Below the pieces are notes generated by a model. It ran no database searches. It was not told the DNA's origin and saw only the letters and a list, made by a program, of their open reading frames with translations. From Epilithonimonas vandammei (GTDB taxonomy: Bacteria; Bacteroidota; Bacteroidia; Flavobacteriales; Weeksellaceae), in the NCBI RefSeq assembly GCF_003860525.1, contig NZ_CP034161.1, forward strand, positions 1,674,001-1,738,000: 64,000 bases of DNA, read 5' to 3'. Every line of letters starts with the position of its first letter. The stretch's first letter is position 1. This document shows, piece by piece, positions 1 through 64,000 of this stretch. The position numbers and the translations under genes are program-made.

Positions 1-620
1 CATTCGGTATGTTTCAGATTTTGAAACGCGTCCCAGCCGAAGCTCATGTTTGAACTCCAGTTGGACTGATTAATCAAGATAAAGCCTAAAATAATCAAAG
101 CTAATAATGCAATGATTTTGGACGAAGTAAAAACATTTTGCAAAATCTTACCAAACTGAACACCTTTCGTATTCACAAAAGTCAGAAACAGAATCACAAA
201 AATCGCCAGAATCTGAATCCACGTGATTTTAAAATCGCCACTTTGAAAAATCGGAGGAGCATCATTCAAACTTGGAACAAGATAAGCTGTAAATTTTCCA
301 AAAGCGACAGCAACCGCGGCAATCGTTCCCGTTTGAATCACAGTAAACATTCCCCAACCGTAGAGAAATCCCATTGGTTTACCAAAAATCTCTGTGATGT
401 AAGTGTATTGTCCACCTGCTTTTGGAAACATCGCCGAGAGTTCACCATAACTAATTGCTGCTGCAACGGTCATTACAGCCGTAATTAACCAAACGACAAT
501 CAGCCAATAACCGGAACCGAGATTTCGCATAATGTCTGCACTTACAATAAAAATTCCGCTTCCTATCATCGAGCCCATCACGATCATTACTGCGTCCCAA
601 AGTTTGAGTTTCTTTTCCAT
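1..620 (-). CDS. APC-family amino acid permease (C-terminal part beyond left edge)
   Basis: Inner-membrane amino acid transporter of the APC superfamily. Only about 206 N-terminal codons are in the window; the frame runs open off the left edge. The start is the ATG at 618-620 (MEKKLKLWDAV). Residues 16-25 carry the glycine-rich GSMIGSGIFI motif of the first unwound helix, which binds substrate in this family. Hydrophobic helices follow at about 11-31, 39-60, 85-105, 130-150 and 160-180. The substrate cannot be told from this part. The gene stands alone and is divergent from the HAD gene at 853. Confidence 0.88.
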   Translation of the reverse strand, partial: MEKKLKLWDAVMIVMGSMIGSGIFIVSADIMRNLGSGYWLIVVWLITAVMTVAAAISYGELSAMFPKAGGQYTYITEIFGKPMGFLYGWGMFTVIQTGTIAAVAVAFGKFTAYLVPSLNDAPPIFQSGDFKITWIQILAIFVILFLTFVNTKGVQFGKILQNVFTSSKIIALLALIILGFILINQSNWSSNMSFGWDAFQNLKHTE

Positions 621-800
621 AGTTTTCAATTAAAATCAAATATATAAAAATGTAGAGATATTTTTTTGGATGATTTATTTGTAAAAAAGTCTAATAGGCT
701 GAATAATTTTAAGCTGATAAGTGATTATGATAAAACTAAAAGGATATTTTTCTCAAAAGTATTCTTTAAAATTAAGATTTTATTAAACTTTAGCTAATGA

Positions 801-832
801 TTTGCAGTGGCGCATATAAAAGTGTAATTTTG
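801..832 (+). promoter_or_regulatory. Bacteroidetes-type promoter of the HAD gene
   Basis: TTTG at 801-804, a 20-base spacer, then TAATTTTG at 825-832. This matches the -33/-7 consensus (TTG, 19-21 bases, TAnnTTTG) of the Bacteroidetes primary sigma factor. The ATG follows 20 bases later. Confidence 0.7.
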
Positions 833-852
833 CCAACTTAATTTTGAACCTT

Positions 853-1254
853 ATGGAATTAGAATATATTGAACATCTGAGCCCAATGCTGAAAGGCGAT
901 ATCAAGAATTATCTAATCGATATCGATGGAACGATTACAGATGATGTTCCTAACGAAGAACCTGAAAGAATGGTTACTTGCGAGCCGTTTCCCGATGCTT
1001 TGGCAACTATTAATAAATGGTATGACGAGGGTCATCAGATTTGTTTCTTCACTTCCAGAACAGAAGATTTGAGAGAAATCACAGAAACTTGGCTGAACAA
1101 ACACGGGTTCAAATATCACAGCGTTTTGCTGGGAAAACCAAGAGGTGGAAACTATCACTGGATAGACAATCACCTTGTACGCGCAACAAGATACAAAGGA
1201 AAATTCACGGATTTGGTTGAAAAACAAGTAACCATAGAGGTTTTCCGTGACTAA
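853..1254 (+). CDS. Small HAD-like hydrolase
   Basis: A 133-residue cytoplasmic protein with the HAD phosphohydrolase core and no cap domain. Motif I is IDIDGT with D23 and D25. Motif II is FFTSRT (T67/S68), motif III the lysine in GKPRGG (K95), and motif IV WIDN (D105). The substrate is unknown; similar small proteins in this phylum are sometimes named phosphoheptose isomerase, which the motifs do not support. The ATG at 853 is preferred over an in-frame TTG at 844 because a good promoter ends at 832. A terminator follows. Confidence 0.75.
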   Translation: MELEYIEHLSPMLKGDIKNYLIDIDGTITDDVPNEEPERMVTCEPFPDALATINKWYDEGHQICFFTSRTEDLREITETWLNKHGFKYHSVLLGKPRGGNYHWIDNHLVRATRYKGKFTDLVEKQVTIEVFRD

Positions 1255-1269
1255 AAATATTCTAAATTA

Positions 1270-1304
1270 AAAATTCCCGAGCCTCCAACTTTCGGGAATT
1301 TTTG
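1270..1304 (+). terminator. Terminator after the HAD gene
   Basis: Stem ATTCCCGA / TCGGGAAT (1273-1280 and 1292-1299) followed by a T run. Confidence 0.75.
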
Positions 1305-1319
1305 ATTGGATGACAAAAC

Positions 1320-1451
1320 TCCTAGCCCCGATTGACTCTATTATTTTATTAAATTAAGGAATCGTCGAAACTACGTTTTGTAGTGGAAATCCTTTTGCTT
1401 TTTTTTCACATATGAAAAAGCAAAAGATTGCAACGGAAAGCGGGATTAAGC
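1320..1451. repeat. REP-like palindromic intergenic element
   Basis: It begins near TAGCCCCGAT and ends near AGCGGGATTAAGCTC. Inside are a hairpin ACTAC-gtttt-GTAGT (1370-1384) and a 12-base inverted repeat CTTTTGCTTTTT / AAAAAGCAAAAG (1392-1403 and 1415-1426). The composition resembles dispersed non-coding palindromes I associate with Chryseobacterium genomes. There is only one such copy in this window. Confidence 0.45.
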
Positions 1452-1508
1452 TCTTAAACCAATTAATTATTGAACAGATTCTGTTCTTCAAAAAACATAC
1501 AATTTATA

Positions 1509-2465
1509 ATGAAAGTACTTGCTAATGACGGATTGACACAATCTGGAATCGACGCGCTAAAAGAAAATGGATTCGAGGTAATTACTGATAAAGTGGCCCA
1601 GGAAAATCTAATCACTTATATCAACGAAAATCAAGTTAAAGTTCTGCTTGTAAGAAGCGCAACGAAAGTGACGAAGGAAATGGTAGATAATTGCCCAAGT
1701 CTGGAAATCATCGGTAGAGGTGGAGTTGGAATGGACAACATCGAAGTGGCATATGCGAGAGAAAAAGGAAAACACGTAATCAATACACCTGCAGCGTCTT
1801 CGGAATCTGTTGCGGAATTGGTATTTGCACATCTTTTCTCAGGAAGCAGGTTTTTGCAGGATTCTAACAGACAAATGCCTGTAAAAGGAAATACTGAGTT
1901 TGCAAAATTGAAGAAAAAATACGAAGCTGGAATTGAACTGAGAGGAAAAACCATAGGAATCGTAGGAATCGGAAGAATCGGACAGGAAGTTGCTAGAATT
2001 GCTCTTGGATTGGGAATGAAAGTGATTGCTTCTGACACGAGAATCGGGAAAGCAAGTGTGCGTGTAGATTTCTACAACCAGCAATATATTAACGTAGAGA
2101 TAGAAACTGAGCCGCTGGAACAACTGATTCAGCATTCGGATTTTATCACGCTTCACGTTCCTGCTCAGGATGGTCCTATCATCGGAAAAGCAGAATTGGA
2201 AAAAATGAAAACTGGCGCAGCTATCGTAAATTGTGCTAGAGGTGGCGTAATTGATGAAGAAGCTTTGATAGAAGCTTTAGATTCTGGAAAATTGGCGTTT
2301 GCAGGTCTTGATGTTTTCGAAAACGAACCAACACCGTCTGAAAAAATCCTGACGCATCCAAAAATCTCTTTGACGCCTCACACAGGTGCGGCTACGGAAG
2401 AAGCTCAGGACAGAATCGGAACAGAGTTGGCAAATCAGATCGCCAGTATCCTTTTGGTTAATTAA
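1509..2465 (+). CDS. serA: D-3-phosphoglycerate dehydrogenase (short form)
   Basis: Oxidises 3-phosphoglycerate to 3-phosphohydroxypyruvate with NAD, the first step of serine synthesis. The protein is 318 residues and lacks the C-terminal ACT domain of the long form, so serine feedback through that domain is not expected. The NAD-binding GxGxxG is at 153-158 (GIGRIG). The catalytic triad of D-2-hydroxyacid dehydrogenases is visible as R244 (NCARGG), E273 (ENEP) and H291 (PHTGAA). The ATG at 1509 fits the family N-terminus (MKVLANDG); an upstream in-frame start would add 13 unusual residues. A terminator follows at 2485. Confidence 0.92.
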   Translation: MKVLANDGLTQSGIDALKENGFEVITDKVAQENLITYINENQVKVLLVRSATKVTKEMVDNCPSLEIIGRGGVGMDNIEVAYAREKGKHVINTPAASSESVAELVFAHLFSGSRFLQDSNRQMPVKGNTEFAKLKKKYEAGIELRGKTIGIVGIGRIGQEVARIALGLGMKVIASDTRIGKASVRVDFYNQQYINVEIETEPLEQLIQHSDFITLHVPAQDGPIIGKAELEKMKTGAAIVNCARGGVIDEEALIEALDSGKLAFAGLDVFENEPTPSEKILTHPKISLTPHTGAATEEAQDRIGTELANQIASILLVN

Positions 2466-2484
2466 TTTAACTAAAATATCAAAA

Positions 2485-2515
2485 TAATGCTCGTTTTTTA
2501 ACGGGCATTTTTTAT
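2485..2515 (+). terminator. Terminator of serA
   Basis: Stem AATGCTCGTT / AACGGGCATT followed by TTTTT. Confidence 0.75.
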
Positions 2516-2552
2516 TTTCGCGATTAAGATTAAAATTTTACTTTTGTTGAGG

Positions 2553-2640
2553 TTTTTATGGCAGCTTAATCCGCCTTCCACTCCCGCTTTTTTCTTTTTT
2601 AGCAAAAAAAGAAAAAGAGCTCCGTTCAAGTCGGGCTGCG
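2553..2640. repeat. Dispersed repeat, copy 1 (second copy at 7406-7494)
   Basis: An element of about 88 bases reading TTTTTATGGCAGCTT, then CTTCCACTCCCGC, a T-rich arm and complementary A-rich arm, then GAGCTCCGTTCAAG and CGGGCTGCG. The copy at 7406 has the same order and orientation with few changes. The T-rich and A-rich arms can form a long hairpin. No coding frame. Confidence 0.8.
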
Positions 2641-2669
2641 ACATTTGACCTTCGAATCAACATTCTCTT

Positions 2670-3686
2670 ATGAAAAGAAAAGTCTTACTTATTTACACCG
2701 GTGGAACCATCGGGATGGAAAAAGATTATGAAACAGGAAGTCTGGTTCCGTTTGATTTTTCTACTATTTTCAAGAGAATTCCGGAAATGAATCTTCTTGA
2801 ATGCGAGGTTTCTGTTCATCCTTTTGAAAAACCGGTCGATTCTTCTGATATGGGACCCAATGAATGGCGAATGATAGCGGAATGGATTCATAAAAATTAC
2901 GACGCTTTTGACGGCTTTCTAATTCTTCACGGAACAGATACGATGTCTTATACAGCTTCAGCTCTAAGTTTTATGCTGAAGAATCTTAGTAAACCAGTGA
3001 TTTTAACAGGCTCTCAATTGCCAATTGGAGATTTGCGAACCGATGCAAAAGAAAATCTTCTTACTAGTCTTTATTATGCAAGCCTCTATGAAAATGATGA
3101 AGCAGTTATCAAAGAAGTTGCTGTTTACTTCGAATACAAACTTCTTCGTGGAAACAGAAGCTTGAAATATTCAGCTGAGTTTTTCGACGCTTATCAAAGT
3201 CCGAATTATCCCATTCTTGGGCAATCCGGAGTTCATCTTAATATTGAAAAAGATTTGCTTTGGAAACCTAAAGGCGAATTCGAATTGGATACTTATCTCA
3301 ACGAAAATGTTCTTTTCTACAGAATCTTCCCAGGAATGAACTTCGAATCTCTATTGGAATTCAAAACGCCAGAAGCGATTGTTTTGCAGGTTTTCGGTTC
3401 GGGAACGATTTTTAATAATGAAAAAACTCAGAATGTCCTTCAGGAATTGAGAAGTCGTGGAATAGAAATAGTTGTGATAAGTCAGTGTGTGTCAGGCGGA
3501 ATTAGTTTTGGGAAATATAGCAATAGTAATATTTTCATAACTATCGGCGCCATAAGCGGAAAAGATATGACAGCGGAAGCTGCGATTACCAAAGTAATGC
3601 ATATACTCAACAATCCTAAATATGATAAGTCATTCTCCGAATTATTCTGTGAAAATATTTCGGGAGAAGTGACAGAAGATTTTTAA
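2670..3686 (+). CDS. ansA: Type I (cytoplasmic) L-asparaginase
   Basis: Hydrolyses asparagine to aspartate and ammonia. The protein is 338 residues, the usual length for type I enzymes, with no signal peptide, so it is cytoplasmic. The first catalytic threonine lies in TGGTIG (residues 10-15) and the second in HGTDTM (87-92). The lysine after TDA (K127) fits the conserved catalytic lysine. The start is the ATG at 2670, just after the dispersed repeat. It is a single-gene unit followed by tRNA-Ser. Confidence 0.92.
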   Translation: MKRKVLLIYTGGTIGMEKDYETGSLVPFDFSTIFKRIPEMNLLECEVSVHPFEKPVDSSDMGPNEWRMIAEWIHKNYDAFDGFLILHGTDTMSYTASALSFMLKNLSKPVILTGSQLPIGDLRTDAKENLLTSLYYASLYENDEAVIKEVAVYFEYKLLRGNRSLKYSAEFFDAYQSPNYPILGQSGVHLNIEKDLLWKPKGEFELDTYLNENVLFYRIFPGMNFESLLEFKTPEAIVLQVFGSGTIFNNEKTQNVLQELRSRGIEIVVISQCVSGGISFGKYSNSNIFITIGAISGKDMTAEAAITKVMHILNNPKYDKSFSELFCENISGEVTEDF

Positions 3687-3692
3687 AAATCC

Positions 3693-3722
3693 TTGGAGGA
3701 ATAAGATATTTCATTATATTTG
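3693..3722 (+). promoter_or_regulatory. Promoter of tRNA-Ser
   Basis: TTG at 3693-3695, a 19-base spacer, then TATATTTG at 3715-3722. This is a full match to the Bacteroidetes consensus. The tRNA begins 12 bases later. Confidence 0.8.
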
Positions 3723-3733
3723 CAACCTCAATT

Positions 3734-3820
3734 AGAGAGGTGTCCGAGTGGTTGAAGGAGCTACCCTGGAAAGGTAGTATACGGGTAACTGTATCGAGGG
3801 TTCGAATCCCTTCCTCTCTG
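3734..3820 (+). tRNA. tRNA-Ser (GGA anticodon)
   Basis: An 87-base class II tRNA. The acceptor stem is AGAGAGG / CCTCTCT with discriminator G at 3820. The anticodon stem-loop is CTACC-CTGGAAA-GGTAG with GGA at 3768-3770. A long variable arm follows, then the T loop TTCGAAT. CCA is not encoded. Confidence 0.96.
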
Positions 3821-3845
3821 CGAATGCAGAAAGCAAATTGCATTA

Positions 3846-3880
3846 AAAGTCTTTAAATACTAGTATTTAAAGACTTTTTT
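3846..3880 (+). terminator. Terminator of tRNA-Ser
   Basis: A near-perfect palindrome AAAGTCTTTAAATAC / GTATTTAAAGACTTT followed by T residues. Confidence 0.8.
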
Positions 3881-3963
3881 GTTTTTACAGCATACTAGAA
3901 AACAGCGAAATTGTGTAGATACTATGAGGGCATTTAGGTGATTTAAATTTAACCAAAAAAGAG

Positions 3964-4779
3964 ATGGCTTTGATTGGTCAAAAATCCGAACACTCTCGGA
4001 GACAAAGTCAGATTTTTTTTTCATTAAAGCCAGAACGAGGTATCAACAGAGTTATTTGTTTTTCGGAAAACCACAGTCTCAGCTTATCGGAAATGGAAGT
4101 GGACGACATCAAAAAAGTTGTCGACGTTTGGCAGCAACAATATGAGGAATTGGGTTCTGAAGAGTACATCAACCACGTTCAGATATTTGAAAACAAAGGA
4201 CGTATGATGGGCTGCAGTAATCCGCATCCGCACGGACAAATATGGGCACAATCCTCCGTTCCTTCTATTTGTTTGAAAACTCAGGAAAACCTGAAAAAAT
4301 ATTTCATCAAAAACGGAACTACTCTGTTGCGCGATTATTTGACAACAGAATTGAAATCTAGCGAAAGAATCATTTGGGAAAACGAAGAATTTGTAGCATT
4401 GGTGCCGTTTTGGGTTGTTTGGCCTTATGAAACAATGATTATAAGCAAAAGAGTGATGGGAAATATATTGCAGTTCTCAAATAGCGAAAAATTATCTTTA
4501 GCATCGATAATAAAGGATTTGACAACTATGTATGACAATCTTCTTGAGGTTTCATTTCCTTATTCAGCAGGGATTCATCAATCGCCCACGGATGGAAAAT
4601 CACATCCCGAATGGCATTTTCATATGCATTTTTATCCACCATTATTAAGAAATGCGGAAGTTAAAAAATTTATGGTAGGATACGAAATGCTTGCTGAAGC
4701 GCAACGCGACATCACTCCGGAGCAAAGTGCTGAAATATTGAAAAATATCTCCGCTGTTCATTATAAGATAGGAAAATAA
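3964..4779 (+). pseudogene. galT: Galactose-1-phosphate uridylyltransferase, N-terminally truncated
   Basis: GalT swaps UMP between glucose-1-phosphate and galactose-1-phosphate in the Leloir pathway. From SLKPERGINRVICFSE onward (residue ~21) the frame follows GalT well, including the active-site NPHPHGQIWA and the C-terminal HFHMHFYPPLLR and FMVGYEMLAE motifs. The first ~97 residues of a normal ~345-residue GalT are missing, including the Cys-x-x-Cys zinc site and substrate-binding arginines. They are replaced by ~20 unrelated residues (MALIGQKSEHSRR...). A T-rich run lies at the junction. No galK or other Leloir gene is nearby. It is probably inactive, left by a deletion between the tRNA and galT. 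Confidence 0.8.
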
Positions 4780-4834
4780 AAATTTTAGCCTCATTATAAA
4801 AAATAGATTGGTATTATTGCTTGAAATTAATTTT

Positions 4835-5638
4835 ATGAAAGATATAAAACTGATCGTTACCGATATGGATGGCACTTTCCTCAATTCAAAACACGAGGTT
4901 GGTAAGGACTTTCCCGGTATCTATCAGGAACTTAAGAAAAGAAATATTCTTTTTGTTCCTGCGAGTGGCAGACAAATGCCGGGAATTACCCATTATTTCA
5001 AAGATATAGAAGAAGATATGGGTTTTATTGCAGAAAATGGTGGCTATGTGGTTTATAAAAACAACGAGCTTTTTGTAGACAAAATGGATTATGTACTTGT
5101 GAAGGAGATTATCATCGCGGTATGGAATATTCCTGGTGCTAGAGCCGTTCTTTCTGCCCGCAAAAAAGCTTATTTTGAAAGCAATGATAACGATTTTAAA
5201 AATTATTTTACCAAATATTATACAGAAAATCAAAAAGTAGATGATCTGACCGAGGAAATAGATGACAATGCTTTCAAAATTGCCGTTTATCATCCGGACA
5301 GTTCTGAAGCTCATCTCTATCCTTTGCTAAAAAAATTTGAAGAGGCCAATCTGGAGGTCGTTATATCTGGAAAATACTGGCTGGATATTATGAACAAAGG
5401 TATTAACAAAGGCAATGCTGTGGAAAAATTACAAAATGCTCTTGGGATTTCGCAAGACGAGACGATGGTTTTTGGGGATTATATGAATGATATCAAAATG
5501 TTGGAAAATTCGAGATATTCATACGCCATGAAGAATGCACATCCCTTGGTAAAGAAAATCGCTTGTTTTGAAGCAGATTCCAATGATGAATTCGGAGTTT
5601 TAAAGACTATTAGAAAATTTTTAGATCTAACTTCGTAA
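4835..5638 (+). CDS. Cof-type HAD-IIB phosphatase
   Basis: A 267-residue cytoplasmic HAD phosphatase of the Cof/YidA group, which acts on sugar phosphates and related metabolites; the exact substrate cannot be predicted. Motif I is TDMDGTFLNS with D10 and D12. Motif II is VPASGRQ, and the C-terminal motif is FGDYMNDIKML. The ATG at 4835 gives the canonical N-terminus (MKDIKLIVTDMDGT); the longer reading adds nine odd residues. It lies 55 bases after the truncated galT. A shared terminator at 5791 separates it from the convergent permease gene. Confidence 0.88.
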   Translation: MKDIKLIVTDMDGTFLNSKHEVGKDFPGIYQELKKRNILFVPASGRQMPGITHYFKDIEEDMGFIAENGGYVVYKNNELFVDKMDYVLVKEIIIAVWNIPGARAVLSARKKAYFESNDNDFKNYFTKYYTENQKVDDLTEEIDDNAFKIAVYHPDSSEAHLYPLLKKFEEANLEVVISGKYWLDIMNKGINKGNAVEKLQNALGISQDETMVFGDYMNDIKMLENSRYSYAMKNAHPLVKKIACFEADSNDEFGVLKTIRKFLDLTS

Positions 5639-5790
5639 GCCTCTTTTTTTTCGAATATTTCTTGATTCCGCCCGATAAACAAAGCAATAGACCATCAGAA
5701 TTATTTTGCCCACTGTATTCTTAGCCAGCTGAGATACGAGCTTAATAAGAATCGTCTGCAGGTCAGCATTTAATAAGTGATCTAAAAATA

Positions 5791-5818
5791 AAAACCTCTG
5801 TGTATGCAGAGGTTTTTT
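5791..5818. terminator. Bidirectional terminator
   Basis: Stem AAAACCTCTG / CAGAGGTTTT with a T run on one side and A run on the other. It serves the HAD gene (+) and the permease gene (-). Confidence 0.8.
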
Positions 5819-5824
5819 GGTATT

Positions 5825-7276
5825 TTATTGATAACGTTGGTGTTCTTTTGGTTTGGAAAACTTTTCTATAATTGGTTTGAAAAGGGCTCTGTATTTCTCG
5901 ATATCAAAAAGCTGAGAGTCTGTCAGAGCTTTATAAGTCAGCCAGATACTGAAGGGAAATAAAGCAATATTGGGAATCCAGGTTGCCAGATAAGGATTCA
6001 TTGCGCCTTTCCAGGCTAGGTTTTCCATAGAAAGATTCAGCACATAGAAAATAATGAAAATAATAATGGCAATAATGACAGGCAGTCCCATTCCTCCTTT
6101 TCTGATAATAGATCCCAAGCTGGCACCAATGAGGAAAAATATAATGCAAGTAAAAGAATAAGAAATAATTCTCTGCTGATAAATTACAATTTTATTATGC
6201 TGTTTTATAGTATCTCTGATGCCGGTTTCATTTGAATTTACATTGGATTTTAAGGCTTCTATTTTATTATAAGCACCCCAAAGGACTTGTAGTTTTTTAT
6301 CTTTTTTCAGCGTATCGATTTTGTAAGGCTGAGTGATCTTATCCTTAGTTTTGGTTTTATCAATATATTCTACGTAATTATTGGTCTGTGAGATAACGGG
6401 AGTTGCAATGGAGTTAAGCGTAGCGATATTGCCTTTTCTGTTCTTTTCCAATGTTTCCTGAACTTCGCCGTAAGTCTGAAAACGGTAATCATCCGTGATT
6501 TTTTCTTGTTCTATAGCATTGTTTATAAGTTCGCTGATGTCAAAATGGTTTACAAGACTGTCAAATTTTACAGACTGATTCGGCTGTTTCAGTCTTTCAT
6601 TATAATTCTTGTTAGAAATATCATCAGTAAAAACATAGCCGTTGTAAAGAATTAGTTTTAGATAATTGCGGTCTACAGCTGGTGCAAACTTACCGCTTTT
6701 GGCTATGATGGTTTGCTGATCATCATAGGAACTTGCATTTTTATGAAGGAAAACACCTTCCAGTTTTTCACCTTTCTCGCCATAGATTTTATCAAATTTC
6801 ACCGAGTATCCCGATATTTGGTCTATAAAAACGCCTGGCGTAAAATTAATCGCCGGCTTGGATGAGATGATGTTGAACATCATATTTTTGGCCTTCCGCT
6901 GGAAATCTGGGATCACATTATTGGAAAATAGAAAGAGAATCCCTGCTAGAAAAGAAACCGTAATAAAGAGTGGCATCATCACCCGCACAAGAGAGATTCC
7001 CGCAGCCTTCATTGCAGCCAGTTCATAGCGCTCGCCAAAATCACCGAACGTCATAATAGACGACAAAAGAATCGTAAGCGGCAAAACCATACTCACCACA
7101 TTTATGCCCAGATAAAAAAGAAACTTGGATATTTCCCAATAGGTTAGGCCTTTCCCAGTGAGTTGGGACATCTGCTGCCAGATAATGTTTACAATAAAAA
7201 TGAAAAACAATACACTGAAAATAAACAGAAATGGCCCAAAAAAAGTCTTGATAATATATTGATCTAATTTTTTCAA
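5825..7276 (-). CDS. LptF/LptG-type permease (LPS export)
   Basis: Inner-membrane subunit of the YjgP/YjgQ family, which with the LptB ATPase pulls lipopolysaccharide out of the inner membrane. It is 483 residues. Three N-terminal membrane helices (about 13-33, 53-75, 103-125) surround the conserved GDFGERYELAAMKAAGIS cytoplasmic coupling segment. A long periplasmic domain follows (about 130-370), then three helices near the C-terminus. This is the expected topology, with the longer periplasmic domain usual in Bacteroidetes. LptF and LptG cannot be separated from sequence alone. A possible -7 box lies at 7294-7301. Confidence 0.88.
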   Translation of the reverse strand: MKKLDQYIIKTFFGPFLFIFSVLFFIFIVNIIWQQMSQLTGKGLTYWEISKFLFYLGINVVSMVLPLTILLSSIMTFGDFGERYELAAMKAAGISLVRVMMPLFITVSFLAGILFLFSNNVIPDFQRKAKNMMFNIISSKPAINFTPGVFIDQISGYSVKFDKIYGEKGEKLEGVFLHKNASSYDDQQTIIAKSGKFAPAVDRNYLKLILYNGYVFTDDISNKNYNERLKQPNQSVKFDSLVNHFDISELINNAIEQEKITDDYRFQTYGEVQETLEKNRKGNIATLNSIATPVISQTNNYVEYIDKTKTKDKITQPYKIDTLKKDKKLQVLWGAYNKIEALKSNVNSNETGIRDTIKQHNKIVIYQQRIISYSFTCIIFFLIGASLGSIIRKGGMGLPVIIAIIIFIIFYVLNLSMENLAWKGAMNPYLATWIPNIALFPFSIWLTYKALTDSQLFDIEKYRALFKPIIEKFSKPKEHQRYQ

Positions 7277-7293
7277 ATCCGAAATTTAGACGT

Positions 7294-7301
7294 CAAAAAT
7301 A
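7294..7301 (-). promoter_or_regulatory. Possible -7 box of the LptF/LptG gene
   Basis: TATTTTTG on the minus strand, 18 bases upstream of the start codon. No clear -33 TTG at the right spacing. Confidence 0.4.
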
Positions 7302-7405
7302 CTGTAAAAAAAGCAATACTGAAATCGATAACTAAATTTTGGCAAATTTTTATGTATAATTATTTGGGCAGCTATTTGATTACATCGAAAGCTATTTAAT
7401 ATTTA

Positions 7406-7494
7406 TTTTTTATGGCAGCTTTTCCGTCTTCCACTCCCGCTTTTTTCTTTTTTCTCTGAAAAAAGAAAAAGAGCTCCGTTCAAGCCGGGCTGCG
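7406..7494. repeat. Dispersed repeat, copy 2 (first copy at 2553-2640)
   Basis: Same order of blocks as copy 1: TTTTTATGGCAGCTT, CTTCCACTCCCGC, the T-rich/A-rich hairpin arms, GAGCTCCGTTCAAG, CGGGCTGCG. The copies differ mainly in the loop and at a few single bases. Confidence 0.8.
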
Positions 7495-7506
7495 CGCAAT
7501 TCAATG

Positions 7507-7537
7507 AAAAAACCGCATTGATTAATTGCGGTTTTTA
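7507..7537 (-). terminator. Terminator downstream of the GapN-like gene
   Basis: Inverted repeat AAAACCGCA / TTGCGGTTTT with A/T runs on both sides. Confidence 0.7.
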
Positions 7538-7590
7538 ATCTAATGACAATATAAGTAAATTCCTTAATCGTCTATTATCTCAAAGTCTTG

Positions 7591-9216
7591 TTAAAAAATA
7601 TAATCTGTACTCAGGAAGTTAGAATCGTGATCTCTTACAATCGTGTTCAAGAGTTCTTTGTTGGAATCGGTGATTTTCGTTGCGACCAAAGATCGGATTG
7701 AGAAAGATCTCAAAGCATCGAAAACAGACAAAGTTCCTTCTGCGCTATCTTTTCTTCCTGTAAATGGGAAAACGTCTGGTCCACGTTGCGCCTGGCAATT
7801 GATGTTCACACGACTCACCAAATTCACAAAAGGATCAATCAATTTAGAAACTTCCAAAGCATCTTCACTGAAAATACTGACTTGCATCCCGTGATCTGCG
7901 TTCACCTGATAATCGATAGGTTCTTCAATCGTATCAAATGGTACCACCGGAATCACTGGCCCAAATTGCTCCTCGTGATACAATTTCATTTGGTCATTTA
8001 TAGGATAAACCACAGCTGGAAAAACAAAAGAAGCCTGGTTATAACCGCCATTTTCATTCAATACTTTTGCGCCTTTTGATACCGCATCAGCAATACATTC
8101 TTCCAAATAAGGTGGCTTGTTCACTTCAGGAAGTGGCGTGATCTTCACATCTTTTTCCCAAGGCAGTCCACCTTTCAAAGCAGAAACGGCATCTGTCAAT
8201 TTCTTTGTAAATTCCTCAGCAACTTCTTTCTGAACGAAAATTAGTTTCAATGCTGTACAACGTTGCCCATTAAATGATAATGATCCTAAAATAATTTCAC
8301 TAACAGCAATATCCAAGTTGGCATTTTTAGTGACGATGGCTGCATTTTTAGCATCAAGACTTAGGATTGCTCTCAGTCTGTTCACTTTTGGATGAAGTTT
8401 TTTCAAACCATTGGCTACTTTACTAGAGCCTATAAAGGCCAGAACATTCACTTTGCCACTTTCCATAATTGGGGTGATAATCTCTGAACCTTTTCCGTAC
8501 AATGTGTTCACAGTTCCTTTTGGAAATGCTTCTTGGAAGGCTTTTAATAAAGGATAATGAGCGAGAACGCCGTGTTTTGGTAATTTGAACAAGATCGTAT
8601 TTCCCATTATCAAAGCAGGAATCAGCGTTGTGAAAATCTCATTCAATGGATAGTTAAAAGGTCCCATACTTAAGACAACACCAAGTGGCGCTCTTCGGAT
8701 TTGAGCAATGGTTCCTTCTGCTTGCTGAAATCTTGATGATTCTCTGTCCAAATCTTTCAAAGCATCGATGGTTTGGTTGATGTAATCTACGGTTCTGTCA
8801 AATTCTTTGGTAGAATCGGGGAGGGTTTTGCCAATTTCCCACATCAATAGTTTGATGACCAGATCACGTTCTTTGATCATCAAACCAACAAACTTCTGCA
8901 TACATTGGATTCTGCCTTCTACAGACATTGTTGGCCATACGCCAAGTCCGTTGTCATAGGCTTTTACACAAGCATCTAAAACATCCAACGCTTCTTGTGG
9001 TCCGATATTCGGGATGCTGCCCAGAAGTTTTCTCTCCAATCCGTTTTCTGTTGGGATGCAAACTGGCGAATAGATTTCAGTAACATCGCCGTTCCATTGA
9101 ACCAATTCTCCATTGAGAAGATATTCTCTTTGATGGATGACGGGAACTTTATATTCTTCCGGGATTTCACTTTCTGATTTGAATAAATTGTTGAAATTAC
9201 TTTGTCCTGAACTCAT
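7591..9216 (-). CDS. Aldehyde dehydrogenase, GapN-like (NADP-dependent glyceraldehyde-3-phosphate dehydrogenase)
   Basis: A 541-residue member of the aldehyde dehydrogenase superfamily. It most resembles non-phosphorylating GAPDH enzymes, which oxidise glyceraldehyde-3-phosphate directly to 3-phosphoglycerate while making NADPH. The catalytic cysteine is C320 in SFNGQRCTALK and the catalytic asparagine N188 in GPFNYP. The usual LELGGK motif that carries the general-base glutamate reads LSLDAK (285-290), so Glu is absent from its standard place. Substrate assignment is by overall resemblance. It is monocistronic, with a terminator at 7507. Confidence 0.78.
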   Translation of the reverse strand: MSSGQSNFNNLFKSESEIPEEYKVPVIHQREYLLNGELVQWNGDVTEIYSPVCIPTENGLERKLLGSIPNIGPQEALDVLDACVKAYDNGLGVWPTMSVEGRIQCMQKFVGLMIKERDLVIKLLMWEIGKTLPDSTKEFDRTVDYINQTIDALKDLDRESSRFQQAEGTIAQIRRAPLGVVLSMGPFNYPLNEIFTTLIPALIMGNTILFKLPKHGVLAHYPLLKAFQEAFPKGTVNTLYGKGSEIITPIMESGKVNVLAFIGSSKVANGLKKLHPKVNRLRAILSLDAKNAAIVTKNANLDIAVSEIILGSLSFNGQRCTALKLIFVQKEVAEEFTKKLTDAVSALKGGLPWEKDVKITPLPEVNKPPYLEECIADAVSKGAKVLNENGGYNQASFVFPAVVYPINDQMKLYHEEQFGPVIPVVPFDTIEEPIDYQVNADHGMQVSIFSEDALEVSKLIDPFVNLVSRVNINCQAQRGPDVFPFTGRKDSAEGTLSVFDALRSFSIRSLVATKITDSNKELLNTIVRDHDSNFLSTDYIF

Positions 9217-9322
9217 AGTTTTTTTGTTTAGTGTGAAATTACATTCGATTTCTCGAAGTATAAATTTAGAGTTTAAAATTGGTTTTAGAAATAGCCGAAT
9301 TACTCATTTATTAGATTCGAAA

Positions 9323-9352
9323 ATGAAAAACTCAACTTTGACGCTGAGTTGT
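9323..9352 (-). terminator. Terminator of the DoxX gene
   Basis: On the minus strand, stem AACTCA / TGAGTT followed by TTTTTCATTTT. Confidence 0.6.
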
Positions 9353-9370
9353 TAATTAATTCAAATTTTA

Positions 9371-9754
9371 TTAATCTGTTGCTTTGATTGCCCATAATAA
9401 TAACAAAGGCTGCATAAACAGTCTGGCGAATCTCTTATTATCGGTATTGAGTCCAAAGCTGTCTTTTCTGTTTTTGTACTGGGCAATATTCCCGGGAAAA
9501 ACGGCAGTGAATAATCCGGCGGCTAACCTTCCTACAAGGGATTCGTATTTCTTGGGCGCAGCGATGATGGCTGTTCCCATTGCTATTTCTACAATTCCGG
9601 AATATACAACTGTGTCATCCTTTTCCAAAGGTACCCATTCCGGAACCTGAGCCTGGAATTCTTTTCTGGCAAAGGTCAAGTGTCCGATTCCTGCTGAAAT
9701 CAGCATTGCGCCTAATCCGTATTTTGCGATGGTTTTGAAGGTATTGGTTTCCAT
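9371..9754 (-). CDS. DoxX-family membrane protein
   Basis: A 127-residue inner-membrane protein with about four hydrophobic segments (about 7-27, 48-66, 73-95, 108-125) and the DoxX-like pattern ISAGIGHLTFARKEF. DoxX-like proteins are linked to redox or quinone-related membrane functions, but no activity is established for this type. The start at 9754 (METNTFKTIAKYG) is chosen because the longer frame adds a charged 23-residue extension ahead of helix 1. It stands alone. Confidence 0.75.
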   Translation of the reverse strand: METNTFKTIAKYGLGAMLISAGIGHLTFARKEFQAQVPEWVPLEKDDTVVYSGIVEIAMGTAIIAAPKKYESLVGRLAAGLFTAVFPGNIAQYKNRKDSFGLNTDNKRFARLFMQPLLLLWAIKATD

Positions 9755-9823
9755 ATTGAATATTTTATGGAAGCGGTTCAAGAATGATTCCAAAACTTGT
9801 AAAAACTGAATTCCAAAAGTCAC

Positions 9824-10193
9824 AAAAGTTTATGAATTGTTCTACTAGACTGTTGTATTCTGTAGTCCATATTCCTTTGAAGGGCAATCGCTGTACACTT
9901 TACGTGTGCAAAACCTGGATTTGTTGGTATTGGATTTTGGAATTTTGATGGAGCTATTTCTTCTTTTTTATGGTTTACGAAAGCTTTAACTATAAGTGAT
10001 TGCGGTTTTGTAGATTTGAGAATGTAAATGATTAATTAAACCTGCCTAACGTAGGTTTTTTAATTACAATCAATCTGTAAATCTACTTCTTCAAAATAAC
10101 ATCATAACTCTTTATTCGATAGCTGGAATCAGCCTCTTTGCCTTTTGATAAAGAAGATGTCATCCTGAAAAGCGCTAAAACCAACTTTCTTTT
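9824..10193. other. Intergenic region, no supported gene
   Basis: About 370 bases. A hairpin at 10038-10061 (AAACCT / AGGTTT followed by T on the plus strand) could end transcription. A 26-codon minus frame at 10083-10163 starts with ATG but has no other support. Nothing else is recognisable. Confidence 0.4.
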
Positions 10194-10952
10194 TTACAAA
10201 TGAAAATACCGCGGATCGGGATATTGGAACTCAAAATCCAATTCCTGAATCAGTTTTGCCGGCGAGATGGTTCTGCCTTTCGTGGTTCGTTCGCCAGAGT
10301 AGGAGAGTCCTTTCTGGGCATTGATGACTTCTTCTTTGCTGGGATGGATGGGCGCCACGATGTTATACACTTTGGATCGGGATTTTTGCGCCAACATTTT
10401 TTCTATGGCGGTACAGATATCGGAGTAATGGATGTGGTTCACCAACTGATCGAGATTGGAGATGTTGTAGTTCTTGAGCAGTCTCTGGTCGCCCATCAGA
10501 CCTGCTAATCTCAGGATATTGGTTTGTGGAAATTGTTCCAGGATGAAGCTTTCGCTTTCCACTTCATTGGCGGGCTGATCTTCTTCTTTAAAATCATGAT
10601 CAATTTGAGGATAAACTCCCGTGGAACTGGTTAAAAATAACTGCCCTTTGAAATCTCCTAAAAACTTCAGAAGATTTTGTTGCCTTTCCTTCATGGAAAC
10701 TTGCATTCCTCTGATCCCGGAAAACGGAATGGTAACAATAACAGCATCAAGTTCAGATGCAACTTCCCATTCCTTCATTTCAGGATTGATCTCATCTGGA
10801 AAACTCGCCAAAGTAGTACGAAATCCTTTAGACTCTAAGTCTTCTATTTTTGATTCTGTGCTTGTGGTTGCGAAGATTTCATATCGGTCGGACAGTCTTT
10901 CTGCGATGCGGCTTCCGAGCCAGCCGAAACCGATGATTCCTAGGTTTTGCAT
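10194..10952 (-). CDS. NAD(P)-binding epimerase/dehydratase-like protein
   Basis: A 252-residue cytoplasmic protein with an N-terminal Rossmann fold: GIIGFGWLGSRIAERL (residues 4-19) has the GxGxxG dinucleotide signature. It resembles the atypical short-chain dehydrogenases of the YeeZ type, with a LTSSTGVYP block in place of the usual catalytic strand and an HYSDIC block near residue 178. No substrate can be named. The ATG sits one base after the stop of the degraded ParE-like frame, so the gene was probably co-transcribed with that toxin-antitoxin pair. Confidence 0.75.
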   Translation of the reverse strand: MQNLGIIGFGWLGSRIAERLSDRYEIFATTSTESKIEDLESKGFRTTLASFPDEINPEMKEWEVASELDAVIVTIPFSGIRGMQVSMKERQQNLLKFLGDFKGQLFLTSSTGVYPQIDHDFKEEDQPANEVESESFILEQFPQTNILRLAGLMGDQRLLKNYNISNLDQLVNHIHYSDICTAIEKMLAQKSRSKVYNIVAPIHPSKEEVINAQKGLSYSGERTTKGRTISPAKLIQELDFEFQYPDPRYFHL

Positions 10953-10953
10953 T

Positions 10954-11260
10954 TTAGCTTTTAAATGATTTTTCGTTACCGTTTGGATCTTGGAAGTTTT
11001 GGAGGATTTTGACGATTTTTAAAGTGTTGTTTTCTATGATATAGATAAGTGTATTGTGCTTCGTGATTAAAATTTTGTGATAAAATTGTATCCTCGTATT
11101 TTTGAAAAACTACTTTTCCATCACAAATAATTTCTACAATTTCATCCAATTTTGTCAGAAAGTCGTCCAGAATTTTATCACTCCAATGTTCAAGAAGATA
11201 TTCTTCTATATTTCTTAAATTGGAGAGTGATTCGTCAGAGAATTTTATTTTAATTTCTGT
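10954..11260 (-). pseudogene. RelE/ParE-type toxin, broken (no start codon, frameshift)
   Basis: A recognisable ParE-like toxin directly downstream of the antitoxin gene. The N-terminal part reads TEIKIKFSDESLSNLRN... to QKYEDTIL. The frame must then shift by one base near 11079-11084 to continue as HKILITKHNTLIYIIENN and VKILQNFQDP, the typical ParE C-terminal strands, ending at TAA 10954-10956. The codon where the start ATG is expected is ACA (11258-11260), with a stop just upstream in frame and no other start. Two independent lesions suggest the toxin is dead while the antitoxin is kept. Confidence 0.72.
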
Positions 11261-11579
11261 ATTTTTCTAAACGTAGTCTGCTAGCTTCCATCACTTCTTT
11301 GTAGTCGTGAGTTCGTCCGTTTTTAAAGTCTTCTTCTGAACGTTTTAAAGATTCCAAGATTTCTTCTTTGGTTTCATTTCGCCAAGTTCTTGGTTCTACG
11401 TATTCGGCAATAATCAGAAGTTCCTGTGGTGTGAATCTTTTCTCCTTCAATTTCTTAAAGAATGTAGGTTTCTTGATTCCCGATTTTTCTATGATAAAGG
11501 ATAATTTGACTGGAGAATTTTTCAGAATCTGGTCAATATTATTTTGAATCTCGATGAATTTTTGGATTTCTGCTATCAT
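11250..11579 (-). CDS. Antitoxin-like protein with a putative HTH
   Basis: A 109-residue acidic/basic mixed protein directly upstream of and overlapping a ParE-like toxin frame. Residues ~25-65 (LSFIIEKSGIKKPTFFKKL and following) look like a helix-turn-helix. The C-terminal part (EEILESLKRSEEDFKNGR) resembles the toxin-wrapping helix of antitoxins. It is intact although its toxin is broken. A 17-base palindrome at 11596-11612 overlaps its -7 box and may be its own operator. Confidence 0.65.
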   Translation of the reverse strand: MIAEIQKFIEIQNNIDQILKNSPVKLSFIIEKSGIKKPTFFKKLKEKRFTPQELLIIAEYVEPRTWRNETKEEILESLKRSEEDFKNGRTHDYKEVMEASRLRLEKYRN

Positions 11580-11595
11580 AATTTTGTGATTTTTG

Positions 11596-11619
11596 GTATC
11601 ATTATTTGATACAAATGTA
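11596..11619 (-). promoter_or_regulatory. Promoter and possible operator of the antitoxin gene
   Basis: TACATTTG on the minus strand (11612-11619) matches TAnnTTTG. An inverted repeat GTATC-attattt-GATAC (11596-11612) lies between it and the start codon, where an autoregulating antitoxin would bind. Confidence 0.5.
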
Positions 11620-11660
11620 ATAAAAATATGATGGCAATTATGATGGTTTATAAGGTTTAA

Positions 11661-12752
11661 CTATTTAATTTCTAAAGAATTTCTAAAAACCTCGAATTTA
11701 ACTAATTCATATATTCTTTGCCAATTAACATCAAATAAATTTCCTTTTAACACAATTCTTCCATTCTTTAATTTATCAGAAATACTGGGACTCAATAAAA
11801 ATTCATTTTTGTCTCCAATAAATACTTTTTTGCCGACATTTTTTTCTGTGAATTTCAATAAAATGTTTTTACCATTATCATTCAAAAACAGAGAAATGTA
11901 GAAAAGGTTGTCTTCATAAACTTCTTCATTTTTTTTGGCTTCAAAATAAAATCCCTCAACTGAATTGATAAGATTATTTTCCAGATTATCAGATTTTTTA
12001 ACAAAAAATAATTTTGAAAAAATATCGAAATCTTTTCCTTGGTTTAATAAAAAAGTAACATTTCTAGAATCAAAACATTTAGACTTTTGGTAATAATCCA
12101 GAATAGGAATCGAAACATCTTTATATATTAACAAATGGTTGTTTTCCTTCTTCAAGTAATTGTTTTTAACCAAATTGTTATTTTCATTCAAGAAGCAATT
12201 TTGAATTTTTTCTAATTCTATTTCATCAATTGCTTCGTGAAAAGACAATCGGTGATTAAGGAAAATAGTTTTTGTTTTTTCTAAATTTTCTTTATTGATG
12301 AAGCTAATTGTAAATTGATTATAATCGGTTTGGGTAATTTTAGAACCTCTAATTTCATTATCAATCAATATTTTTTCTAAAAATTCAGAATCAAAATGTA
12401 CTTCAACTATTTTCTTATATAAGCTGAGTAAATTTCCATTTTGCATTTCGAAAAATAATGAATCTCGCTGTTTTCTCTCCAAATCTGACAAATTTAGCTT
12501 CTCTTTTTCACTAATTTTAAATTCATTTTTTAAAACAGAATCTAAAATGTTGACATAATTATAATTCAAAGAATTTTGTGTAATAGAGTCTGCCTTCCTA
12601 AAAGCATTCAGAACAAATTCATCTTTTGTATTGTTTCTGATAAAGCTAGAAAGAAAATGTTTTTCATTGAACTTCAGTTTCAAAACATAATTTGTTTGAG
12701 AGAAAAAGAAATTGAAAATAAAAAATGTGATTAAGAAATATATTTTTTTCAT
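11661..12752 (-). CDS. Secreted protein of unknown function
   Basis: A 363-residue protein with a clear signal peptide (MKKIYFLITFFIFNFFFSQ, cleavage about residue 19), so periplasmic or surface-exposed. I do not recognise the family. It is rich in Lys, Asn, Phe and Leu, without cysteine-rich or repeat structure and without a T9SS sorting tail. Its base composition is more AT-rich than the neighbouring hutU. It begins nine bases after the hutU stop, so it is probably its operon partner. Confidence 0.6.
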   Translation of the reverse strand: MKKIYFLITFFIFNFFFSQTNYVLKLKFNEKHFLSSFIRNNTKDEFVLNAFRKADSITQNSLNYNYVNILDSVLKNEFKISEKEKLNLSDLERKQRDSLFFEMQNGNLLSLYKKIVEVHFDSEFLEKILIDNEIRGSKITQTDYNQFTISFINKENLEKTKTIFLNHRLSFHEAIDEIELEKIQNCFLNENNNLVKNNYLKKENNHLLIYKDVSIPILDYYQKSKCFDSRNVTFLLNQGKDFDIFSKLFFVKKSDNLENNLINSVEGFYFEAKKNEEVYEDNLFYISLFLNDNGKNILLKFTEKNVGKKVFIGDKNEFLLSPSISDKLKNGRIVLKGNLFDVNWQRIYELVKFEVFRNSLEIK

Positions 12753-12761
12753 TTGTAAACT

Positions 12762-14777
12762 TTAAAACAAACCCTCATCCACAAAATTCGGCAACGTCAC
12801 CTTCAAATTCGGCTCGGCTTCCATAGCTCTTTTAATCGCAAAGACAGCACCTTCATTTCTTGCCCAGCTTCGGCGGGAAATTCCGTTGTTCACGTCCCAG
12901 AATAACATCGATTTTAATCTTCTGTCGGCATCATCGCTTCCATCGAGCAGCATCCCGAAACCACCATTGATCACTTCGCCCCAACCAACGCCACCACCGT
13001 TGTGAATAGAAACCCAAGTTGCACCACGGAAACTGTCGCCAATTACATTCTGAATCGCCATATCTGCCGTGAATCTCGAGCCGTCATAAATATTGGAAGT
13101 CTCTCTGTACGGCGAATCCGTCCCCGAAACATCGTGGTGATCTCTACCCAAAACTACGGCTCCGATTTCTCCGTTGGCAATGGCTTTGTTGAAGGCTTCT
13201 GCGATTTTCATTCTTCCTTCCGCATCGGCATATAAAATTCTAGCCTGTGAACCCACAACCAGTTTATTTTCCTGAGCGCCTTTGATCCACTGGATGTTAT
13301 CTTTCATCTGCTGCTGGATTTCCTCGGGTGACGTTTTAATCATTTCCTCTAAAACCTGACAGGCAATTTCGTCCGTTTTCTGTAAATCTTCCGGTTTTCC
13401 GCTCGTACAAACCCAACGGAACGGTCCGAAACCATAATCGAAACACATCGGTCCCATAATATCCTGAACGTAACTCGGATAGGCGAAGGTTTCGCCACCC
13501 AATTTTGAGCGATTCGCTGGACAGAAATTTCCGTTTTCATCTTTAAAAACATCGGCTCCGGCTCTGGAAGCTTCCAGTAAAAAAGCATTTCCGTAATCGA
13601 AGAAATAGGTTTCTTTTTCTGTGTGTTTGTTGATGGCGGAAGCGTGTCTTCTCAAAGTTTCCTGAACTTTTTCTTTGAATAGTTCAGGGTTTTCAGCCAT
13701 CATCGTATTGGATTCCTCAAAGGTTTGTTCAACCGGATAATAACCGCCCGCCCAAGGATTGTGAAGCGAAGTCTGGTCTGAACCGATATCGATTCTTAAA
13801 TTTTCTGCATCAAATTTTTCCCAAACCTCAACGATATTTCCAAGATATGCGAGAGAAACCGTTTCCTGATTTTCATGAGCTTTTCTCACTCTTACTACTA
13901 ATTCATCCAAGTTTTTGTGGATTTCGTTCACCCATTTTTGGTCGTGACGGATTTTAGTAATCTTTGGATTGACTTCTGCAATTACCGTAACGCAACCAGC
14001 AATATTTCCGGCTTTTGGCTGCGCTCCGGACATTCCGCCCAAACCGGAAGTCACGAACAATCCGCCTTTTGGTTCTTTATTAATTTTTCTGAAAGCATTC
14101 AGAACTGTAATTGTTGTTCCGTGAACAATTCCCTGCGGACCAATGTACATATAACTTCCGGCCGTCATTTGTCCGTACTGCGTCACACCTAAGGCGTTGA
14201 ATTTTTCCCAATCATCGGGTTTAGAATAATTTGGAATCATCATTCCATTCGTCACAACCACTCTCGGTGCATCTTTGTGCGAAGGAAACAATCCCATCGG
14301 ATGACCGGAATACATTACCAAAGTCTGTTCATCCGTCATTTCAGACAGATATTTCATTGTCAAAAGATACTGCGCCCAGTTCGAGAAAACTGCACCATTT
14401 CCACCATAAGTAATCAATTCGTGAGGGTGTTGCGCCACGGCATAATCCAGATTATTCTGAATCATCAGCATAATCGCTTTTGCCTGCTCAGATTTGCCGG
14501 GATATTCTGCAATGTCTCTCGCTTTCATCTCATAATCTGGACGGAAACGGTACATATAAATTCTTCCGAACTCATCGAGTTCTTTTTTAAATTCTTCTAA
14601 AAGTTCAGGATGGAATTTGGGTTCGAAATAACGTAAGGCGTTTTTCAGAGCAAGTTTTTTCTCTTCATCCGTTAAGATTTCTTTACGTTTCGGAGCGTGA
14701 TTGATGGTTGGGTCGTATGGTTTCGGCTGAGGTAATTCTGCGGGAATGCCTTGTTGTATTTGTTCTTGGAAAGTCAT
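12762..14777 (-). CDS. hutU: Urocanate hydratase
   Basis: Adds water to urocanate to give imidazolone propionate, the second step of histidine breakdown, using tightly bound NAD as electrophile. It is 671 residues, the long form typical of Bacteroidetes. It shows the conserved ITYGGNGAVFSNWAQY, YSGHPMGLFPS, TSGLGGMSGAQPKAG (NAD site) and RDHHDVSGTDSPYRETSN blocks. No other hut gene (hutH, hutI, hutG) is in the window. It is divergent from the riboswitch-thioesterase unit. Confidence 0.95.
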   Translation of the reverse strand: MTFQEQIQQGIPAELPQPKPYDPTINHAPKRKEILTDEEKKLALKNALRYFEPKFHPELLEEFKKELDEFGRIYMYRFRPDYEMKARDIAEYPGKSEQAKAIMLMIQNNLDYAVAQHPHELITYGGNGAVFSNWAQYLLTMKYLSEMTDEQTLVMYSGHPMGLFPSHKDAPRVVVTNGMMIPNYSKPDDWEKFNALGVTQYGQMTAGSYMYIGPQGIVHGTTITVLNAFRKINKEPKGGLFVTSGLGGMSGAQPKAGNIAGCVTVIAEVNPKITKIRHDQKWVNEIHKNLDELVVRVRKAHENQETVSLAYLGNIVEVWEKFDAENLRIDIGSDQTSLHNPWAGGYYPVEQTFEESNTMMAENPELFKEKVQETLRRHASAINKHTEKETYFFDYGNAFLLEASRAGADVFKDENGNFCPANRSKLGGETFAYPSYVQDIMGPMCFDYGFGPFRWVCTSGKPEDLQKTDEIACQVLEEMIKTSPEEIQQQMKDNIQWIKGAQENKLVVGSQARILYADAEGRMKIAEAFNKAIANGEIGAVVLGRDHHDVSGTDSPYRETSNIYDGSRFTADMAIQNVIGDSFRGATWVSIHNGGGVGWGEVINGGFGMLLDGSDDADRRLKSMLFWDVNNGISRRSWARNEGAVFAIKRAMEAEPNLKVTLPNFVDEGLF

Positions 14778-14883
14778 TATATAGTTAATGGTTGTTTATT
14801 GATAGATCTTGGATTTTTTATGGTTTTAAAGATATTCAAAATGAAAAACATCCGCAAAACGTTTATGGTAATTTGTTAAAACC

Positions 14884-14891
14884 TATATTTG
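14884..14891 (+). promoter_or_regulatory. -7 box of the riboswitch transcript
   Basis: TATATTTG, matching TAnnTTTG, just upstream of the aptamer. A -33 element is weak (TTTA near 14862). Confidence 0.55.
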
Positions 14892-14892
14892 C

Positions 14893-14973
14893 ATCCGTAA
14901 AAAAGGGTAAATCGTGTGTAATTCACGAGCTGTCGCGCAACCGTGATATGTATTTATATAAAGTCGGATCCCC
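14893..14973 (+). promoter_or_regulatory. Cobalamin riboswitch aptamer
   Basis: The sequence shows AAAGGG, a TCGTG/CACGA hairpin, then the hallmark GCTGTCGCGCAACCGTGA, then AAGTCGGATCCCC. These are the conserved blocks of the B12 riboswitch core in order and with normal spacing. GGG near 14905 can pair with CCC near 14971. A terminator hairpin begins at 14974, and the next gene on this strand is the thioesterase at 15053. Confidence 0.82.
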
Positions 14974-15008
14974 GAATTCTTTCGCGATTTGAAGTAGAAT
15001 TCTTTTTA
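14974..15008 (+). terminator. Terminator hairpin, likely riboswitch expression platform
   Basis: GAATTCT at 14974-14980 pairs with AGAATTC at 14996-15002 and is followed by TTTTT. Placed directly after the aptamer, it fits transcription attenuation when cobalamin binds. Confidence 0.6.
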
Positions 15009-15052
15009 GTTTTCTATTCATTTCAATGTTTAATATTAATTCTAAAAAAGAA

Positions 15053-15439
15053 ATGAATTACGAAATCCAGATCCAGGAATCTGAAACCCATGTTTTCAAA
15101 GTTGTTTTTCCCAACACAACCAATCATCACAACACAATGTTTGGTGGAAAAGTAATGGAAATGATGGATGAAGTGGCTTTTATGACTGCTACTCGATTTG
15201 CCAGAAAATCTTTTGTAACAGTAAGCTGTGACAGAATCGATTTCAAGAAACCCATTCCTGCAGATACTTTGGTGGAACTGATTGGAAGAGTAAAATACGT
15301 CGGGAAAACCAGCTTGAAAGTGGGTGTAGAAATTTTCGTGGAAGAGATTTATAATAATATCCGGGAGAAGGCTGTCTCCGGCGATTTTACGCTTGTTGCG
15401 ATAGACAAGAACAAAAGACCGTTGAAAATTTTTCCATAA
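15053..15439 (+). CDS. Hotdog-fold acyl-CoA thioesterase
   Basis: A 128-residue cytoplasmic thioesterase of the YciA/acyl-CoA hydrolase type, cleaving acyl-CoA to free acid and CoA. The hotdog signature is HNTMFGGKVMEMMDEVAFMTA (residues ~28-48), with VSCDRIDFKKPIPADTLVEL as the second block. The ATG at 15053 is preferred over the one at 15026: it follows an A/G-rich AAAAAAGAA and gives the usual short N-terminus. It lies 44 bases after the riboswitch terminator and has no other promoter that I can see, so it is probably cobalamin-controlled. Confidence 0.85.
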   Translation: MNYEIQIQESETHVFKVVFPNTTNHHNTMFGGKVMEMMDEVAFMTATRFARKSFVTVSCDRIDFKKPIPADTLVELIGRVKYVGKTSLKVGVEIFVEEIYNNIREKAVSGDFTLVAIDKNKRPLKIFP

Positions 15440-15440
15440 A

Positions 15441-15472
15441 AAAAGAGACTGTAGATACACAGTCTCTTTTAT
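15441..15472. terminator. Bidirectional terminator
   Basis: Perfect 12-base stem AAAAGAGACTGT / ACAGTCTCTTTT between the convergent thioesterase and protease genes. Confidence 0.85.
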
Positions 15473-15495
15473 TTACTCATTATATGACATAATCA

Positions 15496-18087
15496 CTATT
15501 CAATTATTAATTTTTCTGCATCGGATTTTCCATTGTCAGAAATTATAACCAGATAAGTTCCTTTTATCAATCCTTTAGTGGAGATAGAGTCTGAGCTGTT
15601 TTTCTTTCTTTCAAAAGATTTTACCAGTTTACCATTCATGTCAAGTATTTCTACTTTGATAGTTGCGTTTCCTACTGTTGGAGCAGCTTTTATAAAGAAT
15701 TCTTCTTTTGCAGGGTTTGGATAGATGCCGAAATTTTTATTTCTGGCAATATCCTCAGTAGCAAGTACACAAGCAGGTGGAACCGTAAAGTCCTCTACCT
15801 GATCTGTGATGCTAGTACTGGTTCCTGCAGATGCATTAACTCCCAAACCTCTTCTCGCAAAAACATTCCAGATTAAACAATTGTCTGCACCGCCTGCCAA
15901 CTGATCTGCTTGTAGAATGGCATCTCTTCCGGATACAAAGTTAGGGTTACAAGGCTGAAGTTTTAAACCGTCCATCACGAGTTGAAGGGCTTTTGAACTA
16001 CCAGAATTTGGATCAGCTGTGATATCATAGTTATAACCATACTTTTCCGCCATTTTCCAATGTAAATCCCATAGCATAGTTGCCCAAATCTGACCCACAG
16101 CATGAGCCTGGCCTTGTGTAGTATTAGTATTTGCGTAAGTAAAAGGATTTGCTGTCATATCTGTCGTGTAACGATAGCTTCTGATTCCTAGTGCTGTAGT
16201 GGGCGAGTTTGTTGAATAAGTTCCAATACCCCTTCCAGTGGTGGATGTATATCCAGGTGTATTTGTAAGCATTAGCGCAAAAAAATCTGACCAGCCTTCA
16301 CCCATTTGCTCTAGATTTGTGAGACAGCTGTATCCTTGTCCAGTTAATCTGTTAGAAACGCCATGTCCGTACTCATGAATCATAACGCCATTATCAAAGC
16401 TTGAATTTTTGTATCCAACAGCAAGGTCTTTAAGATTCACATTCACAGTTTTTCCAGCATTAAGCTCGGAGGTAATAAAATCACCTTCATCTTTTGGAAT
16501 CATAATAGTTGGTATGCTTACATTGGTAACGTTTGCAACAGAAATATCAGATACAGAATTAGAAGTAGTTCTGTGTACAATCATCCCTATTGCACCAGCA
16601 TCCTGAACATTTTTTGCTTTTATATTATAAGCACAACTAGCGGTATTAACCATAGCTATTTTTCCGGCAAGACTTTCGGCGGTTAGAGCTGTACAAGCAT
16701 TGGTAACAGATGGTATGGCCACATCTGCCGTTACGCCCGTTTCCATCAGTCGCTTTCCGAAGTTTGCAGTTCCGCTATTCACTGCAGGTCTTGTAGCTAA
16801 GACAGGATCGGTATAAAATAATCTTTGCTTCAATGGCACACTATAATTCCAAAGATACATCTGCATTCTTGGCGCTTGTGTGGTATATGAGCCATTTGAA
16901 TTTTGGATTTCGTATCCTGACGCAAAATTTGCATTGTTGTAACCACTACCATCAAAAGCTTCTGCTCTTACAGCATCATTACCACCTCCGCCTTTTCCAA
17001 AATTATTTGATTGGAAGTTTCTTGAAGTCTCTGTAAATCCAAATTTATACATAATATCGTGAATCATATTATTGGCGTAAAATAAATTGGTTACAGCAGA
17101 TGCTCTATTGTCATAGGCGCTTAATGAAGTTGACTCAGCAAATGGAAAATCAAATGTGAGATTTCCGGACGTTGTGCTGGATGGAGTAAATCCAACTGTG
17201 TTGGAAGCGTTATTATCTACATAAGCGAGGACATTATTACCATATGTGTTTGTGTAATTAGTTGTTCCGTTAGAATGCCAGCCTTCTGGTGAGGCCGTGA
17301 GATCCCAAGGGTTGCTTACGATTGCTCTTGATCCAAAAGTCGGAGCTTCTATCGGGAACGGAAAAACGTTATAAGAGGCATTGGTTACAGCTTTTGAAAA
17401 GTTTTTATTCTTGAGATTATTGTTAAAATGAGTCAAAAGATGACTAGAATTCTCAGATGGATCACCAGTAAAATGATTATCTTCAAAAGAACACTCATTA
17501 ATCATGTTGTTGTTCTCAAGAATTTCACCAGTTGTCAAGCTAACAAGGGTAGAGTAGAATTTATTTTCTTTTGTTTGATTGATGAAAAATAACTGAGCGG
17601 GCACAAGTGCGTTGTCTTTCTCATAAAAAAATCTGATACTTGCCACTTTATTATCAGGAAGGTTGATCATATCACCACTCTTCTCATCCAGTAACTCAAA
17701 ACCACTTGTATTAATATCAAGATGCCTCAAAGCTGTGTATAGCGCTTCTGACTTGTCAATCTTATCACGAACGATATTATTTGGATTAACCCGTATGAAA
17801 TTATTGTTAAAAGAGATTACGTTTCCGCCCCTTATAACAGTTTTTGCAAGAGACTTATATATAGGCGTGTTACTATAATATTGTTGAACATTTACAATTT
17901 CAGACTGAAGACTGTTTGATTTATCCTCATTTTGTATTTTAAATTCTACATTTGAGTTAGCACGAAAAGTAACATCATTTTTGATGAAATTTCTAATGAT
18001 CTTGTCATTGGTAGATTGTGCATTTAGATTTGCAAAAAGAAACAATACGCCGATTCCAACAGATCTAGTAAGTTGATTTATTATCAT
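15496..18087 (-). CDS. M36 (fungalysin-like) metalloprotease with T9SS sorting domain
   Basis: Secreted zinc endopeptidase, 863 residues. A signal peptide ends near NAQ (residue 24). A propeptide (about 30-200) precedes the catalytic region. A PA insert (about 470-555) interrupts it. The zinc site is HEYGH at 571-575, with the third ligand in GEGWSDFF about 25-30 residues later. The C-terminal ~80 residues (FGIYPNPAKEEF... to ...AEKLIIE) are a T9SS type A sorting domain, so the enzyme should be exported through the type IX pore and anchored or released at the cell surface. A possible -7 box is at 18127-18134 (TAGTTTTG on the minus strand). Confidence 0.92.
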   Translation of the reverse strand: MIINQLTRSVGIGVLFLFANLNAQSTNDKIIRNFIKNDVTFRANSNVEFKIQNEDKSNSLQSEIVNVQQYYSNTPIYKSLAKTVIRGGNVISFNNNFIRVNPNNIVRDKIDKSEALYTALRHLDINTSGFELLDEKSGDMINLPDNKVASIRFFYEKDNALVPAQLFFINQTKENKFYSTLVSLTTGEILENNNMINECSFEDNHFTGDPSENSSHLLTHFNNNLKNKNFSKAVTNASYNVFPFPIEAPTFGSRAIVSNPWDLTASPEGWHSNGTTNYTNTYGNNVLAYVDNNASNTVGFTPSSTTSGNLTFDFPFAESTSLSAYDNRASAVTNLFYANNMIHDIMYKFGFTETSRNFQSNNFGKGGGGNDAVRAEAFDGSGYNNANFASGYEIQNSNGSYTTQAPRMQMYLWNYSVPLKQRLFYTDPVLATRPAVNSGTANFGKRLMETGVTADVAIPSVTNACTALTAESLAGKIAMVNTASCAYNIKAKNVQDAGAIGMIVHRTTSNSVSDISVANVTNVSIPTIMIPKDEGDFITSELNAGKTVNVNLKDLAVGYKNSSFDNGVMIHEYGHGVSNRLTGQGYSCLTNLEQMGEGWSDFFALMLTNTPGYTSTTGRGIGTYSTNSPTTALGIRSYRYTTDMTANPFTYANTNTTQGQAHAVGQIWATMLWDLHWKMAEKYGYNYDITADPNSGSSKALQLVMDGLKLQPCNPNFVSGRDAILQADQLAGGADNCLIWNVFARRGLGVNASAGTSTSITDQVEDFTVPPACVLATEDIARNKNFGIYPNPAKEEFFIKAAPTVGNATIKVEILDMNGKLVKSFERKKNSSDSISTKGLIKGTYLVIISDNGKSDAEKLIIE

Positions 18088-18229
18088 ATTTAAAATTTAT
18101 TATATTATAGTTAAATACAGTATTAGCAAAACTATTCAAAAAAATCTTATTTTATGAATAAAATACAAATAAAGTTGTATTATTTGCATATTTGTTAAAT
18201 AATCAATGATATTATTGATTATTTTTAAA

Positions 18230-18520
18230 TCAGAAAAGTTTGTTGCCAAGATATACTTTATTAGGCTCTTCCATATATGTTGCAATATTTTCTCTAAAAT
18301 AAATCATATGTTCCAATGCTTGATGGGATTGAAGATTTTCATTAGTTTCCCATTGTTCGTGGATAAAAAATACGCCCTTGTTTCTTACGTCTTCAAACAA
18401 ATCGTATTGTATGCATCCATTTTCTTTACGGGTTTCGATAACTAGTTTTTTTAATAATTCTATTGCATCCATCATATAATTTTCTTTGATGTGGATGATT
18501 GCGCTTAGGTAAACCGCCAT
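18230..18520 (-). CDS. Antibiotic biosynthesis monooxygenase (ABM) domain protein
   Basis: A 96-residue protein of the YgiN/ABM dimeric alpha-beta barrel type (MAVYLSAIIHIKENY, ETRKENGCIQYDLFED, FIHEQWETNENLQSH). Such proteins act on quinones or similar aromatics; several members have no known substrate. The ATG at 18520 gives the canonical first strand; the longer frame adds 14 residues without match. It stands between the protease and the divergent E2 gene. Confidence 0.8.
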   Translation of the reverse strand: MAVYLSAIIHIKENYMMDAIELLKKLVIETRKENGCIQYDLFEDVRNKGVFFIHEQWETNENLQSHQALEHMIYFRENIATYMEEPNKVYLGNKLF

Positions 18521-18611
18521 AATACTGTGATGTTTTTTAATAGTCAAATTTATAAAATTCAAGTGTTTAAATTTTTAAAAATTTCAATTATACAATTAAT
18601 AAAAAAAAGTG

Positions 18612-18619
18612 TACTTTTG
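18612..18619 (+). promoter_or_regulatory. -7 box of the E2 gene
   Basis: TACTTTTG, matching TAnnTTTG, 22 bases upstream of the ATG. Confidence 0.55.
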
Positions 18620-18641
18620 GAAAAATTCAAAAAAGCAAAAA

Positions 18642-19973
18642 ATGGCAGAATACAAACTATTGCTCCCAAGTATGGGCGAGGGCGTTATGGAAGCAACTAT
18701 TATTAGTTGGCTGTTTAATGAAGGCGATTTTATAAAAGAAGATGACTCTGTGGTAGAAATAGCAACAGATAAAGTAGATTCTGATGTTCCGACACCCGTT
18801 TCTGGTAAAATTGTTAAAATCCTTAAGCAGAAAGACGAAGTTGCTAAAATTGGTGAAGCCATTGCTATTTTGGAAACAGAAGGCGGTTCGCAGGACTCTC
18901 AAGAACCCGAAATAAAGTCTTATGAGGAAGTTAAAGACCAAATTGTTCAGCCTGAGCCAGAAGTTGTAAGTGCTTTGGAGCAACCATTGAGCAACTATTC
19001 CGATAACTCATTCAGTAATCAAAACTCAGATGTATATCTTTCGCCTTTAGTCAAGTCTATTGTTCAGGAAGAAAAAATATCGGAATCTGAACTTAAATCT
19101 ATCAAGGGAAGCGGTTTGGAAGGAAGAATTACAAAAGAAGATATTCTTGGATTTTTACAGAACAGAGGAGCAGTTCAATCAGCGCCTGCTCCACAGACTG
19201 TTACTCAAGCAGTTTCTTCGGTTAAATCTCAGCCAGCTCCAGCTCAGCCAATCAGCATTAATGATGGCGACGAGATTATCCAAATGGACAGAGTTCGTAA
19301 AATCATTGCGGATGCGATGGTAAACAGCAAACATACTTCGCCACACGTAACATCATTTATAGAAACTGATGTGACAAACGTTGTGACTTGGAGAAATGCC
19401 AACAAAAATTCTTATCAGAAAAGAGATGGCGAAAAATTGACTTTTATGCCGATTTTCATCAGAGCGGTTGTGAAAGCAATTCAGGACTTTCCAATGATTA
19501 ATGTTTCTGTGGATGGCGATAAAATCATCAAAAAGAAAAATATCAATATCGGAATGGCTACGGCTCTTCCAGACGGAAATCTAATTGTTCCTGTTATCAA
19601 AAACGCAGACCAATTGAGTTTATCAGGATTGGCAAAAGCAATCAACGATTTGGCTTACAGAGCAAGAAATAAAAAACTGACTCCAGCCGATACACAAGGT
19701 GCAACTTACACGATTTCCAATGTAGGAACTTTCGGAAACCTGATGGGAACGCCGATTATTCCTCAACCTCAAGTTGCGATTTTAGCAGTTGGTGCAATTG
19801 TGAAAAAACCAGCAGTTATCGAGACTGAATTTGGAGATGTGATCGCAATTCGTCAGAAGATGTTTATGTCACATTCTTATGACCATAGAGTGGTGGATGG
19901 AAGTTTAGGTGGAATGTTCCTGAAACACGTCAACGATTATCTGGAAAATTGGGATCTCAATACCGAAATATAA
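18642..19973 (+). CDS. 2-oxoacid dehydrogenase E2 component (dihydrolipoamide acyltransferase)
   Basis: Core acyltransferase of a pyruvate, branched-chain or 2-oxoglutarate dehydrogenase complex, 443 residues. The N-terminal lipoyl domain has the modified lysine K44 in EIATDKVDSDVP. An Ala/Pro/Gln-rich linker and an E3-binding domain follow (about 130-180, SPLVKSIVQEE and GSGLEGRITKEDI). The catalytic domain carries HSYDHRVVDG with H415 and D419. The lipoyl site and domain order resemble branched-chain-type E2s, but the acyl group is not certain. No E1 or E3 gene is adjacent. Confidence 0.9.
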   Translation: MAEYKLLLPSMGEGVMEATIISWLFNEGDFIKEDDSVVEIATDKVDSDVPTPVSGKIVKILKQKDEVAKIGEAIAILETEGGSQDSQEPEIKSYEEVKDQIVQPEPEVVSALEQPLSNYSDNSFSNQNSDVYLSPLVKSIVQEEKISESELKSIKGSGLEGRITKEDILGFLQNRGAVQSAPAPQTVTQAVSSVKSQPAPAQPISINDGDEIIQMDRVRKIIADAMVNSKHTSPHVTSFIETDVTNVVTWRNANKNSYQKRDGEKLTFMPIFIRAVVKAIQDFPMINVSVDGDKIIKKKNINIGMATALPDGNLIVPVIKNADQLSLSGLAKAINDLAYRARNKKLTPADTQGATYTISNVGTFGNLMGTPIIPQPQVAILAVGAIVKKPAVIETEFGDVIAIRQKMFMSHSYDHRVVDGSLGGMFLKHVNDYLENWDLNTEI

Positions 19974-19977
19974 TATC

Positions 19978-20006
19978 AAAGCCTCAGAATTTTCTGAGGC
20001 TTTTTG
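19978..20006. terminator. Terminator of the E2 gene
   Basis: Stem AAAGCCTCAGAA / TTCTGAGGCTTT followed by TT, usable from both sides. Confidence 0.85.
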
Positions 20007-20019
20007 TTTGGTTTTAATA

Positions 20020-20310
20020 TTATAATTTCTTTTTTTTTGAAGATTGTCTGTTTGAGAAGAATGATACAATTTCAATTTTATCATTCATAATTCTATAATA
20101 TAAAGTATTAAATTTTAAAATTACTGCTTTTCTAGTTTTTAATCTATCAGAATTAGGAAAAATATTTGGATTTTGCGATATGATTGATGTAATCCTTTCA
20201 ATTTCATCGCCCAAATTGTCAATTTCTTTTTGAGAAAATTCTCTTTCAAGATATTCAACAGTTTCAGAAAGTTCTTCCAAAGCTAAATCAGTCCAAAGAA
20301 TTTCAAATCC
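20020..20310 (-). CDS. RelE/ParE-type toxin, start codon unclear
   Basis: Toxin of a type II module. The readable protein runs GFEILWTDLALEELSETVEYL... to ...FNTLYYRIMNDKIEIVSFFSNRQ, the full ParE fold including the C-terminal strands. No ATG, GTG or TTG precedes the first strand: the frame is open from the antitoxin end, but the only ordinary start is a TTG at 20278-20280, inside helix 1, which would remove strand 1. Start at an ATT (AUU) codon, or loss of the ATG, are both possible. It overlaps the antitoxin stop at 20303. ParE members poison gyrase, RelE members cut mRNA; which applies here is not known. Confidence 0.65.
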   Translation of the reverse strand, partial: GFEILWTDLALEELSETVEYLEREFSQKEIDNLGDEIERITSIISQNPNIFPNSDRLKTRKAVILKFNTLYYRIMNDKIEIVSFFSNRQSSKKKKL

Positions 20311-20545
20311 TTTTTCGATAAATCTCTCTCGCTTTAGAATGTGGATTTAATTTTCCAGCATCTGCCTGTGCAATTCCTTTTTCAATAGATTGTCTTTCAG
20401 TGTCCGTAATTAGATCTGCCCAGTCTTTTTTGTTTTCACGAGAAATGAACTCAGAAATTTTTTCCAGAAAATTTAAATCCTCAATCGTTGATAACCATTG
20501 AATTAACTCTAATTTTTTATTCTGTATTTGTAAATTCGGATCCAT
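20303..20545 (-). CDS. Antitoxin of the ParE-like module
   Basis: An 80-residue protein (MDPNLQIQNKKLELIQWL...) upstream of and overlapping the ParE-like toxin. The N-terminal half resembles small Bacteroidetes antitoxins that begin with a QNKKLELIQWL-type helix. The charged C-terminal half (ERQSIEKGIAQADAGKLNPH) fits the toxin-binding arm. An alternative ATG lies six codons upstream at 20563. No palindrome stands out upstream. Confidence 0.7.
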   Translation of the reverse strand: MDPNLQIQNKKLELIQWLSTIEDLNFLEKISEFISRENKKDWADLITDTERQSIEKGIAQADAGKLNPHSKAREIYRKRI

Positions 20546-20599
20546 CTTTAAATCTTTTATCAAATTTAAAAATATTATTTCAAATTGATTCGAAGTTTT

Positions 20600-21712
20600 C
20601 TACAAATCATCCATTTCATCCGCAGAACCTTGTCCTTCATTCATCAGATAAGCTTTAAGGAAAGGTGTCAGGTTTCCGTTCATTACGCCGTCAACGTCAG
20701 AAGTTTCGTATCCGGAACGCACATCTTTTACCAATTTGTAAGGATGCATCACATAATTTCGGATTTGTGAACCCCATTCGATTTTCATTTTTCCCGCTTC
20801 GATTTCGTTTCTAGCTTTCATTCGTTCTTCTAGTTCAATTTCATAAAGTCGGGAACGCAATAATTGCATTGCTTTTTCCTTATTCTGAAGCTGAGAACGA
20901 GATTCTGAGTTTTCAATAATAATTCCAGTAGGCGCGTGACGAAGACGAACCGCGGTTTCAACTTTGTTTACGTTTTGTCCACCAGCTCCTGAGGAACGCA
21001 TTGTTTCAAAACTGATGTCGGCAGGATTGATATTGATTTCAATCGTGTCATCCACCAAAGGATAAACATAAACGGAAACGAAACTCGTATGACGTTTTGC
21101 ATTACTGTCAAAAGGCGAAATTCTTACCAATCTGTGAACGCCATTTTCTCCCTTCAGATAACCGAAAGCAAATTCCCCTTCGATTTCAAGGGTTACAGTT
21201 TTAACGCCAGCAACATCACCTTCTTGGAAATTCAGCTCACGGATTTTGTAACCTTGCTTGTCTGCCCACATTGTGTACATACGCATCAGCATACTTGCCC
21301 AATCGCAAGATTCTGTTCCGCCGGCTCCAGCTGTGATTTGCAGAACCGCAGACAATTCATCGCCTTCATTAGACAACATATTTTTGAATTCCAGATTTTC
21401 GATTTTTTCAACCAATTGAGGGAAAGTTTCGTCCAGTTCTTTTTCGGAATCAGGGTCTTCTTTGGCAAATTCTATCAAAACCTGCAAATCCTCGAATTGC
21501 GTTTTGATTTCCTCATAGCTTTCCACCCATTTTTTTTTGGAACGAAGCTGTTTTAGAAAAACTTCCGCTTCTTTTGGTTTTTCCCAGAATTCCGGCGCAG
21601 CAGTTTTCTCATCATCATTAGCAATCTCAATTTTCTTTTTCTCGATTCCAAGAAACTTGTGAAGATCTTCTATTCTGGATTGTATATCTTTTATTTGGTC
21701 TGTATTTACCAC
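20600..21712 (-). CDS. prfB: Peptide chain release factor 2
   Basis: Reads UGA and UAA stop codons and triggers release of the finished protein. It is 370 residues. The stop-codon recognition tripeptide SPF is at 199-201 and the catalytic GGQ at 244-246 ([11 protein letters not shown]). The reading frame is continuous through residues 20-30 ([11 protein letters not shown]), where many bacteria carry the autoregulatory in-frame UGA and +1 frameshift, so that control is absent. A -7 box (TATTTTTG, minus) lies at 21730-21737. Confidence 0.95.
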
Positions 21713-21729
21713 GTTTGTTTTGATTTTTG

Positions 21730-21737
21730 CAAAAATA
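21730..21737 (-). promoter_or_regulatory. Possible -7 box of prfB
   Basis: TATTTTTG on the minus strand, 18 bases upstream of the start codon. No clear -33 element. Confidence 0.4.
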
Positions 21738-21891
21738 CGAAGAAAGACTTTAAATTATAAGTTATAAATTTTAGATTTTAAATTGGATTTTATATTATTG
21801 ATAATCAGTAATTTGTAAATTAAATTTAAATCAATGAAAAAATTGAGGCAACCATTTCGGATTTTTGTCGTCTTATAGTCAGAAAGAGAAA

Positions 21892-22452
21892 ATGAAACAA
21901 GATTTACAACATATCTTTTCCAAAGCAAAGAAAAATGACCGACTGGCTCAAAAGAGTTTGTTCGAGATGTTTTCCGGGAAAATGTTGTCGGTCGCCAATT
22001 CTTACATCAATAATCGGGATGATGCGGAAGATGTCTTGATGAATGCTTTCTACAAAGCGTTCACAAAACTTGCAGATTGTAAAAATTATGAATCATTTCC
22101 TTTTTGGTTGAGGAAAATTGTAGTGAATGATGCGATTAATTTTATTCGTAAAAACAAGCATATTTTGTATGTAGAAACTGAATTTACGGATGCGATTACA
22201 GAACAGACGGAAGATGTTTCAGAGTTTTCTCAGGATATAGATTTGGAAATTATTTTTAAGGAAATGCCGATTGGTTACAAACTGGTTTTTAACCTCGCTG
22301 TTTTTGAGGAAAAGAAACATCAGGAAATTGCAGATATCCTTAATATATCTGAAGGAACAAGCAAAAGTCAATTGAGCAAAGCAAAAAAATGGCTTCAGGA
22401 TTATTTTAATCAACATCAAAACACCAAACAAAATGCAGAATCTGAAATCTAA
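21892..22452 (+). CDS. ECF-type RNA polymerase sigma factor
   Basis: A 186-residue sigma-70-family factor of the extracytoplasmic group. Region 2 is visible at about 20-90 (NRDDAEDVLMNAFYKAFTKL with the DAEDVLMNAF core, then FPFWLRKIVVNDAINFIR). Region 4 is near 130-180 (KHQEIADILNISEGTSKSQLSKAKKWL, a helix-turn-helix). The ATG at 21892 follows AGAAAGAGAAA. The next gene overlaps its 3' end by 20 bases and encodes a single-pass membrane protein, the normal place for an anti-sigma factor. Confidence 0.88.
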   Translation: MKQDLQHIFSKAKKNDRLAQKSLFEMFSGKMLSVANSYINNRDDAEDVLMNAFYKAFTKLADCKNYESFPFWLRKIVVNDAINFIRKNKHILYVETEFTDAITEQTEDVSEFSQDIDLEIIFKEMPIGYKLVFNLAVFEEKKHQEIADILNISEGTSKSQLSKAKKWLQDYFNQHQNTKQNAESEI

Positions 22453-23116
22453 ATACGAACAAAAGGAAATGAAAGCTTCCGACGGTCTTTGGGACAGATT
22501 GGAAGAAAAACTAGACCAAGTTCCTGCGAAAGAGAAGAAACCGAAAGTAATTTGGTGGAGATTTGTGGCTGTGATTATTCTAATTGTTAATTTCGGTGCG
22601 ATTTCTTGGATGACTGATATTAAAAATAAAGTGAAAGAAAATCCAGAATTTGAATTCAGAACTGACCAAATTTCAAGTGTACGTCAGCATTCTGAAAATA
22701 CAGACGGAATCCAAAAATCGATTCCTATTAATAATTCTGAAACTAATCATCAAAAATTGACAATTACAAACATCAATTCTTCGACTTCAGAACTAACTAA
22801 GAAAGAAAATCAAATCACAGAAAAAGCTTCTGAAAAAGAATTGAATATAAAAAAAGAAGAACCTCAGATTGTTTCTAAACCGGAAGAAAAATTAGCTCAA
22901 ACTGATATTCAAAAACCAAGAGAAAAAGTAAAATACGTGTCTTCGTCGGATTTACTTTTCGGGGTAGAAATCGATAAAGCCAAAACAGAAACTCCAAAAT
23001 CTGCAATGGGAATTAATACCATAAAACTCAAAAATGATTCTGATTTCCCAAATCCAAAACGTATCAAACTCTTCGGAATTACGCTCTACGACAAAGATTC
23101 TATAACAACTAAATAA
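22433..23116 (+). CDS. Single-pass membrane protein, putative anti-sigma factor
   Basis: A 227-residue protein with a cytoplasmic N-terminus (~42 residues), one membrane helix (about 43-62, VIWWRFVAVIILIVNFGAIS) and a low-complexity Ser/Lys/Glu/Thr periplasmic part. Translation is coupled to the sigma gene by a 20-base overlap. The position and topology suggest a membrane anti-sigma factor; I do not see a zinc-binding anti-sigma motif, so this is inferred from context. Confidence 0.55.
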   Translation: MQNLKSKYEQKEMKASDGLWDRLEEKLDQVPAKEKKPKVIWWRFVAVIILIVNFGAISWMTDIKNKVKENPEFEFRTDQISSVRQHSENTDGIQKSIPINNSETNHQKLTITNINSSTSELTKKENQITEKASEKELNIKKEEPQIVSKPEEKLAQTDIQKPREKVKYVSSSDLLFGVEIDKAKTETPKSAMGINTIKLKNDSDFPNPKRIKLFGITLYDKDSITTK

Positions 23117-23123
23117 TTAAACT

Positions 23124-24209
23124 ATGAAAGTTAAAATTCTACTTTTAGCAATGCTTTCCAGCTTTGCTACGGCACAAACTACGCTTGATAATCAGATGAA
23201 ATCTTACACTGAGAAAGTTAATTCAATCGTATCCACAGAAAAGGCGAATATGAAAGCCGAAACGGATAAAATTGATGAAGCCTTCAACTCCGGAAAAATC
23301 ACAAAAGCGGAACAAATTGCTCAAAAAGACGCCGTTTCTAAAAAATACGAAACGATTATTAATGATAAAATTGAGAACGAGCGTCAGCAATTTGAAAATA
23401 TTACAAAAGAAACAGTTCGAGAATCGATCTATGAAAAGCCATTCAATGGAAAAAAAGCGTCTCAAACGGAGCTTTCTTTAGGAGGAAAAGGGCTTTCTAT
23501 TTCCATAAATAAGAATGATAAATCTCCGGAACAATATATCAACACAAGCGCTTTGAATGTTGCTTACGCTTTCGCAAATTTGACCAAGGATAAAGGTAGT
23601 TTCAATCCATTTGAAAATGATTCTGAAATGAGAATCGGGAACTCGCACAGCGTTGAGGTTCAGTTCAGAAAAGATAAGCAATTGGGAAGTTTCACGAGTC
23701 CTTGGGTTTTGAGATACGGATTGGCTTACAGAACCGATACTTATATGCCAAAACGTCCACAGGTTTTTGTTCAAAATGATTCCCAATTATATCTTGAAGA
23801 TTTTAAGGAAGGAAATTTGAAACGTTCAAAACTCAGAAATGTTTATCTGACTTTACCTATTGAATTTCAGTTTTATCTTAATCCAAAATATACCGAATAT
23901 GACGCGAAACAGTATCTGGATGTTAGAAAAAAAATGTGGAAAGTTGGATTGGGAGCGTATGCGGGAATCAATACGAGAAGCATCGTAAAAGTGAAATTTC
24001 ATAACGAAAATGACAAGTTCAAAAAGTACGATTATACTTTGGATGACGGCGTGAATGCTTTCTTATTTGGAGGGAAATTCAGTCTAGGTTATGGAGGTGT
24101 TAATTTATTCATCAAAAAAGATTTCACACCAATTTTCAATAACAAAGCGAACTTGCCAAACAAAAACGGAATCCAAATCGGAATCGAAATCGCCAATATT
24201 GATTTTTAA
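23124..24209 (+). CDS. Secreted/outer-membrane protein, probable beta-barrel with coiled-coil N-terminus
   Basis: A 361-residue exported protein, signal peptide to about residue 18 (MKVKILLLAMLSSFATAQ). Residues 20-100 are rich in Lys/Glu/Ala heptads and look like a coiled coil. From about 110 on there are alternating aromatic/polar strands (SPWVLRYGLAYRTDTYM, NVYLTLPIEFQFYLNP, GVNLFIKKDF), suggesting an outer-membrane beta-barrel. It is the third gene of the sigma-factor unit, eight bases after the putative anti-sigma gene, and so a candidate member of its regulon. No specific family was recognised. Confidence 0.6.
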   Translation: MKVKILLLAMLSSFATAQTTLDNQMKSYTEKVNSIVSTEKANMKAETDKIDEAFNSGKITKAEQIAQKDAVSKKYETIINDKIENERQQFENITKETVRESIYEKPFNGKKASQTELSLGGKGLSISINKNDKSPEQYINTSALNVAYAFANLTKDKGSFNPFENDSEMRIGNSHSVEVQFRKDKQLGSFTSPWVLRYGLAYRTDTYMPKRPQVFVQNDSQLYLEDFKEGNLKRSKLRNVYLTLPIEFQFYLNPKYTEYDAKQYLDVRKKMWKVGLGAYAGINTRSIVKVKFHNENDKFKKYDYTLDDGVNAFLFGGKFSLGYGGVNLFIKKDFTPIFNNKANLPNKNGIQIGIEIANIDF

Positions 24210-24254
24210 TTGATAACATTTTCATAGAACATTCTTATACACTATTTTCTTATT

Positions 24255-24287
24255 AAAACTCATATCTTGAATGGATGTGAGTTTTTT
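24255..24287 (+). terminator. Terminator of the sigma-factor operon
   Basis: Stem AAACTCATATC / GATGTGAGTTT with one G-T pair, then a T run. It also lies just past the end of the convergent toxin gene. Confidence 0.7.
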
Positions 24288-24582
24288 ATTTCAATTCTAC
24301 ATTTTCGGAGTTTTGACTTCCGTGTCTGATGGTTAAGATGTAAAGAATGCCATTTACAAATTCATAATAGAGAAGATACTTATGAATGATTTTGATGTAA
24401 ACATTGGGAATGTCGGTTTTTCTGCCAATTTTCGGTTGCTCCAGAATTAGATATAATTGAGCTTCAATAAGTGAGTTTAATTTCAGACTGAAGGCATTTG
24501 ACTTGTTTCTATCAATCCAATATTGCAAAATTTCCACAAGCTCCTTTTTGGCTTTAAGAGTCCAGACTATTTTTTCAGCCAT
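24286..24582 (-). CDS. RelE/ParE-type toxin
   Basis: A 98-residue toxin of the ParE fold: helices in ELVEILQYWIDRNKSNAFSLKLN, a strand QPKIGRKTDIPNVYIK and the C-terminal strands KYLLYYEFVNGILYILTIRHGSQ, ending with the basic/histidine motif typical of the family. It has a normal ATG at 24582, 16 bases inside the antitoxin gene, unlike the other two toxin frames in this window. Whether it targets gyrase or mRNA is unknown. Confidence 0.78.
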   Translation of the reverse strand: MAEKIVWTLKAKKELVEILQYWIDRNKSNAFSLKLNSLIEAQLYLILEQPKIGRKTDIPNVYIKIIHKYLLYYEFVNGILYILTIRHGSQNSENVELK

Positions 24583-24800
24583 TCTTTGATTTCTTCTTGA
24601 ACACTATTGTTAGAAAGAACTTCTCCATTTTCAATCTGATATCTTGCTTCGGAAATTGCTTTCTTTTCTTCTTCGGAAGTTATATAAATAGATTCGTCAG
24701 CTTGAAATTTCAATTGCTGTAATATTTCTTTTAGCCTTGCTTTGTCAGTAATGCTTGTAATATGGTTGATTAAGTCTAGCTTTAATTCCGCAGTATTCAT
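24567..24800 (-). CDS. Antitoxin of the RelE/ParE module
   Basis: A 77-residue protein (MNTAELKLDLINHITSITDKARL...) overlapping the toxin start. The C-terminal part (EEEKKAISEARYQIENGEVLSN, EEIKEWL) is typical of the toxin-binding tail of small Bacteroidetes antitoxins. No clear DNA-binding domain is seen, so autoregulation is uncertain. Confidence 0.72.
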   Translation of the reverse strand: MNTAELKLDLINHITSITDKARLKEILQQLKFQADESIYITSEEEKKAISEARYQIENGEVLSNNSVQEEIKEWLKK

Positions 24801-24927
24801 AATTCACAAATCTTGATATAAAATTATAAAATTAATTTGACTTTTTTTCTGAATAAATTAAAAACATCATCGTACAATTGTTGTGCTTAACTGATTTTTT
24901 ATTTACATTGCCAAACAGGATTTAAGA

Positions 24928-25326
24928 ATGAAAAATTTACAGTTAATCGGTTTGTTTCTGGTTGTGGCAGGCAGTTTTCTGCCATTGGTTCGTATTCCCA
25001 TCATTGGAAACTGGAACTATTGGAAAGTTGATAATACACTTGCTGTTGCAGTTTGGGGATTTTCCTTATTAATGCTTGTTTTCATCTTAATTAACAAAAC
25101 TAAATTCGTGAGAATAATAGCGTTTTTAATGATATTGCTTTTTGTTTTCACAATTGTTGCTATTAAGTTAAAATCTTTGGATTATTTCAGCTTTTTACCA
25201 TTCAAATCCTGGCAATCGACATTTGCCGGAATTGTCAAATTATCTTGGGGATGGTTCATCGAATTTTTAGGAGTAGCCTTAATTTTAATAGCATCAAGAA
25301 AAAATATCAAAACAATAAAAAATTAA
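24928..25326 (+). CDS. Small integral membrane protein
   Basis: A 132-residue protein with four hydrophobic segments (about 4-22, 38-56, 60-80, 105-125) and few charged residues. I do not recognise a family. It ends seven bases before the thiolase start, so it is probably co-transcribed with it. The context gives no clear role. Confidence 0.6.
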   Translation: MKNLQLIGLFLVVAGSFLPLVRIPIIGNWNYWKVDNTLAVAVWGFSLLMLVFILINKTKFVRIIAFLMILLFVFTIVAIKLKSLDYFSFLPFKSWQSTFAGIVKLSWGWFIEFLGVALILIASRKNIKTIKN

Positions 25327-25333
25327 AAATATT

Positions 25334-26515
25334 ATGAAAGAAGTATTCATTGTATCAGCGGTCAGAACGCCAATGGGAAGTTTTATGGGAAGTCTGTCAG
25401 GCGTTCCTGCAACACAATTGGGAACTGCTGCGGTAAGAGGAGCTTTAGACAAAATTAACCTTGACCCAGCTTTGGTTCAGGAAATTTATATGGGAAATGT
25501 TTTGCAGGCTGGTGAAGGTCAGGCTCCGGCAAGACAAGTCGCTTTGGGTGCTGGTTTATCCAATCATACACCTTCCACAACAATTAATAAAGTTTGTGCT
25601 TCCGGAATGAAAGCTGTTACAATGGCAGCTCAGGCAATCAAGGCTGGTGATGTTGACATTATCGTTGCCGGCGGAATGGAAAATATGTCAAGCGTTCCTC
25701 ATTATCTGGATGGTAGAAATGGTGTGAAATTGGGTGACATCAAAATGCAAGATGGCTTAGTAAAAGACGGTTTGACTGATGTTTATAACAAAACGCATAT
25801 GGGCGTTTGTGCTGAACTATGCGCAAAAGAAAACGACATCACAAGAGAAGAGCAGGACGCTTTCGCCATCCAGTCTTACAAAAGATCTGCTGCAGCTTGG
25901 GAATCTGGAAAATTCGCGGATGAGGTTGTTCCTGTAAGTATTCCTCAAAGAAAAGGAGAGGCAGTTATTTTCTCAGAAGATGAAGAATATAAAGCGGTTA
26001 AATTCGATAAAATTCCAGCTTTACCAACAGTTTTCCAAAAAGAAAACGGAACAGTAACGGCAGCGAATGCTTCGACATTAAATGATGGTGCTTCTGCTTT
26101 GATTCTAATGTCAAAAGAAAAAGTAGAAGAGTTAGGTTTGAAGCCATTGGCAAAAATTATTTCTTATGCTGATGCAGCGGTTGAGCCGGAAAGATTTACA
26201 ATGGCACCTTCCAAAGCTTTGCCAATCGCTCTTGAAAAAGCAGGACTTACAAAAGACGACATTGACTTTTTTGAACTGAATGAAGCTTTTTCAGTTGTTG
26301 GTTTGGCTAATTGTAAAGTTTTAGGCTTAGACGCTTCGAAAGTTAATGTGAATGGTGGCGCAGTATCTCTCGGACATCCACTGGGAAGTTCTGGTTCCAG
26401 AATTATTGTGACGTTAGTTAATGTTCTAAAACAGAACAACGGAAAATATGGTGCAGCTGCTATTTGTAATGGTGGCGGTGGTGCAACTGCAATTGTGATA
26501 GAGAATCTACAGTAA
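25334..26515 (+). CDS. Thiolase (acetyl-CoA C-acyltransferase)
   Basis: A 393-residue type II thiolase that condenses two acetyl-CoA to acetoacetyl-CoA or runs the reverse cleavage. The nucleophilic cysteine is C88 in NKVCASGMKAV, the catalytic histidine lies in GHPLGSSGSR (about 347), and the second cysteine in CNGGGGA (about 378). The length and motifs fit the biosynthetic/AtoB group. It could feed the mevalonate route, whose kinase lies 1.7 kb away, but that is only proximity. Confidence 0.9.
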   Translation: MKEVFIVSAVRTPMGSFMGSLSGVPATQLGTAAVRGALDKINLDPALVQEIYMGNVLQAGEGQAPARQVALGAGLSNHTPSTTINKVCASGMKAVTMAAQAIKAGDVDIIVAGGMENMSSVPHYLDGRNGVKLGDIKMQDGLVKDGLTDVYNKTHMGVCAELCAKENDITREEQDAFAIQSYKRSAAAWESGKFADEVVPVSIPQRKGEAVIFSEDEEYKAVKFDKIPALPTVFQKENGTVTAANASTLNDGASALILMSKEKVEELGLKPLAKIISYADAAVEPERFTMAPSKALPIALEKAGLTKDDIDFFELNEAFSVVGLANCKVLGLDASKVNVNGGAVSLGHPLGSSGSRIIVTLVNVLKQNNGKYGAAAICNGGGGATAIVIENLQ

Positions 26516-26534
26516 GATTTTACTTTAATAATAA

Positions 26535-26588
26535 CAAACCATTAAGAATGATTGATTTTTTAATTAACTTCTTGATGGTTTTTTTATT
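26535..26588 (+). terminator. Terminator of the thiolase gene
   Basis: AAACCATTAAGAA near 26536 pairs imperfectly with TTCTTGATGGTTT near 26569-26581, then a T run. Confidence 0.65.
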
Positions 26589-26611
26589 TTTGTCTAAATA
26601 ATATATTTCCA

Positions 26612-28087
26612 ATGTCAGAAATAGAAAAAACAATTCCCAAAAACTCAATAAAGAATAACCCGAAAATAATGCGTGCCTGGGCTTTCTACGACTGGGCCAA
26701 CTCGGTTTATTCACTGGTGATCACTTCCACGATTTTCCCTATTTATTACTCCATTCTTACTACAGCTTATGAAAAAGATGAGTATGTGAAAGAAACGGGA
26801 CAATGGATAAAAGTTCCTGTGAGAAATTTGATCAAAATTTTCGGGAAAGAATATCAGCCAGATGCTGTTTATGGCTATTCATTGACGCTTTCGTTTGTAA
26901 TTGTAGTTTTATTATCGCCCATTTTGTCTTCTTTGGCAGATACCATTGGAAATAAGAAATCATTCCTACAGTTTTTCTGTTATCTGGGAGCAACTTCCTG
27001 TATGGGACTAGCGATGTTCACTGGTATGGGAACGGTTTGGTTAGGTTTACTATTTAGTGTGACAGCCAGTGTTGGTTTCTGGGGAAGTTTGGTTTTTTAT
27101 AATTCGTTTCTACCGGATATTGCAACGCGAGATAAACAGGATTCGCTTTCTGCAAAAGGGTATGTTTACGGCTACATTGGTTCTGTGATTTTGGTCGTGA
27201 TTTGTCTGGTATTGATTCAAGTTTGTGCAGAAACACCAAAACAGGCTGCGATTTATACAAGAGTTAGTTTCTTGTTGACAGGCGCTTGGTGGTTTGGGTT
27301 TTCACAATATACCTTCAAACATTTGCCACAATTTGGCCAGGTAAAAGATCAATTGCCAAAAGATTTGGTTTTGCTTAATTATAAAAATATCTTCAAAAGT
27401 CACGCGGAACAAGGCGGTTTTTTCGAGGTTTTAAGAGATAACATCAGTTTTTATATTGACATTGTAAAACAAAGTTTTAGAGAATTATTCAAAGTTGGAA
27501 ATCATCTTTTTGGAGATAGAAATCTAAAGTATTTTCTCACCAGCTTTTTCTTTTACAGTGTTGGGATGCAGACGATTTTCCTGATGGCGACTTTATTTGG
27601 AAAAAGTGAAATCAATATGGCTCAGGACAAACTGATAATGACATTGTTGTTAATTCAGATTGAAGCCATTATTGGTGCAATATTTTTCTCTTGGTTATCC
27701 AAGAAAATTGGAAACACAAATGTAATTAGTATTACTGTTATCATGTGGATTGGAGCTTGTCTTGCAGCTTATTATCTCAATAAAGAAAATCCAAATGTAG
27801 AATATCAATTCTACGGAATTGCAGGTGTTATCGGTTTGGTGATGGGTGGTTTACAGGCGATGTCGAGATCTACATATTCCAAATTGCTTCCGACCGATTC
27901 TATGGATAATACGACTTATTTCAGTTTCTATGACGTGTTGGAAAAATTAGCGATTATTTTGGGAACTTTCATCTTCGCCACATTGATAGAGCATTATAAT
28001 AATATGCGTTATGCGGCTTTGTCAATGACTATTTTCTTTGCACTTGGATTGGTATTTGTGCGGTTTGTCAAAACAAAATCCAATTAA
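26612..28087 (+). CDS. UMF1-type MFS transporter
   Basis: A 491-residue inner-membrane protein with about 12 helices. The MRAWAFYDWANSVYSLVITS N-terminus (from residue ~20) and the IFPIYY motif are typical of the UMF1/Atg22-like MFS group. YSLTLSFVIVVLLSPILSSLADTIGNKK holds an MFS motif A-like loop. The substrate of bacterial UMF1 proteins is not established; Atg22 in yeast exports amino acids from the vacuole. It is a single-gene unit. Confidence 0.85.
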   Translation: MSEIEKTIPKNSIKNNPKIMRAWAFYDWANSVYSLVITSTIFPIYYSILTTAYEKDEYVKETGQWIKVPVRNLIKIFGKEYQPDAVYGYSLTLSFVIVVLLSPILSSLADTIGNKKSFLQFFCYLGATSCMGLAMFTGMGTVWLGLLFSVTASVGFWGSLVFYNSFLPDIATRDKQDSLSAKGYVYGYIGSVILVVICLVLIQVCAETPKQAAIYTRVSFLLTGAWWFGFSQYTFKHLPQFGQVKDQLPKDLVLLNYKNIFKSHAEQGGFFEVLRDNISFYIDIVKQSFRELFKVGNHLFGDRNLKYFLTSFFFYSVGMQTIFLMATLFGKSEINMAQDKLIMTLLLIQIEAIIGAIFFSWLSKKIGNTNVISITVIMWIGACLAAYYLNKENPNVEYQFYGIAGVIGLVMGGLQAMSRSTYSKLLPTDSMDNTTYFSFYDVLEKLAIILGTFIFATLIEHYNNMRYAALSMTIFFALGLVFVRFVKTKSN

Positions 28088-28159
28088 TTAAGTTTAATTA
28101 ATATTTAATTCATAAAATTTAGGCGCGATAATTGTTAAGTTTTCACACAAAATATTTTG

Positions 28160-28167
28160 TAAATTTG
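28160..28167 (+). promoter_or_regulatory. -7 box of the mevalonate kinase gene
   Basis: TAAATTTG, 17 bases upstream of the ATG at 28185. Confidence 0.5.
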
Positions 28168-28184
28168 CAATATCAAAACACGAT

Positions 28185-29111
28185 ATGAACAACCCTTTAT
28201 TTTACGCAAAAATTCTTTTGTTCGGCGAGTACGGTATTATTGAGGATTCTCAAGGTCTTACTTTGCCTTACAGTTTTTATAAAGGAACATTGAAATTCTC
28301 AGACTTGGATAACGATTTTGAAAAAAAATCAAACCAATCTTTGAAAAAGTATTCCAACTATCTTTCAGATTTAGAATTGCCTGCAGAGTATAATTTAGAT
28401 GTTAAATCTTTTAAAAATGATATTGCAGAAGGTTTATTCTTCGATTCTAATATTCCGCAAGGTTACGGTGTCGGAAGTTCTGGTGCGTTGGTAGCTGCAA
28501 TTTTCGAAAAATATTCACTTATCAAAAGAAACCCTGAAACGATTTCCAAAGACGAACTAAAAGACTTAAAATTTATTTTCGGTCAGTTGGAAAGTTATTT
28601 TCACGGAAAAAGCTCCGGAATCGACCCATTGATTTGTTTTATGAATCTTCCAATTCTGATAGAAAGCAAAGAAAGTGTGGACAAAGTTTCTATCCCCAAA
28701 GAAGAATTGGGCAAAGGTGCTATTTTCTTGATTGATTCAGGAATGACTGGCGAAACTGGACCAATGATTCAAATTTTCTTTGAAAAATTGAAGAACGAAG
28801 GTTTCCGCAAAACTTTGAAAGAGGAGTTCATCCGTTATAACAATGCTTGTATTGATGCTTTTCTGAAAAAAGATATGAATCCTTTTTTTCGTAATCTGAA
28901 AAAATTATCGGTTTGGGCTTACGAACATTTCCGCCCGATGATTCCGGAAAATCTTTTCAATGTTTGGAAAAAAGGTCTGGATTCAAACGCTTATTACCTT
29001 AAACTTTGCGGAAGCGGAGGTGGAGGTTACATCCTTGGTTTTGCAAAAGATTATGCAAAAGCAGAAAAGATGCTGGAAGGTTTCCATAAAGAAGTGATTT
29101 ACAGATTTTAA
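28185..29111 (+). CDS. GHMP kinase, mevalonate kinase type
   Basis: A 308-residue cytoplasmic kinase that should phosphorylate mevalonate to 5-phosphomevalonate in isoprenoid synthesis. The GHMP ATP-binding motif is PQGYGVGSSGALVAA (91-105). The HGKSSGIDPLICF block (about 140-152) carries the catalytic aspartate. The C-terminal glycine-rich motif is KLCGSGGGGYILGF. It is followed after 69 bases by a UbiA prenyltransferase, an isoprenoid-related neighbour that supports the assignment. Other GHMP substrates cannot be excluded from sequence alone. Confidence 0.85.
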   Translation: MNNPLFYAKILLFGEYGIIEDSQGLTLPYSFYKGTLKFSDLDNDFEKKSNQSLKKYSNYLSDLELPAEYNLDVKSFKNDIAEGLFFDSNIPQGYGVGSSGALVAAIFEKYSLIKRNPETISKDELKDLKFIFGQLESYFHGKSSGIDPLICFMNLPILIESKESVDKVSIPKEELGKGAIFLIDSGMTGETGPMIQIFFEKLKNEGFRKTLKEEFIRYNNACIDAFLKKDMNPFFRNLKKLSVWAYEHFRPMIPENLFNVWKKGLDSNAYYLKLCGSGGGGYILGFAKDYAKAEKMLEGFHKEVIYRF

Positions 29112-29135
29112 AATTAATATTAAAAGTAATGTAAG

Positions 29136-29166
29136 CCTTTCATCGTCTATCTTTGAAAGGTTTTTT
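29136..29166 (+). terminator. Weak terminator between mevalonate kinase and UbiA
   Basis: CCTTTCA (29136-29142) pairs with TGAAAGG (29154-29160), followed by TTTTTT. It may reduce rather than block read-through. Confidence 0.55.
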
Positions 29167-29180
29167 ATAATAAGAAAAAA

Positions 29181-30104
29181 ATGAACGACGAAGTAAGACC
29201 GACTTCCCGAAATGCTCTTTACCGTATTTCTCAGTTGATGGGTTTTCTTTTGGGCGCACGTTTTTTTGTAGCGATTCTGCTTCTTTTTGCATTGTATGTT
29301 TCCACTTTTTTCCTGTTCAATAGAGAAGAAAGTTTCAGAAATTTTGTCTTCGATTACAAAGTTCATTCGATTATCATCTGTTCCGTTCTCAGCATCTTAG
29401 CAGGTGGAATTATCAACCGGTTTTATGATAAGGAAAAAGACCAATTGACACAGCCTTTCCGCTCAAGATTGCAAAATTTCTTAAAAGAAAAATATTTCCT
29501 CACCGCTTACGTCATTCTGAATTTATTCTCACTTGGATTGGCAATTTTCGTCTCACACAGGGTTTTTATTTTCTTCTTGATTTATCAGTTTTTGATGTGG
29601 TTTTACAGTCATAAACTCAGCAAAATAATTGTTCTTAACAATTTCACTTTTGTATCATTAACTCTCTATCCGTTCTTCGGAATGTTGATTTATTACCAGA
29701 CATTTTCGCTCAAGATTTTATTCTTGGCAATTTTCCTTTTTCTAATGTTGTTCATTATCGATGTTACAAAAGATACATTGACAAAAAATGCTGATAAAAT
29801 GTTTGGTTACAATACACTAGCGAACCGAATCGGATTCCAGAATACAAGGTCAATCCTTTTAGTTCTTCTGATAATTACGTTAGCAATTTCTGTAATTCTA
29901 AGTATAGGAATCGGCTTCAAAAATATAATGGCGTGGTATTTTTTAATAACGACATTAGTCATTATTGGAACCATTTTTATGTTATTTCGAAATCAAAAAA
30001 ACGATAAATTTAAATCTCTGAATCTCCTCAGATTATGGATTTTCTTCGGGATTTTGGCAATGTTATTTGATGGAATCTTTCACAAATATCCTTGGCTTAT
30101 TTAA
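29181..30104 (+). CDS. UbiA-family prenyltransferase
   Basis: A 307-residue membrane protein with about eight to nine helices that transfers a prenyl chain to an acceptor. The first Asp-rich motif is NRFYDKEKD (N79, D83, D87) and the second DVTKDTLTKNAD (about 194-205), both binding the prenyl diphosphate through Mg. Bacteroidetes relatives are often named geranylgeranylglycerol-phosphate geranylgeranyltransferase, after the archaeal-lipid enzyme, but the acceptor is not proven. It follows mevalonate kinase and precedes a GNAT gene by 11 bases. Confidence 0.85.
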   Translation: MNDEVRPTSRNALYRISQLMGFLLGARFFVAILLLFALYVSTFFLFNREESFRNFVFDYKVHSIIICSVLSILAGGIINRFYDKEKDQLTQPFRSRLQNFLKEKYFLTAYVILNLFSLGLAIFVSHRVFIFFLIYQFLMWFYSHKLSKIIVLNNFTFVSLTLYPFFGMLIYYQTFSLKILFLAIFLFLMLFIIDVTKDTLTKNADKMFGYNTLANRIGFQNTRSILLVLLIITLAISVILSIGIGFKNIMAWYFLITTLVIIGTIFMLFRNQKNDKFKSLNLLRLWIFFGILAMLFDGIFHKYPWLI

Positions 30105-30115
30105 AAAAATAAAAA

Positions 30116-30604
30116 ATGTCAGTAACTATCAGGAAAAATAAAAAGGAAGATAACGTGATACTTGCCAAAATTATCCGATCCAGTTTTCACGATTTTGATG
30201 TGAAGAATACTTGTGGGACAGTTTACACAGATCCCACTACAGATGATTTATTTTCATTGTTCCAAGTTGAAAATTCTGCCTTGTATGTGGCGGAAGAAAA
30301 TGGTGTTATATTAGGTTGTTGCGGGATTTTTCCTACAGAAAACCTTCCAGAAAAAATAGTAGAACTGGTAAAATTCTATCTTACAAGAGAAGCCAGAGGA
30401 AAAGGAATCGGAAAATTATTAATGGAAAAATGTCTTGAGAAAGCTAAAGAAATAGGGTGTAACCAAGTTTATCTGGAGAGTTTGCCTGCGTTTAGCAAGG
30501 CTGTTTCCATTTATGAAAAACAGGGATTTCAGTATCTAGAAAAGGCTTTGGGAGATTCTGGACATTCTGGTTGTAATCTTTGGATGATCAAAAAACTCCA
30601 TTAA
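30116..30604 (+). CDS. GNAT-family N-acetyltransferase
   Basis: A 162-residue acetyl-CoA-dependent acyltransferase. The acetyl-CoA binding motif is LTREARGKGIGKLLMEKCLEKA (about 89-110), with the QxxGxGK/A-type RGKGIGKLL loop. The last strand carries YEKQGF. The acceptor is unknown. It is placed 11 bases after the UbiA gene, so in the same operon, and ends before a strong bidirectional terminator. Confidence 0.85.
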   Translation: MSVTIRKNKKEDNVILAKIIRSSFHDFDVKNTCGTVYTDPTTDDLFSLFQVENSALYVAEENGVILGCCGIFPTENLPEKIVELVKFYLTREARGKGIGKLLMEKCLEKAKEIGCNQVYLESLPAFSKAVSIYEKQGFQYLEKALGDSGHSGCNLWMIKKLH

Positions 30605-30636
30605 TATTTTATCGAATGGTATAGAAACAATCAAAT

Positions 30637-30673
30637 AAAAAAGTCCAATATCCCTAGGAAATTGGACTTTTTA
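30637..30673. terminator. Bidirectional terminator
   Basis: Perfect stem AAAAAGTCCAAT / ATTGGACTTTTT with an 11-base loop, between convergent genes. Confidence 0.85.
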
Positions 30674-30753
30674 AATATTGTCTTACTGGTTAAGGAAATC
30701 TTATAGAGCGAAAACTTAAAGAGTTTAGGTTTTCAAAATTATATTTCTGATTT

Positions 30754-31548
30754 TTATCCAAAAATTTCATTCAAAACCTTTGCTAATCGTAATCCGCCGT
30801 AAAGCAATTGCCTTTCTAATGTTGATTCGAAACGGTAATTGTACGCATAACTCAATTTAGAATCTTTCGGCGTTTGATAGTAAATAGAATTTGCGATTTT
30901 GTGACTGTCAAATAACCATTCTTCCAATGTTCCACTTTGGATTTGCTTTACTTCATCTTTTGATTTTACGTCAAGAAGATTAGCAAATTCGGTGTAAGTA
31001 TATTTTTGATCTTCAACCAATTTAGAATCCCAAAGTGAATGTAGATTCGTATTTTGTCCAAAGTAAGTCAGGTTGATTTTATTGCCGCCCAAATCCGCAG
31101 CTCTACCAACGTGCAAAGGCTGATGCAGGTCGCCGACCAAGTGAATCAGGAACATCAGAGCCTCTTTTTTGTCTTTTGGAGAAACATTTTTATCCTTGAT
31201 TTTTTCCGATAAGATTCTGATTTGAGTATAAAGATTCGGAGATTTCTGAACAGATAAAGAATCTTTGAACTGCTCAAAATTCTTTTGTGGATTGATATTT
31301 ACATAATGCCAAGACGAGGTTTCTTTCCAAACTCCCGTGGTGTCAGATTTGATGAAATCTGGCCAGTTGGCGTAGTAAGCCATTTTCTGCTCACCGAACA
31401 ATTTTTTGATATTTCGCTGAGCTTTGGAACTCAAATGATGTTGCGCGATTTCGGCTACAATCCTGTGTCCCGTCAATCCCCAAGCAAAAGAGTAAAGTGA
31501 TGACAAAATACAAGCTGCAAATGCAAATTTTGATAAAATACGTTTCAT
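30754..31548 (-). CDS. S1/P1-type nuclease, secreted
   Basis: A 264-residue exported zinc nuclease that degrades single-stranded nucleic acid. The signal peptide ends after SFA, leaving the N-terminal tryptophan (WGLTGH) that in this family is itself a zinc ligand. Further ligands lie in GHRIVAEIAQHHL, NWPDFIKSD, SSWHYVN and LIHLVGDLHQPLHVG. The length fits the family. It is probably periplasmic or extracellular, used for scavenging. A -7 box is at 31569-31576 (TATCTTTG, minus). Confidence 0.9.
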   Translation of the reverse strand: MKRILSKFAFAACILSSLYSFAWGLTGHRIVAEIAQHHLSSKAQRNIKKLFGEQKMAYYANWPDFIKSDTTGVWKETSSWHYVNINPQKNFEQFKDSLSVQKSPNLYTQIRILSEKIKDKNVSPKDKKEALMFLIHLVGDLHQPLHVGRAADLGGNKINLTYFGQNTNLHSLWDSKLVEDQKYTYTEFANLLDVKSKDEVKQIQSGTLEEWLFDSHKIANSIYYQTPKDSKLSYAYNYRFESTLERQLLYGGLRLAKVLNEIFG

Positions 31549-31568
31549 TTTTTAATTCTTTCAAGTTG

Positions 31569-31576
31569 CAAAGATA
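31569..31576 (-). promoter_or_regulatory. -7 box of the S1/P1 nuclease gene
   Basis: TATCTTTG on the minus strand, 20 bases upstream of the start codon. Confidence 0.5.
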
Positions 31577-31790
31577 GTTTTAGCTTAAGTTTTATCCTCT
31601 AAAAAATAATGTTAAATATTATTAAACTTGCGTTTGATTTCTAACATAAAGACACAAAGTTGTTTCTTCCCTTTCTGTATATTTTTAAGGCACAAGGTTT
31701 TTCTTTCTGCCTTAAAACATCTGCATAGAAATATTTTTTTATGCCTTAGTGTTTAATCAATTTAATCATTAAAAACCAAGTTAATTTCCG

Positions 31791-31798
31791 TATTTTTG
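31791..31798 (+). promoter_or_regulatory. -7 box of uvrA
   Basis: TATTTTTG, 26 bases upstream of the ATG. Confidence 0.5.
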
Positions 31799-31824
31799 CG
31801 TTTTCCCAGAATGAGAATAATTTA

Positions 31825-34653
31825 ATGAAAGATTATCAGGATTTTATCGAAGTTTACGGTGCTAGAGAACACAATCTCAAGAATATATCTGTAAAGATCC
31901 CAAGAAACGAATTGGTTGTTATTACAGGACTTTCCGGAAGCGGAAAATCCTCTTTGGCTTTCGATACGATTTTTGCTGAAGGACAACGCCGTTACATCGA
32001 AACTTTTTCGGCGTATGCAAGACAGTTTTTGGGTGGATTGGAACGTCCGGATGTTGATAAAATTGAAGGTCTGTCGCCAGTAATCGCTATTGAGCAGAAA
32101 ACCACGAATAAGAATCCACGTTCAACCGTGGGCACAATTACAGAACTATATGATTTTCTGAGACTTCTGTTTGCAAGAGTTTCGGATGCTTATTCTATGA
32201 GTTCTGGAAAAAGATTGGTAAGTTATACGGAAGACCAGATTTTGGAAACCATCAAAGAAAACTTCAAAGGGAAAAAAGTTTATCTGTTGGCTCCGGTTGT
32301 GCGTTCCAGAAAAGGGCATTACCACGAATTGTTCATTCATCTTTCCAAAAAAGGTTATTCACAAGCGAGAATTGATGGTGTTTTACAAGATATTGAATAC
32401 GATTTAAAACTTGACAGATATAAAACTCACGACATTGAGGTTGTGATTGACCGTTGGATTATCGGTGAAAATGCGTCTGAATTAAGAATGGAAAAATCTC
32501 TGAAAACCGCTTCCGATATGGGAGAAGGATTGATTGCCATCCAAGAAATGGGGCAAGATGAGATTCATTTTTTCAGTAAGAATTTAATGGACGATTCAAC
32601 AGGGGATTCTTTGGCTTTACCAGAACCAAACACTTTTTCTTTCAACTCTCCAAAAGGAAGTTGCGAAACTTGCAAAGGCCTTGGAACTGTAAAAAAAGTC
32701 AACACAGATTATTTCGTAGAAAATACGAGTTTATCAATCAATCAAGGCGCATTGTTACCTTTGGAACAAATCAAATCTAATAAATGGATTCTGTCTCAAA
32801 TCAAATCTATTCTTGAAGTTTTTGATTTAAGTTTAACAACGCCATTTAAAGATATTCCGAAAAAAGCTTTAGATTATATTTATTACGGTTACAGCAGCGA
32901 TGTGACCAAAGAGCTGAAACACGCAGGTATTTCCAAAAAAATCAAAATCAACTTCGAAGGTTTAGTCAAAATCCTTGAAGAGATTGTTGAGGAAAGAGAA
33001 AATTATGATGCGGTTTTAGTAGAACGAAATTTCACAACCGAAGAAACTTGCCCGGCTTGTAAAGGCGCACGTCTTCGTCAGGAAAGTTTGAGTTTCAAAA
33101 TTGATGGAAAAAATATTGCGGAAGTTAACGCTTTGTCTTTGCTAGATTTCAAAGATTGGTTAGCGGCGGTAAAAGATAAATTCAGTGATAAAAATAAAAT
33201 TATCGCACACGAAATTCTGAAAGAAATCGAAACCAGATTACAGTTCCTTTTGGATGTTGGTTTGGATTATCTGAGTCTCAGCAGAAGCTCAAGAACGCTT
33301 TCTGGAGGAGAATCTCAGCGTATTCGTTTGGCAACTCAAATCGGTTCTCAATTGGTAAATGTTCTTTACATTTTGGACGAACCTTCGATCGGTCTTCATC
33401 AGCGTGACAACGAAAGGTTGATTAACTCGCTAAAACATCTTCGTGATATCGGAAACTCAGTTTTGGTGGTAGAGCACGATAAAGATATGATTTTGGAAGC
33501 GGACCACGTTTTGGATATTGGTCCAAAAGCAGGGAAATTCGGGGGAGAAATTCTTTGGCAAGGAAATCCGAAAGATATTACCAAAGCCAACACCATCACG
33601 GCAGATTATCTGACTGGAAAACGTAAAATCGAAATTCCTGCTGAACGACGCGCTGGGAACGGAAAATCTATTGTTCTGAAAGGTGCAACTGGAAATAACC
33701 TGAAAAATGTTAATCTGACGATCCCGTTAGGGAAATTAGTGGTTGTTTCAGGGATTTCGGGAAGTGGAAAATCTTCTTTGATTAACGGAACTTTGTACCC
33801 AATTCTGAATCGTCATTTTTACAGAGCAATCCAAGAACCTTTGCCATATAAAAGTATTGAAGGAATTGATAATATCGACAAAATCGTAGATGTTGACCAA
33901 AGTCCAATCGGGAGAACACCGCGTTCCAATCCTGCGACTTACACGGGAATGTTCACCGATATTAGGAATCTTTTTGCCGAATTGCCGGAAAGTAAAATCC
34001 GTGGTTACAAAGCCGGACGTTTTTCTTTCAATGTTAAAGGTGGACGTTGCGAAACTTGCCAAGGTGGTGGTTTGAAAGTCATCGAAATGAATTTCCTTCC
34101 GGATGTTTATGTTCATTGCGAAACCTGCCACGGAAAACGTTTCAACCGCGAAACTTTGGAAGTTCGTTACAAAGGAAAATCTATTTCTGATGTTTTGGAC
34201 ATGACGATTAATGAAGCGGTAGAATTCTTCCAACCGATTCCGAAAATCTTTAATAAAGTGAAGACTTTGCAAGATGTTGGTTTGGGTTATATCACAATTG
34301 GACAGCAATCCACAACTTTAAGTGGAGGAGAAGCGCAACGTGTGAAACTCGCAACTGAACTTTCCAAAAAACAAACAGGAAATACACTGTATATATTAGA
34401 TGAACCAACAACCGGACTTCATTTCGAAGATGTGAAAATCCTGATGGACGCGATCAAAAAATTGGTAGACTTAGGGAACTCGTTCATCATCATCGAACAT
34501 AATATGGATGTGATTAAATTGGCGGACCATATTATTGATGTTGGGCCAGAAGGAGGAAAACACGGTGGACAAATCATTGCAGAAGGAACGCCTGAAGAAG
34601 TAATTAAATCTAAGAAAAGCTTGACCGCTAAGTTTTTGAAGAAAGAGATGTAA
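31825..34653 (+). CDS. uvrA: Excinuclease ABC subunit A
   Basis: DNA damage sensor of nucleotide excision repair, 942 residues, two ABC ATPase halves. The first Walker A is [14 protein letters not shown] (about 36-49) and the second [13 protein letters not shown] (about 645). ABC signatures are [12 protein letters not shown] and [12 protein letters not shown]. Zinc-binding Cys pairs are visible in [25 protein letters not shown] and CETCHGKR. The length is normal for the main UvrA, not the shorter drug-resistance type. It is monocistronic and close to a small lipoprotein gene. Confidence 0.97.
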
Positions 34654-34690
34654 TTGGTATCATATTTGTGATTCTGTACAAAAAATAGTT

Positions 34691-34870
34691 ATGAAATCAT
34701 TTAAAATTTATCTTTCACTTGTTGTTTTCTCTCTTAGTATCATATCTTGTGAAATAAGAACTACAACAGGTGCTAGAACGGTAAGTGGAAAATCAGTCCC
34801 TCCAGGACAAGCGAAAAAGATTTACGGAACCAAATCGGCCAGACCATTTGCGCCGGGACAGAATAAATAA
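34691..34870 (+). CDS. Small lipoprotein, 59 residues
   Basis: MKSFKIYLSLVVFSLSIIS is a lipoprotein signal peptide with lipobox SIISC (C20). The mature part is ~40 residues (EIRTTTGARTVSGKSVPPG, KKIYGTKSARPFAPGQNK), Gly/Pro/Lys-rich. Small proteins of this shape occur in Chryseobacterium, sometimes labelled quinol oxidase subunit 4; I see no basis for that function. It follows uvrA by 37 bases and is closed by a terminator. Confidence 0.7.
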   Translation: MKSFKIYLSLVVFSLSIISCEIRTTTGARTVSGKSVPPGQAKKIYGTKSARPFAPGQNK

Positions 34871-34895
34871 ATTTTTTTCGTGATAGCGATATAAC

Positions 34896-34935
34896 AATAA
34901 TCCCTTTCCATACGTGGAAAGGGATTGTTTTATTA
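34896..34935. terminator. Bidirectional terminator
   Basis: Stem AATCCCTTTCCA / TGGAAAGGGATT with loop TACG, then T run; between the convergent lipoprotein and GH13 genes. Confidence 0.85.
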
Positions 34936-34949
34936 ATTAATTATTGAGT

Positions 34950-36293
34950 TTATTTTTCAAAAACCATATAGCCAAAAGATCCAAGACTGATATCTGATCC
35001 GTTTATTAATGTCTTTTTTTCACCCGAAAAAACATTTTTATAATTTGAGTTTAGATGGTCATCTTGTATTTTCATATTGACATTTTCTTTAGTTGTATTG
35101 ATGAGTACCAGAACTTCTTTATCACCATTTTTTCTGAGATAAGCAAGAATCTTATCATTGGCAGAGGTGTTTATCCAATAGGTTGTAACAGCTGGATCAC
35201 CTCCCCGCAATGCTGGATTTTCAGATTTAAGAGTAAGTAATGTTTTGTAAAAATTCTCCAGTTCATATTTTCCGGTCCACGGAATAGGATCTTTTTCAAA
35301 AAATTCTAAACGCTTAGCCTTCATAGGCAATTCCTGCCCAGAATAGAGCAAGGGAACACCGTTCCAGGTAGCGGAAAATACGGCTAAAGCTGGGGCAAAA
35401 TCACCATACTTTTCATATTCGGTTCCGTTCCATGAGTTTTCATCGTGATTGGTTGTAAACCAGGCTCTCATAGAGTTATCTCCAATTTTAGAATATTGTT
35501 CCAGTAGGTTTTTCAGATCAGAAAGAGGAAGATTTTTTTGATAAAAATCCTGAGAAAGATGCATCCATTTCCAGCTGTAACTGGCATCGAAAACTTTACC
35601 ATAGTCCGGAGATTCTAATTCGTCAAACTCGCCAAGGAAGAAAAGAGGTTTTACTTTTTCTACCTCTGGTCTTGCTTGTTGCCAGAAGTCAACTTCTACC
35701 CAACTTGCAAGATCACATCGGAAGCCATCAATATTCGTTTCTTTTACCCAATATTTCATCGCCTCTATCATCGCCAAACGCATTTCCTTGTTGGAGTAGT
35801 CTAGTTCTATAATGTCGTCCATTCCGCTGGCTTTATGAAAACTGCCGTCTGCATCTTTCAGATACCAATCTGGATGGGTTTTTGTCCAAACGTGATCCCA
35901 ACCGGTGTGGTTAGCAACCCAATCAATGATTACCTTGAAACCCATTTTGTGAGCTTCATTCACCAGATGTTTAAAATCATCTAAAGTTCCAAATTCCGGA
36001 TTGATGGTTGTATAATCAGAAGCTGCATAAGGACTTCCCAGACTACCTTTTTTGTTTTTCTGTGCGATAGGTGTAATAGGCATAAACCACAATGTTTTTA
36101 CGCCCATTTTTTTTAGCCTTGGCAAGTGCTTTTCAAAAGCGGAAAAAGTACCTTCTGGTGTATATTGTCTTACGTTTACTTCGTAAATATTGGTAGTGTG
36201 TTTCCATTCTTGTGGTAATTCCATAGCTTGATTCTGAGTTTTGCAGGATAATAACAGTGCGGCTATTGCCGGTATAAGAATTAGTTTTTTCAT
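34950..36293 (-). CDS. GH13 alpha-amylase-family lipoprotein
   Basis: A 447-residue glycoside hydrolase of the alpha-amylase superfamily, anchored as a lipoprotein (lipobox LLLSC, C17). The catalytic set is complete: nucleophile D194 in GFRCDLAS, acid/base E222 in FLGEFDE, and stabilising D284 in TNHDENS. The DWVANH region (about 124-129) fits conserved region I. It should cut alpha-1,4-glucans such as starch or maltodextrin outside the cytoplasm. The ATG at 36293 gives the signal peptide directly. No susC/susD pair is adjacent. Confidence 0.9.
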   Translation of the reverse strand: MKKLILIPAIAALLLSCKTQNQAMELPQEWKHTTNIYEVNVRQYTPEGTFSAFEKHLPRLKKMGVKTLWFMPITPIAQKNKKGSLGSPYAASDYTTINPEFGTLDDFKHLVNEAHKMGFKVIIDWVANHTGWDHVWTKTHPDWYLKDADGSFHKASGMDDIIELDYSNKEMRLAMIEAMKYWVKETNIDGFRCDLASWVEVDFWQQARPEVEKVKPLFFLGEFDELESPDYGKVFDASYSWKWMHLSQDFYQKNLPLSDLKNLLEQYSKIGDNSMRAWFTTNHDENSWNGTEYEKYGDFAPALAVFSATWNGVPLLYSGQELPMKAKRLEFFEKDPIPWTGKYELENFYKTLLTLKSENPALRGGDPAVTTYWINTSANDKILAYLRKNGDKEVLVLINTTKENVNMKIQDDHLNSNYKNVFSGEKKTLINGSDISLGSFGYMVFEK

Positions 36294-36528
36294 TATAAAA
36301 AAATTTCTCTTAGGGTTGTAAATTTTATTGTCTATTCTGTAAATGTAATAAAAACAAATCATGCTGAAAACACCAAGATTGTTAATGTTTTCTAAATGTA
36401 TCTTTTATAATGTACTATTTTTGTTTTCTAATAAATATTTTTTTCAGCAGATATAGATAATCAGTTTGATGTGCTAATCAAAATCAGAAAAAATCTAAAA
36501 ATGAAGACCTGTCTATAAAAAATAAAAA

Positions 36529-36552
36529 AACCCGAAAAACTTCGGGCTTTAT
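36529..36552 (-). terminator. Terminator of the pRiA4b-like gene
   Basis: Stem AACCCGAA / TTCGGGCTT with T-rich tail on the minus strand. Confidence 0.7.
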
Positions 36553-36563
36553 TATTAAAAGGA

Positions 36564-37145
36564 TTAATCCTCATCGTCTTCTTCGAAAACATCATTGTAA
36601 CCGGTATCTTCTTCTTCATCATCAAAATCATCATCATCATCAAAACTGGTTTCTTTAAAATCTGCATCAAAATCTCCAAAATCATCATCCAGAAGCGGCA
36701 TTGCAGAGCTCTTGTTTTTTCCGCTTGCTGCGCCATTTTTGCTTGGTGCCTTTAAAGGAACATTTCCAAATCTGTAAACAGTTATCGGATAATTGACTGC
36801 TGGTTTCTCATCATTTATTTCTAAAAGCTCACAGAAAAATTCCCAAAGGTCTATAAAACCATATTGAAATCTCATTTTAGCACCTACTTCCGGAAAGCCC
36901 TCGTTCAGATAAATATCAGACATGATTTCTCCGTCTCCGTCATCACTCATATCTTCCAAAGGTACAGCACGACCTTCGTTCCACTCATCATCAGAAAAAT
37001 AAAAGGATGACAACTCTTCGCCAGGCAGGCTAAACGCACTTTTGATACCCAAGTGCAGATTCCATAGTGTCTGTTTGTCTTTGATTTCAATATCTCGGAA
37101 AATTGTCTCTTTGGCGTCTAGAATTATTCTTATCTTATAAACCAT
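36564..37145 (-). CDS. Plasmid pRiA4b ORF-3-like domain protein with acidic tail
   Basis: A 193-residue protein whose N-terminal ~115 residues (YKIRIILDAKETIFRDIEI, QTLWNLHLGIKSAF, KMRFQYGFIDLWEF) match the pRiA4b ORF-3-like fold, a domain also seen as a passenger of some mobile elements. Its function is unknown. The last ~50 residues are dominated by Asp and Glu (LLDDDFGDFDADF, FDDDDDFDDEEED), probably disordered. It stands alone between the GH13 gene and the two-component pair. A -7 box (TATATTTG, minus) is at 37187-37194. Confidence 0.72.
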   Translation of the reverse strand: MVYKIRIILDAKETIFRDIEIKDKQTLWNLHLGIKSAFSLPGEELSSFYFSDDEWNEGRAVPLEDMSDDGDGEIMSDIYLNEGFPEVGAKMRFQYGFIDLWEFFCELLEINDEKPAVNYPITVYRFGNVPLKAPSKNGAASGKNKSSAMPLLDDDFGDFDADFKETSFDDDDDFDDEEEDTGYNDVFEEDDED

Positions 37146-37186
37146 TTTAGTTTTACTTTAGCTTTGTACTAGGTTGATTAATGATG

Positions 37187-37194
37187 CAAATATA
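37187..37194 (-). promoter_or_regulatory. -7 box of the pRiA4b-like gene
   Basis: TATATTTG on the minus strand, 41 bases upstream of the start codon. Confidence 0.45.
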
Positions 37195-37248
37195 AAACAA
37201 ATGAAATTTCGGAAAAGTTTCTGAATAATTTTTTTTGAAAAAAGTTTT

Positions 37249-38364
37249 TTATAAATTTTGCGCTTTTCCGGGTATAGAATTACCAATGGAGATACCATTT
37301 ATTTTCTTTATGCTCGGAGTCGATTTTGTTAGTTTAAATTTAAATTTTGTTCCGGAAAGATAAGTACTCTCTACAGCTATAGTTTGCTGATGCGCTTCCA
37401 GAATATGCTTCACAATTGCAAGACCAAGACCAGAACCGCCTTCTTTTCTGCTTCTGCTGCTTTCTACACGGAAAAAACGTTCGAAGATTCGTGGTAAATT
37501 TTCTGGCTTTATTCCCATTCCGTTGTCTTCTACAGAAATATGAATACTTTTGGTACCTTCCCTTGTAGAGACAATAATCTGTGCTTCTTCTCTGTTAGCG
37601 TATTTTATAGAGTTGGAAATCAGATTGATAAGCACTTGCGAAATTCTTTGTTTGTCGGCAGATACAAAAAGCTGAGGCTGGGTGGTTTGCAACTGCATAG
37701 TCATCGCAAGTTTTTCTCCTTCCATTTCCAAAAGATCAAATATCTCCTGCACCAAAAGATTAATATCAAAAATACTGTATTTCAGATCAATTTGTCCGGA
37801 TTCATATCTATTAATCATATCCAGATCTTTCACAATATTCAGAAGCCTTTCCACAGAACTGTCAATTCTTTGCAGGTATTTATCACGAATAGATAGATCC
37901 TCCACGCCGCCATCTCTGAGTGTTTCTATGTAACCTTGCATCGAGAAAAGTGGTGTTTTCAGCTCGTGAGATATGTTTCCGATATATTCTTTCCTGTAGT
38001 TTTCCATCTCTTTCATCATGTCAATCTCTGCATTTTTCTGATTCATCTCGTGCATCTTTTCTCCTAGTTCTTTAAAACTGAGATCGGAATCATAATCGTG
38101 AATAATGTCTTCCGGAAGGATATTAGTGATTCTGCGGATCTGATTTTTGCTATAATAATTGAATAGAAACTCCAACACAAAATAATTTAGTACAAACAGA
38201 AACCAAAGAGTGAAAACAAGAAAATAATTAAAATTTCTTGTCTTGAAATAAACATCATCGGTGTAAAATTCAAAAACCAGAACTACGCTTCCAATTACCG
38301 TAACCAGAAGCATAGATGCAGCTACAGAAAGCCAGTTTATTTTTATTGAATTTCTAATTCTCAT
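37249..38364 (-). CDS. Sensor histidine kinase, PhoR-like
   Basis: A 371-residue membrane histidine kinase. Two helices (about 13-33 and 47-68) are separated by a short loop, so there is no large periplasmic sensor. The phosphorylated histidine is H133 in GNISHELKTPLFSMQGYIE. The HATPase domain shows N-box NLISNSIKYA, DNGMGIKPENLPRIFERFFRV and GSGLGLAIVKHILEAH. It lies 31 bases downstream of the response regulator gene. The ATG at 38364 is chosen over an upstream TTG. Similar pairs in Bacteroidetes are linked to phosphate or envelope stress; the signal is not seen here. Confidence 0.88.
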   Translation of the reverse strand: MRIRNSIKINWLSVAASMLLVTVIGSVVLVFEFYTDDVYFKTRNFNYFLVFTLWFLFVLNYFVLEFLFNYYSKNQIRRITNILPEDIIHDYDSDLSFKELGEKMHEMNQKNAEIDMMKEMENYRKEYIGNISHELKTPLFSMQGYIETLRDGGVEDLSIRDKYLQRIDSSVERLLNIVKDLDMINRYESGQIDLKYSIFDINLLVQEIFDLLEMEGEKLAMTMQLQTTQPQLFVSADKQRISQVLINLISNSIKYANREEAQIIVSTREGTKSIHISVEDNGMGIKPENLPRIFERFFRVESSRSRKEGGSGLGLAIVKHILEAHQQTIAVESTYLSGTKFKFKLTKSTPSIKKINGISIGNSIPGKAQNL

Positions 38365-38395
38365 ATCAAAAAAAAGATTTTCTGTCAAGAAAATC

Positions 38396-39073
38396 CTAAA
38401 CTACTAATTTATAACCAATTCCTTTGAGTGTCTGGATTGTATTGATTCCCAGTTTTTCTCTCAGCCTTCTGATGTGAACATCAATAGTCCGTTCGCCTAC
38501 AATCACATCATTTCCCCAAACTTTTTCAAGGATTTCTTCTCTTTTGAAAACTTTGTCAGTATTGGAAGCAAGCAGATAAAGCAGGTCAAACTCCTTTTTT
38601 GGAAGTAAAAATTCTTCTTTTCCTTTTGATACTTTAAAATTATCTTTATCAATGATCAGGTCGCCGATTTCGATATAATTAGAATTCTCCTGGGATTGTG
38701 CACCCAACTGCAAAAGCGCTGCTACTTTCGATACTAAAACTTTTGGTTTAATGAGTTTTACGATATAATCATTTGCTCCTGCCTGATAACCTGCCAATTG
38801 AGAAAACTCTTCGCTTCTTGCAGATAAGAATACAATGAGGGTTTTTTGTAGTTCTTTAATTTTTCTTAGCTCCTGGCATGTTTCTATACCATCTTTTTCT
38901 GGCATCATTACATCCAGAAGAATAAGGTCTGGTAAGATTTCTTTTGCTTTTGCAATACCTTCATTTCCGTTGCTTGCAGTAAAAACATGGTAGCCTTCTT
39001 TTTCCAAATTATATGAGATGATCTCTAGGATGTCTTGCTCATCATCAACTAAAAGGATTTTTTTACGATTCAT
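38396..39073 (-). CDS. OmpR/PhoB-type response regulator
   Basis: A 225-residue DNA-binding response regulator. The receiver domain has acidic D10/D11 and phosphoacceptor D54 (LLDVMMPEKDG). The conserved lysine is K106, but the proline that normally follows it is leucine (DYIVKLIKP). The C-terminal winged helix (about 130-225, VFKREEILEKVWG, RTIDVHIRRLREKLG) is complete. It is first in the operon with the histidine kinase. A -7 box (TAATTTTG, minus) lies at 39093-39100. Confidence 0.9.
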   Translation of the reverse strand: MNRKKILLVDDEQDILEIISYNLEKEGYHVFTASNGNEGIAKAKEILPDLILLDVMMPEKDGIETCQELRKIKELQKTLIVFLSARSEEFSQLAGYQAGANDYIVKLIKPKVLVSKVAALLQLGAQSQENSNYIEIGDLIIDKDNFKVSKGKEEFLLPKKEFDLLYLLASNTDKVFKREEILEKVWGNDVIVGERTIDVHIRRLREKLGINTIQTLKGIGYKLVV

Positions 39074-39092
39074 TACGATTTATTAATTATCC

Positions 39093-39100
39093 CAAAATTA
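39093..39100 (-). promoter_or_regulatory. -7 box of the two-component operon
   Basis: TAATTTTG on the minus strand, 19 bases upstream of the start codon. Confidence 0.5.
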
Positions 39101-39239
39101 AAAAAAAATGAATGGTATATAACTATTTGTTTAAAGTTCACAGAAATTTAACATTTCCTAAATAATAATTTTCAGCCTATAATATTATTTTAGGCTTAAT
39201 CAATAGTTATAAACGTTTTATTGTTCGGGGAAATTAAGT

Positions 39240-39247
39240 TAAATTTG
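39240..39247 (+). promoter_or_regulatory. -7 box of glnS
   Basis: TAAATTTG, 17 bases upstream of the ATG; a TTG at 39221 is slightly closer than ideal. Confidence 0.5.
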
Positions 39248-39264
39248 CGCCTCAAGTTCAGATT

Positions 39265-40935
39265 ATGGAAGAAGAAAAAAAATCACTCAATTTTATTGAA
39301 CAAATCATAGAAGATGATTTGGAAAATGGCTTGGATTCCGGAAAATTACGTTTTCGATTTCCGCCAGAACCAAACGGTTATCTTCACATAGGTCATACAA
39401 AAGCGATCTGCATCAATTTTGGTTTAGGAGAAAAATACAATGCTCCTGTCAATCTTCGTTTTGATGACACCAATCCGGAAAAAGAAGAACAGGAATTTGT
39501 AGATTCTATTAAGAAAGATGTAGAATGGCTTGGTTTTGAGTGGGATAAAGAATGTTATGCCTCAGACTACTTTCAGCAGTTATATGACTGGGCTGTAGAA
39601 CTTATCAAACAAGGAAAAGCTTATGTAGATGAACAACCTTCCGAAGATATAACAGCTCAGAGGAAAAATCCTTTTGAACCAGGTATAGAATCGCCATTCA
39701 GAAATCGCCCGGTAGAAGAGAGCATAGCGCTTTTTGAAAAAATGAAAAATGGCGAATTCGACGAGGGTGCAATGAGTCTTCGTGCAAAAATCGATATGAC
39801 ATCTCCTAATATGAATATGCGTGACCCTGTTATGTATAGGATTCTAAAGCGTCCGCATCACAGAACTGGAGACAGCTGGAAAATTTATCCGATGTACGAT
39901 TGGGCACACGGAGAAAGTGATTATCTGGAGCAGGTTTCACATTCGCTTTGCTCGCTGGAGTTCGAGAACCATCGTCCGCTTTACGAATGGTACCTAAACC
40001 AAGTTTATGAGCAAGGAAAAGTGGCGCCTAAGCAAAGAGAATTTGCAAGGATGAATGTTTCTTACATGGTTACATCTAAAAGAAAACTACAACGATTGGT
40101 CGCAGAAGGTGTAACAACTGGATGGGACGATCCTAGAATGCCAACTATTTCTGGACTGAGAAGAAAAGGTTACACACCGCATTCCATCAGAAATTTTATA
40201 GATAGAGTAGGTGTTGCAAAAAGGGAAAACCTGATTGATATTCAGTTATTAGAGTTTTCTGTGAGAGAAGATCTTAATAAGATTGCGACCAGAGTAATGG
40301 CGGTTGTGAATCCGGTAAAACTTATCATAGAGAATTATCCGGATGATAAGGAAGAATGGCTGGAAACAGAAAATAATCCAGAAGATCAAAACGCTGGAAC
40401 AAGGCAAGTACCGTTTTCAAAAGAACTTTATATAGAGAAAGAAGATTTTCAGGAAGAAGCAGATAAAAAATTCTTCAGATTAAAATTGGGAGGCGAAGTC
40501 CGTCTAAAATCTGGGTATATTATTAAGGCTGAACGTGTAGAAAAAAATGATAAGGGAGAAATAACTACTATTTTTGCAACTTATGATGAAGATTCTAGAT
40601 CTGGAAGCGGAACAGAAGCCAGTCTGAGAAAGGTGAAGGGAACATTGCATTGGGTTTCTGCAAAACATGCATTGCCTATAGAAATCAGAACTTATGAAAG
40701 ACTCTTTACATCAGAGCAGCCAGATGCGGAGAAAGATGTAGATTTTATAGAATTTATAAATCCACAATCACTTAGAGTTTCTTATGGTTTTGCTGAGCCA
40801 AGTCTGAAAGATGCAACCTTAGAAGATCATTTTCAATTTCAGAGAATTGGATATTATATCAAAGACAGGGATTCTTCTGATGAACAACTAGTATTCAATA
40901 GAACCGTGACACTGAAGGATGGTTATAAACCTTAA
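39265..40935 (+). CDS. glnS: Glutaminyl-tRNA synthetase
   Basis: Charges tRNA-Gln with glutamine. It is 556 residues, a class I synthetase. The HIGH motif is at 41-44 (PNGYLHIGHTKA), and the KMSKS counterpart is MVTSKRKL at about 268-275. The GlnRS-type anticodon-binding beta-barrels fill the C-terminal half, with no YqeY extension. Having glnS suggests this organism can make Gln-tRNA directly. It is monocistronic with a strong terminator. Confidence 0.96.
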   Translation: MEEEKKSLNFIEQIIEDDLENGLDSGKLRFRFPPEPNGYLHIGHTKAICINFGLGEKYNAPVNLRFDDTNPEKEEQEFVDSIKKDVEWLGFEWDKECYASDYFQQLYDWAVELIKQGKAYVDEQPSEDITAQRKNPFEPGIESPFRNRPVEESIALFEKMKNGEFDEGAMSLRAKIDMTSPNMNMRDPVMYRILKRPHHRTGDSWKIYPMYDWAHGESDYLEQVSHSLCSLEFENHRPLYEWYLNQVYEQGKVAPKQREFARMNVSYMVTSKRKLQRLVAEGVTTGWDDPRMPTISGLRRKGYTPHSIRNFIDRVGVAKRENLIDIQLLEFSVREDLNKIATRVMAVVNPVKLIIENYPDDKEEWLETENNPEDQNAGTRQVPFSKELYIEKEDFQEEADKKFFRLKLGGEVRLKSGYIIKAERVEKNDKGEITTIFATYDEDSRSGSGTEASLRKVKGTLHWVSAKHALPIEIRTYERLFTSEQPDAEKDVDFIEFINPQSLRVSYGFAEPSLKDATLEDHFQFQRIGYYIKDRDSSDEQLVFNRTVTLKDGYKP

Positions 40936-40951
40936 CTTCGACATATATTAA

Positions 40952-40984
40952 TAAAAAAATCAGACATTGGTCTGATTTTTTTAT
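40952..40984 (+). terminator. Terminator of glnS
   Basis: Stem AAAAATCAGAC / GTCTGATTTTT (with ATTG loop) followed by T. Confidence 0.8.
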
Positions 40985-41096
40985 TAATAGGTTTAAAGAA
41001 ATAATTCCTTTGTTTTCTAGTCTTCAAATAAGGGAAAATTATGACATTATTTTTATAGAAAAACTTTTGCATCAATTTTCATACTCAAGTTTAACT

Positions 41097-41420
41097 TTAC
41101 AATTGGTCATAACCTGCAAACGTTTCAGCTACGATTGCTTTCCATTCCGGATGCTTTTTGATGTATGCAAAAATATAAGGACAGAAGGGAAATAGTTTTT
41201 TTCCATTCTCTTTTATATATTGTAATGTTTTCTCAACCACTGCAGCAGCAGCGCCCGTTCCCAGTAGTTCCGGTTCTGCTTCTGTATGTATTAGAGCAAT
41301 CTGATGTTCTCCCTCGGCGTAATCGTAATTAATAAACGCTAAATGACCATCAACTTCTATGTAGAAACGTTTTTTTGCTTCATCTTTTACAAGTGTTAAT
41401 TCTTCGAATTCTGGTTTCAT
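41097..41420 (-). CDS. Small GNAT-type N-acetyltransferase (YjdJ-like)
   Basis: A 107-residue minimal acetyltransferase. ALIHTEAEPELLGTGAAAAVVEKTL carries the short acetyl-CoA loop of this group. The KLFPFCPYIFAYIKKHPEWK motif near the C-terminus, with its conserved cysteine, is typical of the YjdJ/GTLF3B family. The substrate is unknown. An ATG at 41420 directly follows a GTG at 41423; ATG is preferred. Confidence 0.8.
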   Translation of the reverse strand: MKPEFEELTLVKDEAKKRFYIEVDGHLAFINYDYAEGEHQIALIHTEAEPELLGTGAAAAVVEKTLQYIKENGKKLFPFCPYIFAYIKKHPEWKAIVAETFAGYDQL

Positions 41421-41502
41421 CACTTTTTTTTAAAAAAAATTTATTATGTTCAAAATTAGCGAAAAAATAAGATTGAAAGTTAATGTTGGATTTTTAAAAC
41501 AA

Positions 41503-41533
41503 AAAAATCCTGTAACTCTTCGATTACAGGATT
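41503..41533 (-). terminator. Terminator of pheS
   Basis: On the minus strand, stem AATCCTGTAA / TTACAGGATT followed by TTTTTT. Confidence 0.8.
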
Positions 41534-41552
41534 GATATTTCGTAATGATAAA

Positions 41553-42563
41553 TTATAATGTTTTGAACTGCTCAAGCATTCTGATGTCATTTTCGAAAAA
41601 CATTCTGATGTCGCTCATTTGATAAAGAAGCATCACAATTCTTTCAATACCCATCCCAAATGCATATCCAGAAAACTTGTCCGGATCTATGTTTACGTTC
41701 TTTAAAACGGCAGGATCCACCATTCCGCAGCCCATGATTTCCAGCCAGCCCGTTCCCTTAGTGATTCTGTAGTCTGTTTCAGAGTTAAGACCCCAGTACA
41801 CATCTACTTCAGCACTTGGTTCTGTAAAAGGGAAGTAAGAAGGTCTCATTCTGATTTTTGATTTTCCAAAAAGTTCAGTTGTAAAGAACTGAATGGTCTG
41901 CTTTAGATCTGCAAAACTCACATTTTCATCAATATAAAGCCCTTCGATCTGGTGGAATATACAATGCGACCGCGAAGAAACAGCTTCATTCCTGAAAACC
42001 CTTCCTGGTGCGAGAATTCGCATCGGCGGCTCATTATTTTCCATATACCGGATCTGTACGGAAGATGTATGTGTTCTAAGGAGAACATCAGGATTTTGCT
42101 CAATGAAAAAAGTATCCTGCATATCTCTTGCCGGGTGATATTCTGGGAGATTAAGAGCTGTAAAGTTATGCCAATCGTCTTCAATTTCAGGACCGTCTGC
42201 AACGGCAAAACCAATGGATTTGAAGATGTCAATGATTTTATTTTTCACAAGATTGATAGGGTGGCGAGAGCCCAGCTCCAGTGGAAAAGCAGGTCTGGAA
42301 AGATCTTCCTTTTCGACAATAAGAGAACTTTCCGAAGATGTTTTAAGCTCTTCGATTTTCCCGTTTACCGCTTGTTTCAGAGTGTTGATTTTCTGGCCGG
42401 CATCCTTTTTCTGTTCGTTCGGAACTTGTTTCAAAAATTCATAAAAATCATTCAAAACGCCTTTTTTTCCGGTAAAGCGGATTCGGAATTGCTCGATTTC
42501 GTCCTTTGCAGAAGATTGGAAATTTTGTACTTCTACCAACAGCTCATCAATTTTCTCTAGCAT
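41553..42563 (-). CDS. pheS: Phenylalanyl-tRNA synthetase alpha subunit
   Basis: Catalytic alpha chain of the alpha2beta2 enzyme that charges tRNA-Phe. It is 336 residues. The N-terminal coiled-coil arm (about 1-90) is followed by the class II core: motif 2 FRNEAVSSRSHCIFHQIEGL and motif 3 GYAFGMGIERIVMLLY. The substrate-pocket blocks FTEPSAEVDVYW and GWLEIMGCGMV are also clear. pheT is not adjacent. A -7 box (TATTTTTG, minus) is at 42587-42594. Confidence 0.96.
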   Translation of the reverse strand: MLEKIDELLVEVQNFQSSAKDEIEQFRIRFTGKKGVLNDFYEFLKQVPNEQKKDAGQKINTLKQAVNGKIEELKTSSESSLIVEKEDLSRPAFPLELGSRHPINLVKNKIIDIFKSIGFAVADGPEIEDDWHNFTALNLPEYHPARDMQDTFFIEQNPDVLLRTHTSSVQIRYMENNEPPMRILAPGRVFRNEAVSSRSHCIFHQIEGLYIDENVSFADLKQTIQFFTTELFGKSKIRMRPSYFPFTEPSAEVDVYWGLNSETDYRITKGTGWLEIMGCGMVDPAVLKNVNIDPDKFSGYAFGMGIERIVMLLYQMSDIRMFFENDIRMLEQFKTL

Positions 42564-42586
42564 TGCTTATAATAAATTATAGAGTG

Positions 42587-42594
42587 CAAAAATA
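42587..42594 (-). promoter_or_regulatory. -7 box of pheS
   Basis: TATTTTTG on the minus strand, 23 bases upstream of the start codon. Confidence 0.5.
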
Positions 42595-42607
42595 CGATTT
42601 TAAAATA

Positions 42608-42637
42608 AAAAAATCTGCCTTTAAGAAAGCAGATTAA
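42608..42637 (-). terminator. Terminator of the YceI-like gene
   Basis: On the minus strand, AATCTGC / GCAGATT with a 10-base loop, followed by TTTTTT. Confidence 0.75.
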
Positions 42638-42682
42638 TTATAATTTTATGCTAATAGCAAAAAGCCAGATGCAAAAAGCTAT

Positions 42683-43342
42683 TTATTTCTTTTCAATAGC
42701 CTTAACTTTCATTTGAACATTGATCTCGTTTTTGATAAGACCTTCTGCAGCAGGCATCTGAAATTTAATTCCAAATTCATCTCTATTAATGTCTTTCGGC
42801 TCTGTTGCAATACTAAGCTCCCCATCTTTTATTTTAACATTGGCATTAAAAGTAGCTGGTTTTGTAATTCCTTTAAGAGTCAGATTTCCATCTAGTACTG
42901 TGTTGTAATCACTTCCTGCTGGCGCTTCTGTAATTTTTGTGATTTCGTAAGAAGCGGTTGGAAATTTCTCTACATCAAAAAAATCTGCACTTTTGAGATG
43001 CCCAATAAGTTTTGAATTGCCATCAGTTTCTTTCAGATCTTCATTCGCAATAGAATTCATATCAATCACAAATTGCCCGCTTTCCAGCTTATTATCTTTT
43101 ACGGTAACTTCACCACTTTCGAATTTCAAAGTTCCAATATGACTAGTGTTGTCGGACTTCACTACTTTAAAACCTTTCCATTCTGCTTTACTGTTCATTG
43201 TATCTATCACGTATATTTGTCCATTTGTAGTAGTAAGCACTTCATTGCTTTCGCTGCTCACGGGTTTGTCTTTTCCGCAGGAAATTACAAAAATAGAGGC
43301 TGAGATCATCAGGATAGCTGCAATAATGGTTGTTTTTTTCAT
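42683..43342 (-). CDS. YceI-family lipoprotein
   Basis: A 219-residue envelope lipoprotein. The signal peptide MKKTTIIAAILMISASIFV leads to lipobox VISC (C22). The rest is a YceI lipocalin-like barrel: YVIDTMNSKAEWKGFKV, SHIGTLKFESGEV, DGNLTLKGITKPATFNANV, FGIKFQMPAAEGLIKNEINV. YceI proteins bind isoprenoid chains in a hydrophobic tunnel; the ligand here is unknown. The ATG at 43342 is preferred because it begins the signal peptide. It is divergent from the ABC ATPase gene. Confidence 0.88.
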   Translation of the reverse strand: MKKTTIIAAILMISASIFVISCGKDKPVSSESNEVLTTTNGQIYVIDTMNSKAEWKGFKVVKSDNTSHIGTLKFESGEVTVKDNKLESGQFVIDMNSIANEDLKETDGNSKLIGHLKSADFFDVEKFPTASYEITKITEAPAGSDYNTVLDGNLTLKGITKPATFNANVKIKDGELSIATEPKDINRDEFGIKFQMPAAEGLIKNEINVQMKVKAIEKK

Positions 43343-43478
43343 ATCAGACTGTAGAAATTTAGAATGCTGAGTGTCCATTTGCTTGGTTTTCACTCAGAAT
43401 ATTTTAATTTGTTATTAAGTTTTACGTTCTTTGCTAAAATAATAAAATTATTACACTTCAAAAAACAATTTTCATAAA

Positions 43479-44411
43479 ATGCTCTTAGAAGTCAAAAATC
43501 TTTATTTCAATTATCAGACCAATAATCCCCTGTTTCATAACCTGAACCTGCATGTAGATGAAGGTCAGATAGTTGCTTTGGCGGGTGAAAGTGGCTGCGG
43601 CAAGTCAACCTTGCTGAGCCTGATATACGGACTGATGGATTGGCAGAGCGGTGAAATTATTTTTGACGGTGAAAAATTGTTTGGCCCAAAAGGAAATCTA
43701 GTACCTGGAGAGTCGAAAATGAAATTCGTAGCGCAGAACTATGATTTGATGCCCTACGGGACAGTTTACGATAACGTTGGAAAATATATTTCTAACATCA
43801 ATTTAACATCAAAAAAAGAGAAAGTTGATGAATTATTGGATATTGTTGGACTTTCAGAATATGCGAAAGTGATTCCTAAAAATTTAAGCGGAGGACAACA
43901 ACAACGTGTGGCGATTGCCAGAGCTTTGGCTATACTTCCTAAGATGCTTTTGCTGGATGAGCCTTTTAGTAACCTTGATTTTTCCAGAAAATTCGAATTG
44001 CGAGACAAGCTGTTCAGTTATGCAAGAGAAAACAATATGAGTCTGATAATTTCTACGCATAATCTGGAAGAAGTGCTGCCTTGGGCGGATAAAATCGTGG
44101 TGTTGCAAAATGGTAGGCTGATTCAGAATGATTCGCCAAAAGAAACTTACGAAAATCCTTACAACGATTATGTTGCCAAGCTTCTGGGCGAAGTCAATAT
44201 TTTTACAGAAGGAGAAAAAACTCAATTTAATCTTTCCAAAAAGCATTACTTTCCGCATCAGATAAAAATTGCTGAAGGTGGAGTTGAAGCAAGTGTTTTA
44301 GAAAGTCTTTTTGCGGGTTCGTATTACCGAAATAAGGTCAGAATTAATGATAAATCAATTGTTGTTTATTCTCAAAATAAACTTTCCGGCAACGTAAATT
44401 TAGAGTTTTAA
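43479..44411 (+). CDS. ABC transporter ATP-binding protein
   Basis: A 310-residue cytoplasmic ATPase of an import- or PotA-like ABC system. Walker A is GESGCGKS (36-43), the signature LSGGQQQRVAIARALA (about 137-152), Walker B LLLDEPFSNLD, and the switch histidine STHNLEE. The C-terminal ~80 residues form a small extra domain (FTEGEKTQFNLSKKHYFPHQIK), as in PotA/MalK-type regulatory tails. No permease or binding-protein gene is next to it, so its partner and substrate cannot be named. Confidence 0.85.
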   Translation: MLLEVKNLYFNYQTNNPLFHNLNLHVDEGQIVALAGESGCGKSTLLSLIYGLMDWQSGEIIFDGEKLFGPKGNLVPGESKMKFVAQNYDLMPYGTVYDNVGKYISNINLTSKKEKVDELLDIVGLSEYAKVIPKNLSGGQQQRVAIARALAILPKMLLLDEPFSNLDFSRKFELRDKLFSYARENNMSLIISTHNLEEVLPWADKIVVLQNGRLIQNDSPKETYENPYNDYVAKLLGEVNIFTEGEKTQFNLSKKHYFPHQIKIAEGGVEASVLESLFAGSYYRNKVRINDKSIVVYSQNKLSGNVNLEF

Positions 44412-44642
44412 TTGTCACCCATATCCAGATTGTTGATAAAATATGGATAACTTATAGATTTTCAGTTTGTTGAATTGTATAAAATTTATAATTTTGACAA
44501 ACGAAAATACATAAGGAATTTTTTGGTTAATTCTCTTTCTGCCTTAGGGACTGGAAATTAGCTTCGTTACTGCGAACAATCAGAGTCTTTGAAAGTTTAC
44601 CCTGCCAAAATTTTCCTTTTTTTTGTTTGATACTGTAAAAGG

Positions 44643-44703
44643 CTTCGACTCCGCTCAGCCAGACATTTAGTATTTAAAATTGTCACACGGAGCGGAGTCG
44701 AAG
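44643..44703. repeat. Palindromic intergenic repeat
   Basis: CTTCGACTCCGCTC at 44643-44656 and its exact reverse complement GAGCGGAGTCGAAG at 44690-44703, with a 33-base loop. Repeats built on the same TTCGACTnCGCTCAG word are common between genes in Bacteroidetes. The rest of 44412-44722 holds no gene I can see. Confidence 0.7.
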
Positions 44704-44722
44704 TGTTTTATTTATAGAATTT

Positions 44723-45055
44723 TTAAGCCTTCTTTACAAACTCAGACTTCAAAGCCATAGAACCGAAGCCATCAATTTTGCAATCGATATTATGGTCAGA
44801 ATCTGGACGAAGACGGATGTTTTTAACTTTGGTTCCTGCTTTTACAGGTTTTGGAGCACCTTTCACGGGCAAATCTTTAATCACAATTACAGAATCTCCA
44901 TTTTGCAATTCTTTCCCAAGAGAATCGAAAATTTTGCCTTCCGCTGAAACTTCCGCTGGATCCCACTCGTGAAAACATTGGGAACAAACTTGTAGATTGT
45001 CTTGTTCATAAGTGAATTCGGATTGGCATTTTGGGCAAAGAATTGTGTCGCTCAT
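44723..45055 (-). CDS. PhnA/YjdM-family zinc-ribbon protein
   Basis: A 110-residue cytoplasmic protein with an N-terminal zinc ribbon of two Cys-x-x-Cys pairs (CPKCQSEF and CSQCFHEW). The YjdM/PhnA C-terminal domain follows ([45 protein letters not shown]). Despite the historic name it is not proven to act on phosphonates. The ATG at 45055 ([10 protein letters not shown]) is the family N-terminus. A -7 box (TACCTTTG, minus) is at 45074-45081. Confidence 0.88.
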
Positions 45056-45073
45056 AGATTTTAATTTGAGAAG

Positions 45074-45081
45074 CAAAGGTA
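45074..45081 (-). promoter_or_regulatory. -7 box of the PhnA-like gene
   Basis: TACCTTTG on the minus strand, 18 bases upstream of the start codon. Confidence 0.5.
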
Positions 45082-45165
45082 AGATTAATTACGTTTATTT
45101 TGAAATGAGATAATTCATAAGTCAAGAAATCTATCATTCATTATTTATAATTCATCATTAATTTT

Positions 45166-45173
45166 TAGATTTG
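45166..45173 (+). promoter_or_regulatory. -7 box of gcvT
   Basis: TAGATTTG, 30 bases upstream of the ATG at 45204. Confidence 0.5.
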
Positions 45174-45203
45174 TGCGCAACTAAAATAAATCTTCCTTTT
45201 AAA

Positions 45204-46307
45204 ATGAAAAAAACCGCTTTATATAATAAACACGTTTCTCTAGGCGCTAAAATCGTTCCTTTTGCAGGATTCGAGATGCCTGTTCAATATTCTGGAGTTA
45301 CAGAAGAGCATTTTGCTGTCCGCGAAAAAGCGGGAATTTTTGATGTGTCTCATATGGGACAATTTTTCATCGAAGGTCCTTCTGCAAAAGACTTGTTGCA
45401 GTTTGTGACTTCTAATAATGTTGATGCTTTGGAAATCGGAGATTCGGCGTCTAGCCAAAACAGGAAAGCACAATATTCTTGTCTTCCTAACGAAAATGGC
45501 GGGATTGTAGATGATTTGATTGTTTATAAAATCGAAGATGAAAAATATTTTGTAGTAGTTAACGCTTCAAATATTGATAAAGACTGGAATCACATTGTAA
45601 AATACAATGAAAAGTTTGGAGCCAAAATGACAAATGCTTCGGATGAAATGTCATTAATCGCCATACAAGGTCCAAAAGCAACTGAAATTCTTCAGAAATT
45701 GACTGAGACAGATTTGTCATCCATTCCATATTATCATTTCACAATTGGTTCTGTAGCTGGTTTTTCGGATGTGATTATTTCCAACACAGGTTATACAGGT
45801 AGTGGGGGATTTGAGATTTATTTCAAAAATGAAAATGCTGAAGACATTTGGGATGCGTTGACAGAAGCAGGAAAAGAATTTGGAATGATTCCTTGTGGAT
45901 TGGCTTCTAGAGATACTTTAAGATTAGAAAAAGGCTTTTGTCTTTATGGAAACGATATCGATGATACCACATCTCCGCTAGAAGCTGGATTGGCTTGGAT
46001 AACAAAATTTGATAAAGATTTTGTAAATAAAGCATTCTTGGAAAATCAAAAAGCTGAAGGAGTTTCAAGAAAATTAGTAGGTTTCGAAATGCAGGAAAAG
46101 GCAATTCCAAGACACGATTATGAAGTGGTTGATGCACAAGGAAACATCATCGGAAAAGTGACTTCCGGAACAATGTCGCCAATAAAAAAAATCGGATTAG
46201 GTTTGGCTTATGTTGATAAACCCAACTTTAAACTAGGTTCAGAACTCTTTATCAGAATCAGAAACAAAGATATTCCTGCGAAAGTGGTAAAACTGCCTTT
46301 CGTTTAG
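45204..46307 (+). CDS. gcvT: Aminomethyltransferase (glycine cleavage T protein)
   Basis: Transfers the methylene group from lipoyl-bound aminomethyl on GcvH to tetrahydrofolate and releases ammonia, part of glycine breakdown. It is 367 residues, standard length. Conserved blocks: [21 protein letters not shown] (start of domain 1), [60 protein letters not shown]. The ATG at 45204 gives the usual [16 protein letters not shown] start. No other gcv gene is adjacent. It ends in a strong terminator. Confidence 0.95.
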
Positions 46308-46342
46308 TTTTCAGACGAATTGATATAACTGATAGATAATAG

Positions 46343-46375
46343 AAAATGCGTTCAAAAATATGAACGCATTTTTTT
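46343..46375. terminator. Bidirectional terminator
   Basis: Stem AAAATGCGTTCA / TGAACGCATTTT followed by T run, between convergent gcvT and glutathione peroxidase genes. Confidence 0.85.
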
Positions 46376-46404
46376 ACTTCTCACATCCATCATCCTACTT
46401 CTAT

Positions 46405-46938
46405 CTACTTTAGATAATTCGTAATACTTTCGCTCATTGGATTGGTGGTACAAACGAAGCTGTCGATAACGTGACCATTCTCATCTAGAAGAATCTTTGT
46501 AAAATTCCAAAGGATTTTAGTGTTTTTCACTCCATTTTCTTTTTTCTCTGTGAGGAATTTATAAATCGGAGCAATGTCATCACCTTTTACAGAGATCTTG
46601 GCAGCCATTGGAAACTGAACGCCGTAATTTCTCTGGCAGAAAGCAGCAATCTCGTGATTAGATCCAGGTTCTTGTCCACCGAAGTTATTTGCTGGAAAAC
46701 CTACCACAACCAATTTGTTCTTGTATTTTTCATAAAGTTTTTCCAAATCAGCATATTGAGGTGTAAATCCACATTCGGAAGCAGTATTCACAACCAATAT
46801 TTTTTTGCCTTTGAATTTAGAAAAATCAATAGTAGAACCATCCAAAGCCTCAACTTTGAAACTGTGAATCGATTTGGCCTGAGCCTTATTTTTTGAAAAT
46901 CCGAAAAGTGATAGCATAATAATGAATAAAAATTTCAT
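46405..46938 (-). CDS. Glutathione peroxidase family protein
   Basis: A 177-residue thiol peroxidase that reduces hydrogen peroxide or lipid peroxides, probably with thioredoxin. A hydrophobic N-terminus (MKFLFIIMLSLFGFSKNKAQA) suggests export to the periplasm. The catalytic residues are C56 (NTASECGFTPQY), Q89 (FGGQEPG) and the Trp in ILWNFTK. The selenocysteine of animal enzymes is cysteine here. It is a single gene with a -7-like box at 46956-46963. Confidence 0.92.
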   Translation of the reverse strand: MKFLFIIMLSLFGFSKNKAQAKSIHSFKVEALDGSTIDFSKFKGKKILVVNTASECGFTPQYADLEKLYEKYKNKLVVVGFPANNFGGQEPGSNHEIAAFCQRNYGVQFPMAAKISVKGDDIAPIYKFLTEKKENGVKNTKILWNFTKILLDENGHVIDSFVCTTNPMSESITNYLK

Positions 46939-46955
46939 AAATTTAATTTGAAGTT

Positions 46956-46963
46956 CAAATTTA
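46956..46963 (-). promoter_or_regulatory. Possible -7 box of the peroxidase gene
   Basis: TAAATTTG on the minus strand, 17 bases upstream of the start codon. Confidence 0.45.
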
Positions 46964-46987
46964 AAACAAGTTTTGGTAATAATGGTT

Positions 46988-47020
46988 AATTATCAATTAT
47001 CAATTATCAAATATCAATTA
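46988..47020. repeat. Short tandem AT repeat
   Basis: Three to four imperfect copies of TATCAAT between the peroxidase promoter and the end of the LuxR-type gene. Confidence 0.6.
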
Positions 47021-47022
47021 TC

Positions 47023-47817
47023 TTAAATAAGCGCCCACTCCAAAGCTTTTTTCACCAATTCCGAAACTTTGTTGCAATTCGTCTTAGCGAGGATGTTTTT
47101 TCGGTGTGTCGTGATGGTATGATAGGAAATATCGAGCATTTCGGACATTTGTCTGGATGATTTTCCTACTGCCAAAAGGGAGAGAATCTCTGTTTCTCTT
47201 TTGGTCAGTTCTACATGTGGTAACTCAATATTCTCATTATTTCTGTACTGCATCTGGTGAAAATCGTTGCGTTCTCCAATGCCAACTACCAAAACAGTGT
47301 ACGGATTTTTCTGTGTGATATGGTGGATATTGGTATGGATATTTACGGATTGATGTAATCGCCCGTTTTCATCTTTTAAGGTATGGAGTGCCTGATGATG
47401 AAACATCTCGTAGTTGCCTTTTCCTGTTTTCATCCGAAAGCAATAGCTGCATTTAAGATTTAATTGATGTTCCCATCCTATTTCCTGTATTTTCTCAATA
47501 GTCATTCTTTCGGCTTGCAGTACAAATTCGATATCATCTGGATGTATAAGTTCGATGATTTCTTTAAGATGCTTTGGAAATTTTTTAAGCCCGTGCATGG
47601 GTAGCAGATTAGGATCATGGTTACTTAGAGTGCTGTTTGCTACATTCAGAACATAGTAGTAGAACTGACCTATGGCAAACATTTCTCCGATTATCTTTTC
47701 AATCGGAGGCGGTTCAACAATCTCCTCATAATTGTTGCTCAATACTTCGGGATGGGAATTCCAAACATCTGACAATGGATGTTTTTTTATGAGATGGGCT
47801 ATTTGTTTTTCTTTCAT
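47023..47817 (-). CDS. PAS-like LuxR-type transcriptional regulator
   Basis: A 264-residue regulator. The middle (about 55-190) resembles a PAS fold (VEQFYYYVLN-like FAIGQFYYYVL, FPKHLKEIIELIHPDD, MKTGKGNYEMFHHQALHTLKDENG). The C-terminal LuxR/GerE helix-turn-helix is clear: LTKRETEILSLLAVGKSSRQM, SYHTITTHRKNILAKTNCN (about 205-255). There is no receiver domain, so it may sense a ligand directly. An inverted repeat with TACC/GGTA arms lies 42 bases upstream, similar to one near the NarL-type regulator at 54713. Confidence 0.82.
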   Translation of the reverse strand: MKEKQIAHLIKKHPLSDVWNSHPEVLSNNYEEIVEPPPIEKIIGEMFAIGQFYYYVLNVANSTLSNHDPNLLPMHGLKKFPKHLKEIIELIHPDDIEFVLQAERMTIEKIQEIGWEHQLNLKCSYCFRMKTGKGNYEMFHHQALHTLKDENGRLHQSVNIHTNIHHITQKNPYTVLVVGIGERNDFHQMQYRNNENIELPHVELTKRETEILSLLAVGKSSRQMSEMLDISYHTITTHRKNILAKTNCNKVSELVKKALEWALI

Positions 47818-47858
47818 TATTTAGTTTTTATAAAATTAACAAAATTTTTAATTAAAAA

Positions 47859-47874
47859 TACCCTTTTTGAGGTA
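47859..47874. promoter_or_regulatory. Inverted repeat, possible LuxR-type operator (site 1)
   Basis: TACCCTTTTTGAGGTA between the LuxR-type gene and the small signal-peptide frame at 47924. Preceded by AAAAA, as is the similar site at 55371. Confidence 0.45.
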
Positions 47875-47898
47875 TTTACTTGTATTGTATTTTTATTT

Positions 47899-47906
47899 TA
47901 GATTTG
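47899..47906 (+). promoter_or_regulatory. -7 box ahead of the 47924 frame
   Basis: TAGATTTG, matching TAnnTTTG, with TTG at 47880-47882. Confidence 0.5.
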
Positions 47907-47923
47907 AGATAAAGATAATAACT

Positions 47924-48067
47924 ATGGAAACTCTTTTTTACAGACCCGTTCTCATTCTTTCTATTTCAGTCTCTCCATTCGGTTTCTCTCAGGAATATAA
48001 AAGTGCAAAATACGTAAAGGAAAGCTTGAAACTGTCATTTCTCGGCAGGTTTTGGTTTTGTATTTAG
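47924..48067 (+). pseudogene. Short signal-peptide frame, possible gene remnant
   Basis: A 47-codon frame: METLFYRPVLILSISVSPFGFSQ looks like a signal peptide with cleavage near FSQ, followed by only ~24 residues (EYKSAKYVKESLKLSFLGR). It has a good -7 box at 47899 and the inverted repeat at 47859 upstream. The rest of 48068-48234 holds no gene I can see. It is either a very short secreted peptide or the left-over 5' end of a gene controlled by the adjacent LuxR-type regulator. Confidence 0.4.
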
Positions 48068-48234
48068 TTTTCTTAGCTGAGCGAAAGCGCCCTTGAAAAC
48101 CTTAAAAATGGTCTCGATAATATTGATAAATTCTTTGCTCCTTTTGCGTTTAGGATCTATTATTTTAACAAAATTTTATGATTTGTAAAATAAATGCCTT
48201 TTCTTTGCCGTTCTTTTCTTTATGACCAAAATCA

Positions 48235-49071
48235 ATGAGTGTTTACAGTAAGCTGGCAGAGAATCTCCAGTACATTTCGCCGACTTATTACAAAAGCAGA
48301 TTTTTCAAAAAGTTGAAAGGTCTTTCTGCTCAAAATCTTTTAGAAAGAAAAGTCGAACCTGAATTTCTTTGGATAAAAGAAGTTTTGGAAAAAGATTCAG
48401 TGTTTATGGATGTGGGTGCTAATGTAGGCGCTTATCTTTATACTTTGGAAAATCATCTGAAACCAGAAAATATTTATGCTTTCGAACCCAATCAACAATT
48501 ATTCAAGAGACTGAAACGATTATTTCCCAAAGTCAATTTACTTTCGTTCGCGTTATCTGATGTTTCCACAATTGCAGAATTTAAAATTCCAGTTATTAAT
48601 GGAGAGAAAGTTCATACAAGAGGAACTTTGCAAACATCTATCAAAGAAAAAAATGAAGAAAAAACCATCCTTCAAAAAGTAGAAGTTAAGCCTTTGGACG
48701 ATTTGGTCTTCGACGATGTTTATATTGAGCAAGGTCGAAATGCTCAGACTAACAAATTTAATCTGAAAAAACTCGATTTTATCAAGATTGATGTAGAAGG
48801 AAACGAGATGCAGACTTTGCGAGGTGCCAAAAAAACAATCGAAAAATTTAAACCCATTTTAATGGTAGAGATGGAGCAACGTCATCACAAAGAAAACCTG
48901 TGGTCTTTGATTTCGGAGATTGCAGATTGGGGCTATTCGGTTAATTTTCTGGATAGAAAAACTTTGCAACCAAAACTTCTTACAGAAGAATTCCTCAATC
49001 AGCAAAATCCGGATAATGTGAAGAATTATAAAGATTACATCAATAACATCATATTCTTGCCAAGAATCTGA
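48235..49071 (+). CDS. FkbM-family methyltransferase
   Basis: A 278-residue SAM-dependent methyltransferase. Motif I is FMDVGANVGAYLYTL (about 57-71), followed by YAFEPNQQLFKRLK. The FkbM block LDFIKIDVEGNEMQTLRGAKK (about 180-200) and the ILMVEME strand are typical. Members methylate sugars in polysaccharides and glycolipids. It is followed after 98 bases by a flippase-like gene, which suggests a role in surface polysaccharide. Confidence 0.88.
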   Translation: MSVYSKLAENLQYISPTYYKSRFFKKLKGLSAQNLLERKVEPEFLWIKEVLEKDSVFMDVGANVGAYLYTLENHLKPENIYAFEPNQQLFKRLKRLFPKVNLLSFALSDVSTIAEFKIPVINGEKVHTRGTLQTSIKEKNEEKTILQKVEVKPLDDLVFDDVYIEQGRNAQTNKFNLKKLDFIKIDVEGNEMQTLRGAKKTIEKFKPILMVEMEQRHHKENLWSLISEIADWGYSVNFLDRKTLQPKLLTEEFLNQQNPDNVKNYKDYINNIIFLPRI

Positions 49072-49169
49072 TATTATGGAAATTAGATTTTGAAAGCTTT
49101 CGCGAGCCTCAGCCTCACAAATAAAAATTAAAAACCATTAACCAACAACAATCAACTAACAACTAATCT

Positions 49170-50648
49170 ATGAGCGTCGTAGCAAGACAAGGTGTAAAAT
49201 ATTCGATAATTGGCTATCTGGGCTTTTTGCTGGGAACTTTTTCGGCTATTTTTATTTTTCCTTATGATATGGAATTTTACGGAAAGCTCCGTTACATCTT
49301 GCCAACTGCCGAGATCATAGTTCCAATCATTGTTTTTGGATTGAGTTTTTCCAACGTCAAATTCTTTGCGAAAGTGAATGCAGACGGGAAACACCATAAT
49401 ATGTTGAGCTTATCTTTGCTTGCAGTTATTATTAATTTTTTAATTGTTGTAGGCGGATTTTTTCTCATCGCTTATTGGTTTCCTGACTTCAAAAAACTGG
49501 AAATTTGGAAAATGAAAAATCTAATTCTACCCTTGGCTTTGGTTCTGGCTTTATCATCCGTTTTCAATAAGTTTTTGACGAATTATAAAAGGGTAGTAGT
49601 TCCTAATATATTCGAGAATTTTGTCCCGAAATTAGCCAATCTTGGAGCATTTTGTTTGTTCTTTTTTATGGGATTTGCGGAGAAATCGGCGTACGGATTT
49701 TTCTTTATGATGTTCGTTATTTCTCTCTTTGGGTATGGACTTTATACGAATAGATTGGAAAAGGTCAAATTTGATTTTGATTTAGGCTATTTCAAAAAAG
49801 ACAACTTTTATCGTGAGATTTTAATGTACAGTTTGTTCGGATTTTTGGGAAATATCGGAAATTATATCGCGATTAAAATCGACAGCTATATGATAGGCGA
49901 ATTTATCAGTTTCGAGGAAAACGGAATTTACAATAATATTTATTCGATCATCTCTCTGATTGTTGTTCCACAGATGGGATTGTTCAACCTATCCGCACCG
50001 ATTATTAATAAGGTTTTGGCAAATGGAGATTACAATGAGCTGGATCGATTCCATAAGAAAACGTCCCTCAGTTTATTTTTTCTTGGTTTGGTTTTATTTT
50101 GTTGCATTGCTGTTGGATTTCCATATTTAGCAGATTTTATGAAGAATGGAGAAGATTTGCGTTCCTCGGAACCTATTGTTTGGGTATTGGGATTTGCAAT
50201 GTTGTTTGACTTGGCAACGGGATTCAACGGACATATTATTTCCCTTTCCAGATATTATAAATTCAATATTGTGGTGATGCTGATTTTAGCGGTTTTGACC
50301 ATCACAACCAATATGCTTTTCCTGAAACATACAGACTTGGGAATCTTAGGAATTGCGATAGCTTATGCGATTTCTCTGTCGTTGTTTAATATTATCAAAA
50401 TCATTTTCAATTATATCAAATTCAAAGTTTTTCCTTTGGGAATTGAGATGATGTATGCGATGATTTTAGGCTGTATTTCCATCAACGTCGCTCTTCTTCT
50501 TCCGGATTTGAAGCTCAATATTCTCAATCTATTTTACAAACCGGCAGTCGTTTTGATGGTGCTTTTTATCGGTAATCATTTCCTTAAAATCTATCCTTTG
50601 GATAAATATCTAAACAGATCATTTATTAAAAGTCTTTTTAGGTTTTAA
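49170..50648 (+). CDS. Polysaccharide flippase-like membrane protein (Wzx/MATE-like)
   Basis: A 492-residue inner-membrane protein with 12-14 helices and almost no soluble domain. It fits the MVF/PST flippase fold: N-terminal MSVVARQGVKYSIIGYLGFLLG, amphipathic FGLSFSNVKFFAK, and GNYIAIKIDSYMIGEFIS near residue 230. Such proteins move lipid-linked oligosaccharides across the membrane. Together with the upstream FkbM gene it forms a small surface-polysaccharide pair, without glycosyltransferases nearby. Confidence 0.82.
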   Translation: MSVVARQGVKYSIIGYLGFLLGTFSAIFIFPYDMEFYGKLRYILPTAEIIVPIIVFGLSFSNVKFFAKVNADGKHHNMLSLSLLAVIINFLIVVGGFFLIAYWFPDFKKLEIWKMKNLILPLALVLALSSVFNKFLTNYKRVVVPNIFENFVPKLANLGAFCLFFFMGFAEKSAYGFFFMMFVISLFGYGLYTNRLEKVKFDFDLGYFKKDNFYREILMYSLFGFLGNIGNYIAIKIDSYMIGEFISFEENGIYNNIYSIISLIVVPQMGLFNLSAPIINKVLANGDYNELDRFHKKTSLSLFFLGLVLFCCIAVGFPYLADFMKNGEDLRSSEPIVWVLGFAMLFDLATGFNGHIISLSRYYKFNIVVMLILAVLTITTNMLFLKHTDLGILGIAIAYAISLSLFNIIKIIFNYIKFKVFPLGIEMMYAMILGCISINVALLLPDLKLNILNLFYKPAVVLMVLFIGNHFLKIYPLDKYLNRSFIKSLFRF

Positions 50649-50739
50649 GTCAATATTCTTTATTTAAAATTAGTTTTATATGCAGGGCTTCTGCGTCAGT
50701 CTAATCTGAATTTATTATCAAAATGTTTTGCAAATAAAG

Positions 50740-50781
50740 AAAGCCTGCCGAAAATTCATTTACAGAACTGTGACAGGCTTA
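50740..50781 (-). terminator. Terminator of the ABM gene
   Basis: AAGCCTG / CAGGCTT with a 26-base loop and a T-rich tail on the minus strand. Confidence 0.55.
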
Positions 50782-50805
50782 CATTATAGAATAATTGTGC
50801 TTTGT

Positions 50806-51099
50806 TTATTTAGCCGCTAAAACGTCTATTTTCTCAATAGATGGTGCAGTAGCCAACAATTCAGGCGCATTTTCCATTAGTGCTTTTGCAATCTTACCAC
50901 CAAGATGTGCTTCTCTGCCTTCTTCATCTGAAAAAGTGTCAAAAATGCCAAATGTAGAAGCGTCAATACGGAACGCATACCAGGTCACAGTACCCGCTTC
51001 TTCATTAGCAAGTGGCAATGCACCTGTAATAAAATCTTCAACATCTTTTTCTTTACCTGCTTTTGCTTCTAGTCGAACTAATAATCCTAGTTTTTTCAT
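50806..51099 (-). CDS. Putative quinol monooxygenase (ABM fold)
   Basis: A 97-residue dimeric alpha-beta barrel protein of the YgiN/ABM family (MKKLGLLVRLEAKAGKEKDVEDF, TVTWYAFRIDASTFGIFDTFSDEEGREAHLGGKIA). Members oxidise quinols or similar compounds without a cofactor. It is unlike the second ABM protein at 18230 in detail. It is divergent in function from, but in the same direction as, the AraC regulator gene 100 bases upstream, which may control it. Confidence 0.82.
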   Translation of the reverse strand: MKKLGLLVRLEAKAGKEKDVEDFITGALPLANEEAGTVTWYAFRIDASTFGIFDTFSDEEGREAHLGGKIAKALMENAPELLATAPSIEKIDVLAAK

Positions 51100-51199
51100 T
51101 TTTTTTAATTTTTAAATTAAACCAATTTTGTTTTAACAAATGTAGCTCATGTAATCTTGTGATGCTTTTTTATTTAGCCCAAAAACTTATGAAAAAAGG

Positions 51200-52060
51200 T
51201 CAAGTTTTCATCATGTTTTTTGGACTGTAACCAAATTCATTTTTAAAGGCTGTACTAAAATTTGATAAGCTGTCATAACCAAAGTCCATATAGATTTCTG
51301 ATGGTGTCGCTTCATTATTAAGCAATAATTTTTTGGCTTTGTTGAGCCGTTTTAGTTGAAACCATTTTCCCGGAGACTCTTGATATAATTGTGTAAATTT
51401 TCGCTTAAAAGTAGATAGACTCATATTACATAGAAAAGCAACCTCGTCAATATTCAAACTCGTGTACAGATTTTTTTCAACGACCATTTTAAAAGATAAT
51501 TCTCTTTCGTTGATTAATAATGAATGCAGATAGACAAAAAAACTTTGCCCATATTTATCAGCCAGATACAGCATAATTTCTTCAAATTTCAATTCCAGAA
51601 TCTTTTGAGAGATAGTTTGATTCAAGCCATAAATTTGTTGAATAGAATTAATAAAATGGATAATAAAATTGTCTTTTTGAATAAGGAAATAGGGACTATT
51701 GGTCGTTGTTTTATTTAAGTCCTTTGGGTTGAATAAATGCCCATATTTCAATAAAAAATCATTAATGTTTTTCTGAGAAAAGAAAAAGAGTAGGCAGCTG
51801 TAACTATTTGCACCGACAATTTCTGTTGTTAAAAAATTCCCCGATGCAAGGAGCAAGGATTGTGTATCATCGATCGAAACGATGTCATTAGAAAAGTGAA
51901 TGTCCTTTTGTCCGTCCAACAAAAAACTGAATACATTTTTGTTTAGGTTAATCTTATTTTTGGAAACAAGTTTATACGCCTCGTAGTTTGCAATTTGCAG
52001 GTCGGGAGTGTCTGTGTAGTTATTATCAAATAAATGTTCAGGAAAGTTTATAATATCCAT
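51200..52060 (-). CDS. AraC-family transcriptional regulator
   Basis: A 286-residue regulator with a C-terminal AraC DNA-binding domain of two helix-turn-helix units (about 200-285): LNIDEVAFLCNMSLSTFKRKFTQLY and PSEIYMDFGYDSLSNFSTAFKNEFGYSP. The N-terminal ~190 residues form an effector domain (FSFLLDGQKDIHF and SLLLASGNFLTTEI look like cupin strands). The effector is unknown. The ABM gene just downstream, on the same strand, is a likely target. Confidence 0.86.
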   Translation of the reverse strand: MDIINFPEHLFDNNYTDTPDLQIANYEAYKLVSKNKINLNKNVFSFLLDGQKDIHFSNDIVSIDDTQSLLLASGNFLTTEIVGANSYSCLLFFFSQKNINDFLLKYGHLFNPKDLNKTTTNSPYFLIQKDNFIIHFINSIQQIYGLNQTISQKILELKFEEIMLYLADKYGQSFFVYLHSLLINERELSFKMVVEKNLYTSLNIDEVAFLCNMSLSTFKRKFTQLYQESPGKWFQLKRLNKAKKLLLNNEATPSEIYMDFGYDSLSNFSTAFKNEFGYSPKNMMKT

Positions 52061-52689
52061 AAAATTATTGTCTTAAAACATTTTGGCATTGTAAATATAT
52101 TAAAATTCTATTTCAAAAATTGTTTGCTAAAGTTTGGATGAATAGGTCGTTTAGCCTATTACATAATAGTTTGGGACTTTGCGAAATGACCGAAAATCGA
52201 GATGGAAAGTTTCGACTTCGGCTGCACATAGTAAAAGCAAATTTTTTTCTGGTAAATTATCCAAAAAAAGCTAATGAAATTGGGATTGCGGAATATGAAG
52301 CAGAAAATTTCAAATTGCAAATTACACCACCTTTTTGCCATTACAATTTTGGCCTAAACCTTCAATAAACTAAATGTGTGAGAAATCATTATTCTGTTTC
52401 ATTTATCAAATAAAGGTTGAAAGTAAAAAGAGCAAGCGGATCGACAATTTGAACAATTCAGTCTTAAAAATTTCAAAATATTTTTTAAAAACAGTGCGTA
52501 TTTTCAATTTGGATTTTATGTATATTTGATTCTGTTTACAGTGGTTATAAAGTTATTATCAATTTATTTTTAAATGTTAAAGCATAACCATCTTAGCAGA
52601 AAACTTAAAAACACAATTAAAGATTCTTCGGTTTTTGCTTAATGCTTTCGCTCGTAAAAATTCGGAGGATAGAAACTAATAACACGAAT
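52061..52689. other. Long intergenic region, no supported gene
   Basis: About 630 bases between the AraC gene and the TPR kinase gene, more AT-rich than the coding DNA around it. It contains an 82-codon plus frame at 52120-52368 with no recognisable family and no promoter, and a -7 box for the kinase at 52521-52528. Confidence 0.4.
52521..52528 (+). promoter_or_regulatory. Possible -7 box of the TPR kinase operon
   Basis: TATATTTG, 162 bases upstream of the chosen ATG; a long leader would result. Confidence 0.4.
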
Positions 52690-54702
52690 ATGAAAATAAA
52701 TTCTACTCTTTCTTCTAATTTTTCTACACCAGAATCATCTTCTACTTTGTTGAAAAATCAGTTTGCGATGATTTGTAGATGTTTGATGTTCTTTTGTTTG
52801 ACTTTTGGTTTTGCTTCCGGTTTGAACGCGCAAAACTTATCTGAAATCATCAGCAATTTAAAATCCGAACTCAGTAAAAATCCCGACGATAAAAAACGGG
52901 CGTCCATCTATTCCGATCTTACTTGGTATTACGCCAGTGTTTCGGTGGATTCTGCGCTTAGTTACGGGAAAAAAGCGATTTCGGCAACGGAAAAACTTCA
53001 AGATTCTGTTATGTTGGCGCAGGTTTACAGCGACTTGGGAGCGGTTCATTTTAGGAATAATGATTTCAAAAATTCGGAAAAAAATTATCTGAAATCCTAT
53101 CAAATCCGCAAAAGACAAAAGAACGCAGCGGGAATTGCAAAACTCAATAATAATTTGGCTTCGGTATATCAAAGTAGTTTTCAGTACAACAAAGCAATGA
53201 AAATGTATTTGGAAGCTTTGAAATATTTTGATGCGAAAGGAGATGTGCGAAATTCCAACATCACCAAGGCGAATATTGGACTGTTGTTTGTTGATTTAAA
53301 GGACAATCGCAATGCGATCAAATACATCACAGAAGCGATCAACTATTTTGAATCGCAGGAAAGAAGTGTGGAAATTGAGAATAAACTCTGCGAAAATTAC
53401 CTCAACTTGGGAAAGGCATTTCAGATGCAGAAAAATTATTCCGAAGCGGAAAAACAGTATCAAAAGAGTGCAGCAATTTGTAATAAAATCGGGAATAAAC
53501 AGGGAATCTCGTTTGCCAACAGAAACTTGGGAAACCTGTACATAATGCAACGAAAAGATTCTTTGGCGCAAGTAAATCTGCAGGTTTCACAAGAAGTTCG
53601 GGAAGAATTTAATTCTAAAATTGATCAGGAAAGCAACAGTATTGATGTGGCGCAAAGCTTAATTGTAAAAGGCAAATACCAAGATGCTAAACGAATGCTT
53701 TTGAACATTTTGCCAACTTTCGAAAAAGAAAAATCTAAAGAAAATCAGCTTTCCACCTACAAACTCCTTACAAATGTTTATCATAACACCGCGCAGCCGG
53801 ACAGTGCTGAGTTTTATTTTGAAAAATACATCGCATTAGATAATGAATTGGTGAATACCAACGTGATTTCCAATACCACAGAGCTCGAAAAAAAGTACCA
53901 GACATTGAAGAAAGATTCCGAAATTCTTCAGCAAAAATCTAAAATATTTAAGAGAAATGTTGCGATTTCTTCGTTGGCCGCTTTGCTTCTTTTTGGTTTC
54001 GTTTTTTACAGAAACCGTCAACATCGCCAGAAAGTGGAGCATCAAAAAGCTATTCTCCAACAGCAAGATTTGGCTACAAAAGCGGTAATTACAGCCGAGG
54101 ACAATGAGCGGAAACGGATGGCAACACACCTGCACGACGGAGTGGGGCAGCTTTTAATGGCGGCTAATATGAATGTGAGTGTGCTGAATGAATATAAAGA
54201 CAATCCGGAAAATTTTAAAAAAATCACTCAGAAAATATCGAATATTCTGTCGGATGCCATTGCGGATGTTCGTACGCTTTCGCATCAGATGATGCCGAAT
54301 ATGTTGATTAAAAATTCTTTGGCGAATGCCTTGAGAGACCTCATCGAGAAAACATCTACGCCGAAACTCGCTGTTAATCTTCAAATTGAGGGCCTTGAAA
54401 CCGAAGTCGATCAAAATATTCAGGTGACGCTCTACAGGATTATTCAAGAATGCATCAACAATACGGTTAAACATTCTGGAGCCGATAAAATCGATATTTC
54501 TGTGAGACAGTCTGACAAAAAAATTACTACAGAGATTAAAGACAATGGCAAAGGTTTCAATCCTTTAAAAATTACGGAAAACAAAGATGGAATCGGCCTG
54601 CAAAATATGAAAGCAAGGATTGAAATGCTGAAAGGAAAAATGCGGATTGACAGCGCTGCAGATCGAGGAACACAAGTCTTTATAGAAATACCAATCGTCT
54701 AA
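52690..54702 (+). CDS. TPR-containing sensor histidine kinase (HisKA_3 type)
   Basis: A kinase of ~670 residues. A signal peptide-like helix (MICRCLMFFCLTFGFASGLNAQ) follows a polar lead of 26 residues; the ATG at 52690 is used, but the one at 52768 would place the signal at the very N-terminus. Tetratricopeptide repeats fill about 70-400 in the periplasm. A single membrane helix (about 425-442) is followed by a coiled coil, then HLHDGVGQLLMAANMN with H482 and an HATPase domain (YRIIQECINNTVKHS, DNGKGFNP, GIGLQNMKARIEML). It is paired with the NarL-type regulator 10 bases downstream. Confidence 0.88.
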   Translation: MKINSTLSSNFSTPESSSTLLKNQFAMICRCLMFFCLTFGFASGLNAQNLSEIISNLKSELSKNPDDKKRASIYSDLTWYYASVSVDSALSYGKKAISATEKLQDSVMLAQVYSDLGAVHFRNNDFKNSEKNYLKSYQIRKRQKNAAGIAKLNNNLASVYQSSFQYNKAMKMYLEALKYFDAKGDVRNSNITKANIGLLFVDLKDNRNAIKYITEAINYFESQERSVEIENKLCENYLNLGKAFQMQKNYSEAEKQYQKSAAICNKIGNKQGISFANRNLGNLYIMQRKDSLAQVNLQVSQEVREEFNSKIDQESNSIDVAQSLIVKGKYQDAKRMLLNILPTFEKEKSKENQLSTYKLLTNVYHNTAQPDSAEFYFEKYIALDNELVNTNVISNTTELEKKYQTLKKDSEILQQKSKIFKRNVAISSLAALLLFGFVFYRNRQHRQKVEHQKAILQQQDLATKAVITAEDNERKRMATHLHDGVGQLLMAANMNVSVLNEYKDNPENFKKITQKISNILSDAIADVRTLSHQMMPNMLIKNSLANALRDLIEKTSTPKLAVNLQIEGLETEVDQNIQVTLYRIIQECINNTVKHSGADKIDISVRQSDKKITTEIKDNGKGFNPLKITENKDGIGLQNMKARIEMLKGKMRIDSAADRGTQVFIEIPIV

Positions 54703-54712
54703 TTATTTTCCT

Positions 54713-55351
54713 ATGAAAATTGCCATAGTTGATGATCATCAGATTATAATTGATGGAATCGAAATGCTTCTCGGTTTGGATAAAAATATTGCGATTCTGA
54801 AAACCTATACCGATGCCTGTGATTTTTTGCAGGATATGAGAGAAGGAAAGATCAATCCGGATTTATTGTTGATGGATTTAATGATGCCCACGATGAACGG
54901 ATTCGAATGTGCCAAAGTCCTGAAACAAGAGTTCCCCTATCTTAAAATCATCATTTTATCGATGAATTGTGATCCGAAAGTAGTTTATGAATTGGTTGAA
55001 AAAATAAAAATTGAAGGTTATCTTTCCAAAAATGTCAACAGACAAAATTTGGTAAAAGCGTTGCAGGATGTACAGTTGGGATACATTCACCTTAGCGAAG
55101 AAGCAGAAATGGCTTTGAAACAATTTCAGCGAAAAATCATTGATTATCCGCAAATCATATTGTCCGCCCGCGAGAAGCAGATCGTAAAATTAATGATCGA
55201 CGGACTTACCAATAAAGAGATTTCTAATGCATTATTTATCAGCGAAAGTACTGTAGAAACCCACCGAAAAAATATCTATCGAAAAACAGAAACCCATACG
55301 CTTCCTAAATTAATTCAAGTGGTTGCCAATCTCAATTTATTGGCAGATTAA
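54713..55351 (+). CDS. NarL/LuxR-type response regulator
   Basis: A 212-residue response regulator. The receiver has D8/D9 and phosphoacceptor D55 (LLLMDLMMPTMNG). The C-terminal LuxR helix-turn-helix is at about 148-205 (LSAREKQIVKLMIDGLTNKEI, SESTVETHRKNIYRKT). It lies 10 bases after its kinase and 88 bases before a secreted protein gene whose upstream region holds an inverted repeat with TACCCT/AGGGTA arms, a candidate binding site. Confidence 0.92.
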   Translation: MKIAIVDDHQIIIDGIEMLLGLDKNIAILKTYTDACDFLQDMREGKINPDLLLMDLMMPTMNGFECAKVLKQEFPYLKIIILSMNCDPKVVYELVEKIKIEGYLSKNVNRQNLVKALQDVQLGYIHLSEEAEMALKQFQRKIIDYPQIILSAREKQIVKLMIDGLTNKEISNALFISESTVETHRKNIYRKTETHTLPKLIQVVANLNLLAD

Positions 55352-55370
55352 TCGTTGATAGACACAAAAA

Positions 55371-55386
55371 TACCCTGTAGAGGGTA
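55371..55386. promoter_or_regulatory. Inverted repeat, possible LuxR-type operator (site 2)
   Basis: TACCCTGTAGAGGGTA, a perfect 6-base inverted repeat, preceded by AAAAA, 53 bases upstream of the ATG at 55440. A second small hairpin GAGATA-cttt-TATCTC follows at 55405-55420. No T run, so it is not a normal terminator. Confidence 0.5.
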
Positions 55387-55439
55387 GATCGTCATCTGGA
55401 TTTTGAGATACTTTTATCTCGTAAAAAAAATCACAGACT

Positions 55440-57314
55440 ATGACGTCAAAAATTATTTTCAGTACGGCCGCCATACTTTTCGGCGTTTCCACCTTTGCAC
55501 AACAATCCACTTTTGATATCCTGGAAAAGGATTATGAAATCTCCAGAAAAGCAAAAAAAGGCTATCTCGGTGGCGTAGAACCCAGCGGAAATGGAGGTTT
55601 CGAAATGGTGTATTTCCTGCCTTCAAGCAAAAGAAAAGTTAAGATTGAAACCTACACTTTCGACAAGGATGCCAATCTTGTGAACACCCTCAAAGACGAA
55701 TGGGAGGTAGAGAAAGTGAAGAAAAAATGGAAATTTTTCAATTTTAAAGGCGACGAATATATCACTACCGCAGCTTCGGTGAGCAGCAATCTTACCGGAA
55801 AAATGATGTTTAAAAAACGCGAAATCAAAGCGAAATACAACTGGCTTGCCGGAGATTATGTGAAGCGAATAAAACTCCTCGACAAACAAAAACTCACCAG
55901 TGAAAACGGAGAAGAATATCTCTTCAGTGGTGCGTATGAAGTAGAAAGAGACAGTACGATTTATGCGCTCGCGTACCCTTATACCAAAGGTGCTTCCCTG
56001 AATAATCTCGACTTAGTAAAGATTTCAAACAGTGGAGAATCCAAAAAAATAGCTTCTATTGCAACACCATCTCCTTTGAAACCCATTTTCTCCAAACCAT
56101 TAATGGACGACAACAGCCGAGACGTTTCTAATGACGATTTCCCTAGAGATTGGATTGTGGTTTTAGCGCCTACAAAAGCGTACGGAAAAAGCAATGCCGG
56201 AACTCCAAACCAACTGACCTATCTTAGGATTTCCCCGGAAGGTGCGGTAAAGGAACAGTTTAATTTCTCTGCTCCATCGGCAGGTTTCCGTATTCTTAAT
56301 GCCTATAATAAAGGAAATGAAGTGATTCTGTATGGTTTAGGAATTAAAAAAGAAGGAAAATATGCAGACGAAATCTTAGGAGCTACCGTGTCGCCATCAA
56401 GTATGGATGATGAGGAACAAGCCGCCGCTAAATCTACTGGAGGAATGCTCGGAGGAATCGGAAAAATGGCGAATATGGTTTCCGGAAAAGACGATATGGC
56501 TCCGTCACAGCAGTCACTTGACAATGCCTTGGACGAAAAAAAATATGACGACTTTATCATTGCAAAAGTTTCTGGGGGAAATATTTCTTTCATTAAAGCA
56601 ACGCCTATGGCTGAACTCAACCAAAAAGCCGTTGCCGGTCCGGACATGAAAAAAGCTTTGGAATTTGACGGTAAGAAGTTTATTACCAATAATTTCCAAA
56701 TCTTGAAAGATGGGTCGATGATGCTTAGTGTACAGGATTACAAACCAAATGGTGGTGGAATAGGAGGCAATAAACTTTTGGGAGCATTAACAGGTATAAG
56801 TACAAGTAGAAGTGGAGGATATGACAGAGTTTATAAAGGAATGTATTTGTTGCATTTTTCTCCGGATGGGAATTTGGTAAGAAACTACACCGTGCAGCTC
56901 GATCAGAAAAATAAGAAAGGATTTTTCAATAATTCACCGATGACCGCAGATAATTTCCCTGCCGTAGGTTATTTAATCGAAAGCAAAGACGGAAAATCTG
57001 TTAACTGGATTATGGAAATTGTGAAAGCCATAGATAAAGACACAAGTTTTAGTTCAATGAGCAATTTTTTCACAGGAACCACCACCAATACCACAACCAC
57101 CACATATTCACCATTCTACAGTATTGAATATGGTAAAATTGATCTTTCTACCGGGAAATCTTCAGAATTTAGAACCTTGGGTGATTTAGAGAAAAAGAAA
57201 TATTACCTCTACGATAAGCATAACCGCATACAGATTGGCGATTATATTTATTTCTTAAGCGAAACTCCAAATGGCGACCGTCTTTTGGTTTCCAGAATGG
57301 ATGTGAACCAATAA
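55440..57314 (+). CDS. Secreted protein of unknown function, 624 residues
   Basis: Signal peptide MTSKIIFSTAAILFGVSTFAQ (cleavage about 21), then a ~600-residue soluble domain without membrane helices and without a T9SS sorting tail. It has many aromatic/charged strand-like segments (YFLPSSKRKVKIETYTF, EEYLFSGAYEVERDSTIYALAYPYT, LLHFSPDGNLVRNYTVQL) that could form a beta-propeller-like fold, and a Ser/Gly/Asp-rich loop around 320-355. I do not recognise a family. Its placement right after the TPR kinase/NarL pair and the inverted repeat suggests it is a target of that system. Confidence 0.55.
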   Translation: MTSKIIFSTAAILFGVSTFAQQSTFDILEKDYEISRKAKKGYLGGVEPSGNGGFEMVYFLPSSKRKVKIETYTFDKDANLVNTLKDEWEVEKVKKKWKFFNFKGDEYITTAASVSSNLTGKMMFKKREIKAKYNWLAGDYVKRIKLLDKQKLTSENGEEYLFSGAYEVERDSTIYALAYPYTKGASLNNLDLVKISNSGESKKIASIATPSPLKPIFSKPLMDDNSRDVSNDDFPRDWIVVLAPTKAYGKSNAGTPNQLTYLRISPEGAVKEQFNFSAPSAGFRILNAYNKGNEVILYGLGIKKEGKYADEILGATVSPSSMDDEEQAAAKSTGGMLGGIGKMANMVSGKDDMAPSQQSLDNALDEKKYDDFIIAKVSGGNISFIKATPMAELNQKAVAGPDMKKALEFDGKKFITNNFQILKDGSMMLSVQDYKPNGGGIGGNKLLGALTGISTSRSGGYDRVYKGMYLLHFSPDGNLVRNYTVQLDQKNKKGFFNNSPMTADNFPAVGYLIESKDGKSVNWIMEIVKAIDKDTSFSSMSNFFTGTTTNTTTTTYSPFYSIEYGKIDLSTGKSSEFRTLGDLEKKKYYLYDKHNRIQIGDYIYFLSETPNGDRLLVSRMDVNQ

Positions 57315-57390
57315 AAATCTGTGATTCCGTGCCTGTGTAGCTTAGGTTTGCGGGTGCGGTTTTCTATTAACCAAATTAAAATTTTATAGT

Positions 57391-57840
57391 ATGAAAAATC
57401 TATTTTTTTATTTCAGAACCTTGGTGGTATTAGCGCTTCTATTCATTTCGTGTGATAGGAAAGAAGATGATGGAACAAACACCGCAACTTCCTCAACTGC
57501 AGGATTTACGTGGAAGGAAGACTCCCAAACCGCGCCTGAACAAAAAGCTTCGTCCGCCTATTTTCAGGGAAGTTCCATTTTCGCACTTAATGCCTCTAAT
57601 GCTACGGTGTTCGAAATTAATTTGATGAAAAGTTCCGCGGTAGGAACCCATACTTTCGATGGCGATTACATCAAAGGTACAGCTCTGGTTTACGTCACAA
57701 AAAATTTCAACGCCACCGGTGGAACCATTACCATAACTGAAAAAATGGACTCCAAAGTATCAGGGAAATTCGAAGCTACCGGAACAGGAAACGGAATTAC
57801 AAAAGTTTACGGAACGTTCACAGGTATTCCGGTGAAATAA
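57391..57840 (+). CDS. Small envelope lipoprotein, DUF6252-like
   Basis: A 149-residue lipoprotein with signal peptide MKNLFFYFRTLVVLALLFIS and lipobox FISC (C21). The mature part is beta-rich (FTWKEDSQTAPEQKASSAYF, NATVFEINLMKSSAVGTHTF, GGTITITEKMDSKVSGKFEA) and resembles small Bacteroidetes lipoproteins that adopt an immunoglobulin-like or barrel fold. No function is known. It lies 76 bases after the preceding secreted protein and is closed by a terminator. Confidence 0.65.
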   Translation: MKNLFFYFRTLVVLALLFISCDRKEDDGTNTATSSTAGFTWKEDSQTAPEQKASSAYFQGSSIFALNASNATVFEINLMKSSAVGTHTFDGDYIKGTALVYVTKNFNATGGTITITEKMDSKVSGKFEATGTGNGITKVYGTFTGIPVK

Positions 57841-57856
57841 ATTTTGATTTATTCTT

Positions 57857-57893
57857 ACCCTGGCGAACCCTGAAGTCCGCCGGGGTTTTTTAC
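57857..57893 (+). terminator. Terminator of the small lipoprotein gene
   Basis: ACCCTGGCG / CGCCGGGGT stem with one G-T pair, followed by TTTTT. Confidence 0.75.
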
Positions 57894-57911
57894 CTTTTAA
57901 AATATTCAGAC

Positions 57912-60254
57912 ATGAAAAAAATTCTATTTTTCAGTTTAATGATGCTGGGCATTACAGGCAGCGCCCAGCTTACAATTGTGAAAGACGTATCTGCAACGGG
58001 TTTAAGACCTACCGATAACGAGCATTTCATCTGGCAGAACAACCGCTGGAACGGTAAACACTATTACGGGGTTACAGTTACACCAAGCGTTGCCATTGCG
58101 GTGACTGACGGAACCAACGCGGGAACAAAGGTGATTAAAAATTTAGGGCATTCCGGTGTTCTAAGTGCTGCAATAAAGGCCATAATTCCCGCAAAGGATC
58201 ACTTTTATATTCACGTCTATGTATATAAAAGTTGGAGTCCCTATATTCAGTATGATGAACTCTGGAAGTCGGATGGTACAGACGCAGGAACTGTATTGCT
58301 GAAACGGTTCGATGAACGTGGAGAGACTACTGAAGGCATATCCATCACCACTGACCAATATGAAGCAGCAAACCGCTCCCTCAGTGGTAATGAAATGTAC
58401 TTTTACGGATATACAGGCAGTAATGGCAGAAAAATATGGAAAACGGACGGCACTGCTGCTGGTACCTCAATGATTGCTGATAAATCCGCTAATGCACTGA
58501 CAAGACTGAATGATGACGTTTATTTTGCTTCCGATTTTAAATTGTGGAAAATCAGCGGCACTACGGGAAGCGTAGAACTGATTGATGTTCCGAATATTTT
58601 TATTGTAGCTACTATGCGCATGGCGGCGTTTAAAAACAAACTCTATTTTATGGGTTTTGATGAAACCAATGGGGTAGAGTTATGGTCCTCCGACGGTACG
58701 CCTTCCGGAACAAAAATTTTTACCAATACCTCGCCGCTTACCAATAATGTGTACAGTCTCACGACTTTTAATCTCACGTCCACGGATGATTATCTCCTCT
58801 TTTCAACTTTGCATAACGCTTCCGTCAACACCCGGCATACGCTATACCGCACCGATGGAACGCTCGGCGGCACCGTGCAGCTTTCACCTGCTGACGCCGT
58901 AGATGCGGGAACGAGTTCAGGCTCCATGTTTTCCAAAACCAATGAGAATTTTTACTGTTTTAATATGAACCAGAAAACCATCTTCCGGACCAATTATCAG
59001 GAAAACGGTTACTCAATTGTTTCTACAGGTGCCTATAATGCAGGAAATCTCGTCGATTATAAAGGTACTGCCTGGTATGCTGGTGGAACCGCCAGTATGT
59101 CCGGAAATAATGATTTCGCGGAACCGCACCGCACCGACGGCGTTCAGACCGTAAAAACCTTTGATATCATCACGCTGATGCAGGGAACTAATAACATCGG
59201 CTCCAATCCTTTTGGCTTTCATGAATTAAACGGGAATCTGTATTTTTTTGCAGGCCTGGGAAATGCGATGAAGCTGTACCAGTTTCAGGGTGACTATACC
59301 TTCAACAGGTCAGCCGGCAATTCGTGGAACGCTCCCGGCAACTGGAATACTGGGGTGGTGCCGCTTTCTTCTGAAGACACTCTGGTTCCTGCTGGTTCGG
59401 ATGTTGAAATTTCATCTACAGCATCAACAAGAAATCTTGCGCTCAATGCGCCACTTCAGATTGTTTCCGGCAGTTTAAACCTTGAAGGGGACTTAAATTT
59501 AAATTCAAGAATTACGCTGAATAATTCAAAGCTTAATCTCAAAGGAATATCCTCCACCATAACCGGCGGCAACTCCACCAACTACATCGTGACCAACGGA
59601 ACTGGTACCGTAAACGTTGAAAATCTAAATTCCGCACGTGGAATTGTAAACTTACCAATCGGAACGGCCACGAATTACAATCCGGTTTCCATCGCAAACA
59701 CCGGAACTTCCGATACTTTTTCAGCGAGAGTTTCGGATGGAATTTCCAACACTACGAATGGCGCGGTAAACGCCACCTGGGAAATCTCCGAAGGAACTGC
59801 AGGTGGAAGCAATGTGAGTTTAACTTTAGGCTGGAATGCATCCCAACAAAATGCCGCATTCGATTCCGCAAGCGCGAAAGTCGGGCATTATCTAAACGGA
59901 AGCTGGTTGGAGGAAAATTCGGGAGAGGTTTCAAATAATTCCATCACAGCCACAGGAATTTCTTCTTTCTCGCCATTTGCCGTAATGAATTTTGGAACAC
60001 TTGCTGTTTCGGATTTCTCCAAATCAAAAGCTACGGTTTATCCAAATCCTTTTAATGAAAACCTAAATATTTCAACAGAAAATGGTGGAGTAGTGAACTT
60101 CTACGATTTGAGCGGAAAACTCGTTTCAACATCAGTTTTGATGAAAGGAACGAATTCTTTGAACAAATCTTCGCTTGCTAAAGGCGTTTACATTTATCAA
60201 ATAAGAAATACGATAGGAGAAATTCTTTCTTCAGGGAAAGTGATTAAAAAATAA
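57912..60254 (+). CDS. ELWxxDGT-repeat surface protein with T9SS sorting domain
   Basis: A 780-residue exported protein. A signal peptide (to about residue 19, GSAQ) is followed by a beta-propeller-like region with ELWxxDGT repeats: ELWKSDGTDAGT, KIWKTDGTAAGT, ELWSSDGTPSGT, LYRTDGTLGGT (about 115-330). A Ser/Asn/Thr-rich strand region follows. The last ~80 residues (VYPNPFNENLNI, FYDLSGKLVS, LAKGVYIYQI) are a T9SS type A sorting domain. It should be displayed on the cell surface; adhesion or gliding roles are known for some such proteins but are not shown here. Confidence 0.85.
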   Translation: MKKILFFSLMMLGITGSAQLTIVKDVSATGLRPTDNEHFIWQNNRWNGKHYYGVTVTPSVAIAVTDGTNAGTKVIKNLGHSGVLSAAIKAIIPAKDHFYIHVYVYKSWSPYIQYDELWKSDGTDAGTVLLKRFDERGETTEGISITTDQYEAANRSLSGNEMYFYGYTGSNGRKIWKTDGTAAGTSMIADKSANALTRLNDDVYFASDFKLWKISGTTGSVELIDVPNIFIVATMRMAAFKNKLYFMGFDETNGVELWSSDGTPSGTKIFTNTSPLTNNVYSLTTFNLTSTDDYLLFSTLHNASVNTRHTLYRTDGTLGGTVQLSPADAVDAGTSSGSMFSKTNENFYCFNMNQKTIFRTNYQENGYSIVSTGAYNAGNLVDYKGTAWYAGGTASMSGNNDFAEPHRTDGVQTVKTFDIITLMQGTNNIGSNPFGFHELNGNLYFFAGLGNAMKLYQFQGDYTFNRSAGNSWNAPGNWNTGVVPLSSEDTLVPAGSDVEISSTASTRNLALNAPLQIVSGSLNLEGDLNLNSRITLNNSKLNLKGISSTITGGNSTNYIVTNGTGTVNVENLNSARGIVNLPIGTATNYNPVSIANTGTSDTFSARVSDGISNTTNGAVNATWEISEGTAGGSNVSLTLGWNASQQNAAFDSASAKVGHYLNGSWLEENSGEVSNNSITATGISSFSPFAVMNFGTLAVSDFSKSKATVYPNPFNENLNISTENGGVVNFYDLSGKLVSTSVLMKGTNSLNKSSLAKGVYIYQIRNTIGEILSSGKVIKK

Positions 60255-60279
60255 ATTCCATTTCGATGGATTCTAACAA

Positions 60280-60313
60280 AAAAAATCCAGTTGAGCAGAT
60301 CAACTGGATTTTC
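60280..60313. terminator. Bidirectional terminator
   Basis: Stem AAAATCCAGTTGA / TCAACTGGATTTT with loop GCAGA, between convergent genes. Confidence 0.85.
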
Positions 60314-60465
60314 GTTTATTAATATTTGCAGTAATTACTTTTACGAAGAAAGGGTAATGCTTAAAAACCGTCCGTAGTTTCAGTTTAACAACACTTTCAT
60401 TATTTGACTTCTAGCGATCAAGCGAAGTTATTTATCGGTCAGCTATTGACAGAACCTTTATAATA

Positions 60466-61242
60466 CTATTTTTTATAATAATCTCCGGCTAAACTTGCAC
60501 CGCCACCACAAAAGTAATTTAATGCCAATCTATCGTCAAATTTCGAAGTAAATACTTCAGCTGTTTGATCCTTAAATAAAATTGTCATCGTCCCTTTTAA
60601 ATCTTTATTGATGGTTTTTAAATCAACATCAATCTGATTATTTACTAACTTTCCTTTGCCCTCAAACGTACACCCTTTCACAGCACCGGTAAATGAAATT
60701 TTCACTGCATAAATACTGTCATTTTCAGATTTCAATTCCAGAATTTGGTTGTATCCTTTTCCATTGGCGTTGGTGTTATAGGTACCGTTCAACTGAGCGG
60801 GCGTGAATGCTTTTACTTCTTTAAAAATATAATTTTTAGCTAATTCTCCGCTTACTTCTTTCTTATCAGCATCCAATCTAACCAAGGTTTTGTTTGGTTT
60901 TACCAGATAATATTCCTTGGGCGAATTTGGGATGGATACCTCAATAATGTCATCAATCTTTGTCCAGGTACCATACTCGTTTTCAGAAGTACCGTCGCTG
61001 TCTAAATACGAGGTACTTTTAACCGCTTTGTTGTCTTTTTGAAAGGTAATATAGGTTTCGATTCCCATACAATCCGCGCAAGGCAATGTTGCCATGTAGA
61101 TTCCTGAAGAAAAATCATTATTCTGTTGTGCCTCTGTTTTTGTCTGCTCTTTATTTGTAGTTTCAATGGTTGATTTACTGTCGCTGCAAGAAACAAAAAT
61201 GGTGGTTAGAGCTGCTACGGTTAAGAATTTAAATGTGTTCAT
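60466..61242 (-). CDS. NlpE-like lipoprotein
   Basis: A 258-residue outer-envelope lipoprotein with signal peptide and lipobox FVSC (C19). The N-terminal NlpE domain has GIYMATLPCADCMGIETYI with the CxxC pair C55/C58, YLDSDGTSENEYGTWTKID and YYLVKPNKTLVRLD. The C-terminal half (about 150-258) is a second beta domain with Cys near GAVKGCTFEG and LNYFCGG. E. coli NlpE senses surface contact and metal stress by passing signal to CpxA; no Cpx homologue is adjacent here. It ends before an accessory-looking segment. Confidence 0.82.
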   Translation of the reverse strand: MNTFKFLTVAALTTIFVSCSDSKSTIETTNKEQTKTEAQQNNDFSSGIYMATLPCADCMGIETYITFQKDNKAVKSTSYLDSDGTSENEYGTWTKIDDIIEVSIPNSPKEYYLVKPNKTLVRLDADKKEVSGELAKNYIFKEVKAFTPAQLNGTYNTNANGKGYNQILELKSENDSIYAVKISFTGAVKGCTFEGKGKLVNNQIDVDLKTINKDLKGTMTILFKDQTAEVFTSKFDDRLALNYFCGGGASLAGDYYKK

Positions 61243-61545
61243 TGTTTTTTTTTGATTAATTTAAAATGTTTGATAACCTAATTATTGATTCTAAAAGACA
61301 GATTTAAGTCTTGAGAAGTATCTAAATAGAAAAATTTGAAATAATTATCTTCGATATAAGAATAAATTTCCATTGAAAAACTGCTGTTATCGTCGCATGT
61401 GATTTCCCATATTGCAAAAAATAACAAACTTAATTTCTGGTCGCTTCACTACTCGCACAACTTTGTAAAGATCAATTTAAAAAGGCTACAGCTGGCTTAC
61501 AAAAAAGAGACCATTATAGAGGTATCGTCGGTGTTTTTAAAAACT

Positions 61546-61636
61546 TTTTACGATAAATCCATAATGCGCAAAAAGCTCCCGTTCAATAGGGTTTTCATTG
61601 TTCTTGCTTCGCACGCAACGAAAACTTAGCTATTAG
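61546..61636. repeat. Segment repeat, copy A (copy B at 62981-63101)
   Basis: TTTTACGATAAATCCATAATG, AAAAAGCTCC, TTCAATAGGGTTTTCATTGTTC, GCTTCGCACGCAACGAAAAC and TTAGCTATTAG in this order. Copy B, 1.4 kb away, has the same blocks in the same orientation, with about 30 extra bases after the AGCTCC word. CAATGAAAAC/GTTTTCGTTG (read on the minus strand) forms a 10-base hairpin in both copies. Confidence 0.8.
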
Positions 61637-61669
61637 CCGTTCGCCTTTCTTTATTAGTCATCTATACTT

Positions 61670-62683
61670 TTAATACCTAATTACTAATTTTCCAATTGTG
61701 GTGCCACTCTCTAATTGAGTATGTGCATTTTTGAAGTTTTCAACCGAAAAACCTTGCAATGTGGTCGTTAAGGTAGATTGTAATATCCCATCATCTAACC
61801 ACTTTGAAATTTGATTTAGGATGCGATGTTGTTGTACCATATCATTAGTTTGAAACATAGAACGGGTAAACATTAACTCCCAATGAAAACTTACACTTTT
61901 ACTTTTTAATTGACGTAAATTAACAGGCTCAGTCGGGTCGCTAATCGAACCAATTTTCCCTTGTGGTTTTATTAATTCCACCATTTCATTCCAATATTGA
62001 TTTAGGTCCACAAAGTCCACAATAAAATCAACAGTTTCATAGCCGATGCTTTTCATCTCGTGTAGTAAGTTTTTATGATTTACTACAAAATCAGCCCCCA
62101 TTCTTTCACACCATTCTATTGAGTTTTCTCTTGATGCAGTGGCAATTACTTTTAAACCTAAAATATTTTTAGCAATCTGTACAGCTACCGAGCCAACTCC
62201 GCCAGCACCGCCGATAATTAAAATTGATTTCCCATTGTCTTTTTCTGCACTTAATTGCATTCTGTCAAATAATAATTCAAAAGCTGTCAATGAAGTAAGC
62301 GGCATAGCAGCAGATGCCTCGATAGGGAGGTTATTAGGAGAGAACCCTACAATTCTTTCATCAACTAATTGAAATTCCTGATAACTACCGTCCTTTGTTA
62401 TATCTCCTGCATAAAAAACGTTGTCACCCTTTTTAAACAAAGTGGCGTTTTCTCCAACCGCTTCAACAACTCCAACGGCGTCCCAACCTATAATTTTGGG
62501 ATTGTCTGAGATTTTATCTTTCAGACTATTCTGGCGTATCTTAAAGTCCACAGGGTTTATTGATACCGCTTGTATTTTCACCAACAATTCATACCCTTTC
62601 GGCACTGGTGTTTCTTTTTCAAATTGTATGAAACTGTCTGCTTGTGAAATTGGTAAACTTGTTTTAAATCCTATTGCTTGCAT
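61670..62683 (-). CDS. Zinc-type alcohol dehydrogenase / quinone reductase family protein
   Basis: A 337-residue medium-chain dehydrogenase/reductase. The N-terminal GroES-like domain (MQAIGFKTSLPISQADSF, VSINPVDFKIRQNSLKD, IIGWDAVGVVEAVGENA) is followed by an NADPH-binding Rossmann domain (ILIIGGAGGVGSVAVQIAKNI, about 152-172). No zinc-binding cysteine set is present, so it belongs with the zinc-free quinone oxidoreductase-like members of the family and may reduce quinones or other enones. Its setting between repeats suggests horizontal acquisition. Confidence 0.88.
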   Translation of the reverse strand: MQAIGFKTSLPISQADSFIQFEKETPVPKGYELLVKIQAVSINPVDFKIRQNSLKDKISDNPKIIGWDAVGVVEAVGENATLFKKGDNVFYAGDITKDGSYQEFQLVDERIVGFSPNNLPIEASAAMPLTSLTAFELLFDRMQLSAEKDNGKSILIIGGAGGVGSVAVQIAKNILGLKVIATASRENSIEWCERMGADFVVNHKNLLHEMKSIGYETVDFIVDFVDLNQYWNEMVELIKPQGKIGSISDPTEPVNLRQLKSKSVSFHWELMFTRSMFQTNDMVQQHRILNQISKWLDDGILQSTLTTTLQGFSVENFKNAHTQLESGTTIGKLVIRY

Positions 62684-62727
62684 ATTTTTTCTATTAAATT
62701 ATTTTGTTGATTTTTTTGCTAAGGTGA

Positions 62728-62862
62728 CAGCTAACGTTTCGGGTATTGGCGTAGTGGCGGTTTTTTAGCACCAAAGTTCAATCGAAGAACAAAAGTTGAA
62801 CCGATGAACAACCGTTGAACTTTGCAGTTTCGCCCCACTATTTGCAAAACCCTTGTTGAACT
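62728..62862. repeat. Long imperfect palindrome, attC-like
   Basis: An outer arm (GTTTCGGGTATTGGCGTAGTGG, near 62734-62758) pairs imperfectly with CCCCACTATTTGCAAAACCC (62833-62852). An inner exact pair is CAAAGTTCAA (62772-62781) and TTGAACTTTG (62815-62824). The loop has several GTTCAA/GTTGAAC words. Read on the minus strand, the left end is GTTCAACAA (matches RYYYAAC) and the right end CGTTAGCT (near GTTRRRY), the general build of integron attC sites. Confidence 0.55.
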
Positions 62863-62936
62863 AAACCTTCGGTAGCTTTCGCAGCGCCATATTTAGTTCC
62901 TTTGTAAAACTAATTAAAAATCAGTAAAATGGCCAC

Positions 62937-62965
62937 AAAAAAAAGAGAACAACCTGTTCTCTTGA
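62937..62965 (-). terminator. Terminator downstream of the peptidase-like gene
   Basis: On the minus strand, AGAGAACA-ggt-TGTTCTCT followed by eight T. It lies 107 bases past the stop at 63072. Confidence 0.8.
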
Positions 62966-62980
62966 AATATCCTCTAAAAA

Positions 62981-63101
62981 TTTTACGATAAATCCATAGT
63001 GTTGAAAAAGCTCCCAAAGCGAGTCTGCCCTGAGCTAGCCGAAGGGTTCAACAGGGTTTTCATTGTTCGTGCTACGCACGCAACGAAAACTTAGCTATTA
63101 G
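62981..63101. repeat. Segment repeat, copy B (copy A at 61546-61636)
   Basis: Same blocks as copy A with about 30 extra bases (CCAAAGCGAGTCTGCCC and GAGCTAGCCGAAGGG) in the middle. It overlaps the 3' end of the peptidase-like gene, providing its last residues. Confidence 0.75.
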
Positions 63102-64000
63102 TGGCAGTTTTATTTCTTTTCGTAATTCTTCGTTTATATTTTCTTGGGTCAAACCTACTAAATTTAAAGTCTGCCAAAACTCTTTTTCTGATTTTAATAA
63201 CTTAATAATTTTTTTGTCACCGTAAACCCTTTTTGTACGTTCTAAGATTAAAGCGGCAGTCAAATAAGGAATTGAAGTTTCTCCTTCAAAGTACAGTCGT
63301 TCATATGGGTCTATATGTTCCTTAAAATCAAAATCCTTGTTTTCTGTTAGAAACTTCTCAAACTTTTCTCTATGCCACGCATAATCGAATTTTCCGCTTC
63401 CTGCAATGTAAGTGGCTATTCCTTCGTGCAAGAATTTATTGATATTTGGAAATAAGGTATTAGTATAAATGTGTACTATTTCGTGAGTATATATTTCTGA
63501 ATTATTTCCTGAAAAAATAATATTTCCGTAATCAGCAAGTCCACCAGTTTTATCTACATACATCATTGGATTGTAGTCAAACCCTTTGATTTCAAAAAGT
63601 TCTTTAGGGTCTATACAAGAATAATAGGTTATTGATATTTGTTTGCATTGAAAGAAATTACAAATCATGTCAATATCTTTTTCCTGTTCAGCGATTTCAG
63701 TATCGTTTATGATTTTATTGGGTGATATTTTATAGGTTAAACTTCTTTTTGTAACAGTTTTCCATTTTTGGATTGTGAAGTCAAGGTATCTGCTGAACAA
63801 AACTTTGTCTTGGAAAATATTTGCAACAATGTTATATATTGATTTTAGCTGATTTTCTTTCGTTTCATTGTTATGTCCAATAAAAGCAATTTTCACAACT
63901 TTTTGACTTGGTTTTTCTGTCGGAATAATTTCCATTAAAGTCGGTCTAAAAAAATCGCTTCCGTACTTTGAGTTTTCTATGTTATAAATGTCAAGATAAG
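63072..64000 (-). CDS. Zinc-peptidase-like protein (peptidase MA type), N-terminus beyond right edge
   Basis: The frame is open from the right edge down to the stop at 63072. An internal ATG at 63935 exists, but the 21 codons before it (YLDIYNIENSKYGSD...) read as normal protein without a stop, so the true start is probably outside. The motif HEIVH (in EIYTHEIVHIYTNTLF) followed by LHEGIATYIAG about 20 residues later is the HExxH plus downstream Glu pattern of gluzincin peptidase-MA-like enzymes. The substrate is unknown. Its last residues (about LIAKFSLRA) are encoded by repeat copy B, suggesting a rearranged 3' end. Confidence 0.68.
   Translation of the reverse strand, partial: YLDIYNIENSKYGSDFFRPTLMEIIPTEKPSQKVVKIAFIGHNNETKENQLKSIYNIVANIFQDKVLFSRYLDFTIQKWKTVTKRSLTYKISPNKIINDTEIAEQEKDIDMICNFFQCKQISITYYSCIDPKELFEIKGFDYNPMMYVDKTGGLADYGNIIFSGNNSEIYTHEIVHIYTNTLFPNINKFLHEGIATYIAGSGKFDYAWHREKFEKFLTENKDFDFKEHIDPYERLYFEGETSIPYLTAALILERTKRVYGDKKIIKLLKSEKEFWQTLNLVGLTQENINEELRKEIKLPLIAKFSLRA

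Follow-up and report, generated by a model that had tools for sequence, protein, structure and literature searches.

In a 64,000-nucleotide stretch of the Epilithonimonas vandammei genome (hereafter, the window; contig NZ_CP034161.1, positions 1,674,001–1,738,000 of the forward strand), a size-reduced cobalamin riboswitch stands directly in front of a gene for a hotdog acyl-CoA thioesterase, which is almost certainly a genuine member of the B12 regulon. Our overall proposal, which we consider likely, is that the riboswitch represses translation of the thioesterase in the presence of a corrinoid, and that the enzyme clears CoA esters blocked at methylmalonyl-CoA mutase. The proposal builds on sequence evidence for the aptamer, its kissing-loop complementarity, the P13 hairpin, the conserved order of riboswitch and gene, and operons of the B12 regulon; corrinoid binding, repression rather than activation, control at translation, and the substrate are inferred from these. 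Unless stated otherwise, coordinates are those of the window, and the features described lie on its forward (+) strand.

Structure of the aptamer and Rfam scores

The leader begins with a Bacteroidota-type −7 promoter element, TATATTTG (14884–14891), which fits TAnnTTTG, the Bacteroidota −7 consensus, about 14 nt before P3; its position is retained in nearly all orthologous leaders. The aptamer (P3–P6, 14905–14973) is closed by P3 (14905–14907 with 14971–14973) and spans only 69 nt from outer P3 end to outer P3 end. It contains the P4 stem-loop (14912–14928; 14912–14916 with 14924–14928), P5/L5 (14931–14939) with the kissing-loop strand UCGCG (14933–14937) in an invariant core, and P6 (14941–14967; 14941–14943 with 14965–14967). 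A P6 extension stem (14947–14951 with 14956–14960) replaces the class-I accessory domain. The P13/L13 regulatory hairpin follows at 14979–14994, with the stem CUU (14979–14981) pairing with AAG (14992–14994) and the second kissing-loop strand, CGCGA, in L13 (14983–14987). The letters on which a sequence-only reading had based its call of a cobalamin riboswitch were confirmed in the window (GCTGTCGCGCAACCGTGA from 14929; AAGTCGGATCCCC at 14961–14973). P1/P2 and the P6 accessory domain are absent from the window sequence, in which P6 bears a short extension only, and a P1-like pairing was seen by eye in some Kaistella and in Cruoricaptor. The weak points of the window aptamer are a P3 of only 3 bp and an outer P13 pair that is U-U.

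At the Rfam gathering thresholds, no cobalamin match was obtained in the window, and class I (RF00174) gave none there in either gathering-threshold or E-value mode. When ranked by E-value, the best match in 14800–15100 was AdoCbl-II (RF01689; 14892–14978, 33.3 bits, E = 2.6e-6, or 6.6e-6 when computed over the whole genome), below the gathering score of 36.5. A search with the Rfam cobalamin models, the check that the earlier reading had suggested, was therefore borderline when taken alone, and we accepted the aptamer despite this score because of comparative evidence from 21 leaders.

Covariation among orthologous leaders

We fetched 41 orthologous loci, about half of which carry the same element directly upstream (Epilithonimonas, Kaistella, Halpernia, Amniculibacterium, Cruoricaptor, and Bergeyella), and aligned the window leader with those of 20 orthologues (21 in all). 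In the common fold of P3, P4, P5, P6, P13, and the kissing loop, 98% of cells are paired. Double changes occur in 56 cells (shuffles, 17.5), and the covariation score is 0.270, compared to 0.130 when shuffled and at most 0.083 when slid. The covarying helices are P3 (G-C to A-U and U-A), P4 (paired in 100% of cells, with a single double change), P6 (C-G to U-A, with double changes in seven sequences), and P13 (A-U to G-C at the outer pair, with a conserved L13); the P6 extension shows double changes at all five pairs. L5–L13 complementarity holds in 99% of cells, although these pairs are almost invariant in the 21 leaders, so that covariation within the set is no test of them and their support is the complementarity itself. 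The strands UCGCG and CGCGA can form a kissing loop. In the published consensus, L5 is UCCCG, with a complementary L13 (PMC10653944). Here, L5 carries a C to G change and L13 the matching, compensatory G to C change, at one of the pairs shown to matter (PMC10653944). Other cobalamin riboswitches of the genus have an L5 with CCCC.

On this comparative evidence, the aptamer in front of the thioesterase is real. It shares with the cobalamin riboswitch clan (CL00101) a P3–P6 core with conserved junction letters in the orthologue alignment, the L5–L13 kissing loop and P13 (99% and 97.6% of cells paired), and B12-related targets (metE, cobT-cobS, and operons that join the thioesterase to metE or nrd). 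Judged by descent, the window element is a size-reduced variant of this clan that stands outside RF00174 and RF01689, since it falls short of the score that either family requires, and it would be expected to bind a corrinoid. That the aptamer is instead a degenerate leftover that has lost switching in this lineage seems unlikely. Its core, kissing loop, P6, and match to the start codon are all intact, and L5 and L13 are still complementary. The score below the Rfam cut-off would fit decay, as would the loss of the element in sister species and a G to A change at a conserved position, seen otherwise only in the E. hominis relative, in which the kissing pair is also weakened.

The thioesterase gene and its surroundings

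The regulated gene (15053–15439) encodes a protein of 128 aa that matches the 4HBT family PF03061 at 60.8 bits (gathering score 20.6; E = 1.6e-16), and its structural relatives are the bacterial acyl-CoA hydrolases 2gvh (the best, E = 6.5e-46), 2eis, and 5egl. Orthologues begin at MNYE, which places the start at ATG 15053; a start at ATG 15026 was rejected on this ground. Since the neighbors are a divergent urocanase gene and a convergent gene for a T9SS M36 peptidase, the thioesterase is the sole gene behind the switch, and both the hotdog assignment and the single downstream gene named by the sequence-only reading are borne out. Elsewhere in the window, a Flavo-1 RNA (1365–1451, +) scored 54.7 bits, exceeding its Rfam cut-off.

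Conservation of riboswitch-thioesterase order in the family

To survey the family, we built a covariance model (R1) from the orthologue alignment and searched 246 family genomes. R1 matched in 207 of them, and the thioesterase was found in 178 (E ≤ 1e-30). Among the 150 R1 matches listed, at least 108 lie 50–160 nt before the thioesterase on the same strand. The order of riboswitch and thioesterase, whose conservation in other Weeksellaceae the earlier reading had proposed to check, is retained in 130 of the 149 genomes with a thioesterase among the matches listed, a count that is a lower bound (107 from the R1 adjacency set, 20 from RF00174 matches in fetched upstream regions, and three from further R1 matches).

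The full-size class I element (RF00174) precedes the orthologous gene at 96–115 bits in 20 of 20 fetched family genomes of one related genus, probably Chryseobacterium, and it also exceeds the Rfam cut-off before the orthologous gene in two other families of the order. The distance from P3 to P3 is 69 nt in the window compared to a median of 118.5 in that genus. Set beside the full-size elements there, the shorter versions found in Epilithonimonas and Kaistella suggest that class I was shortened over descent. Not every thioesterase gene has the element before it: searched at E ≤ 1, the upstream region gave no R1 match in 11 Epilithonimonas genomes and in one further genome (G023). Seven Epilithonimonas relatives (L035, L037, L039–L042, and L044) keep the promoter and the thioesterase while the riboswitch is absent, a natural experiment in which expression would be constitutive.

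Place of the thioesterase in the B12 regulon

In family genomes, the same type of aptamer is found before metE, before cobT-cobS, and before the thioesterase, which also shares operons with genes of B12-independent enzymes. For example, one family genome (G089) has riboswitch, metE, and thioesterase in one operon, another (G062) has the order nrdB-thioesterase-nrdA, and in Flexithrix dorotheae (Cytophagales) an RF00174 element (100 bits) is followed by metE, a gene for a small protein, and the thioesterase. We inspected another 18 thioesterase loci, drawn from the order, class, and phylum. In 14 of them, an RF00174 or AdoCbl-II element that exceeds its cut-off lies within 5 kb upstream, on the strand of the gene. 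Four of these loci have metE and seven have nrdB, mostly as nrdB-nrdA; at the other three, the thioesterase comes directly behind the riboswitch or one gene later. The chance expectation is about 0.002 per locus, assuming approximately three riboswitches per 4-Mb genome. In the E. vandammei genome itself, one cobalamin element above cut-off lies elsewhere (74.1 bits), upstream of a gene for a TonB receptor; among NCBIfam models, this protein matches the vitamin B12 receptor best, with a score under the cut-off.

These operons make membership of the thioesterase in the B12 regulon nearly certain. The claim of a cobalamin riboswitch before this gene is upheld by the covariation in 21 leaders and by RF00174 matches above cut-off before orthologues, and the suggestion of an orphan switch left by a rearrangement was rejected, because the order is conserved in the family and the pairing occurs across the phylum.

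Several other genes were seen behind riboswitches of this kind or beside the thioesterase. A DUF5074 protein with a T9SS sorting domain (L133:7010–8578, −) lies behind a close copy of the window riboswitch and is a candidate for corrinoid capture, and a DUF6580 protein (L140:642–1211, +) behind a cobalamin-type riboswitch is a candidate component of a corrinoid transporter. A gene of the Diphthami_syn_2 family (L280:4432–4983, +) lies between an RF00174 riboswitch and the thioesterase. The small protein encoded after metE in Flexithrix, ahead of the thioesterase (L066:4724–4966, +), is cysteine-rich, and a similar one precedes the thioesterase at another locus (L286). In genome G247, a cobalamin riboswitch (L208:1272–1387, +; R1, 73.6 bits) is followed by a gene resembling NAD-dependent epimerases and by a short MetE-like protein (L208:1551–3583, +).

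Expression platform

Behind the aptamer, a P14 hairpin (14995–15016), in which UAGAA (14995–14999) pairs with UUCUA (15012–15016), is predicted when P13 is formed, and most orthologues have a predicted hairpin of different sequence at this site. The strand that follows, UUCAUUUC (15017–15024), can pair with GAAAUGAA (15050–15057) and would cover the start codon, as indicated by complementarity and folding. Using a best-complement test, we found 9/9 complementarity in the window when 15016 and 15058 are included (P = 0.004 against the shuffled leader); in one clade, of the Kaistella antarctica type, complementarity is weak. In folding predictions, the start region was less accessible with P13 forced than with P13 blocked in 21 of 21 leaders (mean unpaired 0.29 and 0.43, respectively), a modest effect among leaders that are mutually related. 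The conserved platform of P13, P14, and anti-start strand points to translational OFF control, which we regard as probable. In the published model of corrinoid riboswitches, the kissing loop stabilizes P13, and the repressing hairpin is favored (PMC10653944).

The earlier reading had instead proposed an intrinsic terminator, made of a hairpin of GAATTCT (14974–14980) and AGAATTC (14996–15002) followed by T5 (15003–15007). These letters, a 7-bp palindrome and a T-run, are indeed present. However, the stem is AT-rich, the terminator scan made no call at this hairpin (14974–15007), and the palindrome and T-run are missing from the leaders of other species, except for the palindrome in one close relative. 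The palindrome also overlaps P13, and the loop of its hairpin is the conserved L13. An intrinsic terminator with a G+C-rich, conserved stem and a U-tract was therefore rejected, and we give transcriptional control at this site very little credence; the platform suggests sequestration of the start codon in its place. An activating (ON) switch is similarly improbable: folding lowers access to the start codon with P13 formed in 21/21 leaders, and B12 repression is expected of the operon partners metE and nrdAB. Activating corrinoid riboswitches do exist (PMC10653944).

Under the OFF control that we favor, a corrinoid bound to P3–P6 would promote the L5–L13 kissing loop, which would hold P13. With P13 held, P14 would be limited in extent, leaving UUCAUUUC available to cover the start codon by pairing with GAAAUGAA. 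When B12 is absent, P13 would open, its 3' strand would lengthen P14, and the start codon would become more accessible. Since translation would be repressed with a corrinoid, the thioesterase would be made when B12 is scarce, alongside MetE or, in other relatives, class I ribonucleotide reductase, wherever the genes of these enzymes belong to its operon.

Proposed role of the thioesterase and a possible link to methylmalonyl-CoA mutase

The E. vandammei genome encodes methylmalonyl-CoA mutase, MeaB, and MetH, and MetE was not found in it. Across the family, 172 of the 224 mutase-bearing genomes have the thioesterase, as do 6 of the 22 that have no mutase (Fisher p = 5e-6, uncorrected for kinship). 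To our knowledge, among the common B12-dependent enzymes only the mutase is left without a B12-independent substitute, and we know of no CoA ester in the MetE and NrdAB reactions. The most likely substrates would be CoA esters that pile up when the mutase is without its cofactor, and their hydrolysis would free CoA. We propose this role tentatively. It might form a third arm of B12-independence in Bacteroidota, in which MetE stands in for MetH, NrdAB for NrdJ, and a B12-repressed thioesterase relieves the mutase block; this, too, is a working idea on which we would put somewhat less than even weight.

About as plausible is that the riboswitch and thioesterase belong together while the enzyme serves another process, such as the turnover of acyl-CoA in general or a step connected with the supply of methionine or deoxyribonucleotides. 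Several operons join the thioesterase to metE or nrd rather than to the mutase, and some thioesterase-bearing genomes are without the mutase. Among these is G089, with its metE-thioesterase operon, in which neither a mutase nor a long carboxyltransferase was found; strict dependence of the thioesterase on the mutase is weakened by this genome. The co-occurrence with the mutase, the absence of a substitute for that enzyme, and reactions of MetE and NrdAB that involve no known CoA ester argue in the other direction. A further point against the mutase-linked role concerns flux into methylmalonyl-CoA: the only long carboxyltransferase of the E. vandammei genome scores well below the cut-off for MmdA (methylmalonyl-CoA decarboxylase). 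Of the earlier suggestion that a CoA-ester pool is tied to a B12-dependent path, the place in the B12 regulon fits, and a methylmalonyl-CoA link would fit as well, with co-occurrence on one side and G089 on the other.

Relation to known systems and significance

The window element resembles class I (RF00174) in its P3–P6 core, L5–L13 kissing loop, and P13, and a full class I element precedes the orthologous gene in one related genus; it differs in having no P1/P2 or P6 accessory domain and in an L5 of UCGCG rather than UCCCG. With AdoCbl-II (RF01689), its best Rfam match, it shares a compact form that dispenses with the accessory domain, but its score is below gathering and the P2 stem is absent. 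Since comparison with relatives points to a shortened class I element, the likeness to RF01689 may be convergent. Cobalamin riboswitches of metE and nrdAB control B12-independent isoenzymes, and the thioesterase shares operons with these genes; for metE of P. megaterium, repression acts via the kissing loop and P13 (PMC10653944). In contrast to those riboswitches, the target here is a thioesterase rather than an isoenzyme, and, instead of forming a terminator, the platform seems to mask the start codon. The enzyme is related in sequence to YciA-type thioesterases (NF007970; PDB 1yli/3bjk, HI0827), which are likewise hotdog proteins of the 4HBT family, but it scores 45.9 bits against NF007970 (equivalog cut-off 162) and is therefore not a YciA proper, and 2gvh and other acyl-CoA hydrolases are closer to it.

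The riboswitch class is already known, and its short form here scores under the Rfam cut-offs. A literature search of open-licence PMC papers found no report of a cobalamin or B12 riboswitch with a thioesterase target, the pairing that occurs here across the phylum.

Many Bacteroidota rely on B12 from other organisms, so coping without B12 matters to them, and the thioesterase appears to be a hitherto unnamed component of Bacteroidota life without the vitamin. The series from a full-size class I cobalamin riboswitch to a 69-nt form missed by Rfam is a natural one that would show which parts are dispensable, and a gene labelled only 'acyl-CoA thioesterase' can now be annotated with its regulon. 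Retention of the thioesterase in B12-riboswitch operons across the phylum points to a need for CoA-ester management during B12 shortage, which is directly testable.
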